This document shows positions 1 through 64,000 of a stretch of DNA of 64,000 nt, one piece after another (within the stretch, counting starts at the first letter, position 1; the number at the start of each line of letters is the position of its first letter). The stretch is from Palleronia caenipelagi (GTDB lineage: Bacteria > Pseudomonadota > Alphaproteobacteria > Rhodobacterales > Rhodobacteraceae): assembly GCF_007004065.1 (NCBI RefSeq), contig NZ_VFSV01000001.1:1-64000 (forward strand). The letters run 5' to 3'. The translations under genes were made by a program, and so were the position numbers. The notes beneath the pieces are model-generated. The model saw nothing but the letters and a program-made list of their open reading frames with translations. It was not told the origin of the DNA and searched no databases.

Positions 1-175
1 TCGGCGTGGCAGGGCGACCGGTCTGCGACAGGAACAACCCGGCCCGTTCCCGCTCGAACACCTCCCGGTCGATCAGAGCGGCGAGCTTCACCAGTTCGTG
101 GCGCATGTCGATCATCCCGACCCGTCGCGCGCGCAGCAGATCATCCTGCTCCGGGGAAGGCTTTCCGGGCTTCAT
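1..175 (-). mobile_element. 5' end of an IS5-like transposase gene, cut by the window edge
   Basis: On the minus strand a reading frame opens with ATG at 175-173 and runs off the left edge. Its 58 visible residues contain the block IDMRHELVKLAALIDREVFE followed by a T-GRPAT segment, which matches from memory the N-terminus of IS5-family (DUF772/DDE) transposases common in Rhodobacterales. The catalytic DDE residues lie outside the window, so activity cannot be judged. No terminal inverted repeat or target duplication could be identified between 176 and 310. Only the family-level assignment is supported. Confidence 0.7.
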
Positions 176-310
176 ATCGCAGCTCGAAATTGCAGGGGTC
201 CGGCTGCAAAAATACCAAATGCTGCGCCTGAAACCTGACGGAGACACTGTGTTATATCGCAAAAACAATGGGATGGGTGTTGTTCAGGGCGAACCAATTG
301 GAGATTAGGA

Positions 311-739
311 TTGAATATTAAACTTCTCAGTGTCGTGCTCGCTGGCGCGGCCGTTGCCGGTGCAGCTTACTTTCTGGCCCCGGAGGCGAGCTCCTCCGAA
401 GCTGATCTGCCTGAGTGCATTGTTGCCCCGCTGGCTTATGCGAACGCCCTTGAGGCCTGTGAACCCTATAGCTGCCGGTTCAAACATCCTTTTGACGGAA
501 AATCTCATGTCAGGTCGGTGATTGGGCGGGAGGGTGATTTGTGTCTGACGTGGCAATCCATGCCAAATGACGGCACGGAGACTTGCCGCCTTGACGATGA
601 AACCCGTCAGGTTCTGGTCGAGGGAACGCGTTTCTCCGTGGAGATCTATGCCTTGTCAAAGGAACGCGGTGAACCTCTGGAATCGAGAACCTCGCTGAGC
701 GATGATGGGGCCAAATATATCTTTACTATTGGAGACTAG
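311..739 (+). CDS. Small exported protein of unknown function, probably truncated by an in-frame amber codon
   Basis: This 142-residue frame starts at TTG 311 after a purine-rich AGATTAGGA. The first ~20 residues form a hydrophobic signal or anchor segment rich in Ala, Val and Gly, and the mature part has a CEPYSCRF-HPF block with paired cysteines. The frame ends at TAG 737-739, but the same frame continues for 22 more sense codons to a second TAG at 806-808, giving a tail that ends GQCETSGYD. I recall homologs of this small secreted family ending in a similar GQC-x-x-SGY tail, so the first TAG is probably a nonsense mutation; that recollection needs a database check. Function unknown. The gene lies between an IS fragment and trkA. 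Confidence 0.55.
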   Translation: MNIKLLSVVLAGAAVAGAAYFLAPEASSSEADLPECIVAPLAYANALEACEPYSCRFKHPFDGKSHVRSVIGREGDLCLTWQSMPNDGTETCRLDDETRQVLVEGTRFSVEIYALSKERGEPLESRTSLSDDGAKYIFTIGD

Positions 740-925
740 GAGTTTGAGGCGCCGAACATGAATATCGCCTACGAAAACGGCCAGTGCGAGACGAGTGGCT
801 ACGACTAGGCGCGTCAAGCGGCTCTCGTTCCCGGAACGGATGGTGGTGCCGCGTCTTCACCGCGACTTGAACGGCGCTGCCAGCCGTGCCAGAAGCACGA
901 GGCCCTGATCGGCAAAGAGGCGGGT

Positions 926-2302
926 ATGAAGATCATTATTTGCGGCGCGGGGCAGGTAGGCTGGCAGATCGCCCGGCATTTGGCTGGCGAATTGAACGAT
1001 GTCGTCGTCGTGGATACCGATGACGACCGGGTCCGGCAAGCCACCGACGCGCTCGATGTTCAGGGCATCGTCGGACATGCATCTTACCCCGATGTGCTGG
1101 ACCGGGCCGGGGCGCGGGACGCGGACATGGTGATTGCGGCCACCCATTCCGATGAGGTGAACATGGTGACCTGTCAGGTGGCGCATTCGGTCTTTGCGGT
1201 GCCACGCAAGATCGCCCGCCTGCGCGCGCAATCCTACCTCGACACGATGTATTCCGATCTCTACCGGCGCGATCACATGCCCATTGATGTGCTGATCTCG
1301 CCCGAGAAAGAGGTGGCCGATGCTGCCATGCGTCGGATTTCTGTCCCGGCGGCCTTCGACCACCAGTTCTTCCTAGACGGCGAGGTTGAGTTGCTGGGAC
1401 TGGCGCTGGATCCTGACTGCCCGGTTCTGCACACCCCTCTTCGCCAGTTGACCGACCTGTTCTCAACCCTCCGGGCCATCGTTGTCGGCGTTCGGCGTGG
1501 CGGGCAGCTCTGGGCGCCGGAACCGGGGGACCAGCTCTTTGAGGAAGATGAGATCTACGTCATAACACCCCGCGGCGACCGCAAGCGGGTGCTTGAGATT
1601 TTCGGAAAAACGACCCGGAGGCTCGAAAGAGCTGTGGTGATCGGCGGCGGAAATGTCGGCCTCGGGGTTGCGGAGCGGATCGAGGCGAAGCGGAATCGTG
1701 TCCGGCTGAAGATGATCGAGAAGTCCCGTGCCGTTGCCGAGCGCGCGGCCGACCGTTTGGAGCGGACCATCGTGCTGCATGGTGACGGCCTCAGCTACGA
1801 TCTGCTGAGCGAAGCCAATATCCATCGCGCCGATGCCGTCCTGTGCGTCACTGATGACGACAAAACCAACATGCTGGCGGCGGTGCGGGCCAAGCAGGCG
1901 GGGTGTGCGCAGGCGATCTGCCTTGTTAATGACCCGACCCTCGAAAGCATGATGAAGCCCTTGGGAATCGACGCTTTCATCAACCCGCGGGCCACGACGG
2001 TCAGTTCGATCCTGCGTCATGTGCGTCATGGGCGCATTCGTAACGTCTACTCCATTGGCGATGCGGATGCGGAGGTGATCGAAGCTCAGGTGCTTTCGAC
2101 CTCTTCGATTGCGGGACGGCTGATCCGCGACATCGACTTTCCCGAAGGTGCACTGGTGGGGGCGGTGGAAAAGCAGGGCCGCGTGGTCAAGCCTCAGGGA
2201 TCGATGCGGATTGAGGAGGGCGATGTCATCGTCATCTTTGCGCTGGCGGCGGACGTGCCCGAGGTCGAGCGGCTGTTCCAGGTCTCGATCGACTTCTTCT
2301 GA
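926..2302 (+). CDS. trkA: Trk system potassium uptake protein TrkA
   Basis: A 458-residue cytosolic regulatory subunit of the Trk/Ktr potassium transporter; it binds NAD(H)/nucleotides and gates the TrkH channel. Two tandem RCK units are visible: a first Rossmann motif CGAGQVG at residues 6-12 and a second VIGGGNVG near 237-244, each followed by a TrkA_C-type beta-rich segment. Length and duplicated layout match the family. The ATG at 926 follows AAAGAGG. The stop overlaps the trkH start (TGATG), so the two subunits are translationally coupled. In many Rhodobacterales ntrB-ntrC-ntrY-ntrX precede trkA; here the upstream DNA holds an IS fragment instead. Confidence 0.97.
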   Translation: MKIIICGAGQVGWQIARHLAGELNDVVVVDTDDDRVRQATDALDVQGIVGHASYPDVLDRAGARDADMVIAATHSDEVNMVTCQVAHSVFAVPRKIARLRAQSYLDTMYSDLYRRDHMPIDVLISPEKEVADAAMRRISVPAAFDHQFFLDGEVELLGLALDPDCPVLHTPLRQLTDLFSTLRAIVVGVRRGGQLWAPEPGDQLFEEDEIYVITPRGDRKRVLEIFGKTTRRLERAVVIGGGNVGLGVAERIEAKRNRVRLKMIEKSRAVAERAADRLERTIVLHGDGLSYDLLSEANIHRADAVLCVTDDDKTNMLAAVRAKQAGCAQAICLVNDPTLESMMKPLGIDAFINPRATTVSSILRHVRHGRIRNVYSIGDADAEVIEAQVLSTSSIAGRLIRDIDFPEGALVGAVEKQGRVVKPQGSMRIEEGDVIVIFALAADVPEVERLFQVSIDFF

Positions 2303-3807
2303 TGTGGGCCGCGCTCCAGAGACTGCCGTTTCCGCTGATCCTGCAGGGGATCGGCGCGGTGTCGATGTTCATTCCGGCCATCCACGCCTATCAATTGCGA
2401 TATCTGTTCACCGCCCGGGCCTTTCTCTATTCCGGGCTCATCTTCAGCGTGCTCTTTGTCATGCTGGCCATCGCGCTCAGCAGCCGCGACCGACCGGCAC
2501 GGGTGCGCGGACAGCTCCTCGGGCTGACGGGTGCGCTGGTCTTGTTGCCCCTCATGCTGGCCGTGCCATTTCGCGAGGCGTTGCGGGATACCTCCCTGAC
2601 CCACGCGTGGTTCGAGATGATCTCGTGCCTCACCACCACAGGCGGATCTGTCTACGGAATCCGTCTGCTGCCTCCGACACTGGACCTCTGGCGGGCCATG
2701 GTGGCGTGGATGGGTGGGCTGCTCTTCTGGGTGTCGGCCCTCGCCATTCTGGCACCGTTGAATCTCGGGGGATTCGAGGTCATTTCGACGGATGTAACGG
2801 CAGCTGGCCGCCAGGCCCTGCGCGAGCGCCGCTCGGGCGAAGCCGGCGAACGCCTTTGGCGCTACACCCAAAGTCTGGCGCCGATCTATGTCGGTCTCAC
2901 GCTTGTGCTATGGTTCATTCTCTCTTTTGCGGGTCATGCGGGCACGACCGGAGCCATCCTCGCCATGTCCACAATGTCCACCTCCGGAATTGTTCCGGGA
3001 ACGCTTGATGACCTCGGGCTGGCCTCGGAGATGGTTATCTTTGTGTTCCTCTTCTTTGCAGTGTCACGTCTCACCTTTCGCCGGGATTATGTGACTCGCG
3101 AACGGGGCGATATCCTGAGAGACCCCGAAATACGCCTTGCGCTGGTGCTGCTTGTGACGGTGCCGGGCCTGTTGTTCCTGCGTCACTTTGTGGCCTCCAT
3201 CGAGGCCGAAGAAACCGCGACCGTGGCCGAGGCCCTCAGAGCGCTTTGGGGCGCCGTGTTTACGACGCTCAGCTTTCTCACCACGACCGGTTTTGTCAGC
3301 GCGTCTCTGGAAGAGGCCCGGACGTGGTCAAATCTCGATTCGGCGGGCCTGATCCTCGTGGGTCTGAGCCTCTTCGGGGGCGGGGTCGCGACCACCGCCG
3401 GAGGGGTGAAACTGCTCCGGATCTATGCCCTCTACACCCACGGTGTGCGCGAGATGGAGCTCCTTGTTCATCCTAACTCGGTCGGGGCTGCGGGCTCGTC
3501 CGGGCGTCGGCTTCGGCGCCAAGGGGCGTTTGTGGCGTGGATTTTCTTCATGCTCTTTGCGATCACCATCGCCGCCTGCACAGCGGCCTTGTCCCTGGCC
3601 GGCGTGGATTTCGAATCAGCGATCGTGCTGTCGATCGCAGCGCTCTCCAATACCGGACCGCTGGCAACCGATGCAGCGGCGCAACCGATCCCCTACAGCG
3701 GTCTGACGCCCTTAGCCCGCGCCATCCTCGCAATGACGATGGTTCTTGGCAGACTGGAGCTGCTCGCAATCATCGCACTTTTCACCCGAAACGTGTGGCG
3801 CAGCTGA
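2302..3807 (+). CDS. trkH: TrkH family potassium uptake channel subunit
   Basis: A 501-residue inner-membrane protein with about ten hydrophobic helices, the potassium-translocating partner of TrkA. Selectivity-filter-like loops can be seen in order: TTTGGSVYG (residues ~111-119), STSGIVPG, TTTGFVSAS and SNTGPLATD, the fourfold pseudo-repeat expected of the SKT superfamily. The ATG overlaps the trkA stop by one base. Together TrkA and TrkH form a proton/sodium-linked or ATP-modulated K+ uptake system in the cytoplasmic membrane. Confidence 0.95.
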   Translation: MWAALQRLPFPLILQGIGAVSMFIPAIHAYQLRYLFTARAFLYSGLIFSVLFVMLAIALSSRDRPARVRGQLLGLTGALVLLPLMLAVPFREALRDTSLTHAWFEMISCLTTTGGSVYGIRLLPPTLDLWRAMVAWMGGLLFWVSALAILAPLNLGGFEVISTDVTAAGRQALRERRSGEAGERLWRYTQSLAPIYVGLTLVLWFILSFAGHAGTTGAILAMSTMSTSGIVPGTLDDLGLASEMVIFVFLFFAVSRLTFRRDYVTRERGDILRDPEIRLALVLLVTVPGLLFLRHFVASIEAEETATVAEALRALWGAVFTTLSFLTTTGFVSASLEEARTWSNLDSAGLILVGLSLFGGGVATTAGGVKLLRIYALYTHGVREMELLVHPNSVGAAGSSGRRLRRQGAFVAWIFFMLFAITIAACTAALSLAGVDFESAIVLSIAALSNTGPLATDAAAQPIPYSGLTPLARAILAMTMVLGRLELLAIIALFTRNVWRS

Positions 3808-3914
3808 TAAAATTGAAGCTGGTATATCTCCCCAAGGGATGCATACTCGGGCGCACAATATCGGGTGCCAACTATGGTGCCTCAAAGAACTAATAACGAC
3901 AGGGACCCTTCGGA

Positions 3915-4154
3915 ATGGCCGGTGACAAACAGAATCTGCAGGAAACCTTCCTGAACCACGTCCGCAAAACCAAGGTGCCGGTGACGATATTCTTGATCAA
4001 TGGTGTCAAGTTGCAGGGCGTGATCACCTGGTTCGATAATTTCTGCGTGTTGCTGCGCCGGGATGGACAGTCGCAGCTGGTGTTCAAGGGCGCCATCTCG
4101 ACGATTATGCCGTCGCAACCAATCCAGTTGTACGAAGGCGATACCGCCCCCTGA
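3915..4154 (+). CDS. hfq: RNA chaperone Hfq
   Basis: A 79-residue Sm-like protein that forms hexamers and pairs small RNAs with mRNAs. The Sm1 segment ([21 protein letters not shown], residues ~24-44) and the Sm2 segment [17 protein letters not shown] (~57-73) are clear; the usual YKHAIST of enterobacteria appears as FKGAIST. The short tail after Sm2 is typical of alphaproteobacteria. It sits directly upstream of hflX with a 38-nt gap, the classic hfq-hflX pairing. Confidence 0.97.
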
Positions 4155-4192
4155 TTTGCAGCCTCTCACGCGCTGGATGGAATTGAGTAAAC

Positions 4193-5449
4193 ATGACGAC
4201 ACGCGCGTGGGTTCTGCACCCCGATATTCAGACGAACCGGGATCGTAAGGACCCTCAACCCGCCCTTGAGGAAGCCATGGCGCTAGCCCATGCCTTGCCC
4301 GGTCTGGAAGTTGTTGGGGGCGAAGTGGTTCGCCTGCCCAAAGCGCATCCGGGCCAGCTTTTTGGCAGTGGAAAACTCGAAGAGCTGCGGCAGCGGCTCA
4401 CGGATCAGGAGATCGGTCTGGTCCTGATCGATGGCCCTGTCTCCCCCGTGCAACAGAGAAATCTCGAAAAGGCCTGGAAGACCAAGCTTTTGGATCGGAC
4501 TGGGCTGATCCTAGAGATTTTCTCAGACCGCGCCCGGACCCGGGAAGGCGTTTTGCAGGTCGAAATGGCGGCGCTGAGCTACCAGCGTACCCGGCTGGTT
4601 CGCGCCTGGACCCACCTGGAGCGGCAGAGGGGGGGCTTGGGCTTTGTCGGGGGACCAGGCGAGACCCAGATCGAGGCGGACCGCCGCGCAATTGACGAGC
4701 AACTCACGCGGCTGCGGCGTCAGTTGGCCAAAGTGGTGAAGACCCGAGAGCTGCATCGGGCGGCCCGCGCCAAAGTGCCGTTTCCGATCATTGCGCTCGT
4801 CGGATACACGAATGCCGGAAAATCAACCCTGTTCAATCGTTTGACTGGTGCAGATGTTATGGCGAAAGACATGCTCTTTGCCACGCTGGACCCCACCATG
4901 CGTGCGGTGGATCTGCCCTCGGGGCGCAGGGTCATTCTCTCTGACACGGTGGGCTTCATCTCGTCACTGCCGACGCAGCTCGTCGCGGCGTTCCGGGCCA
5001 CGCTCGAAGAGGTTCTCGCCGCCGATCTGATCCTCCATGTCCGCGACATCAGCCATGACGAGACCGAAGCGCAGGACGCGGACGTGCGGCGCATTCTGTC
5101 TGATCTTGGGGTCGACGAGAACACGCGGGTAATCGAAGTCTGGAACAAGGTCGATCTGCTTGCAGAGGAGGAACAACTGGCCCTCATCCGTCAAGCTGAA
5201 CGTCGGGAAGACGTAGTCGTTGTCTCAGCGCTCACGGGGCTGGGGGTCGAAGCGCTTTTGGCGGAGGCCGAGCACACGCTGGATGAGGTGCGGATGCGTA
5301 AGGAGCTGATCCTGTCTTTCTCGTCAGGGAAGCAACGCGCCTGGCTCTATGATCAGGGTGTCGTGGAAGCGGAACAGCAGACCGACGACGGCTTTGTCGT
5401 CACGGTAAACTGGACGCAAGGGCAGGCCCGTCAGTTTCACGAGCTTTGA
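4193..5449 (+). CDS. hflX: Ribosome-associated GTPase HflX
   Basis: A 418-residue GTPase that binds the 50S subunit and splits stalled ribosomes, notably after heat stress. The N-terminal HflX domain with the Gly-rich linker (GGLGFVGGPGETQIE near residues 145-160) precedes a G domain: Walker A GYTNAGKST at ~204-212, DTVGF for G3 and NKVD for G4. It follows hfq closely and is probably cotranscribed. The start ATG lies downstream of GAGTAAAC, a weak ribosome site, as often for hflX following hfq. Confidence 0.95.
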   Translation: MTTRAWVLHPDIQTNRDRKDPQPALEEAMALAHALPGLEVVGGEVVRLPKAHPGQLFGSGKLEELRQRLTDQEIGLVLIDGPVSPVQQRNLEKAWKTKLLDRTGLILEIFSDRARTREGVLQVEMAALSYQRTRLVRAWTHLERQRGGLGFVGGPGETQIEADRRAIDEQLTRLRRQLAKVVKTRELHRAARAKVPFPIIALVGYTNAGKSTLFNRLTGADVMAKDMLFATLDPTMRAVDLPSGRRVILSDTVGFISSLPTQLVAAFRATLEEVLAADLILHVRDISHDETEAQDADVRRILSDLGVDENTRVIEVWNKVDLLAEEEQLALIRQAERREDVVVVSALTGLGVEALLAEAEHTLDEVRMRKELILSFSSGKQRAWLYDQGVVEAEQQTDDGFVVTVNWTQGQARQFHEL

Positions 5450-5476
5450 CGCTTTGCTCCAAAAAGCTCCCAGAGA

Positions 5477-5503
5477 AACAAAAAAGGGGCGCAACGCGCC
5501 CCC
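5477..5503 (-). terminator. Rho-independent terminator of the minus-strand peptidase gene
   Basis: A GC stem GGGGCGC/GCGCCCC (5486-5492 and 5496-5502) with a 3-nt loop is flanked on its low-coordinate side by a run of six A, which reads as a U run on the minus strand. It lies between the convergent hflX and 5527-6093 genes and fits termination of the latter; it may also stop hflX transcription less efficiently. Confidence 0.8.
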
Positions 5504-5526
5504 TGTGTATCACCGAAAGTCTAGCC

Positions 5527-6093
5527 TTAGCTTCCCCAGGACCGGACCGGGCCACAGTCCATATGAACGAATTTCGACCGCGTGTAGCGCCCGACGCCAC
5601 CGGCACGGCACGATGATGCCGCACTGAAGATCTGTGCTACTGACCGCGATTTCATAGTCAGGTCGGCAGCTTCGCCCCGAAGGTGCCTGGAGTTCTTGGC
5701 CACACCAGATGACCGGCGGCGGAGCATGGCGTTGGTTTGCGGCGAGCGATAGCCAGAGACCAGCATATAAGGTTCGGACGTGTTCAGCAGATTATGGGCG
5801 GCCGACATAATGTCGATGGTCCGCGTGTCGATCTGCTTCGTCTGACCGTTCCGCCAGTCGCGCATGAAGTAGTTGATCTCGTTCAGCGCATCTTTGATGT
5901 AGTTCCCCTCGACCCAGTAGATCGTGTCGATGCTCTCGCCGGTTCGACCAGAATACATACGGAGCCTTCGAATATCTCCAGCGCCCCGAAGGAACCCAAA
6001 CGCATGTGAATACGTTGGTGCTGCAGTGAGGGTCGTGGCTGCGAATACCCCGAGAAGATGGCGCCGGCTAAGTCCGGCTGTCTCTTTAATCAT
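5527..6093 (-). CDS. Tat-exported DUF882/YcbK-type M15 peptidase-like protein
   Basis: A 188-residue protein of the DUF882 (peptidase M15_3, YcbK-like) family, predicted periplasmic murein-modifying enzyme. The N-terminus carries a twin-arginine signal (LSRRHLLGVF, residues 8-17) and a hydrophobic stretch ending near SHA. The zinc-site pattern is visible: SGYRSPQTN, then H-LRGEAAD (His-x6-Asp) and a terminal VHMD His. Tat export suggests it is folded, probably with metal bound, before crossing the membrane. It is transcribed divergently from the L,D-transpeptidase gene, so both flanking products act on peptidoglycan. Substrate specificity cannot be read from sequence. Confidence 0.88.
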   Translation of the reverse strand: MIKETAGLSRRHLLGVFAATTLTAAPTYSHAFGFLRGAGDIRRLRMYSGRTGESIDTIYWVEGNYIKDALNEINYFMRDWRNGQTKQIDTRTIDIMSAAHNLLNTSEPYMLVSGYRSPQTNAMLRRRSSGVAKNSRHLRGEAADLTMKSRSVAQIFSAASSCRAGGVGRYTRSKFVHMDCGPVRSWGS

Positions 6094-6410
6094 AGTTCAG
6101 CCCCGTGTCTTGACCTGTATGGGTTAGGCGGCGTTGTTGCGCCGCTTCGTGTGGTTCAGATCTAACGCTTTATGTCACGCAGCCGGCAAGAGAGAAAGAT
6201 CAAACCGACGAGGGTTACCAGACACCCCAAATCAGGCAAAATTTTGCCCAGATCATGAAATTCCTTGGTTGGGATGAAATTTTTTTCTCGGGTGAAGCGC
6301 CGATGCATCATTGGTGCGGGGCCTTGTGGCGGTTGGAAGATCGTGTTGTCTTGAGCAGAAAGCGCAACAAGATCAGGGCGAAATTGCACGTGTTTGTTAC
6401 TTTGGCCAGA
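6094..6410. other. Divergent intergenic region with a perfect palindrome
   Basis: This ~317-bp gap separates the divergent peptidase and L,D-transpeptidase genes. It contains an imperfect hairpin GCGGCG/CGCCGC at 6128-6145 and a perfect 14-bp palindrome GGCAAAATTTTGCC at 6235-6248, followed by an AT-rich stretch. The palindrome could be an operator for one or both genes. An in-frame extension of the L,D-transpeptidase frame back to ATG 6255 also covers part of it, so some of the region may be coding. Confidence 0.45.
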
Positions 6411-8018
6411 ATGCGCCGCATCGGACTGTGTGCCTTGCTCACATGTATTTTACCATCGCCCTCTGTCACCGCAGAGGGTATTGTGACGGCGGGCATTCAT
6501 CTGGCGCGTGTGGCGGGGGGTGATGAGACGATCGGTGCGTTCTATACCGATGGGCAGGACGACCTGTTTTGGCTCGGGCATTCGGACCCGCAGCGGGCCC
6601 GGTTGTCGACGTTTCTGGCGGTGGCTGATTCGGCAGATCTGCATGGCCTGCCGCCTGATCGCTATGGATCGCAGGCGCTTCGGGAACTCCTTGCGGGTGC
6701 GCGCACGCAGAGCGATTTGATGCGGCTTGATGTCGAAATCACCCGTCGATTTGTCGAATTTGCCGATGCGCTGCGGTTCGGCGTTCTGGAGCCGGGACGA
6801 GTGGTGCCGGCAATCAAGCGCCAACCCGGAGCGCACGATCCCGCGACTTTGGTCAGGCTTGCGAAAAGCTCTGATCTGTCCCGCATCCTGTCCGCGCTGG
6901 TGCCGCCGGGGCCGGAGTATGGCCGACTTGTCTCCGAGCGTCAGAGGCTTTTGACCTTGATTTTGGAGGGCGGGTGGGGACCCGAGATCCGCGCCGGACG
7001 ACTTGAGCTGGGCGATCAAGGAAGTGCGGTCGTCGCCCTGCGCAACAGGCTGGTGTTGATGAATTATCTCGACCCACGCTCAGAGACGGTCTTCGATGAC
7101 GTGATAACCGAAGCCGTGCGGCGGTTTCAGGCTGACCACGGTTTGCATTCCGACGGAATTGCCGGACCCGCGACCATTGCGGCTTTGAACGTCAGTGCGC
7201 GCGACCGACTGCGCGCGGTTCTGGTGGCGATGGAGCGCGAGCGATGGGGGCCTGGCGAGCGCGGGCGTCGCCATGTCCTTGTCAATCTGACGGATTTCCA
7301 TGCCCGGCTGATCGATGCGGGGGAAGAAGTCTTTCGCACTCGTAGCGTGATCGGCAAGGCCGTCCCGGACCGTGAAACCCCGGAGTTTTCCGACGTGATG
7401 ACCCATATGGTCATAAATCCAAGTTGGAACGTCCCCCGGTCAATTGTAGTAAAGGAATACCTGCCCCGGCTGCGGAAAAACCCAGGCGCTGTGAGCCATC
7501 TTCAGATCATCGATCATCGCGGACGGGTGGTGAGCCGGGGGCGAAGCTTCAGCAAATACAGTGCGCGGAGTTTTCCTTACTCCATGCGACAACCGCCGGG
7601 ACCGAGAAACGCCCTTGGGTCGGTGAAGTTCATGTTTCCGAATCCCTACAACATCTACCTGCACGATACGCCGTCCCAGAGCCTGTTTTCGCAGCCGGTG
7701 CGCGCGTTCAGCCATGGCTGTGTGCGCCTCGATGATCCGGCGGAGTTCGCCGAAGCGCTGCTGGCCGAGCAGTCGGATGACCCGCGCGGGCTGTTTGAGG
7801 GGATCCGGGCGACAGGGCAGGAGCGGACGGTGATGCTGGAAGAGCCGGTGCCGGTGCATCTGATCTACCGGACGGCGATCCCGAAGCCCGGCGGAGGGAT
7901 GGAATACCGCGCCGATATCTACGGGCGCGACGCGCGGATCTGGCGGGCGCTGGAGGCCGAGGGTCTGACGGTGCCGGACGTTGAGGAACGGGTGGCATCC
8001 GTGGCCGCTGGCGGGTAA
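6411..8018 (+). CDS. L,D-transpeptidase (YcbB-like) with peptidoglycan-binding domain
   Basis: A periplasmic enzyme that makes 3-3 crosslinks in murein or attaches proteins to it. After a signal peptide (MRRIGLCALLTCILPSPSVTA) come a YcbB-type scaffold domain, a PG_binding_1 helix bundle near residues 197-260 and a YkuD catalytic domain from ~286. The catalytic motif SHGCVRL places Cys at 437 and His at 435. I chose ATG 6411 because it puts the signal peptide at the N-terminus; the frame is open back to 6255, and ATG 6303 or GTG 6390 are alternatives. At ~535 residues it matches the YcbB group rather than short ErfK proteins. The lpxD-like gene follows 31 nt later. Confidence 0.9.
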   Translation: MRRIGLCALLTCILPSPSVTAEGIVTAGIHLARVAGGDETIGAFYTDGQDDLFWLGHSDPQRARLSTFLAVADSADLHGLPPDRYGSQALRELLAGARTQSDLMRLDVEITRRFVEFADALRFGVLEPGRVVPAIKRQPGAHDPATLVRLAKSSDLSRILSALVPPGPEYGRLVSERQRLLTLILEGGWGPEIRAGRLELGDQGSAVVALRNRLVLMNYLDPRSETVFDDVITEAVRRFQADHGLHSDGIAGPATIAALNVSARDRLRAVLVAMERERWGPGERGRRHVLVNLTDFHARLIDAGEEVFRTRSVIGKAVPDRETPEFSDVMTHMVINPSWNVPRSIVVKEYLPRLRKNPGAVSHLQIIDHRGRVVSRGRSFSKYSARSFPYSMRQPPGPRNALGSVKFMFPNPYNIYLHDTPSQSLFSQPVRAFSHGCVRLDDPAEFAEALLAEQSDDPRGLFEGIRATGQERTVMLEEPVPVHLIYRTAIPKPGGGMEYRADIYGRDARIWRALEAEGLTVPDVEERVASVAAGG

Positions 8019-8049
8019 GTTCCCGCCACGTTCAAACATCGGAGATCCC

Positions 8050-9141
8050 ATGCGGTATACGATCAGCGCCCTTGCCAAAGCTCTTTCCGCGCGGCTCGAA
8101 GGCGATGGCAGCCTCGAAATCACCGGCGCTGCAGAGCCCGCAGGGGCGGGGCCGGAGGATCTCGCGCTGGCGATGCAGCCGGCCTATGCCGAGGGCCTGA
8201 CGCAAGGGCAGGCGCGGGTTGCGATTCTCTGGGAAGGCGCGGACTGGCGTGCGCTGGGGCTGGAAGCGGCGCTGTTTGTGGCGCGGCCCCGGTTTGCGAT
8301 GGCCCATCTGACGGCCCGGCTTGATGCTGGACCGGAGATTGAGCCTGGTGTCCACTCGACCGCGATCATCCACCCGTCGGCGGAGATTGGCGATGGCGCA
8401 GCCATCGGTCCGTTCGTGGTAATCGGCCGTGGCGTGCGGATTGGCCAGAATGCCCGGATCGCTTCCCATTGCAGTATTGCTGAGGAGGCGCGGATCGGCG
8501 ACGATGTGTTGCTTCATTCCGGGGCGCGGATCGGGGCGCGGGTGGTCATCGGGGATCGGTTCATCGGGCAGCCCGGCTGTGTGATCGGTGCCGATGGCTT
8601 GTCCTTTGTGACGCCGGAGAAGTCGGGTGTCGAGAAAGCGCGCGAGAGCCTTGGCGATCAGGGGGAGATCGTGGCGCAAAGCTGGACCCGGATTCATTCG
8701 CTCGGCTCGGTGCGCATCGGGGATGATGTGGAACTTGGGGCGAGTACCTGTGTCGACCGTGGCACCATCCGTGACACTGTGGTCGGGCGCGGTTGCAAGA
8801 TCGACAATCTCTGTCACATCGCGCATAACGTGGTGATGGGCGAGGATTGCCTGTGCGCCGCCCAAACCGGGATCGCGGGGTCTACCCGACTCGGGGATCG
8901 TGTGATCTGTGGCGGCCAGACGGGGATCGCGGATAACCTGACTGTCGGGTCTGATGTGATCTTTGGTGGCGGCACGAAAGTTCTGTCGAAGGTTCCTGCA
9001 GGGCAGGTGATGCTGGGGTACCCGGCGGTCAAGATGGCTACCCACGTGGATATGTACAAAGCGATGCGCCGTCTGCCGCGGGTGATGAACCGCCTGTTTG
9101 CTGCTGAAAAAGCGGTTCCCAAGAGCGACGGTGATGATTAA
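8050..9141 (+). CDS. lpxD: LpxD-like UDP-3-O-acylglucosamine N-acyltransferase
   Basis: A 363-residue left-handed beta-helix acyltransferase: an N-terminal uridine-binding domain (1-~100) is followed by many hexapeptide repeats of the form (I/V)GxxxxI. The catalytic region reads DNLCHIAHNVV; His259 corresponds to the conserved catalytic histidine of LpxD and His256 precedes it. The reaction would be transfer of a 3-hydroxyacyl chain from ACP to the 2-amino group in lipid A synthesis. ATG 8050 is preceded by GGAGATCCC. It lies outside the usual bamA-lpxD-fabZ-lpxA context and instead heads an ACP-KAS pair, so it may be a paralog with a different acyl donor or sugar substrate. Confidence 0.85.
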   Translation: MRYTISALAKALSARLEGDGSLEITGAAEPAGAGPEDLALAMQPAYAEGLTQGQARVAILWEGADWRALGLEAALFVARPRFAMAHLTARLDAGPEIEPGVHSTAIIHPSAEIGDGAAIGPFVVIGRGVRIGQNARIASHCSIAEEARIGDDVLLHSGARIGARVVIGDRFIGQPGCVIGADGLSFVTPEKSGVEKARESLGDQGEIVAQSWTRIHSLGSVRIGDDVELGASTCVDRGTIRDTVVGRGCKIDNLCHIAHNVVMGEDCLCAAQTGIAGSTRLGDRVICGGQTGIADNLTVGSDVIFGGGTKVLSKVPAGQVMLGYPAVKMATHVDMYKAMRRLPRVMNRLFAAEKAVPKSDGDD

Positions 9142-9168
9142 GTGACCGTCCAGACGTAAAGGGGCGCC

Positions 9169-9438
9169 ATGATGGCTGATACTGTGCATGACAAGGTGGT
9201 GCAGATCCTGGCCGAGCAGGCGATGCTCGAGCCCGGGGACGTGACCATGGATCAGAGCCTTGAGGATCTGGGGATAGACTCGCTCGGGCTGGTGGAATCG
9301 ATTTTCGCCATTGAGGAAGAGTTCGACATTCAGGTCCCGTTCAATGCAAACGAGCCCGACAAAAGTGACTTCGACATCTCCTCGGTCGCGGCCATCATCG
9401 GCGCGGTGCAGGGGCTGGTGACGGCTCAGAAGGGATGA
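9169..9438 (+). CDS. Dedicated acyl carrier protein
   Basis: An 89-residue acidic four-helix carrier. The phosphopantetheine site is IDSLGLVES with Ser38. Compared with housekeeping AcpP (usually 77-78 residues, DSLDTVE) it is longer, and the helix after the serine reads FAIEEEFDIQVPFNANEP, resembling AcpXL/NodF-type specialised carriers. An alternative ATG lies one codon in. Its last codons overlap the ketoacyl synthase start by 4 nt (ATGA), and the LpxD-like gene is just upstream, which suggests that it delivers a special acyl chain to that acyltransferase. Confidence 0.9.
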   Translation: MMADTVHDKVVQILAEQAMLEPGDVTMDQSLEDLGIDSLGLVESIFAIEEEFDIQVPFNANEPDKSDFDISSVAAIIGAVQGLVTAQKG

Positions 9439-10643
9439 GGCGGGTTGTCATCACCGGCGCAGGCACGGTGAACGCACTGGGCGGCGATGTGGCTGAGACC
9501 TGGGCGGCCATGGCGGAAGGGCGCTGTGGCATCGGGCCGCTGGATATCCGCGACGTGGATCGGCTGTCGGTCAAGATCGGCGCGCAGGTTCGTGGATATG
9601 ATGAAACTGCACATTTCAACCGTCAGCAGATCGCCCTGTATGATCGCTTTACCCAGTTCGCACTGCTGGCCGCAGAGCAGGCGGTATCGCAAGCGGGTAT
9701 AACCTTCTCGGGCGAACTGGCGCAGCGTTCGGGCGTGGTGATGGGCACGTCCGGAGGGGGGCTTCAGACCCAGGACGATAATTATCGGGCCGTGTACGAA
9801 GAGGGAAAGAACCGGGTTCACCCCTTTGTCGTGCCAAAGCTGATGAACAACGCGGCCGCCAGCCACATCTCCATGCAGTACAATTTGCAGGGCCCGTCCT
9901 TTACTGTTGCCACGGCATGTGCGTCGTCAAACCATGCGATGGGGCAGGCGTTTCAGATGATCCGGTCCGGCCTCGCCGACGTGATGCTCACCGGCGGCTC
10001 GGAATCAATGCTGTGCTTTGGTGGCGTGAAGGCCTGGGAAGGTCTCAGGGTCATGTCCCGCGACGCCTGCCGTCCGTTTTCCGCGAACCGTAACGGCATG
10101 GTGCAGGGCGAGGGCGCGGGCATGTTCGTGTTCGAGGAATACGAGCGTGCCAAGGCGCGGGGGGCCGAGATCCTCGCCGAAGTGGCGGGCTTTGCCATGT
10201 CATCTGATGCGGCGGACATCGTCATGCCCTCCAAGAAAGGCGCAGCGCGGGCTATTGCTGGCGCGTTACGCGATGCGCGTCTCGATCCTTCTGAGATCGG
10301 GTATGTGAACGCCCACGGCACGGGCACGGCTGCGAATGACAAGACTGAATGCGCGGCGGTGGCCGACGTGTTCGGGCATCACGCCAATGATCTGATGATC
10401 TCTTCGACCAAGTCGATGCACGGTCACTTGATCGGTGGCACCGGCGCGGTGGAGCTTCTCGCCTGCATCATGGCGTTGCGGGATGGGGTGATCGCGCCGA
10501 CGATCAACTATGAAGAGCCCGATCCCGAATGTGCGCTGGATGTGGTGCCCAATGAGGCGCGCGAGGCAAAGGTTGGTGTTGTGCTCTCGAACGCGTTTGC
10601 CTTTGGTGGGCTGAACGCCGTGCTGGCCCTGAGCGCGATCTGA
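9435..10643 (+). CDS. Beta-ketoacyl-ACP synthase (FabF/NodE-like)
   Basis: A 402-residue thiolase-fold condensing enzyme that elongates acyl-ACP with malonyl-ACP. The catalytic triad is intact: Cys162 in TACASSNHA, His294 in NAHGTGT and His331 in KSMHGHLIGGTGA. The Gly-rich end FAFGGLNAVL is typical of KAS II. It overlaps the ACP gene by 4 nt, so elongation is probably restricted to that carrier. Sequence resembles the NodE/AcpXL-associated KAS group more than the fatty-acid housekeeping FabF, by memory of the families; substrate chain length is unknown. Confidence 0.92.
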   Translation: MRRVVITGAGTVNALGGDVAETWAAMAEGRCGIGPLDIRDVDRLSVKIGAQVRGYDETAHFNRQQIALYDRFTQFALLAAEQAVSQAGITFSGELAQRSGVVMGTSGGGLQTQDDNYRAVYEEGKNRVHPFVVPKLMNNAAASHISMQYNLQGPSFTVATACASSNHAMGQAFQMIRSGLADVMLTGGSESMLCFGGVKAWEGLRVMSRDACRPFSANRNGMVQGEGAGMFVFEEYERAKARGAEILAEVAGFAMSSDAADIVMPSKKGAARAIAGALRDARLDPSEIGYVNAHGTGTAANDKTECAAVADVFGHHANDLMISSTKSMHGHLIGGTGAVELLACIMALRDGVIAPTINYEEPDPECALDVVPNEAREAKVGVVLSNAFAFGGLNAVLALSAI

Positions 10644-10663
10644 AACGACTGGGCTCTCGACGC

Positions 10664-10694
10664 AAAAAGGCCGGGCGAGATGCCCGGCCTTTTT
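10664..10694. terminator. Bidirectional Rho-independent terminator
   Basis: A stem of GGCCGGGC/GCCCGGCC with a 5-nt loop has an A run before it and a T run after it (10664-10668 and 10690-10694). It lies between the convergent ketoacyl synthase and ialB genes and can serve both strands. Confidence 0.9.
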
Positions 10695-10712
10695 CTTTAA
10701 CGAAGGCCGTCT

Positions 10713-11360
10713 TTACTGGGCCGCGTTGGCGTCGGCGGTCGCATCGAACCCGGCGGTAAAGCCGGACAGGCCGATTTTCAGCGTGATCTGCCGATCAGGA
10801 GCTGCGGCGGGCACGATGACCATCTGACCGGACGCACCGCGCTTGAGCTGGGCGATCTCGTCTCCCGTCAGGCCGATGCGCGAAAAGCAGCCCTGAGGGG
10901 CGCAGAACTCGAAGGGGTAGCGCTTGGCCGCGCCGCCATCGACGGAGAGGACCACCGACCGGGTCAGCAAGGTTTCCAGCGGCGTGATGATCGTGGCGCC
11001 GGCGGCGGCCTGAGAACCGGCGGGCAGCGGCAGGATTGTCATTTCCGCCACCGGGTTATTCTGTTCGTCAGCTAGGAGCTGGTAGAGCTGGCAGCGCGGC
11101 GCACCTTCGGGGGCGTCGTCCACGCAGCGCTGCTCCCAATCGCCGAATTCGGTTACGGTGAGACCGGGACGCTCGGGCGATTGCGGGCCGTCTACGGGCT
11201 CTCCCATGTTCAGCGGCGGCGTGGCAACATCGCCCGCAGGGGCTGCGGTCTCGGCGGCGTTTTCAGCAGGCGCGTCGGCATTGCCCGCGTCCTGGGCGAT
11301 GGCAGGACCCGCCATAGCGATCACGGCGGCGAGGGAAAGCGACTTGAGCAGGTCGGACAT
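10713..11360 (-). CDS. Invasion associated locus B (IalB) family protein
   Basis: A 215-residue exported protein. A signal peptide (SDLLKSLSLAAVIAMAGPAIAQ) is followed by an Ala/Pro/Glu-rich low-complexity linker, then the IalB domain: FGDWEQRC, the Cys-containing PRCQLYQ segment, and RYPFEFCAPQGCFSRIGL. Conserved cysteines probably form periplasmic disulfides. The family was named for a Bartonella factor involved in red-cell entry, but it is widespread in free-living Rhodobacterales and its role there is not established. I chose ATG 11360, preceded by GGATC, over an upstream in-frame ATG at 11372. A possible attenuator or small RNA lies 130-200 nt upstream. Confidence 0.88.
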   Translation of the reverse strand: MSDLLKSLSLAAVIAMAGPAIAQDAGNADAPAENAAETAAPAGDVATPPLNMGEPVDGPQSPERPGLTVTEFGDWEQRCVDDAPEGAPRCQLYQLLADEQNNPVAEMTILPLPAGSQAAAGATIITPLETLLTRSVVLSVDGGAAKRYPFEFCAPQGCFSRIGLTGDEIAQLKRGASGQMVIVPAAAPDRQITLKIGLSGFTAGFDATADANAAQ

Positions 11361-11490
11361 AAAATGATCCATATGGTTGTTCTGAACGTCTTCGGGATCC
11401 GATTAGCAGGTCGTCAGACCCATGTCAGTCCCGCAAATATTCACTGGCAGGTGATCGCGCGTGGCGCAGGGCGGATGAGCGACGTTACCC

Positions 11491-11526
11491 AAAAAGAAAT
11501 GGCCCCACATCCGCGAGGCCATCCCA
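11491..11526 (-). terminator. Orphan minus-strand terminator upstream of ialB
   Basis: Reading the minus strand, GGGATGGCC pairs with GGCCATTTC around a 12-nt loop, then five U follow. No annotated minus-strand gene precedes it within the gap, which is why it is notable. Confidence 0.55.
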
Positions 11527-11562
11527 TTTCTCTCCCTGGCGGACTGTACCGCTTATAATTAT
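11491..11562 (-). ncRNA. Candidate ~70-nt small RNA or ialB leader attenuator
   Basis: On the minus strand a -35-like TTGACG (11597-11592) and a TAnnnT -10 (11574-11569) are 17 nt apart, giving a predicted start near 11562. About 70 nt later a 9-bp stem GGGATGGCC/GGCCATTTC (two G-U pairs) is followed by TTTTT at 11495-11491, a regular Rho-independent terminator. A small GCGG/CCGC hairpin lies near the 5' end. Nothing protein-coding is enclosed. The unit either yields a short RNA or acts as a premature terminator in the ialB leader. Prediction is from sequence alone. Confidence 0.4.
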
Positions 11563-11722
11563 GCCGTGACGCTAGGTTCTAATATGGCTCCCGTCAACAG
11601 CCAAAATCGTCAATTTCTTCGATTTGAGAACTTCGGTTTATGGCCTCTCCGTGCGGAGACTGCGGGCTGGAATGCTCAGGCGGAACCGGTATGGTCACGG
11701 CAAAGAACATCAGGGGGACCCC

Positions 11723-13276
11723 ATGGAAGATATCTTCGTCGGCGGCGGTGGGCCGGAGTATGGTGATGCGCAGGAATTGCTGCTGAAAGCGGCCAACCGG
11801 CATGGGCTGATCGCCGGGGCGACGGGGACAGGCAAGACGGTGACACTCCAGATCCTGTCCGAGAGCTTCTCGGCGCAGGGCGTTCCCGTGTTTCTGGCCG
11901 ACGTAAAGGGAGACCTGTCGGGCCTCGCGCGCGCGGGCAGCCCGGACTTCAAGCTCCACGGCGCGTTTACCTCCCGCGCGGAGAAAATCGGGTTCGCGGA
12001 TCGGTACGGCTACGACGCCTTCCCGGTCACCTTCTGGGATCTGTTCGGAGAACAGGGTCATCCGGTGCGCACGACGCTGACCGAGATGGGGCCGCTGCTG
12101 CTGTCGCGTCTGCTGGGGCTGACGGACGCGCAGGAGGGGGTCCTGAACATCGCGTTTCGCGTGGCCGACGAGCAGGGGATGCCGCTCCTGGATCTGAAGG
12201 ATCTGCAAGCGTTGCTGGTCTGGATCGGTGAAAATGCCGACGCGCTGTCGCTGCGCTATGGCAATGTTTCGACCCGCTCCGTGGGCGCGATTCAGCGTGA
12301 CCTGCTGGTGCTGGAGAATGAGGGCGGGCAAAAGCTCTTTGGTGAACCGGCGCTGGAGCTGACGGATATCATGCGCGTGGACCCGGACGGTCGGGGGCGG
12401 ATCAATATCCTTGATGCCGGGACATTGATGTCGTCGCCCAAGCTCTACGCCACTTTTCTGTTGTGGCTCTTGTCCGAGTTGTTCGAGGAACTGCCGGAGG
12501 TCGGTGATCCGGACAAGCCGCGGCTGATCTTCTTCTTCGACGAGGCGCATCTGTTGTTTGAGGACGCGCCGAAAGCGCTGGTGAACAAGGTCGAGCAGGT
12601 CGCCCGGCTGATCAGGTCGAAGGGGGTCGGAGTGTATTTCGTCACCCAAAACCCTGACGATATCCCAGAGGATATTCTGGGTCAGTTGGGCAACCGTGTG
12701 CAGCACGCGCTCCGGGCGTTTACCGCGCGCGATCAGAAGGCCTTGTCCCGCGCGGCCGAGACCTATCGGCCGAACCCGCGGTTCGACACCGAAGATGCGA
12801 TCCGGGACGTGGGCACCGGCGAGGCGGTGACATCCTTTCTGGGGCCCAAAGGCGCGCCCGGGATTGTCGAGCGCACGTTGATCCGGCCGCCCTCTTCGCA
12901 ATTGGGTCCAATTACGGAATCGGAACGCCGTGCTGTGATACAAGCCTCTCCGATTGCCGGGAAATACGAGGCCGTGGTGGACCGTGAGAGCGCCTTTGAA
13001 GTCCTGAAACGACGGGCCGATACGGCAGCCCGCGAGGCCGAGGAGGCGGAGCGTCGCGAGGCAGAGGCCGAGGCGGCAGAAGCAGAGCGGCGCCGGTCGC
13101 GGCGATACGATGCGCCGCAGGTGGGACGGTCCAGCTCCCGCGGGTCCTCCAGTCGCTCGCGGGAGAATGAGAGCCTCGCCGGGGCCGTGACCGAGATGCT
13201 GGTGAAGGAGCTGAAAGGCAGCACCGGGCGGCGGATCGTGCGCGGCGTGCTCGGGGGGCTCTTCAAGGGCCGGTGA
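11723..13276 (+). CDS. HerA-like DUF853 ATPase (YjgR family)
   Basis: A 517-residue FtsK/HerA-type P-loop ATPase. Walker [10 protein letters not shown] lies at residues 31-39 and Walker [12 protein letters not shown] near 268-278; the DUF853 core continues with [17 protein letters not shown] and a [15 protein letters not shown] segment. The C-terminal ~100 residues are charged and coiled-coil-like (repeated EA/ER) followed by a Ser/Arg-rich linker. Its cellular role is unproven; the family is often annotated as a putative helicase but lacks NurA-type partners here. ATG 11723 follows GGGGGACCCC; the frame remains open upstream to 11624 without a family-like sequence. Confidence 0.9.
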
Positions 13277-13334
13277 CGCGCGCTTTGGCTGGCGTCTGTC
13301 TCGGGTATTTTCAGACAAAAAGAGGAGCGGCCTC

Positions 13335-14162
13335 GTGCGGCTGAGCCTGACCACGGCGCTGGTGATGATCGCCTTCGCGGCGAATTCGCTGCTGAACCGG
13401 GCTGCTGTCGAAGGAGGGCACGCGGCGCCGCTGGATTTCGCACTGGTGCGGCTGATTTCCGGTGCGGTGGTTCTGGGGGTGCTGGTTGGCCTCTCAGGAG
13501 GCGGGCTGGTGCGCGCGTTCGACTGGCGCAATGTGGCGGCGTTGAGCCTCTACATGCTGGGGTTTTCGCTGGCTTATGTGTCGTTGCCCGCAGGAGCCGG
13601 AGCATTGATCCTCTTTGCCGCAGTGCAGGTCACCATGTTTTCGGGGGGCGTTCTGGTGGCGGAGGAGATCCCGATGCGGCGCTGGGTTGGGGTTCTCGCG
13701 GCTTTGTCGGGGCTCATCTGGATGCTCTGGCCGGGCGAGGCGGCACTGTCCCCCCGGCATGGGATATTAATGGCCATCGCCGGAATTGGCTGGGGCATCT
13801 ACTCGCTCAGGGGGCGGGGAACCAGTGCTCCAATGCGGATGACAGCGACGAGTTTCATTGGCGCGGTGCCGGTGGTGGGGCTTGTGTGGCTGGTCTGGCC
13901 GGGTGGCGGGATGGATGCCGTGGGCTGGTGGCTGGCAATTCTGTGTGGCGCTGTCACATCGGGGCTGGGTTACGCGCTGTGGTATCAGGTGTTGCCCCGG
14001 CTGGGAGCGAGCCGGGCTGCGCTCGCGCAGCTCACCGTGCCGGTCATCGCTGTGGGTGCGGGTGTGGTGTTGCTGGGAGAGGCGCTGAGCCTGCGCCTCA
14101 TCTTGTCCTGCGCGGTGGTGATTGGCGGCGTGGCACTGGGGCTGAGCCGTCCACGTCTTTAG
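13335..14162 (+). CDS. DMT superfamily (EamA) transporter
   Basis: A 275-residue inner-membrane protein with ten predicted helices arranged as two EamA repeats (about 1-130 and 140-270), typical of drug/metabolite exporters. The second repeat ends with GEALSLRLILSCAVVIGGVALGL, a family hallmark. Translation starts at GTG 13335 after AGAGGAGCGG. The stop overlaps the convergent purK stop by 4 nt. Substrate cannot be inferred. Confidence 0.88.
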   Translation: MRLSLTTALVMIAFAANSLLNRAAVEGGHAAPLDFALVRLISGAVVLGVLVGLSGGGLVRAFDWRNVAALSLYMLGFSLAYVSLPAGAGALILFAAVQVTMFSGGVLVAEEIPMRRWVGVLAALSGLIWMLWPGEAALSPRHGILMAIAGIGWGIYSLRGRGTSAPMRMTATSFIGAVPVVGLVWLVWPGGGMDAVGWWLAILCGAVTSGLGYALWYQVLPRLGASRAALAQLTVPVIAVGAGVVLLGEALSLRLILSCAVVIGGVALGLSRPRL

Positions 14163-15223
14163 CGCAGGCGGTTCACGTGGCCCATCTTGCGACCGGGACG
14201 GGTCTCGGCCTTGCCGTAGAGATGCAGGGCGGCGCCGGGCTCGGCTGCGATTTGCGCCAGCCGGTCCATGTCCTCGCCGATCAGGTTTTCCATCTCGACA
14301 TCGGAATGGCGTTTGCCATCGCCCAGAGGCCAGCCCGCGACCGCGCGGATATGCTGTTCAAACTGGTCGATCTGGCAGCCATTCTGGGTCCAGTGTCCGG
14401 AATTGTGCACACGCGGCGCTATTTCATTCACCACGAGGCCGGTGTCAGTGACGAAAAGCTCGACGCCCATGACGCCCACATAGTCGAGCGCGGTCAGGAT
14501 GCGCGACGCCATGAGGACGGCGTCGGTGGCGAGGCTGTGGGGGATGGTGGCGGGCACGGTGGTGGTCCGCAGGATGCCCTCGCGGTGGACATTCTCGCCG
14601 GGATCGAAGCAGGCCACGCGACCGTCGAGGCCACGGGCGGCGATCACCGAGATTTCGCGGGTGAAGGAGACGAAGCCTTCGAGGATCGCGGGGGCGCCGT
14701 TCAGGGAGGCCAGCGCATCTGCGGCATCTTCGGGGGCGTTGATCCGCGCCTGCCCCTTGCCGTCGTAGCCGAAGCGACGGGTTTTCAGGATGGCGGGTGC
14801 ACCGATCCTTTCCAGGGCGGTGTCGAGGCTGGCGGCGTCTTTGATGTCGGCGAAAGGAGCCACCTGAAGGCCCAGATCGGCAAGCCAGCCTTTCTCCGTC
14901 AGGCGGTCCTGACTGATGCGGAGCGCTTCGCGACAGGGACGGATGGGGCGGTGCTGTTCGAGGAGATCCAGCGCTTCGGTGGGGATGTTCTCGAACTCGT
15001 AGGTGATCACGTCGCAGTCTTTGGCGAAGGCCGTCAGCGCGTCGTGATCTTCGTAGGGGGCCGTGGTGATCCGGTCCGCCGTCTCGGATGCGGGCGGGTT
15101 GGCGGCGGGCTCGTAGATGTGGACATGAAGGCCCAGCCGGGAGGCCGCGACGGAGAGCATCCGGCCCAGCTGGCCACCACCTAGAATACCGATGGTCGCG
15201 CCGGGGGAGAGAGGTTTGGTCAT
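14159..15223 (-). CDS. purK: N5-carboxyaminoimidazole ribonucleotide synthase PurK
   Basis: A 354-residue ATP-grasp enzyme that uses ATP and bicarbonate to convert AIR to N5-CAIR in purine synthesis. The N-terminal PurK signature GATIGILGGGQLGRMLS is at residues 8-24; the ATP-grasp core includes ILKTRRFGYDGKGQ and the metal-binding VVNEIAPRVHNSGHWT. It follows purE by 24 nt on the same strand, so the two consecutive steps are coexpressed. A convergent transporter gene overlaps its 3' end. Confidence 0.96.
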   Translation of the reverse strand: MTKPLSPGATIGILGGGQLGRMLSVAASRLGLHVHIYEPAANPPASETADRITTAPYEDHDALTAFAKDCDVITYEFENIPTEALDLLEQHRPIRPCREALRISQDRLTEKGWLADLGLQVAPFADIKDAASLDTALERIGAPAILKTRRFGYDGKGQARINAPEDAADALASLNGAPAILEGFVSFTREISVIAARGLDGRVACFDPGENVHREGILRTTTVPATIPHSLATDAVLMASRILTALDYVGVMGVELFVTDTGLVVNEIAPRVHNSGHWTQNGCQIDQFEQHIRAVAGWPLGDGKRHSDVEMENLIGEDMDRLAQIAAEPGAALHLYGKAETRPGRKMGHVNRLR

Positions 15224-15247
15224 GGGGCGGGTCCCTTTGGAGGCGAT

Positions 15248-15733
15248 TCAGTCAGTATCTTCGGGCGTCTCGGGGATCGAGGCCGAGAGGGCGTTTCGCC
15301 AGTCGGTGACACGTTGCGCCAAATCAGGGTCGGAGATCGCCAGGATCTGGGCGGCCATCAATCCCGCATTGGCCGCGCCAGCCGCACCGATGGCCATGGT
15401 GGCGACCGGAAAGCCGCGCGGCATCTGGACGATGGAGTAGAGACTGTCGACGCCCGAAAGCGCCCTTGTCTGGACCGGGACGCCCACCACCGGAACGCGG
15501 GTTTTCGACGCCATCATGCCCGGCAGGTGCGCAGCACCTCCGGCACCGGCGATGATCACCTTCAGCCCGCGCTCTGCGGCGGTCTTGCCGTAGTCCCAGA
15601 GCCGGTCGGGGGTACGGTGGGCGGAAACGATGCGAGACTCGTAGGTCACGCCCAGCTCGTCCAGAATCCGGGCTGCTTCCTGCATGGTTGGCCAATCGGA
15701 CTGGCTGCCCATGATGATGCCCACATCTGCCAT
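15248..15733 (-). CDS. purE: N5-carboxyaminoimidazole ribonucleotide mutase PurE
   Basis: A 161-residue octameric mutase that converts N5-CAIR to CAIR. The signature [13 protein letters not shown] and the catalytic-histidine region SAHRTPDRL are present, as is the GAAHLPGM segment. I chose ATG 15733 (MADVGII), preceded by a purine-rich GGGAGCAG; the upstream in-frame ATG at 15793 would add a non-conserved tail. It is followed by purK and preceded by the ydcH-like gene on the same strand. Confidence 0.96.
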
Positions 15734-15805
15734 GCTCTGCTCCCTGATCAATTTGCGCGCGACACTAGCGGGGGGACGAAGCCTCCGCAACATGGGGGAG
15801 GCAGG

Positions 15806-16036
15806 TCAGGCGATGATATCAGGCAGGAGCTGATCCTCGATCTGGGCTATCTGGTCCTTGAGCTGGAGTTTCTTCCGCTTCAGCCGCTGGAGCGTCAGCA
15901 TGTCGGCCCGGCCTGAGTGCTGAAGCGCGTTGACCGCGTCATCAAGATCCCGATGCTCACGGCGCAGCACTTCGAGTTTGACCCGAAGCACCTCTGTTTC
16001 CGTCATCGTGGGGGTCGATTCCAGTGTGCCGTCCAT
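15806..16036 (-). CDS. YdcH family (DUF465) small coiled-coil protein
   Basis: A ~76-residue, mostly helical charged protein with the DUF465 core: LRREHRDLDDAVNAL and then LKRKKLQLKDQIAQIEDQLLPD. Function unknown; the family is frequent beside purE in Rhodobacterales. ATG 16036 is assumed; ATG 16006 (MTETEVLRV) would keep the whole domain. It lies 72 nt upstream of purE and diverges from hsp20. Confidence 0.85.
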   Translation of the reverse strand: MDGTLESTPTMTETEVLRVKLEVLRREHRDLDDAVNALQHSGRADMLTLQRLKRKKLQLKDQIAQIEDQLLPDIIA

Positions 16037-16080
16037 GGGGAGGAGAGTACATCGGTTGGGCGCTGCGGCAAGGGGCAAGT

Positions 16081-16110
16081 CTTGTCATGTGGCATAAAAC
16101 TTCCCATTTA
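16081..16110 (+). promoter_or_regulatory. Candidate RpoH (heat-shock) promoter of hsp20
   Basis: CTTGTC at 16081-16086 and TCCCATTT at 16102-16109 resemble the sigma-32 consensus (CTTGAA, 13-15 nt, CCCCATnT). The element lies ~72 nt before the start codon of a small heat-shock protein gene, the expected target. Alignment by eye only. Confidence 0.45.
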
Positions 16111-16180
16111 TGTTCCCGAGGAGCCGGTTGCCGCTTCGGGGCCGCTCCATGGTACAGTCGCTTTGTCAAAGGACCTGTCG

Positions 16181-16588
16181 ATGACGAAACTTGCTTTGGG
16201 ATCGCATCCCTTCCTGCTGGGCTTCGATGACCTCGAACGTCTGGTTGAACGCACCGCCAAGTCGGATGCGGGAGGCTACCCTCCCTATAATATCGAACAA
16301 CTGGGCGAAACCGCCTACCGGATCACGCTCGCCGTCGCGGGGTTTGCCGAGGACGATCTGGCGATCACGGTTGAGGACAAACAACTTGTGGTCCGGGGTC
16401 GTCAGGTGGACCCGGAGGACAACCGGGTGTTTTTGCACCGTGGCATCGCCGCGCGTCAGTTTCAGCGGACCTTTGTGCTGGCGGACGGCGTTGATGTGAC
16501 AGGTGCGAGGATGGAGAACGGGCTCTTGCATGTGGAGCTGTCCCGCTCTCTGCCCGAGCAGATCATTCGCAAGATCGACATTTCCTGA
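16181..16588 (+). CDS. Small heat-shock protein (Hsp20/IbpA family)
   Basis: A 135-residue ATP-independent holdase. The alpha-crystallin domain spans about residues 35-125, with YNIEQLGETAYRITLAVAGF, LVVRGRQ and the strand ENGLLHVELSR. The IbpA-like N-terminus (HPFLLGFDDLERLVER) and the C-terminal I-x-I-like IRKIDIS are recognisable. ATG 16181 is preceded by AAAGGAC. A likely heat-shock promoter lies upstream, and a DUF1150 gene follows 12 nt after the stop, a common Rhodobacterales pairing. Confidence 0.93.
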   Translation: MTKLALGSHPFLLGFDDLERLVERTAKSDAGGYPPYNIEQLGETAYRITLAVAGFAEDDLAITVEDKQLVVRGRQVDPEDNRVFLHRGIAARQFQRTFVLADGVDVTGARMENGLLHVELSRSLPEQIIRKIDIS

Positions 16589-16600
16589 GGAGAGATCGCT

Positions 16601-16828
16601 ATGGAAGAGACGTTTACCGATCTGATCGAGACCCCTGAGAATATCGTCTATGTGCGCTCCGTATCCGCCGAGGAATTGCCTCAGGAGGTGCGCGAGAAGG
16701 CCGGGGATCTGCAAAACCTGTATGCTGTACACAACAGCGAGGGCGAGCGTCTGGCGTTGGTCGCCGGACGGCGTCTGGCCTTCAGCGTGGCGCGGCAGAA
16801 CGACATGGCTCCCGTGTCCGTCCACTAA
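16601..16828 (+). CDS. DUF1150 family protein
   Basis: A 75-residue acidic protein with the DUF1150 core: IVYVRSV, a central helix, LYAVHNSEGERLALVAGRR and AFSVARQNDMAPVSVH at the end. Function unknown. It starts 12 nt after hsp20 with GAGGAGAGATC as ribosome site, so it is almost certainly cotranscribed; this constant linkage suggests a stress-related role, which is inference. Confidence 0.9.
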   Translation: MEETFTDLIETPENIVYVRSVSAEELPQEVREKAGDLQNLYAVHNSEGERLALVAGRRLAFSVARQNDMAPVSVH

Positions 16829-16835
16829 CGGGATC

Positions 16836-16879
16836 GCCCGCGCCGTTGCGTCACCAGAGGTGGCGAAACCCGCGCGGGC
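16836..16879. other. Long GC-rich hairpin after the hsp20-DUF1150 pair
   Basis: GCCCGCGC at 16836-16843 pairs with GCGCGGGC at 16872-16879, with an inner GTCACC/GGTGGC stem. There is no U run on either strand, so it is either a 3' stabilising structure or a factor-dependent termination signal. Confidence 0.45.
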
Positions 16880-16916
16880 ACCCTACCTGATCTCCGAGAC
16901 CTAACGGAGAGTTTTC

Positions 16917-17321
16917 ATGCGACACACCCCGATCATCCTGACTGCCGCCGCCCTGATCGCGCTGGCGGGCTGCCAGACGAAGGACGAGACCGTGGCGGGA
17001 TATGCCGACGCGACAGAGACCTACCTTCTGGAGAGCATCGACGGTGTGCCGTTTGACGGTCGCGCGACTCTGACCTTCCCCGAAGAGGGAAAGATCGCGG
17101 GTCAGGCACCGTGCAACTCATACCGCGCGGATCTGAAGGCGCCGTACCCGTGGTTCGAGACTTCGGCCATCGCAATGACCCGCAAGGCTTGCATTGATAT
17201 GAACGCCGAGGCGGCCTTTACCGAGGCTCTGAACGCGATGACCCAGTCGGAAATTAGCGGCCCGGTGGTCATTTTGACCAATGAAGAGGGCCGCAAGATG
17301 GTGTTTCGCGCAAACAGTTAG
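16917..17321 (+). CDS. META domain lipoprotein (HslJ-like)
   Basis: A 134-residue predicted lipoprotein: signal peptide with lipobox LAGC (lipidated Cys19), then a META/HslJ domain with LESIDGVPF, GQAPCNSYRA and the MTRKACIDMNAEAAFTEALN block. META proteins in other bacteria are linked to heat or antibiotic resistance; the molecular function is unknown. GGAGAG upstream of ATG 16917 is a good ribosome site. It may be the last gene of the heat-shock group, although a stable hairpin intervenes. Confidence 0.9.
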   Translation: MRHTPIILTAAALIALAGCQTKDETVAGYADATETYLLESIDGVPFDGRATLTFPEEGKIAGQAPCNSYRADLKAPYPWFETSAIAMTRKACIDMNAEAAFTEALNAMTQSEISGPVVILTNEEGRKMVFRANS

Positions 17322-17388
17322 CGTGAAATTGTTGCCCGGTCGGTCAACCTGAGCAATCCTCCTGTTAGCATTCAGGAGGATACGAGTG

Positions 17389-19272
17389 ATGGGATACAGT
17401 GACGTTTACGCCGCATGGAAAGCCGACCCCGAGGGGTGGTGGATGGAGCAGGCGAAAGCCGTTCACTGGAGCAAATTTCCTGAAACCGCGCTGGCTGACG
17501 GCAACAGGGCCTGGTTTCCGGATGGGTTGACGAACACCTGCTACAACGCCGTGGACCGTCACGTGGAGAGCGGTCGCGACGATCAAGCCGCGATCATCCA
17601 TGACAGCCCGGTGACGGGCACCAAGACCACAATCACCTACTCCGACTTGCAAGAGCGCTGCGCCCGACTGGCCGGCGCTCTTTCCGCACGTGGCGTCGGC
17701 AAAGGCGACCGGGTGATCATCTATATGCCCATGGTGCCCGAGGCGCTGGTGGCGATGCTGGCCTGTACCCGGATCGGGGCGGTGCATTCCGTGGTGTTCG
17801 GGGGCTTTGCGGCGAATGAGCTGGCCACACGGATCGACGATGCGCGTCCCAAGGCGATCATCGCGGGCTCCTGCGGGATCGAGCCAAACCGCGTCGTGGC
17901 TTATAAACCGCTGCTTGACGGCGCGATCGAGCAGGCCAGCCATAAACCTGACTTCTGCGTTGTGTTGCAGCGCGACGCGGGGCCGGCGGATCTGATTGAG
18001 GGCCGCGACCATGAATGGAATGCCTTTCAGGAGGGCGCCGAGCTGGCCGATTGTCTGCCGGTCGAGGGCGATCATCCGGCCTATATCCTCTACACCTCCG
18101 GCACGACCGGCAAACCCAAAGGTGTCATCCGCGCCACCGGCGGGCATCTCGTCGCCCTGAACTGGACGATGAAGTCGATCTATAACGTGGAGCCGGGCGA
18201 AGTGTTCTGGGCGGCGTCGGATGTGGGCTGGGTCGTGGGGCACAGCTATATCTGCTACGGCCCGCTGATCCACGGCAACACCACCATCGTGTTCGAAGGC
18301 AAGCCCGTCGGTACCCCCGATCCATCGACCTTCTGGCGGGTGATTGCCGAACATAACGTCAAGGCGTTCTTTACCGCGCCCACCGCCATCCGCGCGATCC
18401 GCAAGGACGATCCGGATGCGTCCTACATGCAGGGTCACGATATCTCCGGCCTGCGGGCGCTCTATCTGGCCGGCGAGCGCGCCGACCCCGATACCATCGA
18501 ATGGGCGGGCAAGGTCATGGGCGTGCCGGTCTACGACCACTGGTGGCAGACCGAGACTGGCTTCGCGATTGCAGGCAACCCGGCGGGCATTGAGGCACTG
18601 CCGGTCAAGATCGGCTCCCCGACCGTGCCGATGCCGGGCTATGACGTCCACATTCTCGACGAGGCGGGCAACGAAATGCCTCATGGCGAGCTGGGGTCCA
18701 TTGCGGTGAAGATGCCCCTGCCGCCAGGCACTTTGCCGACCCTCTGGCAGGCCGAGGACCGGTTCCAGAGTTCCTATCTCAATGAGTTCCCCGGCTATTA
18801 TGCCACGGGCGACGCCGGGATGATGGACGAAGACGGCTATCTCTGGATCATGTCGCGCACCGATGACGTGATCAACGTCGCCGGTCACCGTCTCTCCACC
18901 GGCCAGATGGAAGAAGTCCTTGCCACCCATCCCAACGTCGCCGAATGCGCCGTTGTGGGGGTCGAGGACGCGCTGAAGGGGCAGATGCCCATGGGTTTCG
19001 TCACCCTTCAGGCTGGTACTGAGAAAACCGATGACGAAGTCTGCGGCGAACTGGTCAAACTCGTGCGGGAAAAGATCGGCCCCGTGGCGGCCTTCAAACT
19101 CGCCACTGTCGTGGACCGTCTGCCCAAAACGCGCTCAGGTAAAATCCTGCGCAAGACCATGGCCCAGATCGCTGATGGCAAGGACTTCAACACCCCCGCC
19201 ACCATTGATGATCCCGCGATTATCGAGGAAATTCGCGAACGGTTGAAAAAGCTGGGCTATCCGAAAACCTGA
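17389..19272 (+). CDS. prpE: Propionyl-CoA synthetase (acetyl-CoA synthetase-like ligase)
   Basis: A 627-residue ANL-superfamily ligase that activates propionate (or acetate) to acyl-CoA through an acyl-AMP. Visible motifs: P-loop YTSGTTGKPKG at ~234-244, YDHWWQTETG (A5), the hinge-region SRTDDVINVAGHRLSTGQ and the catalytic C-terminal lysine, Lys585 in TRSGKILRK, which is also the usual acetylation site. ATG 17389 or GTG 17386 are both spaced well from AGGAGG at 17374. I call it PrpE rather than Acs from the DVYAAWKADPEGWW start and the ADVGWVVGHSYICYGPL-type segment; substrate preference is inferred. A strong terminator follows. Confidence 0.88.
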   Translation: MGYSDVYAAWKADPEGWWMEQAKAVHWSKFPETALADGNRAWFPDGLTNTCYNAVDRHVESGRDDQAAIIHDSPVTGTKTTITYSDLQERCARLAGALSARGVGKGDRVIIYMPMVPEALVAMLACTRIGAVHSVVFGGFAANELATRIDDARPKAIIAGSCGIEPNRVVAYKPLLDGAIEQASHKPDFCVVLQRDAGPADLIEGRDHEWNAFQEGAELADCLPVEGDHPAYILYTSGTTGKPKGVIRATGGHLVALNWTMKSIYNVEPGEVFWAASDVGWVVGHSYICYGPLIHGNTTIVFEGKPVGTPDPSTFWRVIAEHNVKAFFTAPTAIRAIRKDDPDASYMQGHDISGLRALYLAGERADPDTIEWAGKVMGVPVYDHWWQTETGFAIAGNPAGIEALPVKIGSPTVPMPGYDVHILDEAGNEMPHGELGSIAVKMPLPPGTLPTLWQAEDRFQSSYLNEFPGYYATGDAGMMDEDGYLWIMSRTDDVINVAGHRLSTGQMEEVLATHPNVAECAVVGVEDALKGQMPMGFVTLQAGTEKTDDEVCGELVKLVREKIGPVAAFKLATVVDRLPKTRSGKILRKTMAQIADGKDFNTPATIDDPAIIEEIRERLKKLGYPKT

Positions 19273-19328
19273 GCTCTGATTGTCGAGGGGGCCTCCTAGT
19301 CTTCGCTCCCCCGCCTCATGATCACAGA

Positions 19329-19363
19329 TGAGCCGGATGCAGTCTGCATTCGGCTCATTTTTT
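19329..19363 (+). terminator. Rho-independent terminator after prpE
   Basis: A 14-bp stem (19329-19342 with 19344-19357, one G-T wobble) has an extremely short nominal loop, so the apex must open, and is followed by six T. It separates prpE from mazG. Confidence 0.85.
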
Positions 19364-19473
19364 GCTCGCCTATCCTTTTTGGGGAATCCTTGTTAATGAA
19401 ATTATCGGGCAGGCTTGCCAGCATAGCGCGAAATATATTCGCATTGCATCCGTCGAATGTGAGGAGGTCCGTC

Positions 19474-20331
19474 ATGACGCAGAAGGACGATCGTATTTTC
19501 GAGACGCCCGCAGGTCTGGAGCGGTTGAAAGAGGTCATGGCGCGGCTGAGGGACCCCGAAACCGGCTGTCCCTGGGATGTCGAGCAGACCTTTGCCACGA
19601 TCGCCCCCTATACCATCGAGGAAGCCTACGAGGTCGAAGACGCGATCTCGCGCGGCAATATGGAAGATCTCTGCGGCGAGCTAGGCGACCTGATGTTCCA
19701 GTCCGTGTTTCACGCACGGATGGCCGAGGAGGTCGGCGCATTCACCCTCGAGGACGTGGTGAATGGCATCACCGAAAAAATGATCGCCCGGCATCCTCAC
19801 GTTTTTGGCACCGACAGCCGCGACAAGAGTGCCGAACAACAAGTCATCGACTGGGATCTGGAAAAAGCCAGGGAGCGCGCGCGTCGCAACGAGACGGGGG
19901 CTCTGGATGGGGTGGCACTGGGTCTGCCCGCGCTGATGCGCGCTGAAAAGCTGCAAAAGCGGGCGGCGCGGGTCGGTTTCGACTGGCCGGACATCAGCGG
20001 TGTGACCGAAAAGCTGATCGAGGAAGCGAGCGAGCTGACAGACGCCCGGCAAAAAGCTGACCCGGCGGAGATTTTCGAGGAAGTTGGGGATCTGCTGTTT
20101 ACGGTGGTCAACCTAGCCCGGCATCTGGGGGTCGATGCGGAAAGCGCATTGCGTGCGTCCAACGACAAGTTCCACAACCGTTTCGCCTTTCTCGAAACGG
20201 CGCTGGCGGCCGCGGGTGAGAGCCCTGCGGATTTGTCGCTGGAGGAGCTGGATGCGTTCTGGGAGGCCGCCAAGCAAGCCGAGAGCGACCGCATCCGCGA
20301 CCAGGATCGGGGCCAGCAAGCCGTCGCATGA
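19474..20331 (+). CDS. mazG: Nucleoside triphosphate pyrophosphohydrolase MazG
   Basis: A 285-residue all-alpha NTP pyrophosphatase that clears aberrant nucleotides and ppGpp-related pools. Two MazG modules are visible: the first with CPWDVEQTF and the EEAYEVEDAI-(x)-GELGDLMFQ metal-binding ExxE motifs (residues ~27-75), the second with LIEEASELTDA and EEVGDLLFTVVNLAR (~185-215). ATG 19474 is preceded by a strong GAGGAGG; the frame is open upstream but without family sequence. Confidence 0.95.
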   Translation: MTQKDDRIFETPAGLERLKEVMARLRDPETGCPWDVEQTFATIAPYTIEEAYEVEDAISRGNMEDLCGELGDLMFQSVFHARMAEEVGAFTLEDVVNGITEKMIARHPHVFGTDSRDKSAEQQVIDWDLEKARERARRNETGALDGVALGLPALMRAEKLQKRAARVGFDWPDISGVTEKLIEEASELTDARQKADPAEIFEEVGDLLFTVVNLARHLGVDAESALRASNDKFHNRFAFLETALAAAGESPADLSLEELDAFWEAAKQAESDRIRDQDRGQQAVA

Positions 20332-20532
20332 CCGTGTTTGGTCGCCTGGCGGCGAGAGGTGCGTCAGCTCCGGTTGGGCCTTTTAGACCTTGCGCAGTGC
20401 TATAACCTGAGCGGCGGGAACGTTGTTATTAGGGGCGCTGCCCCTGCGTCCCTGTGAGCCGCTGCCCCGGGGTATTTCGGGACACAAAGAAGGGACTTGT
20501 GCGGGGCAAGGGGGCGGGGCAGGCTGCGCGGG

Positions 20533-22039
20533 ATGGTTGAGACTACGGACCGAGAGAGTCTTGAGCGCTGGCTGGAGGGGCGGCCGCGGGAGGACGCGCT
20601 GTTCATCGCGTCCCGCGCGGCGCTGCGGGTGGCGCCGGTGTGGTGGGATGCGGTGTCACGGGATGATGATTTGACAGATCATCTGGTGAGCCGCAGTGTG
20701 TTGATAACGGCGGTTGCGGCTCTTGTGCCAACCGCCGATATCAGGGGCGCCTCCGCCTCCGCCTCCGCCTCCGCCTCCGCCTCCGCCGCCAACGCCTCCA
20801 CCTCCCGCGCCTCCGTCGCCAACGCCGCCTCCGCCGCCAACGCCGCCTCCGCCGCCAACGCCGCCTCCGCCGCCAACGCCGCCGCCTTCGCGGCCTCCGA
20901 CGCCGCTTTTTTGCAGGAAAGGGGGGGGCGGGGGGCTGGCCGGAATTGTGGGCGGATGGGGTGCCGGAGCGTTTGGGGGAGATATGGGCGAGGGTGCAGG
21001 CGCGGTGGGAGGCGGATCCCGAGTGCGGGTTCTGGGTGGATTTCTATGAGCGGATGCTGGCGGGTGGACCTTTGCCGGAGGGGTATACGGAACTGCTGCT
21101 GGAAATCGCGCAGCAGGATGAGGGCTTCTGGGAGGGCGGCGATGCCGATGTGAACGCGCGGATCGCGCCGCTGTTCGACGCGTGGCGGGCGGGGCAAGTG
21201 GTCCAGGGTGAGCGGGAGCGGTTCCTGCGGGCGGCCTTCAGCAATTTCAGCTTTGACCACCAGTACCGATTGATGCGGATGGTTCCGTTTGAGAGCGACC
21301 TGAAGCATTTGCGGGACCCGGACCGGCTGAGGTCGTTTCTGGATGATGCGGAGGAGTTGCGGGACTCCATCGAGGATCTGCGGGACGCGCTGGCGGCAGA
21401 AGGCGGCCGGCAGGGCGCGGGCGCTGCGGCGAGTTTCCTGTCCAAAGTGTTGGCGGAACTCGACCGGGCCGAGGATCACCAGCATTTGCGGGTGGGGCGG
21501 CTGGTGCAGCTTGGCCGGGATCTGGAGCGTATTCAGGGCGATGAGGGGCTCAGGAGGAGCTTGGCGCGCCGCTGCATGAGGGGCTGTGCGACCGGGTTGC
21601 GGCCCTGTCAGAGCTGACACATACGCATTTTGCGGCGACCTTTACCAGGATCGCGCCGCTGCGTGAGGTGGCGACAGACCCCGCGACGGATCAATGGGAC
21701 CTGCTGGCGGATCTCCGACGCGGGATCGGGTTGCTTGACCCCAATGACGCGCCGCTGGACCCGGATGATCTGGCCGTGCTGGATGATCTGGCGGATGGCA
21801 TCGACCGGCTGCTGGGACAGCAGATGATGGTCGGCTCCGAAGATGTGCGCAGTGCCTTGCGGAAGGAGGCAGATTTCCGGATTGCACAACTGGCAGTGAC
21901 GATCCGGCTGTGCTGGGATGAGCGCGGGGCTGCGCTGGAGATGATCGACGCGTTGCTCAAGGGCAAGAAGCGGGTGGACGGGGTCGAGGATCTCGTGGCC
22001 TGGGTGCGGGAGATCTGGCAGAAGATGGGCGGCGGCTGA
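20533..22039 (+). pseudogene. Ala/Ser-repeat protein gene broken by two -1 shifts
   Basis: One protein is split over three frames. Frame 1 opens at ATG 20533 (VETTDRESLERWLEGRPRED) and runs through an Ala-Ser-Asn repeat to FLQERGG at a G8 tract (20921-20928); the sense then continues in frame 3 (AGWPELWADGVPERLGEIW) to ~21547, and from a GGGG run continues in frame 2 (GAQEELGAPLHEG) to the stop at 22039. Both shifts equal loss of one G. The W-DGxP helix-rich C-terminal part resembles an uncharacterised Rhodobacterales family with an Ala-rich repeat, from memory. It may be a real pseudogene, an assembly error in homopolymers, or at the first site a programmed shift (G GGG GGG). Function unknown. 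Confidence 0.65.
20750..20892 (+). repeat. In-frame GCCTCC / 18-bp Ala-Ser-Asn coding repeat
   Basis: Tandem hexamers GCCTCC (encoding Ala-Ser) pass into about three and a half copies of an 18-bp unit GCCGCCAACGCCGCCTCC (Ala-Ala-Asn-Ala-Ala-Ser). It lies inside the Ala-repeat gene and is a likely slippage hotspot. The +2 frame reads as poly-proline but has no gene-like flanks. Confidence 0.85.
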
Positions 22040-22078
22040 CCCTTTACCTCCCGCGTCATCCGGTGCACATCGGCGCGC

Positions 22079-23029
22079 ATGACTGACATGCCTGAGACCC
22101 GGGGTCGCCTGACGCCGGACCGTTTGCTATCTGATCTGACCTGGCTGCGCGTGGGCGGGCCGGCGGAGTGGTTTTTCCAGCCTGCGGATGAAGCCGATCT
22201 GGCGGCGTTTCTGGCGGGGCTGGGGCCGGATATGCCGGTGTTTCCCATGGGGGTCGGGTCGAACCTGATCGTGCGCGATGGCGGCATCGACGGGGTGGTG
22301 ATCCGGCTGGGGCGGGGCTTTAACGGCATTTCAATCGAGGGCGACCGGGTGCGGGCCGGGGCGGCGGCGCTGGACGGGCATGTGGCGCGCAAGGCGGCGG
22401 ATGCGGGGCGGGATTTGACCTTCCTGCGGACGATCCCGGGGGCCATTGGCGGCGCGGTGCGGATGAATGCGGGGTGCTACGGGTCGTATGTGGCTGATCA
22501 TCTGGTGGAGATCCGGGCGGTGACGCGGGCGGGCGAGATCGTCACGGTGAGCGCTGATGATCTCCGCCTCTCCTACCGCAATTCTGAGCTGCCGGAGGGC
22601 TGGGTGATCACCGAGGCGCTGTTCGAGGCGCCCGCGGGCGATCCCGAAGCGCTCCACGCCCGGATGGCCGAACAGATCGCCAAGCGCGATACGACGCAGC
22701 CGACGAAAGAGCTGAGCGCTGGCTCGACCTTTCGCAATCCGGCCGGATTTTCGTCCACCGGGCGTGCCGATGACAGTCATGAGTTGAAGGCCTGGAAGGT
22801 GATCGAGGAGGCCGGGCTCAGGGGCTATGTCCTTGGCGGGGCTCAGATGTCCGAGAAACACCCCAATTTTCTGCTGAATGCGAACGGAGCCACGGCGGCG
22901 GATCTGGAGGCTCTGGGGGAATTGGTGCGAGATAAGGTCTTCCAAAATTCGGGAATTCGGCTAGAGTGGGAAATTAAGCGGGTAGGGCGCAAAGCTCACC
23001 CCAATGAGCAGCACGAAGCTGCCAATTAA
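22079..23029 (+). CDS. murB: UDP-N-acetylenolpyruvoylglucosamine reductase MurB
   Basis: A 316-residue FAD enzyme that reduces enolpyruvyl-UDP-GlcNAc to UDP-MurNAc with NADPH. FAD-binding segments [14 protein letters not shown] and [21 protein letters not shown] are visible, as are [12 protein letters not shown] (active-site Ser) and the C-terminal [20 protein letters not shown]. First gene of the division and wall cluster in this window; murC and murG, often just upstream in relatives, are not here. ddl follows after 80 nt. Confidence 0.96.
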
Positions 23030-23109
23030 AAGGAGCAAGCGTCCGGCAAACGGGCGCGAATTTGAGGCAAGTGGTCCGATCAACGGATCCGGCAGGCGAA
23101 AGAGCGGGT

Positions 23110-24042
23110 ATGTCGAGCAGGGCATTCCCCCATGTGGTCGTATTGATGGGCGGTCCCTCCGCAGAGCGTGAGGTTTCCCTGTCGACAGGTCGTGAATGTG
23201 CGGCCGCATTGCGGGGCGAAGGATTTAACGTCACAGAACTGGATGCGGGTCAGGATCTGGCCGCGCGGCTGGCAGAGCTGGCGCCCGATGTGGTGTTCAA
23301 CGCGCTGCATGGCCGCTTTGGCGAGGATGGCTGCGTTCAGGGGCTGCTGGAATGGATGAAGATCCCTTACACCCATTCCGGTGTCGCGGCCTCTGCGCTG
23401 GCGCTGGATAAGGAGCGTACGAAGCTCTCCTACCGTGCCGCCGGGCTGCCGGTCGTGCCGTCCCTGCTGGTGGATCGCGAGGCGGTGTCCGAGGCCCACG
23501 TGATGGAGCCGCCCTATGTGGTGAAGCCCAACAACGAGGGATCCTCGGTCGGAGTGTATCTGGTTCAGGAGGGTGCCAACGCGCCTCCCAAACTGTCGCA
23601 GGACATGCCAGCCCGGGTGATGGTCGAGAAGTTCGCCCCCGGGCGCGAGTTGACCACCACGGTGATGAGCGCAAAGGGCGATCAGCCTGTGCGGGCGCTG
23701 GGCGTGACCGAGATCCTCACGGACACCTGGTACGATTACGACGCCAAATATGCAGCCGGGGGCTCGCGCCATGTGCTGCCGGCCGAGATTCCTGACGAGA
23801 TCAGCGCGGCCTGTCTCCACTATGCAATCCGTGCCCATGAGGTGCTGGGGTGTCGCGGCGTGAGCCGGACCGATTTCCGCTGGGACGAGAGCCGTGGCCT
23901 TGAGGGGCTGGTGCTTTTGGAGACCAACACCCAGCCGGGCATGACGCCGACATCCCTGACGCCGGAACAGGCGGCCCACGCGGGTTACACATTCGGCCAG
24001 TTCTGCGCCTGGCTGGTGGAGGATGCGTCATGCGATCGCTGA
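23110..24042 (+). CDS. ddl: D-alanine--D-alanine ligase
   Basis: A 310-residue ATP-grasp ligase forming the D-Ala-D-Ala end of the murein stem peptide. Signature VLMGGPSAEREVSLSTG (residues ~12-28), ALHGRFGEDG, the ATP-binding VVKPNNEGSSVGV and the Mg-binding LLETNTQPGMTPTSL are all present. ATG 23110 (MSSRAF) follows GAGCGGGT. Its 3' end overlaps ftsQ by 13 nt. Confidence 0.96.
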   Translation: MSSRAFPHVVVLMGGPSAEREVSLSTGRECAAALRGEGFNVTELDAGQDLAARLAELAPDVVFNALHGRFGEDGCVQGLLEWMKIPYTHSGVAASALALDKERTKLSYRAAGLPVVPSLLVDREAVSEAHVMEPPYVVKPNNEGSSVGVYLVQEGANAPPKLSQDMPARVMVEKFAPGRELTTTVMSAKGDQPVRALGVTEILTDTWYDYDAKYAAGGSRHVLPAEIPDEISAACLHYAIRAHEVLGCRGVSRTDFRWDESRGLEGLVLLETNTQPGMTPTSLTPEQAAHAGYTFGQFCAWLVEDASCDR

Positions 24043-24908
24043 CCCATCCCCGCGGCTATCGCGATCCGGCGCCCTCGCGGCTGTCCTATCGCCTGCACCG
24101 CCTCGCTCTCACGCCGCATTTGCGGCGTGCTTTCGTGCTCGGCGGTCCGCTGGTGGCGGCTGCGTTGGTGCTGACGCTGATCTTTGCCGATCTGGAGCGC
24201 CGCGCCGCGATGGTGAGCTGGTATCATGGCGTCGTGGATCAAATCCAGAACCGCAAGGAATTCGCGGTGAATACGGTCTCGATCAATGGAGCGCTGGATC
24301 CGCTGGCCGATGAAATCCGCGCCCGGATGGATCTGCGGTTTCCCGTCAGCTCCTTTGATCTGGATCTTGAAGCCATGCGGGCGCAGGTTGAGGCGCTTGA
24401 TGCGGTCGAATCTGCCCATCTGCGGATCCGGAAGGGCGGCGTTCTGGACATTGCTGTGACCCAACGTGTGCCCGCCATGATCTGGCGCACCCGAACCGGC
24501 CTGCAATTGCTGGACGCCGAAGGCAACCGGGTCTCGTCGCTCGGATTTCGCGATGAGCGCGCTGATCTGCCGCTCATCTCGGGGTATGGCGCGGATCGTG
24601 CGGTTCCCGAGGCCCTGCAGCTTTACGCTGCCGCGCGCCCCGTGCTGCCCCGCATTCGCGGGCTGGTTCGAATTGGTGAGCGCCGCTGGGATCTAGTGCT
24701 CAGCGAGGGTCAGAAGGTGAAATTGCCCGAAGACAATCCGGTTCGCGCACTTGAGCAGGTGCTTGCCATTGATGAGGCCGAGGAGCTTCTGAGCCGTCAG
24801 GTGGTGCTGGTGGACATGCGGATGCCCCGTCGCCCGACCGTCCGGCTGAAGCCGAAATCGGCAGAAGTCTCGCGTGATGAACGTGTACAACAACTCGGAG
24901 AGAAATGA
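24030..24908 (+). CDS. ftsQ: Cell division protein FtsQ
   Basis: A 292-residue bitopic inner-membrane protein of the divisome. A cytoplasmic basic N-terminus is followed by one membrane helix (about 39-58) and a periplasmic POTRA domain (NRKEFAVNTVSINGALDPLADEIRAR) and the FtsQ beta domain (GQKVKLPEDNPVRALEQVL). It scaffolds FtsB/FtsL and septal synthases. It overlaps ddl by 13 nt and ends 3 nt before ftsA, so the genes form one operon. Confidence 0.94.
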   Translation: MRSLTHPRGYRDPAPSRLSYRLHRLALTPHLRRAFVLGGPLVAAALVLTLIFADLERRAAMVSWYHGVVDQIQNRKEFAVNTVSINGALDPLADEIRARMDLRFPVSSFDLDLEAMRAQVEALDAVESAHLRIRKGGVLDIAVTQRVPAMIWRTRTGLQLLDAEGNRVSSLGFRDERADLPLISGYGADRAVPEALQLYAAARPVLPRIRGLVRIGERRWDLVLSEGQKVKLPEDNPVRALEQVLAIDEAEELLSRQVVLVDMRMPRRPTVRLKPKSAEVSRDERVQQLGEK

Positions 24909-24911
24909 GCG

Positions 24912-26243
24912 ATGTCTGACCTGTATCAAACGCAACGGGCGATGCGTGCCATGCGGCAGGCCGCTTTGCAGCGGGGTGTCATCGCCATTCTCGACGTGGG
25001 CACCTCCAAGGTCGCCTGCCTGATCCTCCGCTTTGACGGATCTGCTGTCGAAGGCGAGGGGATCGGTGCGCTGGCCGGACAATCCGCGTTCCGGGTGATC
25101 GGCGCGGCTGTCACCCGGTCCCGTGGGGTGCGCTTTGGCGAGATCAACGCCATGCCCGAAACAGAGCGGGCCATCCGGACCGCCGTACAGGGCGCGCAAA
25201 AGGCCGCGCAAGTCAGGGTCGATCATGTTATTGCTGCCATGTCCGGGGGCGGCCCCCGCAGCTATGGTCTGGCCGGGCGGGCAGAGCTTGATGGCATGGC
25301 CGTCGAACAATGTGATGTCGCGCGGGTGCTGGCCTCCTGCGACGTGCCCGATTTTGGTGAAGGGCGTGAAGTCCTGCACGCTCAGCCGGTGAATTTCGCC
25401 ATCGACCATCGCAGCGGCCTGAGCGATCCGCGCGGACTGGTTGGTGATGAGCTGTTCTGTGATATGCATGCCCTGACCGTGGACCGACGCGTGGTGGCGA
25501 ACCTCATTCACTGCATAAAGCGGTGCGATCTGGAGCTCGCGGGGCTTGTCTCCGGCGCCTATGTGTCCGGCCTGTCGAGCCTCATCGAGGACGAGCAGGA
25601 GCTGGGCGCGGCCTGTATTGATCTGGGCGGCGGGACGACCAGCGTGTCGATTTTCTGGCGCAAACAGTTCATCTACGGCGATTGCGTCGCGATGGGCGGG
25701 GACCATGTGACGTCGGATATCTCCAAGGGCTTGCAGGTCTCTATGTCCACCGCTGAACGGTTGAAGACTGTCTATGGCGGCGTCGTGGCGACCTCTATGG
25801 ATGACCGTGATATGGTGGAGATCGGCAGCGAGGAGACTGGCGACTGGGAAAGCGACCGTCGCACCGTCACCCGCGCCGAAATCATCGGCATCATGCGACC
25901 GCGCGTCGAAGAGATCCTCGAAGAAGTTCGGGCGCGGCTCGACGGCGCCGGGTTCAGTACACTTCCGTCTCAGCGGATCGTCCTGACAGGCGGCGGCAGC
26001 CAGATCCCCGGTATTGATACGCTCGCGCCCCGCATTCTTGGCAGCCAGGTGCGTCCGGGTCGCCCAATCCGTGTGGCTGGCTTGCCCGAAAAGGCAACCG
26101 GACCGGCGTTTTCCAGTGCGGTTGGATTGTGCCTTCAGGCGGCGCACCCGCAAGACGAGTGGTGGGATTTCGATATCCCGTCTACCCGTTATCCCGCCCG
26201 CTCCTTGCGGCGCGCGGTGCGATGGTTCCGGGATAACTGGTAA
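24912..26243 (+). CDS. ftsA: Cell division protein FtsA
   Basis: A 443-residue actin-like ATPase that tethers FtsZ to the membrane. Phosphate-binding loop AILDVGTSKVACLI (residues ~18-31), the 1C subdomain, CIDLGGGTTSVSIF and LTGGGSQIPGID are visible, and the C-terminal amphipathic membrane-targeting helix reads SLRRAVRWFRDNW. It starts 3 nt after ftsQ and precedes ftsZ by 173 nt, leaving room for a separate ftsZ promoter. Confidence 0.96.
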   Translation: MSDLYQTQRAMRAMRQAALQRGVIAILDVGTSKVACLILRFDGSAVEGEGIGALAGQSAFRVIGAAVTRSRGVRFGEINAMPETERAIRTAVQGAQKAAQVRVDHVIAAMSGGGPRSYGLAGRAELDGMAVEQCDVARVLASCDVPDFGEGREVLHAQPVNFAIDHRSGLSDPRGLVGDELFCDMHALTVDRRVVANLIHCIKRCDLELAGLVSGAYVSGLSSLIEDEQELGAACIDLGGGTTSVSIFWRKQFIYGDCVAMGGDHVTSDISKGLQVSMSTAERLKTVYGGVVATSMDDRDMVEIGSEETGDWESDRRTVTRAEIIGIMRPRVEEILEEVRARLDGAGFSTLPSQRIVLTGGGSQIPGIDTLAPRILGSQVRPGRPIRVAGLPEKATGPAFSSAVGLCLQAAHPQDEWWDFDIPSTRYPARSLRRAVRWFRDNW

Positions 26244-26416
26244 GCCCCACATATCCACGGGCCGGCAAGATGCCGCTGACAGTCGCCATAATTCCGCCAC
26301 ATTTCGTGCCAAGTTGCGACATTTTTGGGTGACGCGGCCGTATTTCGACGTTACGTTAGATCTCAATCGGCAGCACCGCCCAACGATGGCGGATTAAATT
26401 ACAGGCGGACAGAGCA

Positions 26417-28000
26417 ATGACATTGAATCTCTCAATGCCCAGCGTGGGTGAAGAACTGAAGCCGCGGATCACCGTTTTCGGGGTCGGTGGGGCGGGCGGC
26501 AATGCCGTCAACAACATGATCCAGAAGAACCTCGAGGGCGTGGATTTCGTGGTCGCCAACACCGACGCGCAGGCGTTGGCCCAGTCGGCCTCTCCTGCCC
26601 GGGTGCAGCTTGGCGCGAAGATCACCGAGGGCCTCGGTGCAGGCGCCCGTGCCGCCGTTGGTGCCGCTGCCGCTGAGGAGAGCATCGAGGATATCGTAAA
26701 CCATTTGGCGGGCTCGCATATGTGCTTTATCACCGCCGGGATGGGCGGTGGCACCGGCACCGGGGCCACGCCGATCATCGCGCAGGCCGCCCGTGAGCTG
26801 GGCGTGCTGACCGTGGGCGTGGTGACGAAGCCGTTCCAGTTCGAAGGCTCGCGTCGGATGCGGCAGGCTGAGGAGGGGATCGAAAACCTCCAGAAGATGG
26901 TTGATACGCTCATTATCATCCCGAACCAGAACCTTTTCCGGCTTGCCAACGAGAAAACCACCTGCACCGACGCCTTTGGCATGGCTGATGACGTTCTGTA
27001 TCAGGGGGTGAAGGGTGTCACGGATCTCATGGTCCGCCCCGGCATCATCAATCTCGACTTCGCTGATGTGCGGGCCGTGATGGACGAGATGGGCAAGGCG
27101 ATGATGGGAACCGGCGAGGCCGAGGGCGAAGAACGCGCTCGTGAGGCCGCCGAAAAGGCCATTGCCAACCCGCTACTGGACGAGATCAGCCTCAACGGCG
27201 CCAAGGGTGTGCTGATCAACGTCACCGGTGGTGACGACCTGACCCTGTATGAGCTGGACGAAGCGGCCAACGTGATCCGCGAGAAAGTGGATCAGGACGC
27301 GAATATCATCGTCGGTTCCACACTTGATCCCGAGATGCATGGCCGGATGCGTGTGAGCGTCGTGGCCACTGGCATCGACGCCGCCGAGGTCAGCCGCGAT
27401 ACGCCCATGCCGCGGCGCGCCGAAGAGCCCGCTCAGGCCCCGCAGCCCGTCGTGGAAGAGCCCGCACCGGCCCCCGTTGCGAGTGTGGCCGCTGAACGCC
27501 CCGCGCCGATCCGCAGCGAAGCGTCCGAGCCTGATTTCTTCGCCGACTGGGAGACCCGCCGGGCCGAAGAGCGTCACCGCACTGATGCAGAGCCTGCCGC
27601 TCATGACCCTGCGCCGCAGCCAGTGGCCGAAGCTCAGCCGCCGCGCACCGCGGTGCCCGGACAACCGTCGCCGGAGACGCTGGCGCGATTGGAGCAGGCC
27701 GTACGCAAACAACCCGCGTCCTCGGCGCAGCAAGGCTACAGTCGGACGCATCCTCAGCCGAGCGAGGAACGCCCTCGCTTTGGTATCAACTCGCTGATCA
27801 ACCGGGTGACAGGGCAGGCTGATGCGCGCCCTGCCGAGCCCCAGGCCCGTCCCGCCGCCCCCCAGCGTCAGGCCCCGGCAGCCACTGGTCTGGCCCGTCC
27901 GTCGGCCCATCCGGCGGCACGGTTCGAGGACGATGACGACAGTGGAGCATTGGACGACCGGATCGAAATCCCGGCGTTCCTGCGCCGTCAGGCCAACTGA
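26417..28000 (+). CDS. ftsZ: Cell division GTPase FtsZ
   Basis: A 527-residue tubulin-like GTPase that builds the Z ring. N-terminal [13 protein letters not shown], the GTP loop [12 protein letters not shown], the T7 catalytic loop [11 protein letters not shown] and the SxxGxR-type region are intact in residues 1-~320. A long Pro/Ala/Glu-rich linker of ~180 residues, usual in alphaproteobacteria, leads to the C-terminal partner-binding peptide [16 protein letters not shown] terminator follows immediately. The 173-nt upstream gap is AT-richer than its surroundings. Confidence 0.98.
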
Positions 28001-28025
28001 TCCATCACGTTTTACCATCTTAAGG

Positions 28026-28049
28026 AGCCGGCCTTGTGCCGGCTTTTTT
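28026..28049 (+). terminator. Rho-independent terminator after ftsZ
   Basis: AGCCGGC/GCCGGCT stem (28026-28032 and 28038-28044) with loop CTTGT and a following T run to 28049. Confidence 0.9.
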
Positions 28050-28103
28050 GTTTTGACGTAGGGTTTTACCGTAATTTGTGATGGAACCCGGCGGGATGGC
28101 ACC

Positions 28104-28135
28104 GTTTGTGACAGGTTCTGTTACAAACCGTCACA
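28104..28135 (+). promoter_or_regulatory. Inverted and direct repeats upstream of lpxC
   Basis: GTTTGTGAC (28104-28112) and GTTACAAAC (28120-28128) form an inverted repeat with one wobble. In addition GTTACA and GTCACA recur 10 nt apart (28120 and 28130), a pattern like OmpR-family response-regulator sites. It lies ~80 nt upstream of lpxC. Which protein binds it, if any, is unknown. Confidence 0.35.
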
Positions 28136-28211
28136 ATGCTTGATTTGAGGTCTGTGCGAGGATCACTAACTGATCTTTCGTAACCCGGAGCCACCCGGAA
28201 AGGACCACCCC

Positions 28212-29135
28212 ATGCAGGCGACCCTCGCACACCCGATCACGCTCGACGGCGTGGGCCTCCACTCCGGAGCGCCAGCGCGTTTGCGTCTCAACCCGGCCCC
28301 TGCAGATCACGGTATCGTTTTTGTCAGGCTGTTTTCAGATGGCAGGGCCGTGTCCATTCCGGCGCGCTGGAACCGTGTCGAGCAGGTGGAACTCTGCACT
28401 CGCCTGCGGAGCGATGACGGGGTCGAGATCAGCACGATTGAGCACGTGATGGCTGCGCTTGCCGGATGCGGTGTTCACAATGCCCGAATCGAGATCGACG
28501 GTCCCGAAGTTCCGATCCTCGACGGGTCTTCGGCCCCGTTCGTCAGCGAGATTCTGCGCGTGGGCATCGCGCGACAGGACGCGCCAGTGCGGGCGTTGCG
28601 TGTGCTTGACGTGGTCGAGGTCCGCAACGGCCCGGCCTATGCGCGGCTGGAGCCCGCAGACGGTCTTGAAATCGACTTTTCCATCGACTTCGTGGACGCG
28701 GCCATCGGGAGGCAGAGCAAGCATCTCTCCATGGCGAACGGCACCTTTGTGCATGAGCTCTGCGACAGCCGGACGTTCTGCCGCCGGGCCGATGTGGACG
28801 CCATGCGGGAGCGCGGCCTCGCGTTGGGGGGATCGTACGATAACGCTGTTGTTGTTGACGGGGCCGAGGTGCTCAACCCCGGCGGTCTGCGGCACGCCGA
28901 TGAAGCCGTCCGCCACAAGATGCTCGACGCGCTCGGAGATCTTGCTCTGGCTGGTGGACCGATTCTCGGGCGGTATACGGGCGTTCGTGCGGGCCATGCC
29001 CTGACCAATGCGCTGCTGCGGACCTTGTTTGCGCGGTCGGGGGCGGTGCGTTGGGTTGAGGCGGATGCCGAAACCTTGGTGCGCTTGCCCGGTGCGGGTC
29101 TTCGGGCCAGCGACGCGCGGCTTCTCGCGGCCTGA
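28212..29135 (+). CDS. lpxC: UDP-3-O-acyl-N-acetylglucosamine deacetylase LpxC
   Basis: A 307-residue zinc amidase, the committed step of lipid A synthesis. It opens with QATLAHPITLDGVGLHSGAPARL; zinc ligands are in TIEHVMAAL and in RHKMLDALGDLAL (His and Asp), and the usual C-terminal GHALTNALLRTLF is present. The gene follows ftsZ, separated by a terminator and a repeat-bearing upstream region, and so appears to have its own promoter. Confidence 0.97.
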   Translation: MQATLAHPITLDGVGLHSGAPARLRLNPAPADHGIVFVRLFSDGRAVSIPARWNRVEQVELCTRLRSDDGVEISTIEHVMAALAGCGVHNARIEIDGPEVPILDGSSAPFVSEILRVGIARQDAPVRALRVLDVVEVRNGPAYARLEPADGLEIDFSIDFVDAAIGRQSKHLSMANGTFVHELCDSRTFCRRADVDAMRERGLALGGSYDNAVVVDGAEVLNPGGLRHADEAVRHKMLDALGDLALAGGPILGRYTGVRAGHALTNALLRTLFARSGAVRWVEADAETLVRLPGAGLRASDARLLAA

Positions 29136-29233
29136 CGCTTCGGCGTTTTGCACCGGATTTTTCTGTGCTAACAACCCGACCAAAGGGGGCTTGCTTGGCC
29201 CTGAATGCGGAAATGGGATAGCAGGATTTGGGC

Positions 29234-30079
29234 ATGGCAGGGTTTTCAGGGCGTCTGATCTGCGTGATCGCGTTGAGCATTGCGGTGACCGGGTGTGGGC
29301 GTTTCGGGCTGCCGGGCGGAGATCAGGAGGCTCCGCTGGAGAGTCTTGACGCCGCCAGCATCTACCAGCGTGCTGAACTGGAGCTGGAGACCAACAACCC
29401 TGAGCGCGCCGCGACCTATTTCGGCGAAGTAGAGCGTCTCTATCCCTATTCCGAATGGGGGCGCCGCGCGCTTGTGATGCAGGCTTTGTCCTATCACCGG
29501 GACGGTGATTACGAGAGCGCCCGTGGATCGGCCCAGCGCTATCTGGAGTTCTATCCCACTGGCGAGGACGCGGCCTATGCTCAGTATCTGTTGGCGCTTA
29601 GCTATTACGACCAGATCGACGACGTGGGGCGGGATCAGGGGCTGACGTTCCAGGCTCTTCAGGCCCTGCGGGAGGTGATCGAACTGCATCCTGACACAGA
29701 ATACGCACGCTCTTCGGTCCTGAAATTTGATCTGGCCTTCGACCATCTGGCGGGTAAGGAAATGGAGATCGGTCGCTATTACCTGAAGCGCCGCCATTAC
29801 GCCGCTGCGATCAAGCGGTTCCGCGTCGTGGTCGAGGATTTCCAGACCACCACCCACACGCCCGAAGCGCTGTTGCGTCTGGTAGAGGCGTATCTGTCGC
29901 TGGGTCTGGTGAATGAGGCCCGGACGGCGGGGGCAATCCTCGGGTATAACTATCGCTCGACGCCTTGGTATCAGGATGCCTACGCTCTGCTCACCGGTCG
30001 TGGTCTGACGCTGGAGCCTGCGGGCGAGTCGTGGCTGACCGTCATTTACCGTCAGGTGATCCGTGGCGAGTGGCTGTGA
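29234..30079 (+). CDS. bamD: Outer membrane protein assembly factor BamD
   Basis: A 281-residue outer-membrane lipoprotein of the BAM complex. Signal peptide with lipobox VTGC, then TPR-like helical repeats: IYQRAELELETNNPERAATYFGEVERLYPYS, ARGSAQRYLEFYPTGEDAAYAQYLLALSYYDQ and RRHYAAAIKRFRVVVEDFQTT, matching the BamD/ComL pattern. Start could be ATG 29234 or TTG 29228. recN follows after 21 nt. Confidence 0.95.
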   Translation: MAGFSGRLICVIALSIAVTGCGRFGLPGGDQEAPLESLDAASIYQRAELELETNNPERAATYFGEVERLYPYSEWGRRALVMQALSYHRDGDYESARGSAQRYLEFYPTGEDAAYAQYLLALSYYDQIDDVGRDQGLTFQALQALREVIELHPDTEYARSSVLKFDLAFDHLAGKEMEIGRYYLKRRHYAAAIKRFRVVVEDFQTTTHTPEALLRLVEAYLSLGLVNEARTAGAILGYNYRSTPWYQDAYALLTGRGLTLEPAGESWLTVIYRQVIRGEWL

Positions 30080-30100
30080 ACTGAGGTCCCGGACCCGCCC

Positions 30101-31747
30101 ATGTTGACCACCCTGACCATCCGCGACCTGCTGCTCATCGACCGGCTGGATCTGGAGTTCCAGCCGGGGCTGAATGTGCTGACCGGCGAGACCGGCGCGG
30201 GTAAGTCAATCCTGCTCGACTCGCTGGGCTTTGTACTCGGCTGGCGGGGCCGGGCCGAGCTGGTGCGGCAGGGGGCTGAGCGGGGCGAGGTCACGGCGGT
30301 ATTCGATCTGGCGCCCGGTCATCCGGCGCTGGCGGTGCTGGACGAGGCCGGTTTCGAGCATGAGGGCGAGGTGATCCTGCGCCGCGTGAACAACCGCGAC
30401 GGGCGAAAGACCGCATGGATCAACGACCGTCGCGCATCGGGGGAAATCCTGCGACGGGTGTCCGAGACTTTGGTGGAACTGCACGGCCAGCACGATGATC
30501 GCGGTCTGCTGGACCCTCGCGGACACCGGGAGTTGCTCGACGCGTTTGCCGGTGTAGAGTCGGAATTGGAGGCTGTCAGGACGGCATGGAGCGTGCGGCA
30601 AAGGGCGGCGCGTGCGCTGTCTGAGGCCGAGGCGCGCTTGACCGCTGCGCGGGATGAGGAGGAGTTCCTGCGCCATGCCGTGGGCGAGCTGGACCAGCTT
30701 GATCCGCAACCGGGCGAGGATGAAGCGCTGGATATCCGGCGTCGTCACATGCAGGCCGCCGAGCGGGTGCGCGAAGATCTGGCCCGTGCCCACGCGGCGC
30801 TGGGACCTGAGGGCGCGGATGGTTTGCTCAGCGACGCCTATCGCCGCTTTGACGCCGCCGCCCCGACGCTCGAAGGCGCGCTGGATGACGTGACCGAGGC
30901 GCTGACCCGCGCCATGGACGCGCTGGCCGAAGCGGAGCAGGGCGCTGCGCGGGTCCTCGAAGCGCTGGATTATGACCCGGACGAGCTGGAGCGGACCGAA
31001 GAGCGTCTCTTTGCGATCCGCGCTCTAGCCCGCAAATATGACGTGCTGCCCGATGACCTCGCCGCCCATGCGGATGTGCTGCGTGCACGGCTGATGGCGC
31101 TCGATTCAGGCGAGCGCGATCTGGAGCAGCTTCGCGCCGATCTGATCGCCGCCAACGGCACCTATGACGCCGCTTCCACAAAGCTGTCGGAGCGTCGCCG
31201 CGAGGCAGGCGGGCGGCTCGATGCGGCCATGGCGCGGGAGTTGGCGCCCCTGAAGATGGAGCGCGCGGTTTTCGCCACCCATGTGACGCCCGCCGAGCCC
31301 TCGGCCTTGGGGCGTGACATGGTGGAGTTCACCGTCGCCACCAACCCCGGCGCCCCTGCCGGTCCGTTGGGCAAGATCGCCAGCGGCGGCGAACTGTCCC
31401 GCTTTCTGCTTGCGCTCAAGGTCTGCCTGACTGGCGACGAATCGGGCCTGACGCTGATCTTTGACGAGATCGACCGGGGCGTTGGCGGGGCGACGGCGGA
31501 CGCTGTGGGACGTCGGCTCGCATCTCTGGCGGAGGGCGGACAGGTGCTTGTTGTCACACACTCGCCGCAAGTGGCGGCCAAGGGCGCGCATCACTGGCGG
31601 GTGGAGAAATCCGTCGCGGACGGTCTGACGACCTCCAATGTTGTGCCCCTGTCCGAGGCCGAGCGAGTGACCGAGGTGGCGCGGATGCTGGCGGGCGACC
31701 GGATCACCGACGAGGCCCGTGGCGCGGCGCGGGCGCTCCTCGACTGA
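30101..31747 (+). CDS. recN: DNA repair protein RecN
   Basis: A 548-residue SMC-like ATPase for double-strand-break repair. Walker A GETGAGKSILLDSL at ~28-41, the ELHGQHDDRGLLDP block, a long central coiled coil rich in Ala/Glu/Arg, and the C-terminal GGELSRFLLALK signature with Walker B LTLIFDEIDRGVGG. It is probably transcribed with bamD. No GTTC-N7-GTTC SOS box of the Rhodobacter kind was found in the short upstream gap. Confidence 0.96.
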   Translation: MLTTLTIRDLLLIDRLDLEFQPGLNVLTGETGAGKSILLDSLGFVLGWRGRAELVRQGAERGEVTAVFDLAPGHPALAVLDEAGFEHEGEVILRRVNNRDGRKTAWINDRRASGEILRRVSETLVELHGQHDDRGLLDPRGHRELLDAFAGVESELEAVRTAWSVRQRAARALSEAEARLTAARDEEEFLRHAVGELDQLDPQPGEDEALDIRRRHMQAAERVREDLARAHAALGPEGADGLLSDAYRRFDAAAPTLEGALDDVTEALTRAMDALAEAEQGAARVLEALDYDPDELERTEERLFAIRALARKYDVLPDDLAAHADVLRARLMALDSGERDLEQLRADLIAANGTYDAASTKLSERRREAGGRLDAAMARELAPLKMERAVFATHVTPAEPSALGRDMVEFTVATNPGAPAGPLGKIASGGELSRFLLALKVCLTGDESGLTLIFDEIDRGVGGATADAVGRRLASLAEGGQVLVVTHSPQVAAKGAHHWRVEKSVADGLTTSNVVPLSEAERVTEVARMLAGDRITDEARGAARALLD

Positions 31748-31809
31748 GCCACTCGCGTTTCACTTTCCCCTGCGGTGCCGTTATCACGGTGTGAGGGGGC
31801 GAAGACGGG

Positions 31810-33480
31810 ATGACCGAGGGCGACAGCATATCTCAGCGGATCAAAGCGCGTTTGCATCGCGCTGCCCAGCTTCTGCGCGACAGGGGCCCCGATCAGCTGC
31901 AATTCTGGCTGATTGCGCTGCTGATCGGGACGGCGTCTGGCTTTGCCGCGCTGTTCTTCCGCCGTGGCATCGAAGCGCTGCAAGCCACGCTCTACCGGGT
32001 CGATGATGTGAACCGTCTGGTGGCCACGGCTAATCTGCCGTGGTTTCTGTTTCTTGTCTGGCCGATCCTCGGGGGGCTGGTGGTGGGGATTATCCTGCAC
32101 CGCACGACCCCCGGCGGGCGCGTGCATTCGGTGGCGGACGTGATCGAGGGTGCGGCCTTGCGCGACGGACGGGTGGAGGTCCGGGCGGGCCTCGGCTCGG
32201 CTTTGGCCTCACTGATCACGCTGGGGTCCGGCGGCTCCTCAGGGCGCGAGGGGCCGGTGGTGCATCTGGCCGCCGTCATCGCCACCTGGGTAAATGACCT
32301 GATCCGGGCCCGCGGCATCACGGCGCGCGACCTGCTGGGCTGCGCCGTGGCTGCCGCTGTTTCCGCGTCGTTCAACGCGCCCATCGCCGGGGCGCTCTTT
32401 GCCCTCGAAGTCGTCTTGCGGCACTTCGCTCTCCACGCCTTTGCGCCCATCGTGATCGCGAGCGCCGTGGGCACGGTGATCAACCACCTGCATTTTGGTG
32501 GCGTCACGGAGTTCCGGCTGGGTGAGCAGGGTGCATTGGCCTTTTACCGCGAATTGCCAGCCTTCCTCATTCTGGGTCTGGTCTGCGGCGCTGTGGCGGT
32601 TGTGCTGATGAAGGCGATCTTCTGGACGGACAAAATCGCGGAGCACTGGCGGGCGCGGATGGGCATTCCGTCCTGGCTCCGGCCCGCCATCGCCGGGGCG
32701 CTGTTGGGCGTTCTGGCGCTGGGGTTTCCGCAGATCATCGGCGTGGGCTACGAGACGACCTCGCTGGCGCTGACCGGCCAGCTGGTGCTCTGGCACGCGG
32801 TGCTGCTGGCGGTCGTAAAGGTCATGGCTGTGGCGATCACCATGGGCGGACGGATGGGGGGCGGCGTGTTCTCGCCCTCGCTGATGGTCGGCGCGCTGGT
32901 GGGATTGTCGTTTGGCCTGATCGCCACCAGTGTCTTTCCTACCGTCTCCAGCGTCCCGACTCTCTATGCGCTGGCGGGGATGGGCGCGGTGGCGGCGGCA
33001 GTGCTGGGCGCGCCGATCTCCACCACGCTCATCGTGTTTGAGCTGACCGGGGACTGGCAGACGGGGCTAGCGGTGATGGTCGCGGTCTCCACCTCCGTCG
33101 CGCTGGCCTCGCGGCTGGTGGATCATTCCTTTTTTCTTAGCCAGCTCGAAAATCGCGGGTTGCACGTGGCGCCGGGGCCGCAAGCCTATCTGCTCGGTAT
33201 GTTCCGGGTCTCCAACGTCATGCGCAAACCGAATGACAAGCATGCGGTTCCGAGTGACGAGGTCTGGGAGGCGCTGGAGGCCGGGTTCCATATCGAGCCC
33301 AATGCGACGCTGGAGGATGCGATGCCACTGTTTCGCCGCTCGATGCGGCTCTGGATCCCGGTGGTGAAGATGGGCGGGGAGGGCGAGGCACCGCAGATCC
33401 TCGGGACGCTGCACCATGTGGATGCCCTGCAACGCTACAATCAGGCCCTCGCGGCCACGGCGGCCGAAGAGCATTCCTGA
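31810..33480 (+). CDS. ClC family chloride channel or Cl-/H+ antiporter
   Basis: A 556-residue inner-membrane protein with about ten hydrophobic helices. ClC signatures are GSGGSSGREGP (residues ~138-148, including the gating Glu in GREGP), FNAPIAGALFALEV and GGRMGGGVFSPSLMVGALVG. The ~100-residue cytoplasmic tail has weak CBS-like features (NATLEDAMPLFRRS, LGTLHHVDALQRYN). Presence of the gating Glu does not by itself separate channel from antiporter. Confidence 0.93.
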   Translation: MTEGDSISQRIKARLHRAAQLLRDRGPDQLQFWLIALLIGTASGFAALFFRRGIEALQATLYRVDDVNRLVATANLPWFLFLVWPILGGLVVGIILHRTTPGGRVHSVADVIEGAALRDGRVEVRAGLGSALASLITLGSGGSSGREGPVVHLAAVIATWVNDLIRARGITARDLLGCAVAAAVSASFNAPIAGALFALEVVLRHFALHAFAPIVIASAVGTVINHLHFGGVTEFRLGEQGALAFYRELPAFLILGLVCGAVAVVLMKAIFWTDKIAEHWRARMGIPSWLRPAIAGALLGVLALGFPQIIGVGYETTSLALTGQLVLWHAVLLAVVKVMAVAITMGGRMGGGVFSPSLMVGALVGLSFGLIATSVFPTVSSVPTLYALAGMGAVAAAVLGAPISTTLIVFELTGDWQTGLAVMVAVSTSVALASRLVDHSFFLSQLENRGLHVAPGPQAYLLGMFRVSNVMRKPNDKHAVPSDEVWEALEAGFHIEPNATLEDAMPLFRRSMRLWIPVVKMGGEGEAPQILGTLHHVDALQRYNQALAATAAEEHS

Positions 33481-33523
33481 GGTGCTTTTCATTCCCGCAA
33501 TTTATCTCTAGAGAGACCCGTGT

Positions 33524-33600
<77 letters not shown>

Positions 33601-33830
33601 TCCAGCTCTCTCGGAGCGTGTGCGCACGGGTTTGCTCTTCCTCACATCATCTGCTGGTTGCGACTCACGGCACTGTGCCTCCCGTGCCATAACGGATCGC
33701 GGATATGGTGGTGTGGGGCCCTAATTTCACCAAGATCTTGTGTCGGCGCCGGGTGTGTCCCGACATGGGGATCCTGCCCGATTCGGTTGGTATGCCGCGC
33801 GGTTTCTCGCTTGAAACGGGTTTTCCGAAG

Positions 33831-33839
33831 TTTTCCACA
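33831..33839 (+). promoter_or_regulatory. Candidate DnaA box upstream of nrdJ
   Basis: TTTTCCACA matches the TTWTNCACA consensus exactly, 232 nt before the nrdJ start. DnaA is known to regulate ribonucleotide reductase genes in other bacteria; here this is only a sequence match. Confidence 0.35.
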
Positions 33840-33970
33840 GGGTTGCTCCACGGCAGAGACCCGACGAATCTGCACGTTTGTGGGTCAACCGGTTTCTCTT
33901 GTGGAGAAGGTAAAAAAATTCATTGTCACAGACCCACCGTCACGGCAATTTGTGCGAACAGATCAATCCG

Positions 33971-33986
33971 GCACCACATCTAGTAG
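33971..33986 (+). promoter_or_regulatory. Candidate NrdR box upstream of nrdJ
   Basis: GCACCACATCTAGTAG matches all six strongly conserved positions of the NrdR consensus (acaCwAtATaTwGtgt). It lies ~85 nt upstream of ATG 34071. A second box at the usual 31-32-nt spacing was not found, which lowers confidence. Confidence 0.35.
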
Positions 33987-34070
33987 CGACGGCGTTCCCT
34001 TGGGGTGAGTGGCCCCCGCTGCGGTGGATATGGTCCGCACACCGAACAGTTTGTATCTAACGGGGCAGCT

Positions 34071-37000
34071 ATGAAGATCGAGCGCAGGTTTACCAAGGCA
34101 GGTCAGGACGCATACGCGGATCTGGAATTCACCACCACCGTCAGCGAGATTCGTAATCCCGACGGCACTGTGGTGTTCCGCAACGAGTCCGTCGAGGTTC
34201 CTGCGGATTGGAGCCAGGTGGCCTCGGACGTTATTGCGCAGAAATATTTCCGCAAAGCCGGGGTGCCCGCGAAACTGAAGCGCGTGAAGGAAAAGGGTGT
34301 GCCCGAGTTCCTGTGGCGCTCGGTACCTGATGGCGACTGCGAGAAGGTCGGTGAGACCTCCGCGCGGCAGGTCTTCGACCGTCTCGCCGGGGCCTGGGCC
34401 TATTGGGGCTGGAAGGGCGGCTATTTCTCCACCGAGGAGGATGCGCAGGCCTACTTCGACGAAATGCGCTACATGCTGGCCAGCCAGATGGCCGCGCCGA
34501 ACTCGCCCCAGTGGTTCAACACCGGCCTACACTGGGCCTATGGCATTGACGGCCCGAGTCAGGGGCACTTCTACGTGGACTGGAAGACCGGCAAGCTCAC
34601 CAAGTCGAAAACCGCCTATGAGCACCCGCAGCCCCATGCGTGCTTTATCCAGTCGGTCAGCGACGATCTGGTGAACGAGGGCGGAATCATGGATCTGTGG
34701 GTCCGTGAGGCGCGGCTGTTCAAATACGGCTCCGGCACCGGCACCAACTTTTCCTCGCTGCGCGGCGAGGGTGAATCGCTGTCGGGCGGTGGCAAATCCT
34801 CCGGCCTGATGGGCTTCCTGAAGATCGGCGACCGGGCGGCCGGTGCGATCAAATCCGGCGGCACCACCCGCCGCGCGGCCAAGATGGTGATCTGCGACGC
34901 CGACCACCCGGATATCGAGGACTTCATCAACTGGAAGGTCATCGAGGAGCAGAAGGTCGCGAGCCTCGTGGCCGGCTCCAAGATGCATGAGCGCGAGCTG
35001 AACGGCATCTTTACGGCGATCCGCGAGTATAGCGGCGAAGACGACGCCTTCGATCCGAAGGATAACGCCGCCCTGCGCACCGCCATCCGGTCCGCCAAGA
35101 AATGCGCGATTCCCGATACTTACATCAAGCGCGTGCTCGACTACGCGCGGCAGGGTTTCGGGTCCATCGAATTCCCGACCTATGACACCGACTGGGACAG
35201 CGAAGCCTACAGCTCGGTCTCGGGTCAGAACTCGAACAACTCGATCCGCGTCACCGATGCCTTCCTGCAGGCGGTGAAGGACGATGCCGATTGGGAGCTG
35301 ATCCGCCGCACGGACGGCTCCGTCGCCAAAACGATCAAAGCGCGCGATCTCTGGGAGCAGGTGGGTCACGCCGCCTGGGCCTGTGCCGATCCCGGCATCC
35401 AGTTCCACGACACCGTGAATGCCTGGCACACCTGCCCCGAAGACGGGGAGATCCGCGGCTCGAACCCATGCTCGGAGTATATGTTCCTCGACGACACGGC
35501 CTGTAACCTTGCGTCGATGAACCTGCTGACCTTCCTGAAGGACGGCGAGTTCGATGCGGATGGCTATATGCATGCCACCCGGCTCTGGACCGTGACGCTG
35601 GAAATCAGCGTGATGATGGCCCAGTTCCCGTCAAAGGAAATCGCCCAGCGCAGCTATGATTTCCGCACGCTGGGTCTCGGCTACGCCAATATCGGCGGCC
35701 TGCTGATGAACATGGGCTACGGCTATGACAGCGACGAGGGCCGGGCGCTCTGCGGCGCGCTTACCGCGCTGATGACCGGCGTCAGCTACGCGACCTCCGC
35801 CGAGATGGCGGGCGAGCTGGGGTCTTTCCCGGGCTACGAGAAGAACGCACCGCACATGCTGCGTGTCATCCGCAACCACCGCACCGCCGCCCATGGCAAG
35901 GCCAAGGGCTACGAGGCGCTGGCGGTGAAGCCGGTGCCGCTCGATCACAAGAACTGCCCGGATCAGGAGCTCGTCTCCCGCGCCGTGGCCTCCTGGGATC
36001 GTGCGCTGGAGCTGGGCAAAAAGCACGGCTACCGCAACGCGCAGGTCTCGGTGATCGCGCCCACCGGAACCATCGGGCTGGTCATGGATTGCGACACCAC
36101 CGGGATCGAGCCGGACTTTGCGCTGGTCAAATTCAAGAAGCTCGCGGGTGGCGGCTATTTCAAGATCATCAACCGCTCGGTGCCCGCAGCGCTGGAGACA
36201 CTGGGCTATGGCTCGGCGGCGATCGAGGAAATTATCGCCTATGCGGTGGGTCACGCCACGCTCGGGAATGCGCCCGGCATCACCCATGCGGCGCTGATCG
36301 GCCACGGCTTTGGCCAGACCGAGATCGACAAGATCGAGGCCGCGCTGCCCTCGGCCTTCGACATCCGGTTTGTGTTCAACCAGTGGACGCTGGGCGAGGA
36401 GTTCTGCACCCGTACGCTGGGCATCCCTGCGGCGAAGCTGAACGATCCGACCTTCGACCTGCTGCGCCATCTGGGCTTCTCCAAAAAGGACATCGAGGCC
36501 GCCAACGCCCATGTCTGCGGTACCATGACGCTGGAGGGCGCCCCCCATCTGAAGGAAGAACATTACGCCGTCTTTGACTGCGCCAATGCCTGTGGCAAGA
36601 TCGGCAAGCGTTACCTGTCGGTGGACAGCCACATCCGAATGATGGCCGCCGCCCAGAGCTTCATCTCCGGCGCGATCTCAAAGACCATCAACATGGCGAA
36701 CACCGCCACCATCGAGGATTGCCAGAAGGCCTATGAACTGAGCTGGTCGCTCGGGGTGAAGGCCAATGCGCTCTACCGCGACGGGTCCAAACTCAGCCAG
36801 CCGCTGGCCGCTGCGCTGATCGAGGATGACGAAGAGGCCGAAGAGGTGCTCGCCAATGGCTCGGCTCAGGAAAAAGCCGTCGTCATGGCAGAGAAGATCG
36901 TCGAGAAGATCATCGTCAAAGAGGTCGCCCGTGGCCGCGAAAAGATGCCCGAACGGCGTCGTGGCTACACCCAGAAAGCCGTGGTTGGTGGCCACAAGGT

Positions 37001-37694
37001 CTATCTGCGGACCGGCGAATATTCCGACGGCTCCCTCGGTGAAATCTTCATCGATATGCACAAGGAAGGCGCGGGCTTCCGGGCGATGATGAACAACTTC
37101 GCCATCGCGGTCTCCGTAGGCCTGCAATACGGCGTGCCGCTGGAAGAATTCGTAGACGCCTTCACCTTCACCCGGTTCGAACCGGCGGGCATGGTGCAGG
37201 GCAACGAGGCGATCAAGAACGCGACCTCGATCCTCGACTATATCTTCCGCGAACTGGCCGTGTCCTATCTCGACCGCAGCGATTTGGCCCATGTGAAGCC
37301 CGAAGGCGATACCTTCGACGCGCTGGGCCGGGGCGAAGAAGAGGGCAAGCGGAACTTCTCCGAGGTGCCGGAGAGCACCGGGTCCTCGCCGCTCGACGTG
37401 CTGCGTCAGGTCGCCTCGACTGGCTATCTGCGGGGCCGTGCGCCCAAGGAGCTGGTGGTCATGCAGGGGGGCCGCGCCACCGAGGCCGTGGCGCTCAGCG
37501 ACAACGGAGCCGTCGCCGTGGCACAGGTCGAGACCGAAACGACCGTTGCCGCCGCCCCCATGGATGCCCGCGCCAAGGCCCGGATGCAGGGCTACGAGGG
37601 CGATCCCTGCGGGGAATGCGGCAACTACACGCTGGTGCGCAACGGCACCTGCATGAAGTGCAACACCTGCGGCGGCACGTCGGGGTGTAGCTGA
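34071..37694 (+). CDS. nrdJ: Adenosylcobalamin-dependent (class II) ribonucleotide reductase
   Basis: A 1207-residue single-subunit enzyme that makes dNDPs using adenosylcobalamin as radical source, independent of oxygen. Motifs include [30 protein letters not shown] (active-site cysteine loop), [22 protein letters not shown], and a C-terminal Cys cluster [23 protein letters not shown] that likely serves as zinc site and redox tail. ATG 34071 (MKIERRF) is chosen over the upstream open frame. The length matches the long alphaproteobacterial NrdJ type. No class I reductase lies in this window. Confidence 0.97.
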
Positions 37695-37707
37695 AAAGAA
37701 TGAGGGT

Positions 37708-37737
37708 TGGGGGCTGGTGTCCTACCACCAGCCCCCA
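37708..37737 (+). terminator. Strong stem-loop after nrdJ, possible terminator
   Basis: TGGGGGCTGGTG (37708-37719) pairs perfectly with CACCAGCCCCCA (37726-37737) around a 6-nt loop, 13 nt after the nrdJ stop. There is no U run, so it may end the transcript with Rho or stabilise the 3' end. Confidence 0.5.
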
Positions 37738-37912
37738 GCTTCCGGCATTCGCCTGGTGCGCTCGCCGGTAAGCTGTTTCGGCTCATCCGAGTCGATATGT
37801 TGATCAAACAACGTTCGGAGCAGTGATCAAGGGCGTGCTGAGTAATACAGGACTTATTCTGCAGAAATACACAGATTTGTAGATGGTCCTGTGGAAAAAA
37901 TGAGGCTCAGAT

Positions 37913-38122
37913 ATGAGCAAGAAAAAGATATCAGTAATCTCTGAAAGCCGAACTGGACTGAACCAAGTGTTCGATGTTCTAGGGCAGGGTGCGGTTCGAC
38001 GCGGCGAACTGGCTAACCAAGTTGAGCGTGGTCGACACCAAGGCTACCACGTACGTCGCGTCAACGGTCATAGGGTCATCGCGTCGAACCCCGACGGTTC
38101 GACCGACAACAATCTTGGTTGA
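37913..38122 (+). CDS. Small DUF3892-like protein
   Basis: A 69-residue basic protein beginning MSKKKISV. The part GELANQVERGRHQGYHVRRVNGHRVIASNPDGSTDNNLG resembles the second half of DUF3892: a helix, a short strand pair and the closing PDG-x-x-x-NNLG motif. Function unknown. Its DNA is less GC-rich, with AAA/AGA/ATA codons unusual for neighbours, and the 90 nt before it are AT-rich, suggesting recent acquisition. A terminator ~105 nt downstream closes the unit. Confidence 0.7.
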   Translation: MSKKKISVISESRTGLNQVFDVLGQGAVRRGELANQVERGRHQGYHVRRVNGHRVIASNPDGSTDNNLG

Positions 38123-38227
38123 TCGCTAACGAGTCACGGGGCGGGTGCGCTCGCCCTGGGTGTCAGTCAGGCACAGGCAACGAAAAACGGATCGGGCAGT
38201 AATGTACAGATCCTGGCTGGCAAGACT

Positions 38228-38251
38228 GAGGGGCCTTCGGGCCCCTCTTTT
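38228..38251 (+). terminator. Rho-independent terminator
   Basis: GAGGGGCC-TTCG-GGCCCCTC (38228-38247) followed by TTTT. It ends the small DUF3892-like transcription unit before the oppositely composed regulator gene. Confidence 0.85.
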
Positions 38252-38318
38252 CATCTGGAGCAGGCTCTTGAGGCCGGGCAGGTTTCGGGGAAACATGGGG
38301 GCGTGAGGGAGGCGGCGC

Positions 38319-39581
38319 ATGGTCAGGGACAGAGAGCACAGGCTGACCGGCGCGCGGATCCGGGCGCGGCGGGCGGAGCGGCGGATGACGCAGGCCGCAC
38401 TGGCCGAGGCGGCGGGGATCTCCGCCTCCTATCTGAACCTCATCGAGCATGACAAACGGCGCATTGGTGGCGGCGTTCTGGGGCGGGTGGCGCGGGCTTT
38501 GGGCACCGATCCGGCGACGCTGACGGAGGGGCTTGGCCCGGATCTCTACGCGGCGCTGGAGAGCGTGGCCGAGCGCATCCCCTCCAACCCGCCGCCCGAG
38601 CGCGACCGGATCGATGGACTGGCCACCGATTATCCCGGCTGGGCGGCGCTGATTGCCGCGCTCGATACCCGTGTCGCGGCGCTCGAACATCGGATCACGG
38701 CGCTGGGTGAACGCATGTCCCATGACCCGGTCTTGTCCGAAGCGGTACATGACGTGCTGTCCACTGTCACCGCCATCCGCTCGACCGCCGGGATTCTCGC
38801 CGAAGACGGGCTGGATCCTCAATGGCAGGCGCGATTCCATCGCAACCTGCATGAGGACAGCCAGCGTCTGGCGGACGGGGCGCAGCGGCTGGCGGGCTAT
38901 CTGAATGTAGGGGAGGCCGCGAATTCGGACGCCGTCTCGCCACAGGAAGAGGTCGAGGCGTGGCTCAGCGCAAATGACTGGTCCTTGGACATGTCAGAGA
39001 GTTGCGGCTTGAGTGAGGCGGGAGAAACCGCTCTGGCGCGGCATACGGCGCGGGTCACAGCAGATGCAGACTGCCTGCCCGATGAGGCGCTGCGGGCGGC
39101 GCTGAAGGAGGTCGGGCTGGATCCGTTCCGCCTTGCAGACACGTTGGGCGCCCCGGTGACGCGTGTCATTCGGCGCCTCGCAGCACTCCCGGCACGGGCC
39201 ATGCCACGCCCTCTTGGCCTGGTTGAGATCGACGGGGCCGGAGCGCTCTTGTTCCGGCGTCAGGTCACAGGGTTTCTCATCCCCCGCTACGGGGCGGCCT
39301 GTGCGCTATGGCCGGTCTTCGAGGCGCTTTTAACGCCGGCCCATCCGATCCACCGGCGCTTTCGCCAGCATGGCCGCGACACGAGGCCGCTGGAGAGCTG
39401 GAGCGCGGTGGACCTTACGCGTCCGGGAGGCCTCGCCGGGCCGGTCGTGGCGCGGGCGGTGATGCTTGTCGCGCCGCTCGAAGGGGTCGCCGGGGACGGG
39501 GTTCCGGAGACGGTCGGGGCCAGTTGCGCCCTGTGTCCGGCCCCCGCCTGTCCGGTGCGCCGGGAGTCCGCAGTGCTGTGA
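38319..39581 (+). CDS. XRE/ScfR-type regulator with histidine-kinase-like helical hairpin
   Basis: A 420-residue cytosolic DNA-binding protein. An XRE helix-turn-helix lies at ~10-67 (RMTQAALAEAAGISASYLNLIEHDKRRI). Residues ~135-195 resemble a HisKA dimerisation domain: His144 in AVHDVLSTVTAIRSTAGIL sits where an H-box phospho-acceptor would be, with a second helix to ~195. The C-terminal ~180 residues match the ScfR domain of short-chain fatty-acid regulators, including FLIPRYGAACALWPVF and the closing CALCPAPACPVR cysteines. It is followed by a receiver and an SLC5-kinase gene, so a role in acetate or propionate control is likely (inference). Confidence 0.85.
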   Translation: MVRDREHRLTGARIRARRAERRMTQAALAEAAGISASYLNLIEHDKRRIGGGVLGRVARALGTDPATLTEGLGPDLYAALESVAERIPSNPPPERDRIDGLATDYPGWAALIAALDTRVAALEHRITALGERMSHDPVLSEAVHDVLSTVTAIRSTAGILAEDGLDPQWQARFHRNLHEDSQRLADGAQRLAGYLNVGEAANSDAVSPQEEVEAWLSANDWSLDMSESCGLSEAGETALARHTARVTADADCLPDEALRAALKEVGLDPFRLADTLGAPVTRVIRRLAALPARAMPRPLGLVEIDGAGALLFRRQVTGFLIPRYGAACALWPVFEALLTPAHPIHRRFRQHGRDTRPLESWSAVDLTRPGGLAGPVVARAVMLVAPLEGVAGDGVPETVGASCALCPAPACPVRRESAVL

Positions 39582-39678
39582 TCGCTCACGCGGGCGGATG
39601 AGGCTTTGACAAGGCCCCGCCGGTCTCCAATACTCGCGCCAGCCAAGAGCATGTCAGATGCAGGGAGGAGGACCCGGC

Positions 39679-40059
39679 GTGTCCGACAGCAAGCGCGTTC
39701 TCCTGATCGAGGACGAGCCCAATATCACCGAAGCGATCCGCTTCGTGCTGACCCGCGAGGGTTGGCATGTGCAGACTCATGCCGAAGGCCGGGACGCGGT
39801 CGAGACGGTGCGCGAGCGCAAGCCCGATCTGGTGATCCTCGATGTTATGCTGCCCAACCGCTCCGGGCTGGACATTCTTGCGGATCTGAAGGCCGATGCG
39901 GATCTGCGGACGATCCCGGTGATGATGCTGACCGCGCGTGGGAGCAGCCCTGAGCGGGAAACCGCACTGAGAATCGGGGCGGATTGCTTCATGACCAAGC
40001 CATTCTCCAATCGTGAGATGCTCGACACGGTGCGTAGCCTGATGGCGGGATCGCCTTGA
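39679..40059 (+). CDS. Single-domain response regulator
   Basis: A 126-residue CheY-like receiver without output domain. The acidic pocket (EDE near residue 11-13), phospho-acceptor Asp55 in LVILDVMLP, the Thr in MLTARG and the Lys in TKPF are intact. Start GTG 39679 is chosen because a strong GGGAGGAGG lies just upstream; ATG 39658 would put that site inside the gene. The stop overlaps the next start (TTGA), so it is coupled to the membrane-protein and kinase genes, the probable phosphodonor. Confidence 0.92.
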   Translation: MSDSKRVLLIEDEPNITEAIRFVLTREGWHVQTHAEGRDAVETVRERKPDLVILDVMLPNRSGLDILADLKADADLRTIPVMMLTARGSSPERETALRIGADCFMTKPFSNREMLDTVRSLMAGSP

Positions 40060-40319
40060 GCCGCGACCGTCGTCCTGCCTTTCTCGACCGCGCCCATTAT
40101 CGCCGCCGGCGCGTTATGGATGCGGCGCGGGTGCTTCCATTTGCGGGGCTGTTTTTATTTTTTCTGCCCGGCCTCTACGGCAGTGACAATCCCCACTCAA
40201 CGGCGAGCACAGGCCTCTTTCTGTTTGGCTCGTGGGCCGGCCTGATCGTTGCGGCGGCGTTCCTGTCGCGGCGTCTCGCCCGGATTGCCGAGGATGAGGG
40301 CTCCGGGCGCAAGACATGA
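40056..40319 (+). CDS. Tiny two-helix membrane protein linked to the SLC5-kinase
   Basis: An 87-residue protein starting at TTG 40056, overlapping the receiver stop and overlapping the kinase start by 4 nt. A basic N-terminus (RDRRPAFLDRAHYRRRR) precedes two hydrophobic helices (about 26-42 and 50-69) and a charged tail. Similar mini-proteins (DUF485-like in position, not clearly in sequence) accompany SLC5 transporters; a subunit role is inferred from the coupling. No family was recognised. Confidence 0.75.
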   Translation: MSRDRRPAFLDRAHYRRRRVMDAARVLPFAGLFLFFLPGLYGSDNPHSTASTGLFLFGSWAGLIVAAAFLSRRLARIAEDEGSGRKT

Positions 40320-43000
40320 CGACCTTCAATCTGCTTGTCGCTGGTTGCCTGTTCTACGTGGCCACGCTGTTCGCGGTGGCCTTCATGGCCGAACGGCTGG
40401 TGGCGCAGGGCAAGGCGCGCTGGCTTCGCGCGCCCATCGTCTACACGCTGTCCCTGTCGATCTATTGCACCGCGTGGACCTTTTACGGTGCTGTGGGCTT
40501 TGCCGCCCGGTCGGGACTCGAATTCGTGACCATATATCTCGGGCCGTCGTTGGTGATGATCGGCTGGTGGCTCCTCCTGCGCAAGCTCGTGCGGATCGGC
40601 CATCAGCAGCGGATCACCTCCATCGCCGACCTGATCTCGGCCCGTTTCGGCAAGTCCAACCTTTTGGGCGGTGTCGTTACCGTGCTCGCAGTGATCGCGG
40701 CGACGCCCTATATCGCGCTGCAACTTCAGTCGGTTGCCCTGAGCTTCACAGCCGTGTCCGGCGCGGCGGAGACAGAGCCCGACCCCGCAATCGCGATCTG
40801 GGTGGCGGGTGGCCTCGCGGTGTTTACGATCCTGTTTGGCACGCGGCGGGTGAATGTGAACGAGCGCCACGAAGGCATCGTCACCGCCATCGCCGTCGAA
40901 GCGGTGGTCAAGCTGATGGCCCTCCTGGCGGTCGGCATTTTCGCCGTCTTTGTCGTCGCGGGCGGGCCGGTGGAAACCTTCCGCCTGATCGAAGCCTCCG
41001 AGATCGCCGTCTGGGAGTTTCAGCCGGGGCGCTGGCAAGCGCTGGTCTTTCTCTCGGCGGCGGCGTTTCTCTGCCTGCCGCGCATGTTCCATGTGATGGT
41101 GGTTGAAAACGCCGATGAGCGGCATCTGGCGACCGCCTCCTGGGCGTTTCCGCTCTATCTTCTGGCCATGTCGCTCTTCGTGGTGCCGATTGCGGTGATC
41201 GGTCTCGACCGCTTGCCCGAGGGCAGCAACCCCGACCTGTTTGTTCTTACCCTGCCGCTCGCAGAGAACGCTCAGGCGATTGCTATGCTGTCCTTTCTGG
41301 GCGGGTTTTCCTCCGCGACCTCCATGGTCATCGTGGCGGCGATTGCGCTTGCGACGATGATCTCGAACCACCTTGTGGCGCCGATCTGGCTGCGGTCGGG
41401 CGCTGCGGAGGAGGGGGACCTGCGCCGCGCCGTTCTCACCGCACGGCGCGCGGCCATTGTCGGCGTCCTCGCCCTTGGCTACCTCTACTACAACCTGTCG
41501 GGCGGGGGCGCGGCGCTGGCCTCTATCGGGCTCGTGTCCTTCGCGGGATCCGCACAAGTTTTGCCCGCGTTGCTCGCCGGGATCTTCTGGCGCGGCGCGA
41601 CACGGGCGGGGGCGGCAACCGGGCTCTGCCTTGGCTTTGCGGTCTGGGCCTGGTGCCTGTTCTTGCCGTCCTTGCCGGTCGGGGAGGTGATCCCCGCCCA
41701 TGTGATGCGCAACGGTCCGTTCGGCTTAGGCTGGCTGCGCCCACAGGCGCTCTTTGGTGTCGAGGGCTCGGACCCGTTGTTGCACGGTCTGTTCTGGTCC
41801 CTCTTTGCAAACACGCTTGGTGTGGTCGGGGTTTCGCTCGGGACGATTGCGACGCCAATGGAGCGGCTTCAGGGCGCGGCGATGGTGAATGTGGATACGG
41901 TGGGGGCAGGGCCGGTGAGCTGGCGGCCGGGGCAGGCTGACAGTGAGGATCTGCTGGTGATGACCCAGCGGATTCTCGGTCACTACAAAGCGCAGGCCCT
42001 GTTTCGCAGCGCCGCGTTGAGGCAAGGCAAGACAGGCTACCTGCCGGATGCCGATCAGATTTTCCTCGACAGGCTGGAGCGGGAACTCTCCGGTGCTGTC
42101 GGGGCCGCGACGGCCCATGCAATGCTGACCCAGATCACCGGGGGAGGGGCGGTTTCGGTCGAGGAGCTGATGCGCGTTGCCGATGAAACCCAGCAGATCA
42201 TGGAGTATTCCGCCCAGCTTGAGACAAAGTCACAGGAACTGAGCCGCACCGCGGCGCGGCTCAGCGAGGCCAATGAAAAGCTTACCCGGCTTTCGGTGCA
42301 GAAGGACGCCTTCCTGAGCCAGATCAGCCACGAGCTGCGGACGCCCATGACCTCGATCCGGGCGTTTTCCGAACTCTTGCGCGACGGCGGCGAGGGCATG
42401 GCTCAGGAGGATCGCGAGCGTTTTGCCGGCATCATTTATGACGAAGCGATCCGGTTGACGCGGCTGCTGGATGACTTGCTGGATCTCGGGGTTCTTGAGA
42501 GCGGTCAGATCAGTCTTCGCCTCGATCACGTGCGGCTCGGCACATTGCTTGAGCGCGCTTTGGCGATGTCGGATCAGGCGGCACGGCTGAAGATCTATCG
42601 CCCCGGGCGCGAAGATCTGATGCTGGAAACCGATGGCGACCGGCTGGTGCAGGTGTTTATCAACCTTATCACCAACGCAGCGAAATATTGCGATGCCGAC
42701 GTTCCGCGCCTCACGATTTCGGCAAAAATCGCGGAAGGGATGGCCGAGATTGACTTCGTGGATAACGGCTCCGGCGTGGCTGCCGAAGCGCGGGAAATGA
42801 TCTTCGAGAAATTCGCCCGCGCCACGGATACGCGCGCGGCCGGTGGCGCCGGGCTGGGTCTCGCGATCTGCCGAGAGATCATGCTGCGCTTGGGCGGCAC
42901 CATCCGCTATCTGCCTGGTCAGGGCGGGGCGGCGTTTCGCCTGACTGTGCCACTCTCGCCCGGCTGGCTGGAGGACGTCACCGCCGCCGGCCGGGCGTGA
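40316..43000 (+). CDS. SLC5 sodium/solute symporter fused to a histidine kinase (CrbS-like)
   Basis: An 894-residue membrane sensor kinase. Residues ~1-500 form a sodium:solute symporter domain of 12-13 helices with motifs such as SIADLISARFGKSNLLGG and LGFLGGFSSATSMVIVA-type segments; a linker helix (~600-670) follows, then HisKA with His672 in SQISHELRTPM and HATPase with NLITNAAKY (N box), DFVDNGSGV (G1) and GGAGLGLAICREI (G2). CrbS proteins, which control acetate metabolism in Vibrio and Pseudomonas, share this plan; ligand here is inferred, not shown. It ends an operon with the receiver and mini-protein. Confidence 0.9.
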   Translation: MTTFNLLVAGCLFYVATLFAVAFMAERLVAQGKARWLRAPIVYTLSLSIYCTAWTFYGAVGFAARSGLEFVTIYLGPSLVMIGWWLLLRKLVRIGHQQRITSIADLISARFGKSNLLGGVVTVLAVIAATPYIALQLQSVALSFTAVSGAAETEPDPAIAIWVAGGLAVFTILFGTRRVNVNERHEGIVTAIAVEAVVKLMALLAVGIFAVFVVAGGPVETFRLIEASEIAVWEFQPGRWQALVFLSAAAFLCLPRMFHVMVVENADERHLATASWAFPLYLLAMSLFVVPIAVIGLDRLPEGSNPDLFVLTLPLAENAQAIAMLSFLGGFSSATSMVIVAAIALATMISNHLVAPIWLRSGAAEEGDLRRAVLTARRAAIVGVLALGYLYYNLSGGGAALASIGLVSFAGSAQVLPALLAGIFWRGATRAGAATGLCLGFAVWAWCLFLPSLPVGEVIPAHVMRNGPFGLGWLRPQALFGVEGSDPLLHGLFWSLFANTLGVVGVSLGTIATPMERLQGAAMVNVDTVGAGPVSWRPGQADSEDLLVMTQRILGHYKAQALFRSAALRQGKTGYLPDADQIFLDRLERELSGAVGAATAHAMLTQITGGGAVSVEELMRVADETQQIMEYSAQLETKSQELSRTAARLSEANEKLTRLSVQKDAFLSQISHELRTPMTSIRAFSELLRDGGEGMAQEDRERFAGIIYDEAIRLTRLLDDLLDLGVLESGQISLRLDHVRLGTLLERALAMSDQAARLKIYRPGREDLMLETDGDRLVQVFINLITNAAKYCDADVPRLTISAKIAEGMAEIDFVDNGSGVAAEAREMIFEKFARATDTRAAGGAGLGLAICREIMLRLGGTIRYLPGQGGAAFRLTVPLSPGWLEDVTAAGRA

Positions 43001-43007
43001 GCCTGTC

Positions 43008-44651
43008 TTAGGACGACACCTGTTCGCGCAGCACCGAAGCGGTGAGCGAGATCATCAGGTAGATGCCGGAGTAGATGAAGAACGCGACCAGTGTGTTCTC
43101 GAAGGCGCGTGGGTAGGACGGCTCATCCGGGGCGATTGGAGTCACCCCAAGAGACAGGTAGCGCACCTGCCGGTTTGCCTCGATCCGGGCGGTTTCGAGC
43201 TGTTGCAGCGCCTGCTGCATCAAGGCTGTCCGGGTGGTCAGCTCCGTCTCTGCGATGCGCAGTTCTGCCGTCACCTTGGCCAGAGACTGGGCGCTGTTGG
43301 TACCTTCGGTCAGCTGCGTCCGCAGTTCTGCGACGATGTCCTCCAGCCGTGAAATGTCTGCGCGCAGACCATTCACCCGCGCCTCATTGGGCTGTTCATT
43401 TGACATGAGCTGCTGCAGAGAGAGCTGCTTTTCCCGGATTTCCGTCTCAAACCGGGTGATCTGGCCAAACACCGCCCCCGATTCTGCCTCGGGATCCAGA
43501 ATGCCGAGCTGTTCCTGCAAGGCCAGAACCCGCTGCTGGGCCTCGTACATCTTCAGCTCGGCGTCTTCGTAGCTCGCGCGGGCACCAGACATCTGGTCCT
43601 CCCGCATCCGCTGGGTCAGTTGGTCAACCCGTTCTTCGGCATAGCTGAGCAACCGGAGGGAAAACTCGGCAGAGGTCAGAGGATCCGCGGCAATCACCTC
43701 CATTTTGATGATGCCTTCGGTGGTGTCGTAGCCGATCTTCACGTTGTCTTCGTACAGCTTGTAGGCCTCTTCGTTTGTGGCCTCCTGAGGCAAACGACGG
43801 ATCGGGTCGATAAAATCCTGCTCGAAATGATCCTTGAAGCTCAGCTCTTCGTCGAGGCGTAGCATGGCATCGCGCGAGGTCAGATAGGATTGAACTGTGA
43901 TCGAATCCTGGCTGGTGGCAAAGCCGGTTCCCGCAAACAGACCTCCGAGTGAGGTCGAGCCCGCCCCGTCAGCCTGTTGAATCACGAATTCCGACTTTGT
44001 CGCGTACATTGGCGTGGCGAGGTTGTAATAGTAATAGCCCGTCATCGCGGTGGGCAGGCCGATGAAGAACGCAAGCCGCCCCATGAGCAGCGCAAAGCGG
44101 CGACGGCGCCGCCGGACCAGATCGCGGTGAATCTCGCGCAGATCGGATAGTTTCAGATCGGGATCGTCGGCTCCGTTGGTGTCGGGCAGGGCAAGGGCAT
44201 TACCCTCGGCGGGCACCAGCGACTGTCCGGTCGGCAGCGCTTCGGTCGGCACAGGGGCGGGCGGCACTGTGGTGGAGTAGGTGCCACCGAATGGATCTAT
44301 CCCGGCCTTGCGCAGCTGCCGCACCGCGTCGAGGTCGGAGCTGAAATCGAGGTTCTGCCGCTTTGCCAGACGCCGGGCGATCCGCAACTGCCGGTCGCTG
44401 AGACCTTCGTGCTTGATCGCGTCGAGTTCCGGGCTGTTCTCGGTGCCTTCTTCGAATACCGCATCCTGTGCGGGTTCGGCGGTCCGGTCATCACGAGCCA
44501 GCGTCTCTGCTTCGACGCGGTCAGAAGCCGCGATGGTTTCAGTATCCGATACGGCATCCGAAGACGGATCCGCCCTGTCCGAGCCTGTTGCAGAAGGTGC
44601 GGCAGAACTACGCCGCATACGGTATTTTTTACGAGGATTTGGTGTAGTCAT
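43008..44651 (-). CDS. Capsule polysaccharide export inner-membrane protein KpsE-like
   Basis: A 547-residue PCP-type protein that links the ABC exporter to the outer-membrane channel. A ~190-residue charged, low-complexity cytoplasmic N-terminus with RRxAKRQNLDFSSDLDAVRQLRKAGIDPF precedes TM1 (FALLMGRLAFFIGLPTAMTGYYYYN), a long periplasmic coiled coil (YEDAELKMYEAQQRVLALQEQ and following), and TM2 near the C-terminus (FFIYSGIYLMISLTASVL). The N-terminal extension is much longer than in E. coli KpsE. It overlaps the kpsT-like gene by 23 nt. No kpsM permease gene is adjacent. Confidence 0.85.
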   Translation of the reverse strand: MTTPNPRKKYRMRRSSAAPSATGSDRADPSSDAVSDTETIAASDRVEAETLARDDRTAEPAQDAVFEEGTENSPELDAIKHEGLSDRQLRIARRLAKRQNLDFSSDLDAVRQLRKAGIDPFGGTYSTTVPPAPVPTEALPTGQSLVPAEGNALALPDTNGADDPDLKLSDLREIHRDLVRRRRRRFALLMGRLAFFIGLPTAMTGYYYYNLATPMYATKSEFVIQQADGAGSTSLGGLFAGTGFATSQDSITVQSYLTSRDAMLRLDEELSFKDHFEQDFIDPIRRLPQEATNEEAYKLYEDNVKIGYDTTEGIIKMEVIAADPLTSAEFSLRLLSYAEERVDQLTQRMREDQMSGARASYEDAELKMYEAQQRVLALQEQLGILDPEAESGAVFGQITRFETEIREKQLSLQQLMSNEQPNEARVNGLRADISRLEDIVAELRTQLTEGTNSAQSLAKVTAELRIAETELTTRTALMQQALQQLETARIEANRQVRYLSLGVTPIAPDEPSYPRAFENTLVAFFIYSGIYLMISLTASVLREQVSS

Positions 44652-45288
44652 ACAGGCGTTTCGCTTCCGCAAGTGAGTCGAACATATGGATTTTGCCATT
44701 CTGCAAAACCGCGGCACAATCACAGTATCTTTCCACGATCCCGGGATCGTGGGAGACCAGAACCAGTGTGGTACGGGACAGGCGCTCCTTCAGGATCTTG
44801 CCGATAATCATATTAAATCTGGCATCCGTGGTGACTGGCGCGCTTTCGTCAATCAGATAGATATCAAACTCGATGGCCATAAGCAGCGCAAAGTTCAAAC
44901 GCGCCCTCATCCCGGACGAATAGGTATTCACCGGCATCTCGAAATAATCACCGAGTTCGCAGATCCAGCGGCAATAGGCTTCCATATAATCTGGATCAAT
45001 GCCGTAGATATCTGCGATGAAACGGCAGTTCTCGGCCGCAGTAAGTGATCCCTTTAGCCCCCCCATAAAGCCCAGCGGAAAGGACACCCGGGAGGTTCGC
45101 CGGATTGTGCCTTCGTCGGGCTGTTCGAGATTGGCCATCATGTTGATGAGGGTGGTTTTGCCCGTGCCATTCGGCGCCAGAATTCCCATGGACTTCCCGA
45201 GAGTCACACGAAACGACGCCTCGCTCAGAATGATCTTGCGCTGCGTCTTCGTCCAGAAGGACTTGGAGACTTTGTCGAACTCAATCAT
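44629..45288 (-). CDS. Polysaccharide export ABC transporter ATPase KpsT-like
   Basis: A 219-residue ATPase subunit of capsule exporters. Walker A is APNGTGKTTL, the Q loop region has FPLGFMGGLKGSLTAAEN, the signature reads TYSSGMRARL and Walker B IYLIDESA; the switch His is in LVSHDPG. Start ATG 45288 (MIEFDKVSKSF). Codon use is less GC-rich than flanking genes. It precedes the kpsE-like gene; the permease partner must be encoded elsewhere or be lost. Confidence 0.9.
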   Translation of the reverse strand: MIEFDKVSKSFWTKTQRKIILSEASFRVTLGKSMGILAPNGTGKTTLINMMANLEQPDEGTIRRTSRVSFPLGFMGGLKGSLTAAENCRFIADIYGIDPDYMEAYCRWICELGDYFEMPVNTYSSGMRARLNFALLMAIEFDIYLIDESAPVTTDARFNMIIGKILKERLSRTTLVLVSHDPGIVERYCDCAAVLQNGKIHMFDSLAEAKRLYDYTKSS

Positions 45289-45441
45289 AGGCCTTGGTGC
45301 CACACCATAGGTTGTTTCGGTCTACATACGGCGTTTTGCCGACAGATGGGAGGCGCTCCCGAAAAAATGAGAAGCAACTCACCTGACACTGCGGTCGCAG
45401 CTTGTCTTGTCGGGGTCAAGGGGCTGGCCTATTCCGGACCC

Positions 45442-46038
45442 ATGTCTGACATACAGTCCCGGATCTCCGCCTGTACGCTGTGCCGAGAGCGCTTTGCCTT
45501 GACTGCGACGGCCCATTCGCCGCGGCCCGTGGTCTGGTTCCGGTCTGGCGTGCGAATCTTGATTGCGAGTCAGGCGCCGGGGATTCGGGCCCATCTGGCG
45601 GATCGGCCGTTTCTGGATCCCTCCGGTGACCGGCTGCGCGACTGGATGGGGCTGGACCACGCACGCTTCTACGACCGTGAGCGGATTGCCATCGCGCCCA
45701 TGGGATTCTGTTTTCCGGGTTACGACGCGCGCGGGTCAGACCTGCCGCCGCCGAAGATTTGTGCGGAGACTTGGAGAGACGCCGCGATGGCGGAGATCGG
45801 TCCTGTGCCGCTGACCCTGCTCATTGGCGCCTACGCGCAAAGGTGGCATCTGGGGACCCGTCACCCGCTGACCGAGACAGTGGCGGGGTGGCGCGACCAT
45901 GCGCCCGCCATCTTCCCCTTGCCGCACCCGTCCTGGCGCAATACCGCATGGCTCAAGCGCAATCCGTGGTTCGAAGCCGAGCTGCTGCCCGCGTTGCGCG
46001 TTCGAATTGCTGAGGTGCTGGATGACCCTTCTCGATGA
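45442..46038 (+). CDS. Uracil-DNA glycosylase family protein
   Basis: A 198-residue protein of the UDG fold (uracil-DNA glycosylase-like superfamily). It has an N-terminal CTLC pair, a motif-1-like ILIASQAPGIRAHLADRPFLDPSGDRLRDWMG segment and a motif-2-like LPHPSWRNTAWLKRNPWF near 165-182. Only two N-terminal Cys are visible, so a 4Fe-4S cluster as in family 4 is not evident. Catalytic activity on uracil is thus uncertain. ATG 45442 is chosen by similarity; the stop overlaps the SseB gene start by 17 nt. Confidence 0.82.
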   Translation: MSDIQSRISACTLCRERFALTATAHSPRPVVWFRSGVRILIASQAPGIRAHLADRPFLDPSGDRLRDWMGLDHARFYDRERIAIAPMGFCFPGYDARGSDLPPPKICAETWRDAAMAEIGPVPLTLLIGAYAQRWHLGTRHPLTETVAGWRDHAPAIFPLPHPSWRNTAWLKRNPWFEAELLPALRVRIAEVLDDPSR

Positions 46039-46801
46039 TGCCTATGCGGCGATGGAAAATGCGCCCGAGGATGGCCGTGCAAGATTGGCATTCTATGCGG
46101 CCCTAGCCGGAGCGGAGGTCTATCTGCTGCTGACGCAGGAGCCTGAGCGAGGCGGTTCCCTCGATCCGCAGCTATTTGAGACGACCGAAGGCAGCTTCGT
46201 GCTGGTTTTCGACACGCTGGAGCGGTTGGCGGAGTTTGCGGGCGATCATTCGCCCTATGCCGCTCTGCCGGGGAGGGTGCTGGCAGAGATGCTCGGCGGG
46301 CAGGGCATCGGGATCGCCCTGAACCCAGACGTCGCCCCGTCGAGCCAGATTCTAGGGTCCGACGCGATGGACTGGCTGGCACAAACGACCGGCGAGCGCC
46401 CCCAAGAGGTCGAAGCTCGCCCCGAAGAGCTCTTTGCCCCCGGTGAGTTACCTGAAGCCCTGCTGACTGCTCTCGATGCCCGTCTCGCAGCGGCGCAAGG
46501 CCTGGCGGCGATGGCCTATCTGGCGCAGGTCCGTTGGCGCGATGGGGGACGCGGTCACTTGCTGGCGCTGGTTGATCCGGCTCCCGGCGCAGAGCGCGCA
46601 CTGGCCCGGTCGGTCCGAGATGCACTGGTGTTCTCGGGGCTGGAGGCAGGCGTGCTCGATGTGGCATTTTTCCGCGCCAGCGACCCGGTCTCGGCGCAAC
46701 TCGCCAAGGTCGGGCTGCGCTTTGACATCCCCCGCTACGAGCCCACGTCGGAGCCCAAGGCTCCCGGCATGGACCCGGACAGCCCGCCGAAACTGCGTTA
46801 A
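46022..46801 (+). CDS. SseB family protein
   Basis: A 259-residue soluble protein with an N-terminal SseB domain (LDDAYAAMENAPEDGRARLAFYAALAGAEVYLLLT and ETTEGSFVLVFDTLERLAEFAG), and a C-terminal SseB_C-like half (LAQVRWRDGGRGHLLALVDPAPGAERALARSVRDAL). In E. coli SseB is linked to enhanced serine sensitivity; biochemical function is unclear. It overlaps the UDG-like gene, so the two are cotranscribed, and its stop overlaps the convergent dehydrogenase by 4 nt. Confidence 0.85.
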   Translation: MTLLDDAYAAMENAPEDGRARLAFYAALAGAEVYLLLTQEPERGGSLDPQLFETTEGSFVLVFDTLERLAEFAGDHSPYAALPGRVLAEMLGGQGIGIALNPDVAPSSQILGSDAMDWLAQTTGERPQEVEARPEELFAPGELPEALLTALDARLAAAQGLAAMAYLAQVRWRDGGRGHLLALVDPAPGAERALARSVRDALVFSGLEAGVLDVAFFRASDPVSAQLAKVGLRFDIPRYEPTSEPKAPGMDPDSPPKLR

Positions 46802-47724
46802 TACCCTGCCTGCCGGTCCACCACATGAAGGAGCGGCAGGCCCGCCTCGGCGCGGCGGATGTTTTCGGCGATGACCGGGGCGGCCGTCTCGGGGCGGGTC
46901 TCGGAGGCGATATGAGGCGTGACGGTCACGCTCGGATGGCTCCAGAACGGATGCTCGGCGGGCAGCGGTTCGGTGTGAAATACGTCGAGCGTCGCGTGGC
47001 CAACGTGTCCGCTGTCCAGCGCCGCGAGGAGCGCTGCGTCTTCGATCAGCGCGCCGCGACCTGGGTTGATGAGGACTGCACCATCGGGCAGCACCGCCAA
47101 CCGTTCCACATTCATCAACTCCTCGGTCTCCGGCGTGCGGGGCAGAAGGAGGACGAGGATTTCTGCGGCGGACAGCGCCTCGGTCAGCCCCTCTTCGCCG
47201 TGCAGGCAGCGGATGCCCGGTAGCTCCTTGGGCCGCCTCGACCAGCCGGTCACGCGGAAGTTCAACGCTGCAAGCGCCTGCGCGCAGGCCCCGCCCAGAG
47301 CACCCAGCCCGAGAACGGTGACAGAGCGGTTGCGGGCCAGTGGGGGCACGCGCGGCTCCCACCCGAGCGCGCCGGTGATATAGGGGTCCATGCCCAGATG
47401 ATGACGCAGGACGTGGCCGGTCACATACTCGACCATGCCTTCGGTGAGGCCCGGATCGACCATCCGCGTCAGAGGCACGGCGAGGGTTTCATTGTCCGTG
47501 ATATGCTCCACCCCGGCCCAGATATTCAGCACCGCCCGGAGCTCCGTAAACGGACGGAAGTCCTGCACTTCGGACCCCGGCGCATAGACGATGTAACGAA
47601 CCGCGTCAGGCGCATGGTCCTGCGACAGATCTGCCGTGACCCCGACCTCTCGGAACGACCGCTCCAGCGGATCGCGCCACGCGTCCCACCGCTCCGCGCC
47701 TGCCGCAAACAGGATGGGGATCAT
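46798..47724 (-). CDS. 2-hydroxyacid dehydrogenase (glyoxylate/hydroxypyruvate reductase type)
   Basis: A 308-residue D-isomer-specific 2-hydroxyacid dehydrogenase. NAD-binding GLGALGGACAQAL (near 145-157) and the catalytic residues in LINPGRGALIED (Arg), the Glu region DVFHTEPLP and His in VTVTPHIAS are all present; the layout fits GhrA, which reduces glyoxylate or hydroxypyruvate. It overlaps the rodA stop by 4 nt and so reads as the last gene of the rod-shape operon, an odd metabolic tail. Confidence 0.9.
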   Translation of the reverse strand: MIPILFAAGAERWDAWRDPLERSFREVGVTADLSQDHAPDAVRYIVYAPGSEVQDFRPFTELRAVLNIWAGVEHITDNETLAVPLTRMVDPGLTEGMVEYVTGHVLRHHLGMDPYITGALGWEPRVPPLARNRSVTVLGLGALGGACAQALAALNFRVTGWSRRPKELPGIRCLHGEEGLTEALSAAEILVLLLPRTPETEELMNVERLAVLPDGAVLINPGRGALIEDAALLAALDSGHVGHATLDVFHTEPLPAEHPFWSHPSVTVTPHIASETRPETAAPVIAENIRRAEAGLPLLHVVDRQAGY

Positions 47725-48869
47725 TTGACGCCCCGGGGCTTATGCACATGGGCCGATTGCGCGAGGCCAAAGCCCAGCATCAGCACCAGCATGGCCGAGC
47801 CGCCATAGCTGACCAGCGGCAGAGGAACCCCCACAACCGGCGCGAGGCCCATGACCATGGCCATGTTCACTGCGAAGAACAGGAAGAACGTCGCGCCGAT
47901 TCCCAGCGTAAGGAGTGAGCCAAAGCGGTCGCGGTTGCTGACTGCCGAGATGATACAGAAGGCGAGGATGCCCACATAGACGCCGAGGAGAGAAAACGCG
48001 CCAACGAATCCGAACTCTTCGGCCAGCGTCACAAAGATGAAATCCGTGTGCTTCTCCGGCAGGAAGTTCAGCCGTGACTGGGTGCCTTGCATGAAGCCGC
48101 GCCCGTTAAAGCCACCGGAGCCCAGTGCGATCTTCGCCTGCGTGATGTGATATCCGGCGCCCAGTGGGTCCGATGAGGGGTCGAGGAAGGTGTCGATGCG
48201 GCGGAACTGGTAGTCTTTCAGGAGTTGCCAGTCAGTGCCGCGGGATTTGAACACGGCGGTGACGACGCCGACTCCCGCGCCGATCACGGCGGCGAAATAC
48301 CACCAGGAGACCCCTGCGAGAAACATGATGATACCACCGCCCGCAACCAGCAGGATCGACGTGCCGAGATCCGGCTGTTTCAGCACCAGCAGGGTCGGCA
48401 GGGCGATGAGGATCAGGGGCAGCAGCACCCAGATCGGACGCGAGACCTTTTTCACATCGAGCCAGTCGTAATAGGCCGCCAGCATCATCACGAGGGCTAT
48501 CTTCATCAGCTCGGAGGGTTGCAGCCGCATGAAGCCGAGGTCGATCCAGCGTTGCGCACCCATGCCGACCGAGCCCACGAACTCAACCGCCACAAGCAGC
48601 GCCAGCGAGATCCCATAGGCGAGCCCCGCGAGGTTGCGCCAGATATGGATCGGGACCATGGCAACAGTGAACATTACCGCGACCCCGAGACCAAAGCGCT
48701 TCATCTGCGGCTCGGCCCAAGGGTTAAAGGACCCGCCGGCAACTGAATAGAGCATCAGGAACCCGATGCTGGCCACGGCGCAGAGCAGCAGGAAGAGCGG
48801 CCAGTTCAGGTAGAGGATCTTACGCAGCCCGGATGGAGTTCGGGCGACGGTATATTCGAGATAACTCAC
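47721..48869 (-). CDS. rodA: Rod-shape SEDS glycosyltransferase RodA
   Basis: A 382-residue SEDS polymerase with ten predicted membrane helices that polymerises lipid II in lateral-wall growth with PBP2. Recognisable are LMLYSVAGGSFNPWAEPQMKRF, the GAQRWIDLGFMRLQPSELMKI block with the catalytic-region Asp/Glu neighbourhood, GFNGRGFMQGTQSRLNFLPEKHTDFIF and PLVSYGGSAML. It overlaps the PBP2 stop by 4 nt. Confidence 0.97.
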   Translation of the reverse strand: MSYLEYTVARTPSGLRKILYLNWPLFLLLCAVASIGFLMLYSVAGGSFNPWAEPQMKRFGLGVAVMFTVAMVPIHIWRNLAGLAYGISLALLVAVEFVGSVGMGAQRWIDLGFMRLQPSELMKIALVMMLAAYYDWLDVKKVSRPIWVLLPLILIALPTLLVLKQPDLGTSILLVAGGGIIMFLAGVSWWYFAAVIGAGVGVVTAVFKSRGTDWQLLKDYQFRRIDTFLDPSSDPLGAGYHITQAKIALGSGGFNGRGFMQGTQSRLNFLPEKHTDFIFVTLAEEFGFVGAFSLLGVYVGILAFCIISAVSNRDRFGSLLTLGIGATFFLFFAVNMAMVMGLAPVVGVPLPLVSYGGSAMLVLMLGFGLAQSAHVHKPRGVK

Positions 48870-50791
48870 GCCCGGCTTCTCCCGGTCTCGCTTGGCCCGA
48901 AATCCTGCCTCAGATCAAGCTGGCCGAACGTCTCGGCGATCTCGCCTTGCTGACCAGCGGGGTAGGCGTCGAGGGGCGGCAGCTTGCCATGCAGAGCAAA
49001 AAGCAGGATGTCCCGCGCTACTGGCGCCGCCGCCGCCGAGCCACCGCCACCATGCTCAACGACGACAGAGACGGCGTATTTCGGGTTGTCAAAGGGGGCA
49101 AAGCCCACGAACAGCGCGTGATCCCGCTGTTCCCAAGGGACTTCGGAGTTCTTTACCACGACCGAGCGGACCTGACTGGTCCCGGTCTTCCCGGCGATCT
49201 GCATGCTGTCATCGGCGATGCGCGAGCGGTAGGCGGTCCCCCGGCGGCTGTTCGACACCGAAAACATCCCCCGCCGCACCAGCCGCAGGTGGTTTCGGTT
49301 CACATCGAGCGGCTCGGCGCCCACCACCGGGGTCTCGACGCCGTCGATGGACTTGATCAGCCGGGGCTGGATGGACGTGCCCGAGGCCAGCCTCGCAGTC
49401 ATCACCGCCAGTTGCAGGGGGGTGGAGAGCACATAGCCCTGACCGATGGAGGCGTTGAGGCTGTCGCCCACGCGCCATTCCTGATCATAGGCGCTGCGGA
49501 TCCAGTCCTTGTCCGGCATGACCCCAGCACTGACGGCCGACATGGGCAGATCGAACCGCTCCCCGATGCCAAACTTGCGCGCCGTCTCGGCGATCCGGTC
49601 GATGCCGATCCTTTGGGCAAGTTCGTAGTAATAGACGTCGCAGCTTTGCTGGAGGCTCTTTTCGAGATTAACGGTGCCGTGCCCGCCACGCCGCCAGCAA
49701 TGGAAGCGCCGGTTGCCCAGCTGGGTGTAGCCCGGGCAATAGAACGTGTCCGCCGAGGAGAGCATTCCGGCCTCCATCGCGGCCATGGCTACCATCATCT
49801 TGAAGGTCGAACCGGGCGGGTAGGCGCCCTGTACGGCCTTGTTCGCAAGCGGACGATACTTGTTCTCCGTCAGATCACGGTAGTCCGGCACCGATATCCC
49901 GCGCACAAATTTATTGGCGTCGAAGGACGGCGCATTGCCGACGGCCAGCAGATCGCCATTGCGCACATCCATCACCACGGCGGCAGCGGAGAGGCCGAGG
50001 GCCAATCGCGCTTCGGTAAAGTTCTGAAGGCGGCTCTCCACCGTGAGCTGGAGATTGGCGCCGGTCTGCCCTTCATCCCGGCCCAGTTCGCGCATGACCC
50101 GTCCGGCGGCGTTCACCTCAATACTCAGCGCGCCAGCCTTGCCGCGCAGCATTTTGTCGAATTTCTGCTCGACCCCGGTCTTTCCAATCTGGAATTTCGG
50201 GATCTGCAAGAGCGGGTCGTCATCGTCCAGCCGGGACAGGTCGTAATCGGACACCGGCCCCACATAGCCGACCACATGGGCGTAGTCTTGCTCCAGCGGG
50301 TAGTTCCGCGTCAGGCCCACATCGGGTGTGATGCCGGGCAGGGCGGGTGCATTCACTGCGACCGTAGCCACATCCTCCCAGCTGCGCTGATCGGTGATGG
50401 TGACGGGTACAAAAGGCGAGCGCCGCTCAATCTCGCGCAGAGCCCGCTCGACCTCGATATCGTCGAGCTGAATAAGCTGGCGCAGATCGGAAATTGCCTT
50501 TTCCACGTCACCGGCCTCTTCGCGAACGATGACAATACGGTAATTCTGAGCATTTTCAGCCAGAGAAATGCCGTTGCGGTCAAAGATCATGCCCCGCCCG
50601 GGCGCGAGCAGCCGGATATTGACCCGGTTTTCTTCTGCAAGCAGCCGGTATTCATCGGCCTGCTCCACTTGCATTTGCCGCATCCGCCAACCCAGAAGGC
50701 CCGCCACTCCGAGCTGTACGCCGCCGAGCACCATGGACCGACGCCCGATGGTCCGGACCGAGAAATCGGTATCGTTGCGCGTGCGTCTCAT
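48866..50791 (-). CDS. mrdA: Penicillin-binding protein 2 (elongasome transpeptidase)
   Basis: A 641-residue class B PBP anchored by one N-terminal helix. Pedestal domain (ENRVNIRLLAPGRGMIFDRNG) and transpeptidase domain are visible: SxxK in PPGSTFKMM (catalytic Ser), SxN-type SCDVYYYELA, and KTGTSQV. It crosslinks lateral-wall murein with RodA. Overlaps of 4 nt with both mreD and rodA support a single operon. Confidence 0.97.
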   Translation of the reverse strand: MRRTRNDTDFSVRTIGRRSMVLGGVQLGVAGLLGWRMRQMQVEQADEYRLLAEENRVNIRLLAPGRGMIFDRNGISLAENAQNYRIVIVREEAGDVEKAISDLRQLIQLDDIEVERALREIERRSPFVPVTITDQRSWEDVATVAVNAPALPGITPDVGLTRNYPLEQDYAHVVGYVGPVSDYDLSRLDDDDPLLQIPKFQIGKTGVEQKFDKMLRGKAGALSIEVNAAGRVMRELGRDEGQTGANLQLTVESRLQNFTEARLALGLSAAAVVMDVRNGDLLAVGNAPSFDANKFVRGISVPDYRDLTENKYRPLANKAVQGAYPPGSTFKMMVAMAAMEAGMLSSADTFYCPGYTQLGNRRFHCWRRGGHGTVNLEKSLQQSCDVYYYELAQRIGIDRIAETARKFGIGERFDLPMSAVSAGVMPDKDWIRSAYDQEWRVGDSLNASIGQGYVLSTPLQLAVMTARLASGTSIQPRLIKSIDGVETPVVGAEPLDVNRNHLRLVRRGMFSVSNSRRGTAYRSRIADDSMQIAGKTGTSQVRSVVVKNSEVPWEQRDHALFVGFAPFDNPKYAVSVVVEHGGGGSAAAAPVARDILLFALHGKLPPLDAYPAGQQGEIAETFGQLDLRQDFGPSETGRSRA

Positions 50792-51324
50792 ATGCGGGCC
50801 TCTGCGTCTTTTTCCGCCGGGCTGGCCTGTCGTATCCCGAGACCATAGGCGTTAAACACCATCACGAAGGGGTAGGTTACCACGGTGACCGCTAGCGGCA
50901 CGAGGGCTTCGCCCAGAGGTGGGTGCGGGGCTGCCAGAGCCGCCATGGCAAACCACTGAAACAGTGTCGTGCCCAAAAGCACGGCCGCAACCAAAGCCCA
51001 CTCAACTACAAAAGGCTGCTCTGAGACCACGTAGGACCGCCGCCGCAGAAACTCCGTCCCAACGATCAGGGCAATCGCTCCGAGCCCCGGCGGCCCCATC
51101 AGCAGGATATCGGCACAGAACCCGGCCAGCGCGATGAGCCAGACGGGAATGTATTCGGGACGCCGGAGAACCCAGACAAAGCAGATCTGGCTGATCAGAT
51201 CCGGGGCGGGGATGTCGTCGCGCCCTAAATGCAGCGGCATGAGCTGAAGAAAAATGGTCAGCACCACGAGCGACAGGAACACCGCCCAATGACCCAGCCG
51301 CCGATAGGTTACCGCGTCAACCAT
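50788..51324 (-). CDS. mreD: Rod shape-determining protein MreD
   Basis: A 178-residue integral membrane protein with five to six helices, the membrane partner of MreC in the elongasome. The family is poorly conserved; assignment rests on size, hydrophobic profile (LSLVVLTIFLQLMPL, LALAGFCADILLMGPPGLGA) and location between mreC and mrdA, with an 8-nt overlap with mreC and 4 nt with mrdA. Confidence 0.92.
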   Translation of the reverse strand: MVDAVTYRRLGHWAVFLSLVVLTIFLQLMPLHLGRDDIPAPDLISQICFVWVLRRPEYIPVWLIALAGFCADILLMGPPGLGAIALIVGTEFLRRRSYVVSEQPFVVEWALVAAVLLGTTLFQWFAMAALAAPHPPLGEALVPLAVTVVTYPFVMVFNAYGLGIRQASPAEKDAEARI

Positions 51325-52237
51325 CGCCAGCTCCGTCGGTCAACTCACCCCTCGATTCCGGCATCGAGACAAGGGGCGTCTCGCTCAGCGGTGGCACAAG
51401 ATCGCCGGTGCCGCCGATGGCTTCTGCGGGAAGGGCGCGCAGCACACGCAGGAATTCCAGACGTTCGTAATCGGCGGCCAGACGGACCCGCAACCTCCGG
51501 TCCGCTCCGATCACCAGAGAGCCGACCAGCAGACCCGCCGGGAGCATCCCGCCATCGCCGGACGTTACGACCCGATCGCCGGGCCGGACCAGATCAGTCG
51601 GTTCAAGAAAGTCGATCAGCGGCAGAAACTGATTGTTGCCGCTCAGGATGGCCTGTTGCCCCGAGGGCTGAATGGTCACCGGAACCCGGCTGTTCGAGTC
51701 CGTGAGCAGAATCACCCGGCTGGAACTGGCCCCCACGCCTGAAATGCGACCGACTAACCCCAACCCGTCAGTCGCAGCCCAGCCGTCCTGAATGCCATCC
51801 TGCGCCCCGATATTCAGCAGGACAGACTTGTTGAACGGGCTGCCCGAATCGGCGAGCACAACCCCGGTGACAAAGGTAAGCTTCGGGTCGAGGTTGACCT
51901 TGTTCAGATCCAGAAGTTTCGCGTTCTCCTGCTCAAGCTGGAGCGCGGCCTCCTTCCAGGCGCGCATCTGTTGCAACTCGCGCCGAAGCTCGCGGTTTTG
52001 TTCGTAAATCCGCGAGTAGCTCTGAAAGTTCTCAACCATCCCCATAAACTTTGTGACCGGCAGCAAGGCCCAGTCCATCGGCGGGATAACCCGATCCACG
52101 ACCTCCGCCCGCATTCGTTCGGCCCGCGGGCTATCGATCCGCCAAAACACCAAGACGGCGAGCAGGCACACGATCAATGTGCCGATCAGGATCCGCCGGG
52201 TTGGGGTTGAGAAGTCATCGCTGCGCTGACGTGCCAT
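51317..52237 (-). CDS. mreC: Rod shape-determining protein MreC
   Basis: A 306-residue bitopic protein. After a TM helix (ILIGTLIVCLLAVLVFW) comes a coiled coil (YEQNRELRRELQQMRAWKEAALQLEQENAKLLDL) and the beta-rich MreC core with VTGVVLADSGSPFNKSVLLNIGAQDGI, GLVGRISGVGASSSRVILLTD and RVVTSGDGGMLPAGLLVG. It lies 24 nt after mreB. Confidence 0.96.
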   Translation of the reverse strand: MARQRSDDFSTPTRRILIGTLIVCLLAVLVFWRIDSPRAERMRAEVVDRVIPPMDWALLPVTKFMGMVENFQSYSRIYEQNRELRRELQQMRAWKEAALQLEQENAKLLDLNKVNLDPKLTFVTGVVLADSGSPFNKSVLLNIGAQDGIQDGWAATDGLGLVGRISGVGASSSRVILLTDSNSRVPVTIQPSGQQAILSGNNQFLPLIDFLEPTDLVRPGDRVVTSGDGGMLPAGLLVGSLVIGADRRLRVRLAADYERLEFLRVLRALPAEAIGGTGDLVPPLSETPLVSMPESRGELTDGAGDG

Positions 52238-52261
52238 GGCGAGATCTTACACGATCCGGGC

Positions 52262-53302
<1,041 letters not shown>

Positions 53303-53444
53303 CTAGTCCTTCCGAGGGGCAGTGCCGCGACTCTATGCCGGTCGCGCTGACGCGGCTTATATCAACCAGTCATGGTTAAGAAAGAGGCAGCAGCGAAAAA
53401 CTGCGTGGGGTCACCTGATGGGATCACGGCGATGCGAGGTCAGT

Positions 53445-53470
53445 GGACCCGGGGCCGCGACACCGGGTCC
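53445..53470. other. Hairpin between leuA and mreB
   Basis: GGACCCGG (53445-53452) pairs with CCGGGTCC (53463-53470). No U run is present; it may mark the 3' end of the leuA transcript, which stops at 53486 on the minus strand. Confidence 0.4.
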
Positions 53471-53485
53471 GTTCTGAGTATCACG

Positions 53486-55072
53486 TTATACGGTGTCGCG
53501 ATAGCTGATCGTGCGCTTATCGGCGCCTTCGGGCGTGGTTCCGCGGCGGACGATCAGCCGGTTCAGCGCCGCGATATAAGCACGGGCTGAGGCCACCACC
53601 GTGTCGGTGTCCGAGGATTGCCCTGTGACAATGCGACCGGATTCCTCCATCCGCACGGTGACGGTGGCCTGTGCGTCGGTGCCTTCGGTCACCGCATGGA
53701 CCTGATAGAGCTGCAAGCGGGCGTTGTGGGGGACCAGCGCTTTGATGGCGTTGAAGGTCGCGTCTACCGGCCCGTCCCCGGTCGCGGTGATCTGCTGGGT
53801 CTCGCCCCCCACCCGCAAGGTCAGATCGGCCGATTGCGGCGCCTCGGTGCCACAGATCACCCGCAGGAATTTCAGCTCAACGTGGTCCTCGGCATCACCC
53901 TGCGCCTGCACCAGCGCCTCGATATCCTCGTCATAGACCTCTTTCTTACGGTCGGCCAAAGCCTTGAACCGCACGAAAATGTCCTGAAGCTGGTTGTCGG
54001 CCAGTTCATAGCCCAGATCCTTCAGCTTCGAACGGAGCGCGGCGCGGCCAGAATGCTTGCCCATGACGATATTGGTCTCTTTCAGACCCACATCGGCGGG
54101 GCGCATGATCTCAAACGTCTCGGCGTTCTTCAGCATCCCGTCCTGGTGGATGCCGCTCTCATGGGCAAAGGCGTTCTTGCCCACGATCGCCTTGTTGAAC
54201 TGGACCGGGAAGCCCGCGACCGTGGCGACCCGGCGGGAGATATGCATGATCTTCGTGGAATCGATGCCCGTGGAGTAGGGGATGATGTCGTGGCGGACCT
54301 TCATTGCCATCACCACCTCTTCGAGCGCGGTGTTGCCCGCACGCTCGCCCAAGCCGTTGATCGTGCACTCAATCTGCCGCGCGCCGCCCTCGACAGCCGC
54401 CAGCGCATTTGCCGTAGCCATGCCGAGGTCGTTGTGACAATGGGTGGCAAAGATCACGTCGGAGGCGCCGTCCACCTCGGCGAGCAGCCGCCGGATCAGG
54501 TCCGCACTCTCGTTCGGGGCGGTGTAGCCTACGGTGTCGGGGATGTTGATCGTGGTCGCGCCGGCCTTGATGGCGATCTCGACCACGCGCCTCAGGTAGT
54601 CCCACTCGGTCCGCGTCGCATCCATGGGCGACCACTGCACGTTCTCGCAGAGATTTCGGGCGTGGGTCACGGTGTCGTGGATCCGCTCTGCCATCTCATC
54701 CATGGTCAAGTTCGGGATCGCCCGGTGCAGCGGTGAGGTGCCGATAAAGGTGTGGATGCGCGGGCTGGCGGCATGTTTCACGGCCTCCCAACAGCGGTCG
54801 ATATCCTTGTAATTGGCGCGCGCCAGACCGCAGATGGTCGAGTTTTTCGAGCGCTGGGCGATTTCGGAGACGGCGGCAAAATCCCCCTCAGAGGCGATCG
54901 GAAAGCCCGCCTCGATGATATCGACGCCCATCTCGTCGAGCAGTTCGGCGATTTCCAGCTTTTCGGCATGGGACATGGTGGCGCCGGGCGATTGTTCCCC
55001 GTCCCGCAGCGTCGTGTCAAAGATCAGCACGCGCTGGGGGTTGTCGGCGATGGCCTGCTTTTCGCGGTTCAT
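53486..55072 (-). CDS. leuA: 2-isopropylmalate synthase LeuA
   Basis: A 528-residue enzyme condensing 2-oxoisovalerate with acetyl-CoA, the first committed step of leucine synthesis. The HMGL-type TIM barrel has LIFDTTLRDGEQSPG and the metal-binding FATHCHNDLGMATAN; the C-terminal regulatory domain (from ~400) contains the dimer ACT-like LeuA fold that binds leucine. ATG 55072 follows GAGGACCTTACCC. A leucine-rich leader peptide is encoded 81 nt upstream, consistent with attenuation by leucyl-tRNA levels. Confidence 0.97.
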   Translation of the reverse strand: MNREKQAIADNPQRVLIFDTTLRDGEQSPGATMSHAEKLEIAELLDEMGVDIIEAGFPIASEGDFAAVSEIAQRSKNSTICGLARANYKDIDRCWEAVKHAASPRIHTFIGTSPLHRAIPNLTMDEMAERIHDTVTHARNLCENVQWSPMDATRTEWDYLRRVVEIAIKAGATTINIPDTVGYTAPNESADLIRRLLAEVDGASDVIFATHCHNDLGMATANALAAVEGGARQIECTINGLGERAGNTALEEVVMAMKVRHDIIPYSTGIDSTKIMHISRRVATVAGFPVQFNKAIVGKNAFAHESGIHQDGMLKNAETFEIMRPADVGLKETNIVMGKHSGRAALRSKLKDLGYELADNQLQDIFVRFKALADRKKEVYDEDIEALVQAQGDAEDHVELKFLRVICGTEAPQSADLTLRVGGETQQITATGDGPVDATFNAIKALVPHNARLQLYQVHAVTEGTDAQATVTVRMEESGRIVTGQSSDTDTVVASARAYIAALNRLIVRRGTTPEGADKRTISYRDTV

Positions 55073-55122
55073 GGGTAAGGTCCTCGGATCGTGTCTGTTT
55101 CTGCTGTCCGGCGCTGGGTCCA

Positions 55123-55160
55123 CCTCTGAGCGGCGCACCGGGAGACGGCACGCTCAGAGG
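55123..55160 (-). promoter_or_regulatory. Stem-loop of the leuA leader
   Basis: On the minus strand CCTCTGAGCG (55160-55151), which contains the leader-peptide stop codon, pairs perfectly with CGCTCAGAGG (55132-55123). A ribosome on the leader would block this stem. No U run follows, so the downstream readout (a second terminator hairpin or translation control) is not evident. Confidence 0.55.
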
Positions 55161-55198
55161 CGCATAAGCAGAAGCAGGGTGTCGAGGCAATGTCTCAT
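55154..55198 (-). CDS. leuL: leuA leader peptide (14 residues, leucine-rich)
   Basis: A 45-nt frame reads MRHCLDTLLLLMRL: six leucines in 14 residues with four consecutive Leu codons (CTG CTT CTG CTT) just before the end. It lies between ppk2 and leuA on the leuA strand, and its stop codon falls in a perfect 10-bp stem. This is the classic layout of transcriptional attenuation of leucine genes, known by prediction in several alphaproteobacteria. Ribosome site is weak. Confidence 0.7.
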   Translation of the reverse strand: MRHCLDTLLLLMRL

Positions 55199-55209
55199 GG
55201 CGGCAAGAT

Positions 55210-55257
55210 GCGACAGTTTCGGGCCGGGAACAATCCCGAAAAGCACGAAACTGTCGC
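55210..55257. other. Long bulged inverted repeat between ppk2 and leuL
   Basis: GCGACAGTTTCG (55210-55221) pairs with CGAAACTGTCGC (55246-55257), with an inner CGGGA/TCCCG stem. It lies just upstream of the leader peptide on the leuA strand; it could be an operator, a leader structure or a U-less 3' end of ppk2. Confidence 0.5.
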
Positions 55258-55274
55258 GAGCCGTGTCAATGGCG

Positions 55275-55292
55275 GCGCCCCCGCGGGGGCGC
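55275..55292. other. 18-bp GC palindrome after the ppk2 stop
   Basis: GCGCCCCCGCGGGGGCGC is a perfect palindrome starting 6 nt beyond the ppk2 stop codon. It resembles a terminator stem but lacks a U run. Confidence 0.5.
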
Positions 55293-55297
55293 GGCTC

Positions 55298-56233
55298 TTA
55301 GCGATGGCGTTTGCCCGGATGAACCGAGGCCGAGATGATTTCATCGTGGGAATGCACGATATCGTCGGCGTGATAGACGATCTTCGGGTCGGGAGGCGTG
55401 GCCACGTCGTGGTTCTTGTTCGGGTAGTCGATCTTCGACAGGAAGTGACGCATGCAGTTCAGACGGGCGCGTTTCTTGTCGTTCGACCGGATTACCGTCC
55501 AAGGCGCATCGGCGGTGTCCGTGTAGAAAAACATCGCCTCTTTTGCCTCGGTGTAGTCGTCCCACTTATCGAGGCTGGCGCGGTCCACCGGTGAGAGCTT
55601 CCACTGTTTCAGCGGGTCGTGCTCGCGCGATTTGAACCGGCGGAGCTGCTCGTCACGGGTCACCGAGAACCAGTATTTGAACAGATGAATCCCGCTGCGC
55701 ACCAGCATCCGCTCAAACTCAGGGGTCTGGCGCATGAATTCGAGGTAATCATTCGGCTTACAGAAGCCCATCACTCGCTCGACGCCCGCGCGATTGTACC
55801 AGGACCTGTCGTAGAGGACCAATTCGCCGGCGGTGGGCAGGTGCTTGATATAGCGTTGGAAAAACCACTGCCCCTTTTCCTCTTCGCTGGGCTTGTTCAA
55901 GGCGACGACGCGGGAGGCGCGGGGGTTCAGGTGCTCCATAAAGCGCTTGATCGTCCCGCCCTTGCCGGCCGCATCCCGGCCCTCGAACAGGAGCACGTAT
56001 TTCTGACCGGTTTCCTGAATCCAAAGCTGTGCCTTCAGAAGTTCGACCTGTAACTCAGCCTTCTGATCTTCGTACTCTTTGCGCTTCATCTTATCCGAGT
56101 AGGGATAAGTTTGCTCGAAGCCCGCAACGTTTTCGTCGCGTTCGACCTTCAGCTCAGGCACTGCCGCTTTGGCAGCGGTGGCGGGCTTTTCGGCAGTAGT
56201 GGTGGTTTTCGCGGTGGTGCTGGTGTTCGTCAC
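55298..56233 (-). CDS. ppk2: Polyphosphate kinase 2 (PPK2)
   Basis: A 311-residue P-loop kinase that transfers phosphate between polyphosphate and nucleotides. Walker A FEGRDAAGKGGT, the lid-region RASRVVAL and Walker B LYDRSWYNRAGVERVMGF are intact, as is the WKLSPVDRASLDKWDDYTEAKEAMF block of class I PPK2. The first ~30 residues are a Thr/Ala/Lys-rich low-complexity tail not needed for the fold. Direction (ATP/GTP synthesis or polyP synthesis) cannot be read from sequence. Confidence 0.95.
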   Translation of the reverse strand: MTNTSTTAKTTTTAEKPATAAKAAVPELKVERDENVAGFEQTYPYSDKMKRKEYEDQKAELQVELLKAQLWIQETGQKYVLLFEGRDAAGKGGTIKRFMEHLNPRASRVVALNKPSEEEKGQWFFQRYIKHLPTAGELVLYDRSWYNRAGVERVMGFCKPNDYLEFMRQTPEFERMLVRSGIHLFKYWFSVTRDEQLRRFKSREHDPLKQWKLSPVDRASLDKWDDYTEAKEAMFFYTDTADAPWTVIRSNDKKRARLNCMRHFLSKIDYPNKNHDVATPPDPKIVYHADDIVHSHDEIISASVHPGKRHR

Positions 56234-56339
56234 ATTGATCTCCGTTTGATCCGGTTCTCCTTAGCAACGAACCGTGCGACGCGCATTGACGCAGGTCAAT
56301 CATTCCATCTGCCAGCGAAAAAACACTTACCAATTCAGC

Positions 56340-56906
56340 CTAGCGACGACCCTTGCCGTTTCCGCGACCGTTGCCGCCCCGATCATCGTCATCGTCATCG
56401 TCATCGTCACGGTCATTACTTCCGCCGTCATCATCGTCATCGTCCTGGTCATCACTTCCGCCATCGTCATCATCATCGTCGCGGTCATCACTTCCGCTGT
56501 CGTCGTCATCATCGTCATCGTCGCGATCATCGGAGCGGCCCAACCCGCGTCCGCGTCCACGGGCGTCATCCGCGACAGCGCGACCGTCCTCACGCGCCTG
56601 TTCAGCGGTGCTCTGGCCGTGGCGTCGGCCCTCACCACCTCGGTCCTCATCATCGTCGTCATCATCATCGTCATTGGCCGACACGGCCCGGACCTCGTCC
56701 GCGGTGACGACGCCATCTCTGTCGCTATCGTATTTTTCGAGAGCCCGACGGGCGCGACCGTTTCCGAATTCGCTGACGAATTCCTGCAAGCTGAGGACGC
56801 CGTCCCCATCGAGGTCCAGTGTGCCGAAGCTCTGCGCGGAAACGGGGCCTGCGAGGGCTGTCATGGCAATGGCTGCGGCGGTGGATCTGAGGAACGAACC
56901 GGACAT
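56340..56906 (-). CDS. Exported EF-hand protein with poly-aspartate repeats
   Basis: A 188-residue predicted secreted protein: signal peptide ending ALAGPVSAQ, then two EF-hands (DLDGDGVLSLQEF and DSDRDGVVTADEV, residues ~31-71) with canonical calcium-loop acids. The rest is extremely acidic low complexity: D runs of 6-9 separated by RGG, GSDD, GGSDDQ and similar, about four imperfect 12-13-residue units, ending RGGNGRGNGKGRR. It is probably a calcium-binding extracytoplasmic protein; no partner is evident. The repeat DNA (GATGAC/GTCATC) is prone to length change. Confidence 0.75.
   Translation of the reverse strand: MSGSFLRSTAAAIAMTALAGPVSAQSFGTLDLDGDGVLSLQEFVSEFGNGRARRALEKYDSDRDGVVTADEVRAVSANDDDDDDDDEDRGGEGRRHGQSTAEQAREDGRAVADDARGRGRGLGRSDDRDDDDDDDDSGSDDRDDDDDDGGSDDQDDDDDDGGSNDRDDDDDDDDDRGGNGRGNGKGRR
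56375..56540 (-). repeat. GAT/GAC-rich repeat coding poly-Asp units
   Basis: Imperfect tandem 36-39-bp units made mainly of GAT and GAC codons encode the D6-D9 runs of the EF-hand protein. The unit boundaries are marked by Gly/Ser or Arg codons. Confidence 0.75.
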
Positions 56907-57066
56907 GTGCTGTCTCCAATATGATATGTGTCACTCGCCATAGTAGCACGTTCTGAATAATCTCTGAACGATGACGGCAGGTCTCAGCACCAGAGCGCCG
57001 AAACGCCCCATGTTCTTTTTCGGTCATCCTGCTAGTTGCCCGTCAGCTAAACATAGAGGTGTGTGC

Positions 57067-57726
57067 ATGAAGAGGGCTTTGGTGATCGGGGCCACAGGGG
57101 GCGTAGGCCGGGCGGTTGTAGCCGAGTTGCAGACACGAGGCCTCGACGTGGTCTCGCTGTCGCGGGCCGATGGGTTCGACATTACCGATGAAGACAGTGT
57201 GGTGGCGGGGCTTGCCAACGTTCCGGACCCGCTCGATCTGGTCTTTGTTGCGACAGGCGCGCTGGCCTCCACGCGTGACGCGCCGGAGAAGTCTCTCGCG
57301 GATTTCGGCGCCGACGAGGTGATCGAACAGGTGCGGCTGAACGCGCTGGGGCCTGCGCTGGTGCTCAAACACCTGCGTCCCCGGATCCCGCGTGCCGAAC
57401 GATTCGTTTTTGCCTGTCTTTCGGCGCGGGTGGGGTCCATCGGCGACAACCGGCTCGGCGGCTGGTACTCCTACCGCACATCCAAAGCCGCTCTGAATGC
57501 GCTGATCCACGGGGCGGCGGTAGAGATCGCACGAACCCGGAAACAGGCGATTCTCACTTGCCTGCACCCTGGCACGGTCGAGACGCGCTTTACCCTCAAT
57601 TACCCCGACCACGCCAAGGTCACGCCCCAGACCGCTGCCCGCAACCTTCTTAACGTGATCGAGGGGCTGACCCCCGCCGATTCGGGCAGGTTCTTTGACT
57701 ATGCCGGAAAGGAGATCCCCTGGTGA
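57067..57726 (+). CDS. Short-chain dehydrogenase/reductase (SDR)
   Basis: A 219-residue Rossmann enzyme. Cofactor motif IGATGGVGRAVV (residues ~7-18), an NAG-like segment FVATGAL, and the catalytic YSYRTSKAALNAL (Tyr-x3-Lys) are present; it resembles the C-factor/CsgA-like SDRs. ATG 57067 has AGAGG 9 nt upstream. The stop overlaps the photolyase gene by 4 nt, so it is part of the same operon. Substrate unknown. Confidence 0.88.
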   Translation: MKRALVIGATGGVGRAVVAELQTRGLDVVSLSRADGFDITDEDSVVAGLANVPDPLDLVFVATGALASTRDAPEKSLADFGADEVIEQVRLNALGPALVLKHLRPRIPRAERFVFACLSARVGSIGDNRLGGWYSYRTSKAALNALIHGAAVEIARTRKQAILTCLHPGTVETRFTLNYPDHAKVTPQTAARNLLNVIEGLTPADSGRFFDYAGKEIPW

Positions 57727-59246
57727 CACGGCTTATCCTCGTTCTCGGCGATCAACTGACCCGCGATGTGGCGGCGCTGCGGGAGTATCGCGATGGCGAT
57801 GTGGTGGTGATGGCCGAGGTGGCCGAAGAGGCCAGCTATGTGCCGCATCACCCTAAGAAGATCGCATTTTGTTTTGCCGCCATGCGCAAATTCGCCGCCG
57901 CGCTGAAAGAAGACGGACTGAACGTCGCCTATACGACCCTCGACGATCCGGAGAACGCGGGCTCCATCACCGGCGAACTTCTGCGCCGCGCCGAAGAATT
58001 CGGCGCCACCGAGGTGATCGCCACCGAGCCCGGCGAATGGCGTCTGATCGAAGCGCTGGAGGACTGCCCGCTCGATGTGCGGCAGCTTGAAGATGACCGT
58101 TTTCTCGCATCCCATGCTCAGTTCGAGACCTGGGCCAAGGGGCGCAAAGAGCTGCGGATGGAGTGGTTCTACCGGGAAATGCGCCGCCAGACTGGTCTGC
58201 TGATGGAGGGCGGTGAGCCAGTGGGGGGGAAGTGGAACTACGACCACGACAACCGCAAGCCCGCCCCCGGTGAGGTCGATCATTCCGGTCCGATGAACTT
58301 TACCCCCGATGAGATCACCGAAGACATCCTGTCCCTCGTGGAGAGGAAATTCAGCATGAATTTCGGGACCCTTGACGGGTTCTTCTTTGCCACGGAGGCC
58401 GGTCAGGCGCGGCGGGCGCTCGCCCATTGGGTCCGCTACGCCCTGCCGAAATTCGGCGATTATCAGGATGCGATGCTGCCCGATGAGCCCTTCATGTGGC
58501 ACAGCTTCATCGCGCTTTATCTCAATGCCGGGCTGCTGTCGCCGATGGAGGTCTGCCGCGCCGCCGAGGATGCGTGGAAGGCCGGAGATGCGCCGCTGAA
58601 TGCCGTCGAGGGCTTCATCCGTCAGGTCATTGGCTGGCGCGAATATGTGCGTGGGATTTATTACCTGAAGGGGCCGGATTACGCGCAGGAAAACTGGCTG
58701 GACCAAAACCGCCAGTTGCCGGAGTTCTTCTGGGGTGCGGAGACGCGGATGCGCTGTATCGCCCAGACCGTCTCCCAGACCCGCGACCATGCCTATGCGC
58801 ACCACATCCAACGTTTGATGGTCACCGGCAACTTTGCCCTTCTCGCGGGCATAAACCCGCAGGAGGTGCAGCACTGGTATATGAGCGTTTACGCCGACGC
58901 TTATGAATGGGTGATGTCGGCCAATGTGATCGGCATGAGCCAGTTTGCCGATGGCGGCGTGGTGGCCTCGAAACCTTATGTGTCCTCGGCCAATTATGTC
59001 GACAAGATGTCGGGCTATTGCAGCGGCTGCCACTATAAGCCAAAGGTCAAAACCGGCGAGGGCGCCTGTCCGTTCAACCTTCTGTACTGGCATTTCCTCG
59101 ACCGCCACCGCGAGACGTTCAAAGGAAATCCACGCATGGGTCAGATGTATGCCACATGGGACCGCATGGCGGAGGATAAGCGCGCGACGATCCTGTCTGA
59201 GGCCGAGACCTTCCTCAATCGGATGGCGCAGGGCGGGCTGGTATGA
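57723..59246 (+). CDS. Iron-sulfur bacterial cryptochrome/photolyase (CryB/PhrB type)
   Basis: A 507-residue FeS-BCP flavoprotein of the prokaryotic (6-4) photolyase group. N-terminal Rossmann-like antenna domain (LILVLGDQLTRDVAAL), then the helical FAD domain. The four cluster cysteines are C345, C433, C436 and C449, with spacing 88-3-13 identical to that I recall for Agrobacterium PhrB (350/438/441/454), so a 4Fe-4S cluster is expected. FAD and lesion contacts lie in MWHSFIALYLNAGLLSP and YMSVYADAYEWVMSANVIGMSQFADGG. Repair versus light-signalling role (CryB) cannot be decided from sequence. Confidence 0.93.
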   Translation: MTRLILVLGDQLTRDVAALREYRDGDVVVMAEVAEEASYVPHHPKKIAFCFAAMRKFAAALKEDGLNVAYTTLDDPENAGSITGELLRRAEEFGATEVIATEPGEWRLIEALEDCPLDVRQLEDDRFLASHAQFETWAKGRKELRMEWFYREMRRQTGLLMEGGEPVGGKWNYDHDNRKPAPGEVDHSGPMNFTPDEITEDILSLVERKFSMNFGTLDGFFFATEAGQARRALAHWVRYALPKFGDYQDAMLPDEPFMWHSFIALYLNAGLLSPMEVCRAAEDAWKAGDAPLNAVEGFIRQVIGWREYVRGIYYLKGPDYAQENWLDQNRQLPEFFWGAETRMRCIAQTVSQTRDHAYAHHIQRLMVTGNFALLAGINPQEVQHWYMSVYADAYEWVMSANVIGMSQFADGGVVASKPYVSSANYVDKMSGYCSGCHYKPKVKTGEGACPFNLLYWHFLDRHRETFKGNPRMGQMYATWDRMAEDKRATILSEAETFLNRMAQGGLV

Positions 59247-59755
59247 CCCTGGCCGACCGGTTTCGCGCCCATGTTCTCGCTGCTAACTCGGTGACGCTGG
59301 CCATGGAGGACTGGTGCCGGGAACATGGCATCGGCGCCTTGCCGCTGCACTCTGCCGTTCATATCCGGGCGGATGAGGCCGAGCTGCCGCGTGGGTTGGG
59401 TCTGGGCCGGGAGGCGGGCGAGGAGGTCTGTTTTCGCCAGATCACCCTGATGGCGGGCGATGTGCGGCTGCTCGATGCGGATAACTGGTTTCTGCCCGGA
59501 CGCTTGCCCGCAGAGGCCGTGCGGCTCCTTCGGGAGACGGACACGCCCTTTGGGGCGGCGCTTCGGGGCGGGCGGCAAACCCGCCGCAGCGCCGAAGTCC
59601 TCTTGCCCGAGGGCGCGACGGGGCAGGGGCATCCCGCGCCCGGCGTCGCGCTGCTGACCTTGCGCGGGGTCGTATCGCTGGACGGGCGGCCCGTCTCATT
59701 TGTGGAGGAACGGTTCCGCCCCGAAGCGCTGGGCGCTCAGGCCGCCACGGACTGA
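59243..59755 (+). CDS. Chorismate-lyase-like (UbiC/UTRA fold) protein
   Basis: A 170-residue protein with the pattern [12 protein letters not shown] near the N-terminus, [26 protein letters not shown] (in UbiC-like families AdNWYvP-RL), and [10 protein letters not shown] followed by RR, characteristic of chorismate-pyruvate lyase-like proteins. Whether it acts on chorismate is uncertain. It overlaps the photolyase stop by 4 nt and so is translated with it; its end overlaps the convergent LLM gene by 19 nt. Confidence 0.75.
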
Positions 59756-60729
59756 AGGTCCGCGAGGGCTTCGCTGGCCAGCCGGAAAGACTTCAGTCGC
59801 GCGGCGTGGTCGTGGATCGCGCCAGTCAGGATCAGCTCATCAGGCCGGAGCCAGTCGATCAGTGACGCCAGTTGCCCCGACACATCGGTCCGTGTGCCGG
59901 TGGCGGTGACAGCCATCATATGCTGCACCCGCCCCAGCACCGGCTCTGCCACGACCGAAGTGATGTCGGCGACCGGGGCGGGCAGCTTCGACGGGCGGCC
60001 CTGCACCAGATTGGCAAAACTCTGCTCGGCGGAGCTGCGCAGATAGCGCGCCTCGTCGCGGCTTTCGGCGGCAAAGACGTTCACCGCGACCATGGCGTGG
60101 GGTTGGTCCAGTTGCGCGGAGGGGCGGAAGTTTTGACGGTAGACCGTCAACGCTTCCTCCAGCGCGTCGGGGGCAAAGTGGGAGGCAAAGGCATAGGGCA
60201 GACCCAGTTGCGCGGCGAGCGAGGCGCCGTAGAGCGACGACCCGAGGATCCAGATCGGGACGTTTGTGCCCTCGCCCGGGACCGCGCGGACCTTCGCGCT
60301 GGCCTCGATGGGGCCCAGCAGCCGTTGCAGCTCCTGCACATCCTCCTGAAAATCGTCATGGGGCCCCCGGCGGAGCGCGCGGATCACCGCCATATCGCCC
60401 CCGGGTGCGCGACCGAGCCCGAGGTCGATCCGGCCCGGGTAGAGTGTTTCGAGGGTGCCGAAGGCTTCGGCCACCACCAGAGGCGCATGATTCGGCAACA
60501 TGATGCCGCCGGAACCCACGCGAATCTGGTTGGTGGCAGCGGCAATCTGGCCCAGCATCACTGCCGTGGCGGACGACGCGACACCGCGCAGACTGTGATG
60601 CTCGGCCAGCCAGAAGCGGTGATAGCTCCACTTTTCTGCGTGGCGGGCCAGATCAATCGACTGTTCAAGAGCGTCCCGCGGGGTCCCGGTATCGGTGACA
60701 TGGGCGAGATCGAGAATGGAATAACGCAT
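59737..60729 (-). CDS. LLM class flavin-dependent oxidoreductase
   Basis: A 330-residue luciferase-like monooxygenase-fold protein. The subgroup signatures [76 protein letters not shown] and [25 protein letters not shown] are intact, matching the MsnO8/YhbW-type LLM group. ATG 60729 is preceded by AAGGAGATCTC. Substrate unknown. Confidence 0.93.
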
Positions 60730-60807
60730 GAGAGATCTCCTTTGATCTCCATGTGGGCACAGCGGCCGCATGTTCCAAATCCCGCGACGCAGCGTCAGTC
60801 CGCGCGC

Positions 60808-62214
60808 TCAGTTCACGCCCGCAGGTTCCGTGATCTCGCCCAGAAAGCCGTCGAGCCAGATCCCCGTCTCCACCTCGCCCGACGCGTAGCGGAGCGTGCC
60901 CTGTCCATCCCGCTGGCCATCCACAAACTGGCCTTCGTAGACGTCGCCATTGGCATAGGTCGCGCGGCCCTCTCCCTCGATCCGGCCCTGGACCCATTCG
61001 CCCTCATAGCTGGAGCCGTCAGGGTAGGTGATCTTGCCCAGTCCGTCGCGCAGATCTTCGGCAAAGTCGCCCTCATAGACCGTGCCATCCGTATACCGTG
61101 CTGTGCCATCGCCCGAGCGCAGCCCGTTCGCCCACTCGCCCTCATAGGTGGAGCCGTCGGGTAGGGTGAGCGTGCCTTGTCCCGAACGCTTGGCCGCGAC
61201 GAATCCGCCCTCGTAGACGGCGCCATTGGCGTATTCGGCGCGTCCCTGTCCCTCGATCTGACCGCCTGCCCAGGCACCAGCATAGCTGGAGCCGTCAGGA
61301 TAGGTGACAGAGCCGGTGCCTTCGGGAAGATCTTCGGCGAACTCTCCCTCATAGACGGCGCCGTCGGGATAGGTCAGCGACCCTTGCCCCGCCATGCGCC
61401 CCGCTTGCCACATGCCTGCATAACGGTAGCCATCGGGCCGGCTGAACGTGCCGTCCCCGTTGCGAAGGTCGTCTTCGAAATTGCCTTCGAACACATCCCC
61501 GTTGGCATATTCCATGCGTCCGGGACCCTGCCGCAAACCGTTGACGAAGCTGCCGGTAAAGACATTCCCGGTCGGCATCGTCAGCGTGCCCTCGCCAGTG
61601 CGTTCGCCCGCTTGCCAGCCGCCCTCGTAGATCAGCCCATCCGGCGCCTCAAGCCGCCCCTGACCGTCGCGCAGCCCCTCTGTCACGTCGCCGGTATAAA
61701 CGGATCCGTCCGCGTAAGTGATTGTCGCCGTTCCGGTCTTGGCGCCATCCTGCCACGCGCCTTCGTAAATGTACCCGTCCGGCGTCTCGAGCCGTCCTTC
61801 GCCGTGACGTTGGGCCTGACGGAACGCGCCCTCATAGCGCATGCCGTTGGGATACGTCGCGACCCCGGTGCCTTCGATCACGCCTTCACGCCACTGGCCC
61901 TCGTAGACCGACCCGTCGGCAAAGCTCATCCGGCCCTCGCCATCGGGCTTGCCGGCGGCGAACTGGCCTTCATAGACCGATCCATCGGGAAAGCGCGCTG
62001 TGCCATTGCCGCGGATCTCGCCCGCCACCCATTCGCCTTCGTAGCGGTAGCCGTTGGGCAGGGTATACGTCCCCATACCGTGCTGTTTGCCGTCTTTGAG
62101 CGTGCCCTCATAGATGCCGCCATCGGCATATTGCGTGCTCACGCTCTCCTGAGCGGCAGCGTACCCCGTCAGAGCCAGTGTTGCGGTCGTGATCCAGATC
62201 AGCGGATGTCGCAC
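60808..62214 (-). CDS. Exported MORN-repeat protein
   Basis: A 468-residue protein: signal peptide (LIWITTATLALTGYAAAQ) followed by 18-19 MORN repeats of 23 residues with the consensus YEGxWxxGxxxGxGxxxxxDGxx. Repeats alternate Phe and Trp at the fifth position, and the last eight form two ~92-residue blocks (each starting FAEDL and ending near TVYEG or its decayed form), implying recent internal duplication. MORN arrays commonly bind lipids or form elongated scaffolds; here an envelope role is inferred only from the signal peptide. Last repeat is degenerate (VETGIWLDG). Confidence 0.9.
   Translation of the reverse strand: MRHPLIWITTATLALTGYAAAQESVSTQYADGGIYEGTLKDGKQHGMGTYTLPNGYRYEGEWVAGEIRGNGTARFPDGSVYEGQFAAGKPDGEGRMSFADGSVYEGQWREGVIEGTGVATYPNGMRYEGAFRQAQRHGEGRLETPDGYIYEGAWQDGAKTGTATITYADGSVYTGDVTEGLRDGQGRLEAPDGLIYEGGWQAGERTGEGTLTMPTGNVFTGSFVNGLRQGPGRMEYANGDVFEGNFEDDLRNGDGTFSRPDGYRYAGMWQAGRMAGQGSLTYPDGAVYEGEFAEDLPEGTGSVTYPDGSSYAGAWAGGQIEGQGRAEYANGAVYEGGFVAAKRSGQGTLTLPDGSTYEGEWANGLRSGDGTARYTDGTVYEGDFAEDLRDGLGKITYPDGSSYEGEWVQGRIEGEGRATYANGDVYEGQFVDGQRDGQGTLRYASGEVETGIWLDGFLGEITEPAGVN
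60860..62115 (-). repeat. Tandem 69-bp MORN-coding repeats
   Basis: The MORN gene is built of diverged 69-bp units, with a superimposed 276-bp period over its 3' half. Units are divergent at third positions, so this is an old array except for the clearer 276-bp duplication. Confidence 0.75.
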
Positions 62215-62372
62215 TATCGCTCCCTTCCATGCCGTTGCGTCATCTTTTTGCCCAAACGGTAGGCGGATGGTTCGGGAACGGCAACGCTTTTGCCGCAGAC
62301 CCTTCCCATCCTGTGTCTTTCTTATTAGTCCCGCACTGATGCGGCCCGACCCGATGATAGCAGGTGTGTGAC

Positions 62373-64000
62373 ATGACTGACAGGTTCCGACTGACCCTCG
62401 CGCAGCTCAACCCTGTGGTGGGCGATCTGGCCGGAAATGCCGCGAAGGCGCGTGCGGCGTGGGCAGACGCAAAGGCCGCGGGCAGCGATCTGGTGGCTTT
62501 CCCGGAGATGTTTATCGCAGGCTATCAGTTGCAGGACCTCGCGTCGAAACCTGCCTTTCAGTGCGATGTCATGATGACCGTAGAGGAACTCGCCCGCGAC
62601 TGTGCGGACGGCCCGGCCATTGCCATGGGATGCCTGACGGTCGAGGGCGACAAGCTCTATAACTCCTACTGGATCTGTGAGGGGGGCACGGTCACGGCCC
62701 GCCTGCACAAACACCGCCTGCCGAACGAGGACGTGTTCGACGAGGTGCGCGTCTATGACAGTGGGCCGATTTCTGAGCCCTACCAAATTGGCCCGCTCCG
62801 GATTGGGTCGCCGATTTGTGAGGATTCTTGGCATCCCGAAGTCGCCGCCGCGCTGGCTGGGCGAGGGGCGGAGATTCTGCTGGTGCCCAACGGCTCCCCC
62901 TATCGCCGGGACAAGCATGCCCTGCGCCAGCGTCTGATGCGCGAGAGGGTCGCTGAGACGGGCCTGCCGCTGGTCTATCTCAACATGTGGGGCGGGCAAG
63001 ACGATCAGGTCTTTGACGGGTGCAGCTTTGCGGTAAATCCGGGCGGTAAGATTGTCCGGCAACTGGGTTTTGTCAGCGACGATGTGACCCATCTGGATTT
63101 CGAGCGGACCAGCGACGGCTGGCGCGCCGTGCCGGGCGATGTGGTCCCGGTGCCCGACGCCTATGAGGCCGATTACCGCGTCATGGTGCAGGCCCTGCGC
63201 GATTATTGCGCCAAGACCGGCTTTGGCAAAGTGCTCCTCGGCTTGTCCGGCGGCATCGATTCGGCGCTGGTGGCGGTGATTGCTGCGGACGCGCTGGGGC
63301 CGGAGAACGTGCGCTGCGTGATGCTGCCGTCGGAATATACCTCGCGCGAGTCGCTTGAGGATGCGGCGGCGGTGGCAAAAATGCTCGGCTGTCAGCTCCA
63401 CGAATTGCCGATCTCGGGTCCGCGTCAGGCGGTAACCGAGGTGCTCGCGCCGCTCTTCGAGGGGATGGCTGCGGACGTCACCGAGGAGAACATCCAGTCC
63501 CGTTTGCGCGGCGTTCTGCTGATGGCACTGTCCAACAAGTTCGGCGAGATGCTCCTGACCACGGGCAATAAATCCGAGGTGGCCGTGGGCTATGCGACGA
63601 TTTACGGAGATATGTCGGGCGGCTTTAACCCGATCAAGGATCTCTACAAGACCCGCGTTTTCGAGACCTGCCGTTGGCGCAACACCCATCACCGTGACTG
63701 GATGATGGGGCCTGAGGGTCCAGTGATGCCCGAGCGGGTGATCGACAAACCGCCCAGTGCGGAGCTTCGCCCTGATCAGAAAGATGAGGATTCCCTGCCG
63801 CCTTATGCCGTGCTCGACGAAATCCTGCATATGCTGATCGACGAGGATGCCTCGGTTGCTCAGGTGGTTGCGCTGGGTCATGACCGGGCCCTGGTCGAGA
63901 GGGTGGAAAAGCTGATCTACATCAGCGAGTACAAGCGTTCCCAATCCGCGCCGGGCACCCGATTGACGAAACGCGCCTTCTGGCTGGACCGGCGCTATCC
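62373..64000 (+). CDS. nadE: Glutamine-dependent NAD(+) synthetase (5' part; runs off the window)
   Basis: A 542-codon open frame, still open at the right edge. The N-terminal nitrilase-like glutaminase (1-~250) has Glu in FPEMFIAGYQ, Lys in LHKHRLPN and Cys in SPICEDSWHP; the C-terminal synthetase has the P-loop LLGLSGGIDSALV (~288-300), NIQSRLRGVLLMALSN and TGNKSEVAVGYATIYGDMSGG. It amidates nicotinate adenine dinucleotide using glutamine. ATG 62373 is assumed; a purine-poor upstream makes the ribosome site weak. Only about the last ten residues should be missing for the long alphaproteobacterial type. Confidence 0.96.
   Translation, partial: MTDRFRLTLAQLNPVVGDLAGNAAKARAAWADAKAAGSDLVAFPEMFIAGYQLQDLASKPAFQCDVMMTVEELARDCADGPAIAMGCLTVEGDKLYNSYWICEGGTVTARLHKHRLPNEDVFDEVRVYDSGPISEPYQIGPLRIGSPICEDSWHPEVAAALAGRGAEILLVPNGSPYRRDKHALRQRLMRERVAETGLPLVYLNMWGGQDDQVFDGCSFAVNPGGKIVRQLGFVSDDVTHLDFERTSDGWRAVPGDVVPVPDAYEADYRVMVQALRDYCAKTGFGKVLLGLSGGIDSALVAVIAADALGPENVRCVMLPSEYTSRESLEDAAAVAKMLGCQLHELPISGPRQAVTEVLAPLFEGMAADVTEENIQSRLRGVLLMALSNKFGEMLLTTGNKSEVAVGYATIYGDMSGGFNPIKDLYKTRVFETCRWRNTHHRDWMMGPEGPVMPERVIDKPPSAELRPDQKDEDSLPPYAVLDEILHMLIDEDASVAQVVALGHDRALVERVEKLIYISEYKRSQSAPGTRLTKRAFWLDRRY

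Follow-up and report, generated by a model that had tools for sequence, protein, structure and literature searches.

A ScfR-type transcription regulator with a HisKA hairpin, inherited with a receiver-only response regulator and an SLC5-type sensor kinase

In the Palleronia caenipelagi DNA analysed here (the window, 64,000 nucleotides), a ScfR-type DNA-binding regulator carries in its middle a helical hairpin, a HisKA domain that shares ancestry with the one in the neighbouring SLC5-type sensor kinase; no ATPase domain accompanies it. The regulator is inherited with this kinase and with a receiver-only response regulator encoded between them. The arrangement suggests that the small receiver of the kinase acts directly on the DNA-binding regulator, passing the signal to the gene switch instead of serving as one. 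With a probability of about two in three, we propose a split acetate two-component system of the CrbS kind, with the regulator as its DNA-binding output.

Architecture of the regulator and kinship of its hairpin

The regulator gene (38319..39581, on the plus strand like all features of the window given below) was delimited from its ORF, Pfam and homologues; it opens with ATG and encodes 420 aa. Upstream are a 69-aa ORF (37913-38122) and a 1229-aa ORF, the latter presumably a B12-dependent ribonucleotide reductase. The N-terminal XRE-type HTH spans residues 11-68 (38349..38522; Pfam HTH_31 11-68, and HTH_3 14-67 with E 1.1e-11 and 45.1 bits against a cut-off of 23), and the ScfR C-terminal domain spans residues 298-415 (39210..39563; Pfam ScfRs, 34.1 bits against a cut-off of 24, and a phmmer match to PrpR 6cyj). 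ScfRs is matched at E<=1 by 30/30 regulator homologues, and both it and the HTH are present in all nine homologues for which a Pfam scan was examined. No HATPase match appears at E<=1 in the full-length regulator, and HATPase_c is likewise unmatched in the nine homologues. Pfam recognises no M78/IrrE-like part in the window regulator and does so in 4/30 homologues. L241 and L240 combine HTH_3, HisKA, M78 and ScfRs in a single chain, each above its Pfam cut-off.

The C-terminal half of the regulator resembles Mycobacterium PrpR both by sequence (PDB 6cyj) and by fold (Foldseek E 1.8e-9). Within the ScfR domain, Cys328 and the C403-X2-C406-X4-C411 motif follow the pattern of the PrpR [4Fe4S] ligands, given as Cys363 and C447-X2-C-X4-C455 in the PrpR report (PMC6765138), and C328, C403, C406 and C411 are invariant in 30/30 homologues. 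To judge from its domain family, this part of the protein probably senses acyl-CoA.

Between these two domains, the AlphaFold model (mean pLDDT 83.6) places helices at residues 106-135, 137-160 and 167-200. The first is a long helix preceding the hairpin (38634..38723). The other two form the HisKA-type, DHp-like hairpin of residues 137-200 (38727..38918), which is recognised by profiles, with two homologues above the Pfam cut-off. Its His144 (codon 38748..38750) is, in alignments, the equivalent of the kinase phospho-acceptor. The initial annotation, which had read the protein as an XRE HTH, a HisKA-like hairpin at about residues 135-195 and a ScfR domain with no ATPase domain, is thus borne out by Pfam and profiles, and the hairpin itself is found at residues 137-200.

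Downstream of the regulator lies the receiver-only response regulator of 133 aa (39658..40059; Pfam Response_reg E 5.9e-28), followed by the SLC5-type sensor histidine kinase of 894 aa (40316..43000; Pfam HisKA and HATPase_c, with a match to PDB 10ED). The HisKA domain of the kinase is at 42302..42505 (Pfam HisKA E 2.4e-17). An 87-aa ORF with a TTG start (40056..40319, from the ORF list) overlaps both the receiver stop and the kinase start, so that the kinase is two genes downstream of the regulator, as annotated, if this ORF is left uncounted, and is the third ORF if 40056-40319 is counted. The Pfam SSF profile does not match the kinase at E<=1; its SLC5 label, which also came from the initial annotation, is supported because the N-terminal 510 aa match 10ED with E 6e-78, the CbrXA SLC5-STAC structure described in a preprint (PMC13022988). 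By eye, the 87-aa ORF has two hydrophobic stretches; no Pfam family matches it above cut-off, and a hydrophobic ORF of 55-140 aa occupies the same place in 63/73 named loci examined. In position and overlap it resembles CbrX, which the preprint describes as a small peptide translationally coupled to CbrA and bound by it (PMC13022988).

The HisKA likeness is borderline in the window protein alone and appears real and solid, on sequence grounds, once the homologues are included. A full-length Pfam scan of the window regulator gives no HisKA match at E<=1, and the isolated hairpin region reaches E 0.12 (12.9 bits, cut-off 26.9) against Pfam HisKA (PF00512); the NCBIfam model of the CreC kinase covers residues 121-191 with E 0.0017, far under the cut-off of that model. 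Full-length scans match HisKA at E<=1 in 2/30 homologues. With the region taken alone, HisKA is the most frequent Pfam match (18/63 homologues, the next family reaching 7/63). Two homologues, L241 (38.7 bits) and L240 (33.7), exceed the Pfam cut-off of 26.9. In the nine homologues scanned, HisKA is found at E<=0.1 in six and is unmatched in L246 and L237, which lack the His, and in L248. Divergent lineages have an almost canonical hairpin, which reads THELRTFLTSIRSFSEIL in L241 and SHELRTLLTTVRSFSEIL in L244, where the window kinase has SHELRTPMTSIRAFSELL.

Profile comparisons point to the lineage of the kinase itself. By hhalign, the hairpins align to 71 SLC5-kinase DHp domains with E 1.3e-8 and a score of 50.3, and 100 heptad-phase shuffles peak at 21.5; the alignment to 29 general HisKA domains scores 24.7, with shuffles at or below 18.2. 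When the hairpin profile is searched against its own genome, which contains 23 HisKA matches in all, three matches are obtained at E<=10: the regulator itself (1e-43), the HisKA of the neighbouring kinase (3.4e-5) and an exonuclease gene (0.17). The DHp of the neighbouring kinase is therefore the closest relative of the hairpin within the genome, a point that the initial annotation had not made. The profile similarity that the initial annotation called for is evident in these E values and in the two homologues above the Pfam cut-off. Chance resemblance to HisKA was considered as well and is ruled out by the heptad-phase and reversed controls together with the whole-genome profile scan. The third, insignificant match (E 0.17) falls in the middle of a 673-aa protein of the acs cluster (L261 9639-11660, contig 132 of the same genome) whose C-terminal domain is an exonuclease and which also has a weak PAS-like part.

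Across 289 alphaproteobacterial genomes, four of them from the family of this genome (Rhodobacteraceae), 33 have a hairpin-profile match at E<=1e-7, and 28 of these matches are the regulator outside that family. The profile also matches ORFs of 895-1012 aa in this set, the size of SLC5 kinases, with E from 2e-9 to 1e-7. In a tree of 93 DHp domains, 24 regulator hairpins are monophyletic (UFBoot 100), and the hairpins group with 34 SLC5-kinase DHps, GEN_L134 and four kinases of the same genome against 30 others (UFBoot 100); the sister group of the regulator clade among kinase DHps is not settled by this tree. Comparisons with solved structures count on the other side. Among PDB sequences the hairpin profile yields 11 matches up to E 10 with no kinase among them, the best being a BAR-domain protein (E 0.011). 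Foldseek with the region alone (pLDDT 87.9) ranks the histidine kinase VC2136 (9p6i) first, weakly (E 0.03), and VIA-align does not separate kinases (HK853, 4jav, Z 9.0; ERS1 DHp, Z 8.3) from other helical hairpins, with unrelated ones scoring up to 9.7.

Co-inheritance and conserved residues

In a sample of 198 genomes of the same family, counted as related genomes rather than as independent events, the kinase is present in 174 (E<=1e-150) and a regulator homologue in 172, at a threshold (E<1e-20) that was chosen after the results were seen and with the presence of the hairpin checked in only part of the 172. None of the 24 kinase-less genomes, 20 of them listed directly and four obtained by elimination, has the regulator at E<1e-20. 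Two kinase-bearing genomes, G023 and G147, also have no regulator at this level. A C-terminal piece of the regulator sits at a contig end in G147 (L182). In the kinase-less G157 the regulator copy is broken by two in-frame stops (L181), which is what mutual dependence of the parts would predict.

The three genes also tend to remain together. In 74/80 named loci of the family, the fetched stretch includes both receiver and kinase; in two others it ends before the kinase. Neither is near the regulator in L047, L054, L061 and L096; the kinase is found elsewhere in the genome in 5/5 cases searched (these four and L090), and the regulators of the four loci, where the kinase is not adjacent, keep the hairpin and its His. 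Outside the family, the fetched stretch contains both partners for 22/28 regulators, only the kinase for L228, only the receiver for L236 and L244, and neither for L234, L237 and L238. Homology, operon and co-occurrence together support the proposal of the initial annotation that the regulator is a DNA-binding partner joining one- and two-component signalling. A covariation analysis of 99 regulator-receiver-kinase triples (Neff 68) shows no enrichment at the expected hairpin-receiver interface, and none for the kinase-receiver pair that served as positive control.

The conservation of His144, which the initial annotation had named as a test, is complete among close homologues (30/30 and 110/110, 107 of the latter distinct) and reaches 152/155 in a wider set (152 distinct sequences; 127 from the family and 28 from outside it), a count possibly biased upward because the homologues were found with profiles that include the hairpin or with the whole protein. 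The three exceptions have Tyr (L246) or Gln (L237 and L238). In L246 (genome G017), the receiver residues are intact and the kinase is adjacent, so that this locus offers a natural test of the need for the His.

Other positions are shared with the kinase. Arg at H+10 occurs in 146/155 regulators and, in paired sequences, in 91/99 regulators and 99/99 kinases; Ile at H+15 occurs in 99/99 paired regulators and 96/99 kinases. Helix 2 is strongly conserved, with Trp169 in 109/110 close homologues and Arg172 and Phe173 in 110/110. Conceivably, these helix-2 residues mark a domain kept for its shape, a hairpin that only joins two regulator chains in a protein answering to acyl-CoA alone. This seems unlikely in view of the close co-occurrence with kinase and receiver, the helix-1 residues common to the kinase, and the His kept in 152/155 regulators. 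The Pro expected of HisKA at H+5 is absent in 155/155 regulators. This counts against mixed regulator-kinase dimers formed through the DHp domains, another suggestion of the initial annotation, which the relatedness of the two hairpins would favour but which is unsupported and highly improbable; the loci whose regulator has hairpin and His but no adjacent kinase speak neither for nor against such dimers.

The residues next to the His bear on what the hairpin does. The window regulator has Asp at H+1, and an acidic residue is found there in 121/155 regulators (117/127 within the family and 4/28 outside it), being missing in 34/155. At H+4, Ser, Thr or Asn is present in 153/155, with Ser in 107/127 of the family. 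In HisKA kinases, according to PMC3510030, the H+1 acid is needed for kinase and not for phosphatase activity, and Thr or Asn at H+4 is needed for phosphatase and not for kinase activity. Where the ATPase has been lost, the H+1 acid could thus be free to drift, as it has done here, and a receiver-facing surface might need H, H+4 and H+10. The residue pattern fits docking, phosphatase action or transfer from the receiver alike.

Two forms of the proposed output role can be weighed against these residues. In the sharper one, a true phosphorelay, the phosphorylated receiver would pass its phosphoryl group to His144, and the regulator would be a DNA-binding histidine phosphotransferase. The His kept in 152/155 regulators while its neighbours drift, the acidic H+1 in 117/127 regulators of the family and the intact chemistry of the receiver all speak for it, the receiver orthologues having the acidic pair, phospho-Asp, Lys and Thr/Ser in 103/103. 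There is also a precedent in an alphaproteobacterium, in which a His of PhyT is reported to accept phosphate from SdrG (PMC5898713). Loss of the H+1 acid need not abolish action on the receiver either, if the acid is needed for kinase and not for phosphatase activity (PMC3510030). The Tyr of L246, with receiver and kinase adjacent, the Gln of L237 and L238, and an acidic H+1 in only 4/28 regulators outside the family count against a phosphorelay, and we hold it tentatively, as something we would not quite expect to be true. Phosphorylation of His144 as such is possible, somewhat short of probable.

The other form is a docking or phosphatase reader, in which the hairpin would bind the phosphorylated receiver and perhaps dephosphorylate it, with no phospho-His. 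It would account for a phosphatase position, H+4, that is Ser, Thr or Asn in 153/155 regulators while the kinase-specific acid at H+1 is missing in 34/155; yet the H+4 residue is Ser, and not Thr or Asn, in 107/127 regulators of the family, and docking taken alone leaves the near-invariance of the His unexplained. This form is a rather doubtful one.

Paired boxes and acs

TGTAAA boxes abound in the regulator promoters of 78 named loci. As direct repeats, TGTAAA/TGCAAA boxes recur exactly 32 bp apart in 39/78 promoters, 98 bp apart in 28 and 66 bp apart in 25, and 200 shuffled promoter sets give at most two at any spacing. According to PMC10370305, a ScfR site is a pair of almost identical boxes separated by an 18-bp spacer, in agreement with a 14-bp box that recurs every 32 bp. 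In the genome of the window there are two exact box pairs, and four pairs with at most one mismatch, a count that is not significant because the reversed pattern gives six. One exact pair, on contig 132 (2536-2573), precedes acs (acetyl-CoA synthetase), which is followed by genes for a VC_2705-type sodium/solute symporter, a CBS/DUF294 protein and an exonuclease; the other (contig 112) is near ORFs without a family match.

A position weight matrix (PWM) of the operator was built from 39 regulator-promoter sites, with a 99% shuffle level of 5.2 and a shuffle maximum of 9.1. The acs site of the same genome scores 40.4. For comparison, acs genes were collected from 30 of the 172 regulator-bearing genomes, 26 of which gave acs, and from the 24 regulator-less genomes, 21 of which gave acs; loci L271, L284, L285 and L312, which are partial or at a contig start, were dropped before counting. 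The 26 acs genes were divided by hand: 13 are on a different contig from the regulator or distant from it, and 13 are at about 5-7 kb from it. Scores above 5.2 are found for 11/13 of the separately placed acs genes, for 0/13 of those at about 5-7 kb, which are on the divergent side of the regulator, and for 4/19 acs genes from regulator-less genomes; with the shuffle maximum of 9.1 as threshold, the counts become 10/13 separately placed acs genes against 2/19. A stricter pair rule retains 4/26 acs genes in regulator-bearing genomes and 1/19 in regulator-less ones. Among the regulator-less acs sites, only that of L275 (26.5) looks like a true site, and other ScfR paralogues could bind the same boxes, since 4/19 regulator-less acs promoters score too.

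The operator argument rests on the exact acs pair and on the PWM comparison with regulator-less genomes, and together these make acs a likely target of the regulator through a predicted operator, a target that the initial annotation did not name. The promoter of the window regulator itself has no good operator. No paired TTGTAAA boxes are present in the window within three mismatches, and the stretch at 37850..37903 is a weak candidate for a degenerate operator (PWM 8.5). A divergent branched-chain-type ABC transporter, for which one member per cluster was identified, adjoins the regulator in 49/68 loci, and 13/27 acs matches of the regulator-bearing sample are located on the transporter side, at a distance of about 5-7 kb from the regulator; the window locus is without this divergent arrangement.

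Proposed mechanism and comparison with known systems

In the split system proposed here, the SLC5-type kinase would sense acetate or a similar short-chain acid, by analogy with CrbS, and phosphorylate the lone receiver. This receiver is without an output domain and might then dock on the regulator hairpin as it does on the kinase DHp; such docking is expected because the hairpin presents a HisKA surface of the kinase's own lineage. Docking, with or without phosphoryl transfer to His144, could alter the binding or activity of the regulator at the paired boxes, to which the ScfR domain would contribute an acyl-CoA/[4Fe4S] signal. The DNA-binding function would then reside on the histidine-side partner and not on the response regulator. 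A role at acs would be in keeping with CrbS/R, which PMC5715377 describes as controlling acs in Gammaproteobacteria.

The boldest version of this proposal inverts the two-component scheme: through a chain of kinase, lone receiver and His144, the phosphoryl signal would come to rest on the transcription factor's own His. A kinase DHp would have been copied into an acyl-CoA-sensing one-component regulator, and outside acetate and inside acyl-CoA would be integrated at acs. This version is speculative, and we lean against it.

In textbook two-component systems the output is carried by the response regulator. Here, it appears to have been moved to a separate protein that has a kinase-type receiver-docking domain and is a probable acyl-CoA sensor. 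Such an arrangement would explain transcriptional control by receiver-only response regulators, which are often puzzling orphans, and would illustrate one way in which two-component pathways can capture one-component regulators. It also provides a candidate acs regulator for many members of the family, to the extent that a homologue is present at E<1e-20 in 172/198 genomes. The parts are known; if the mechanism holds, their arrangement reverses the usual placement of the DNA-binding output.

With the ScfR/IsaR regulators (RamB, PccR, MccR/PrpR), the window regulator shares the XRE HTH, the ScfR C-terminal domain, the [4Fe4S] cysteine pattern and the use of paired boxes, the 32-bp repeat seen here fitting two boxes and an 18-bp spacer. 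In the genomes searched, the alignment of ScfR paralogues to the regulator profile covers about positions 3-130 and 220-430 and not what lies between; unlike them, the window regulator has the HisKA hairpin in this middle part. Its orthologue is possibly Pden_1785 of Paracoccus denitrificans, a protein of the ScfR network whose gene is clustered with two-component genes; the accessible part of the report on that network mentions no HisKA domain for it (PMC10370305). Searches of the open-access PMC literature gave no description of a HisKA domain in a ScfR regulator.

With CrbS/CrbR (MxtR/ErdR), the system shares an SLC5-type kinase and acs as a likely target. CrbR, however, is a LuxR-family response regulator, according to PMC9100948, whereas here the receiver stands alone (133 aa) and the DNA binder is a separate protein with HisKA and ScfR domains.

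A kinase-like hairpin is also shared with ChpT and PhyT, which use theirs for phosphotransfer. Spo0B, in the Spo0F-Spo0B relay, is likewise a phosphotransferase of DHp type. We know of no DNA-binding or metabolite domain in Spo0B, ChpT or PhyT. PhyT is fed by the single-domain receiver SdrG and passes phosphate to the response regulator PhyR, in the account given by PMC5898713. A relay through a phosphotransferase such as PhyT is the nearest working analogue of the arrangement described here, in which the histidine protein would be the transcription factor itself.
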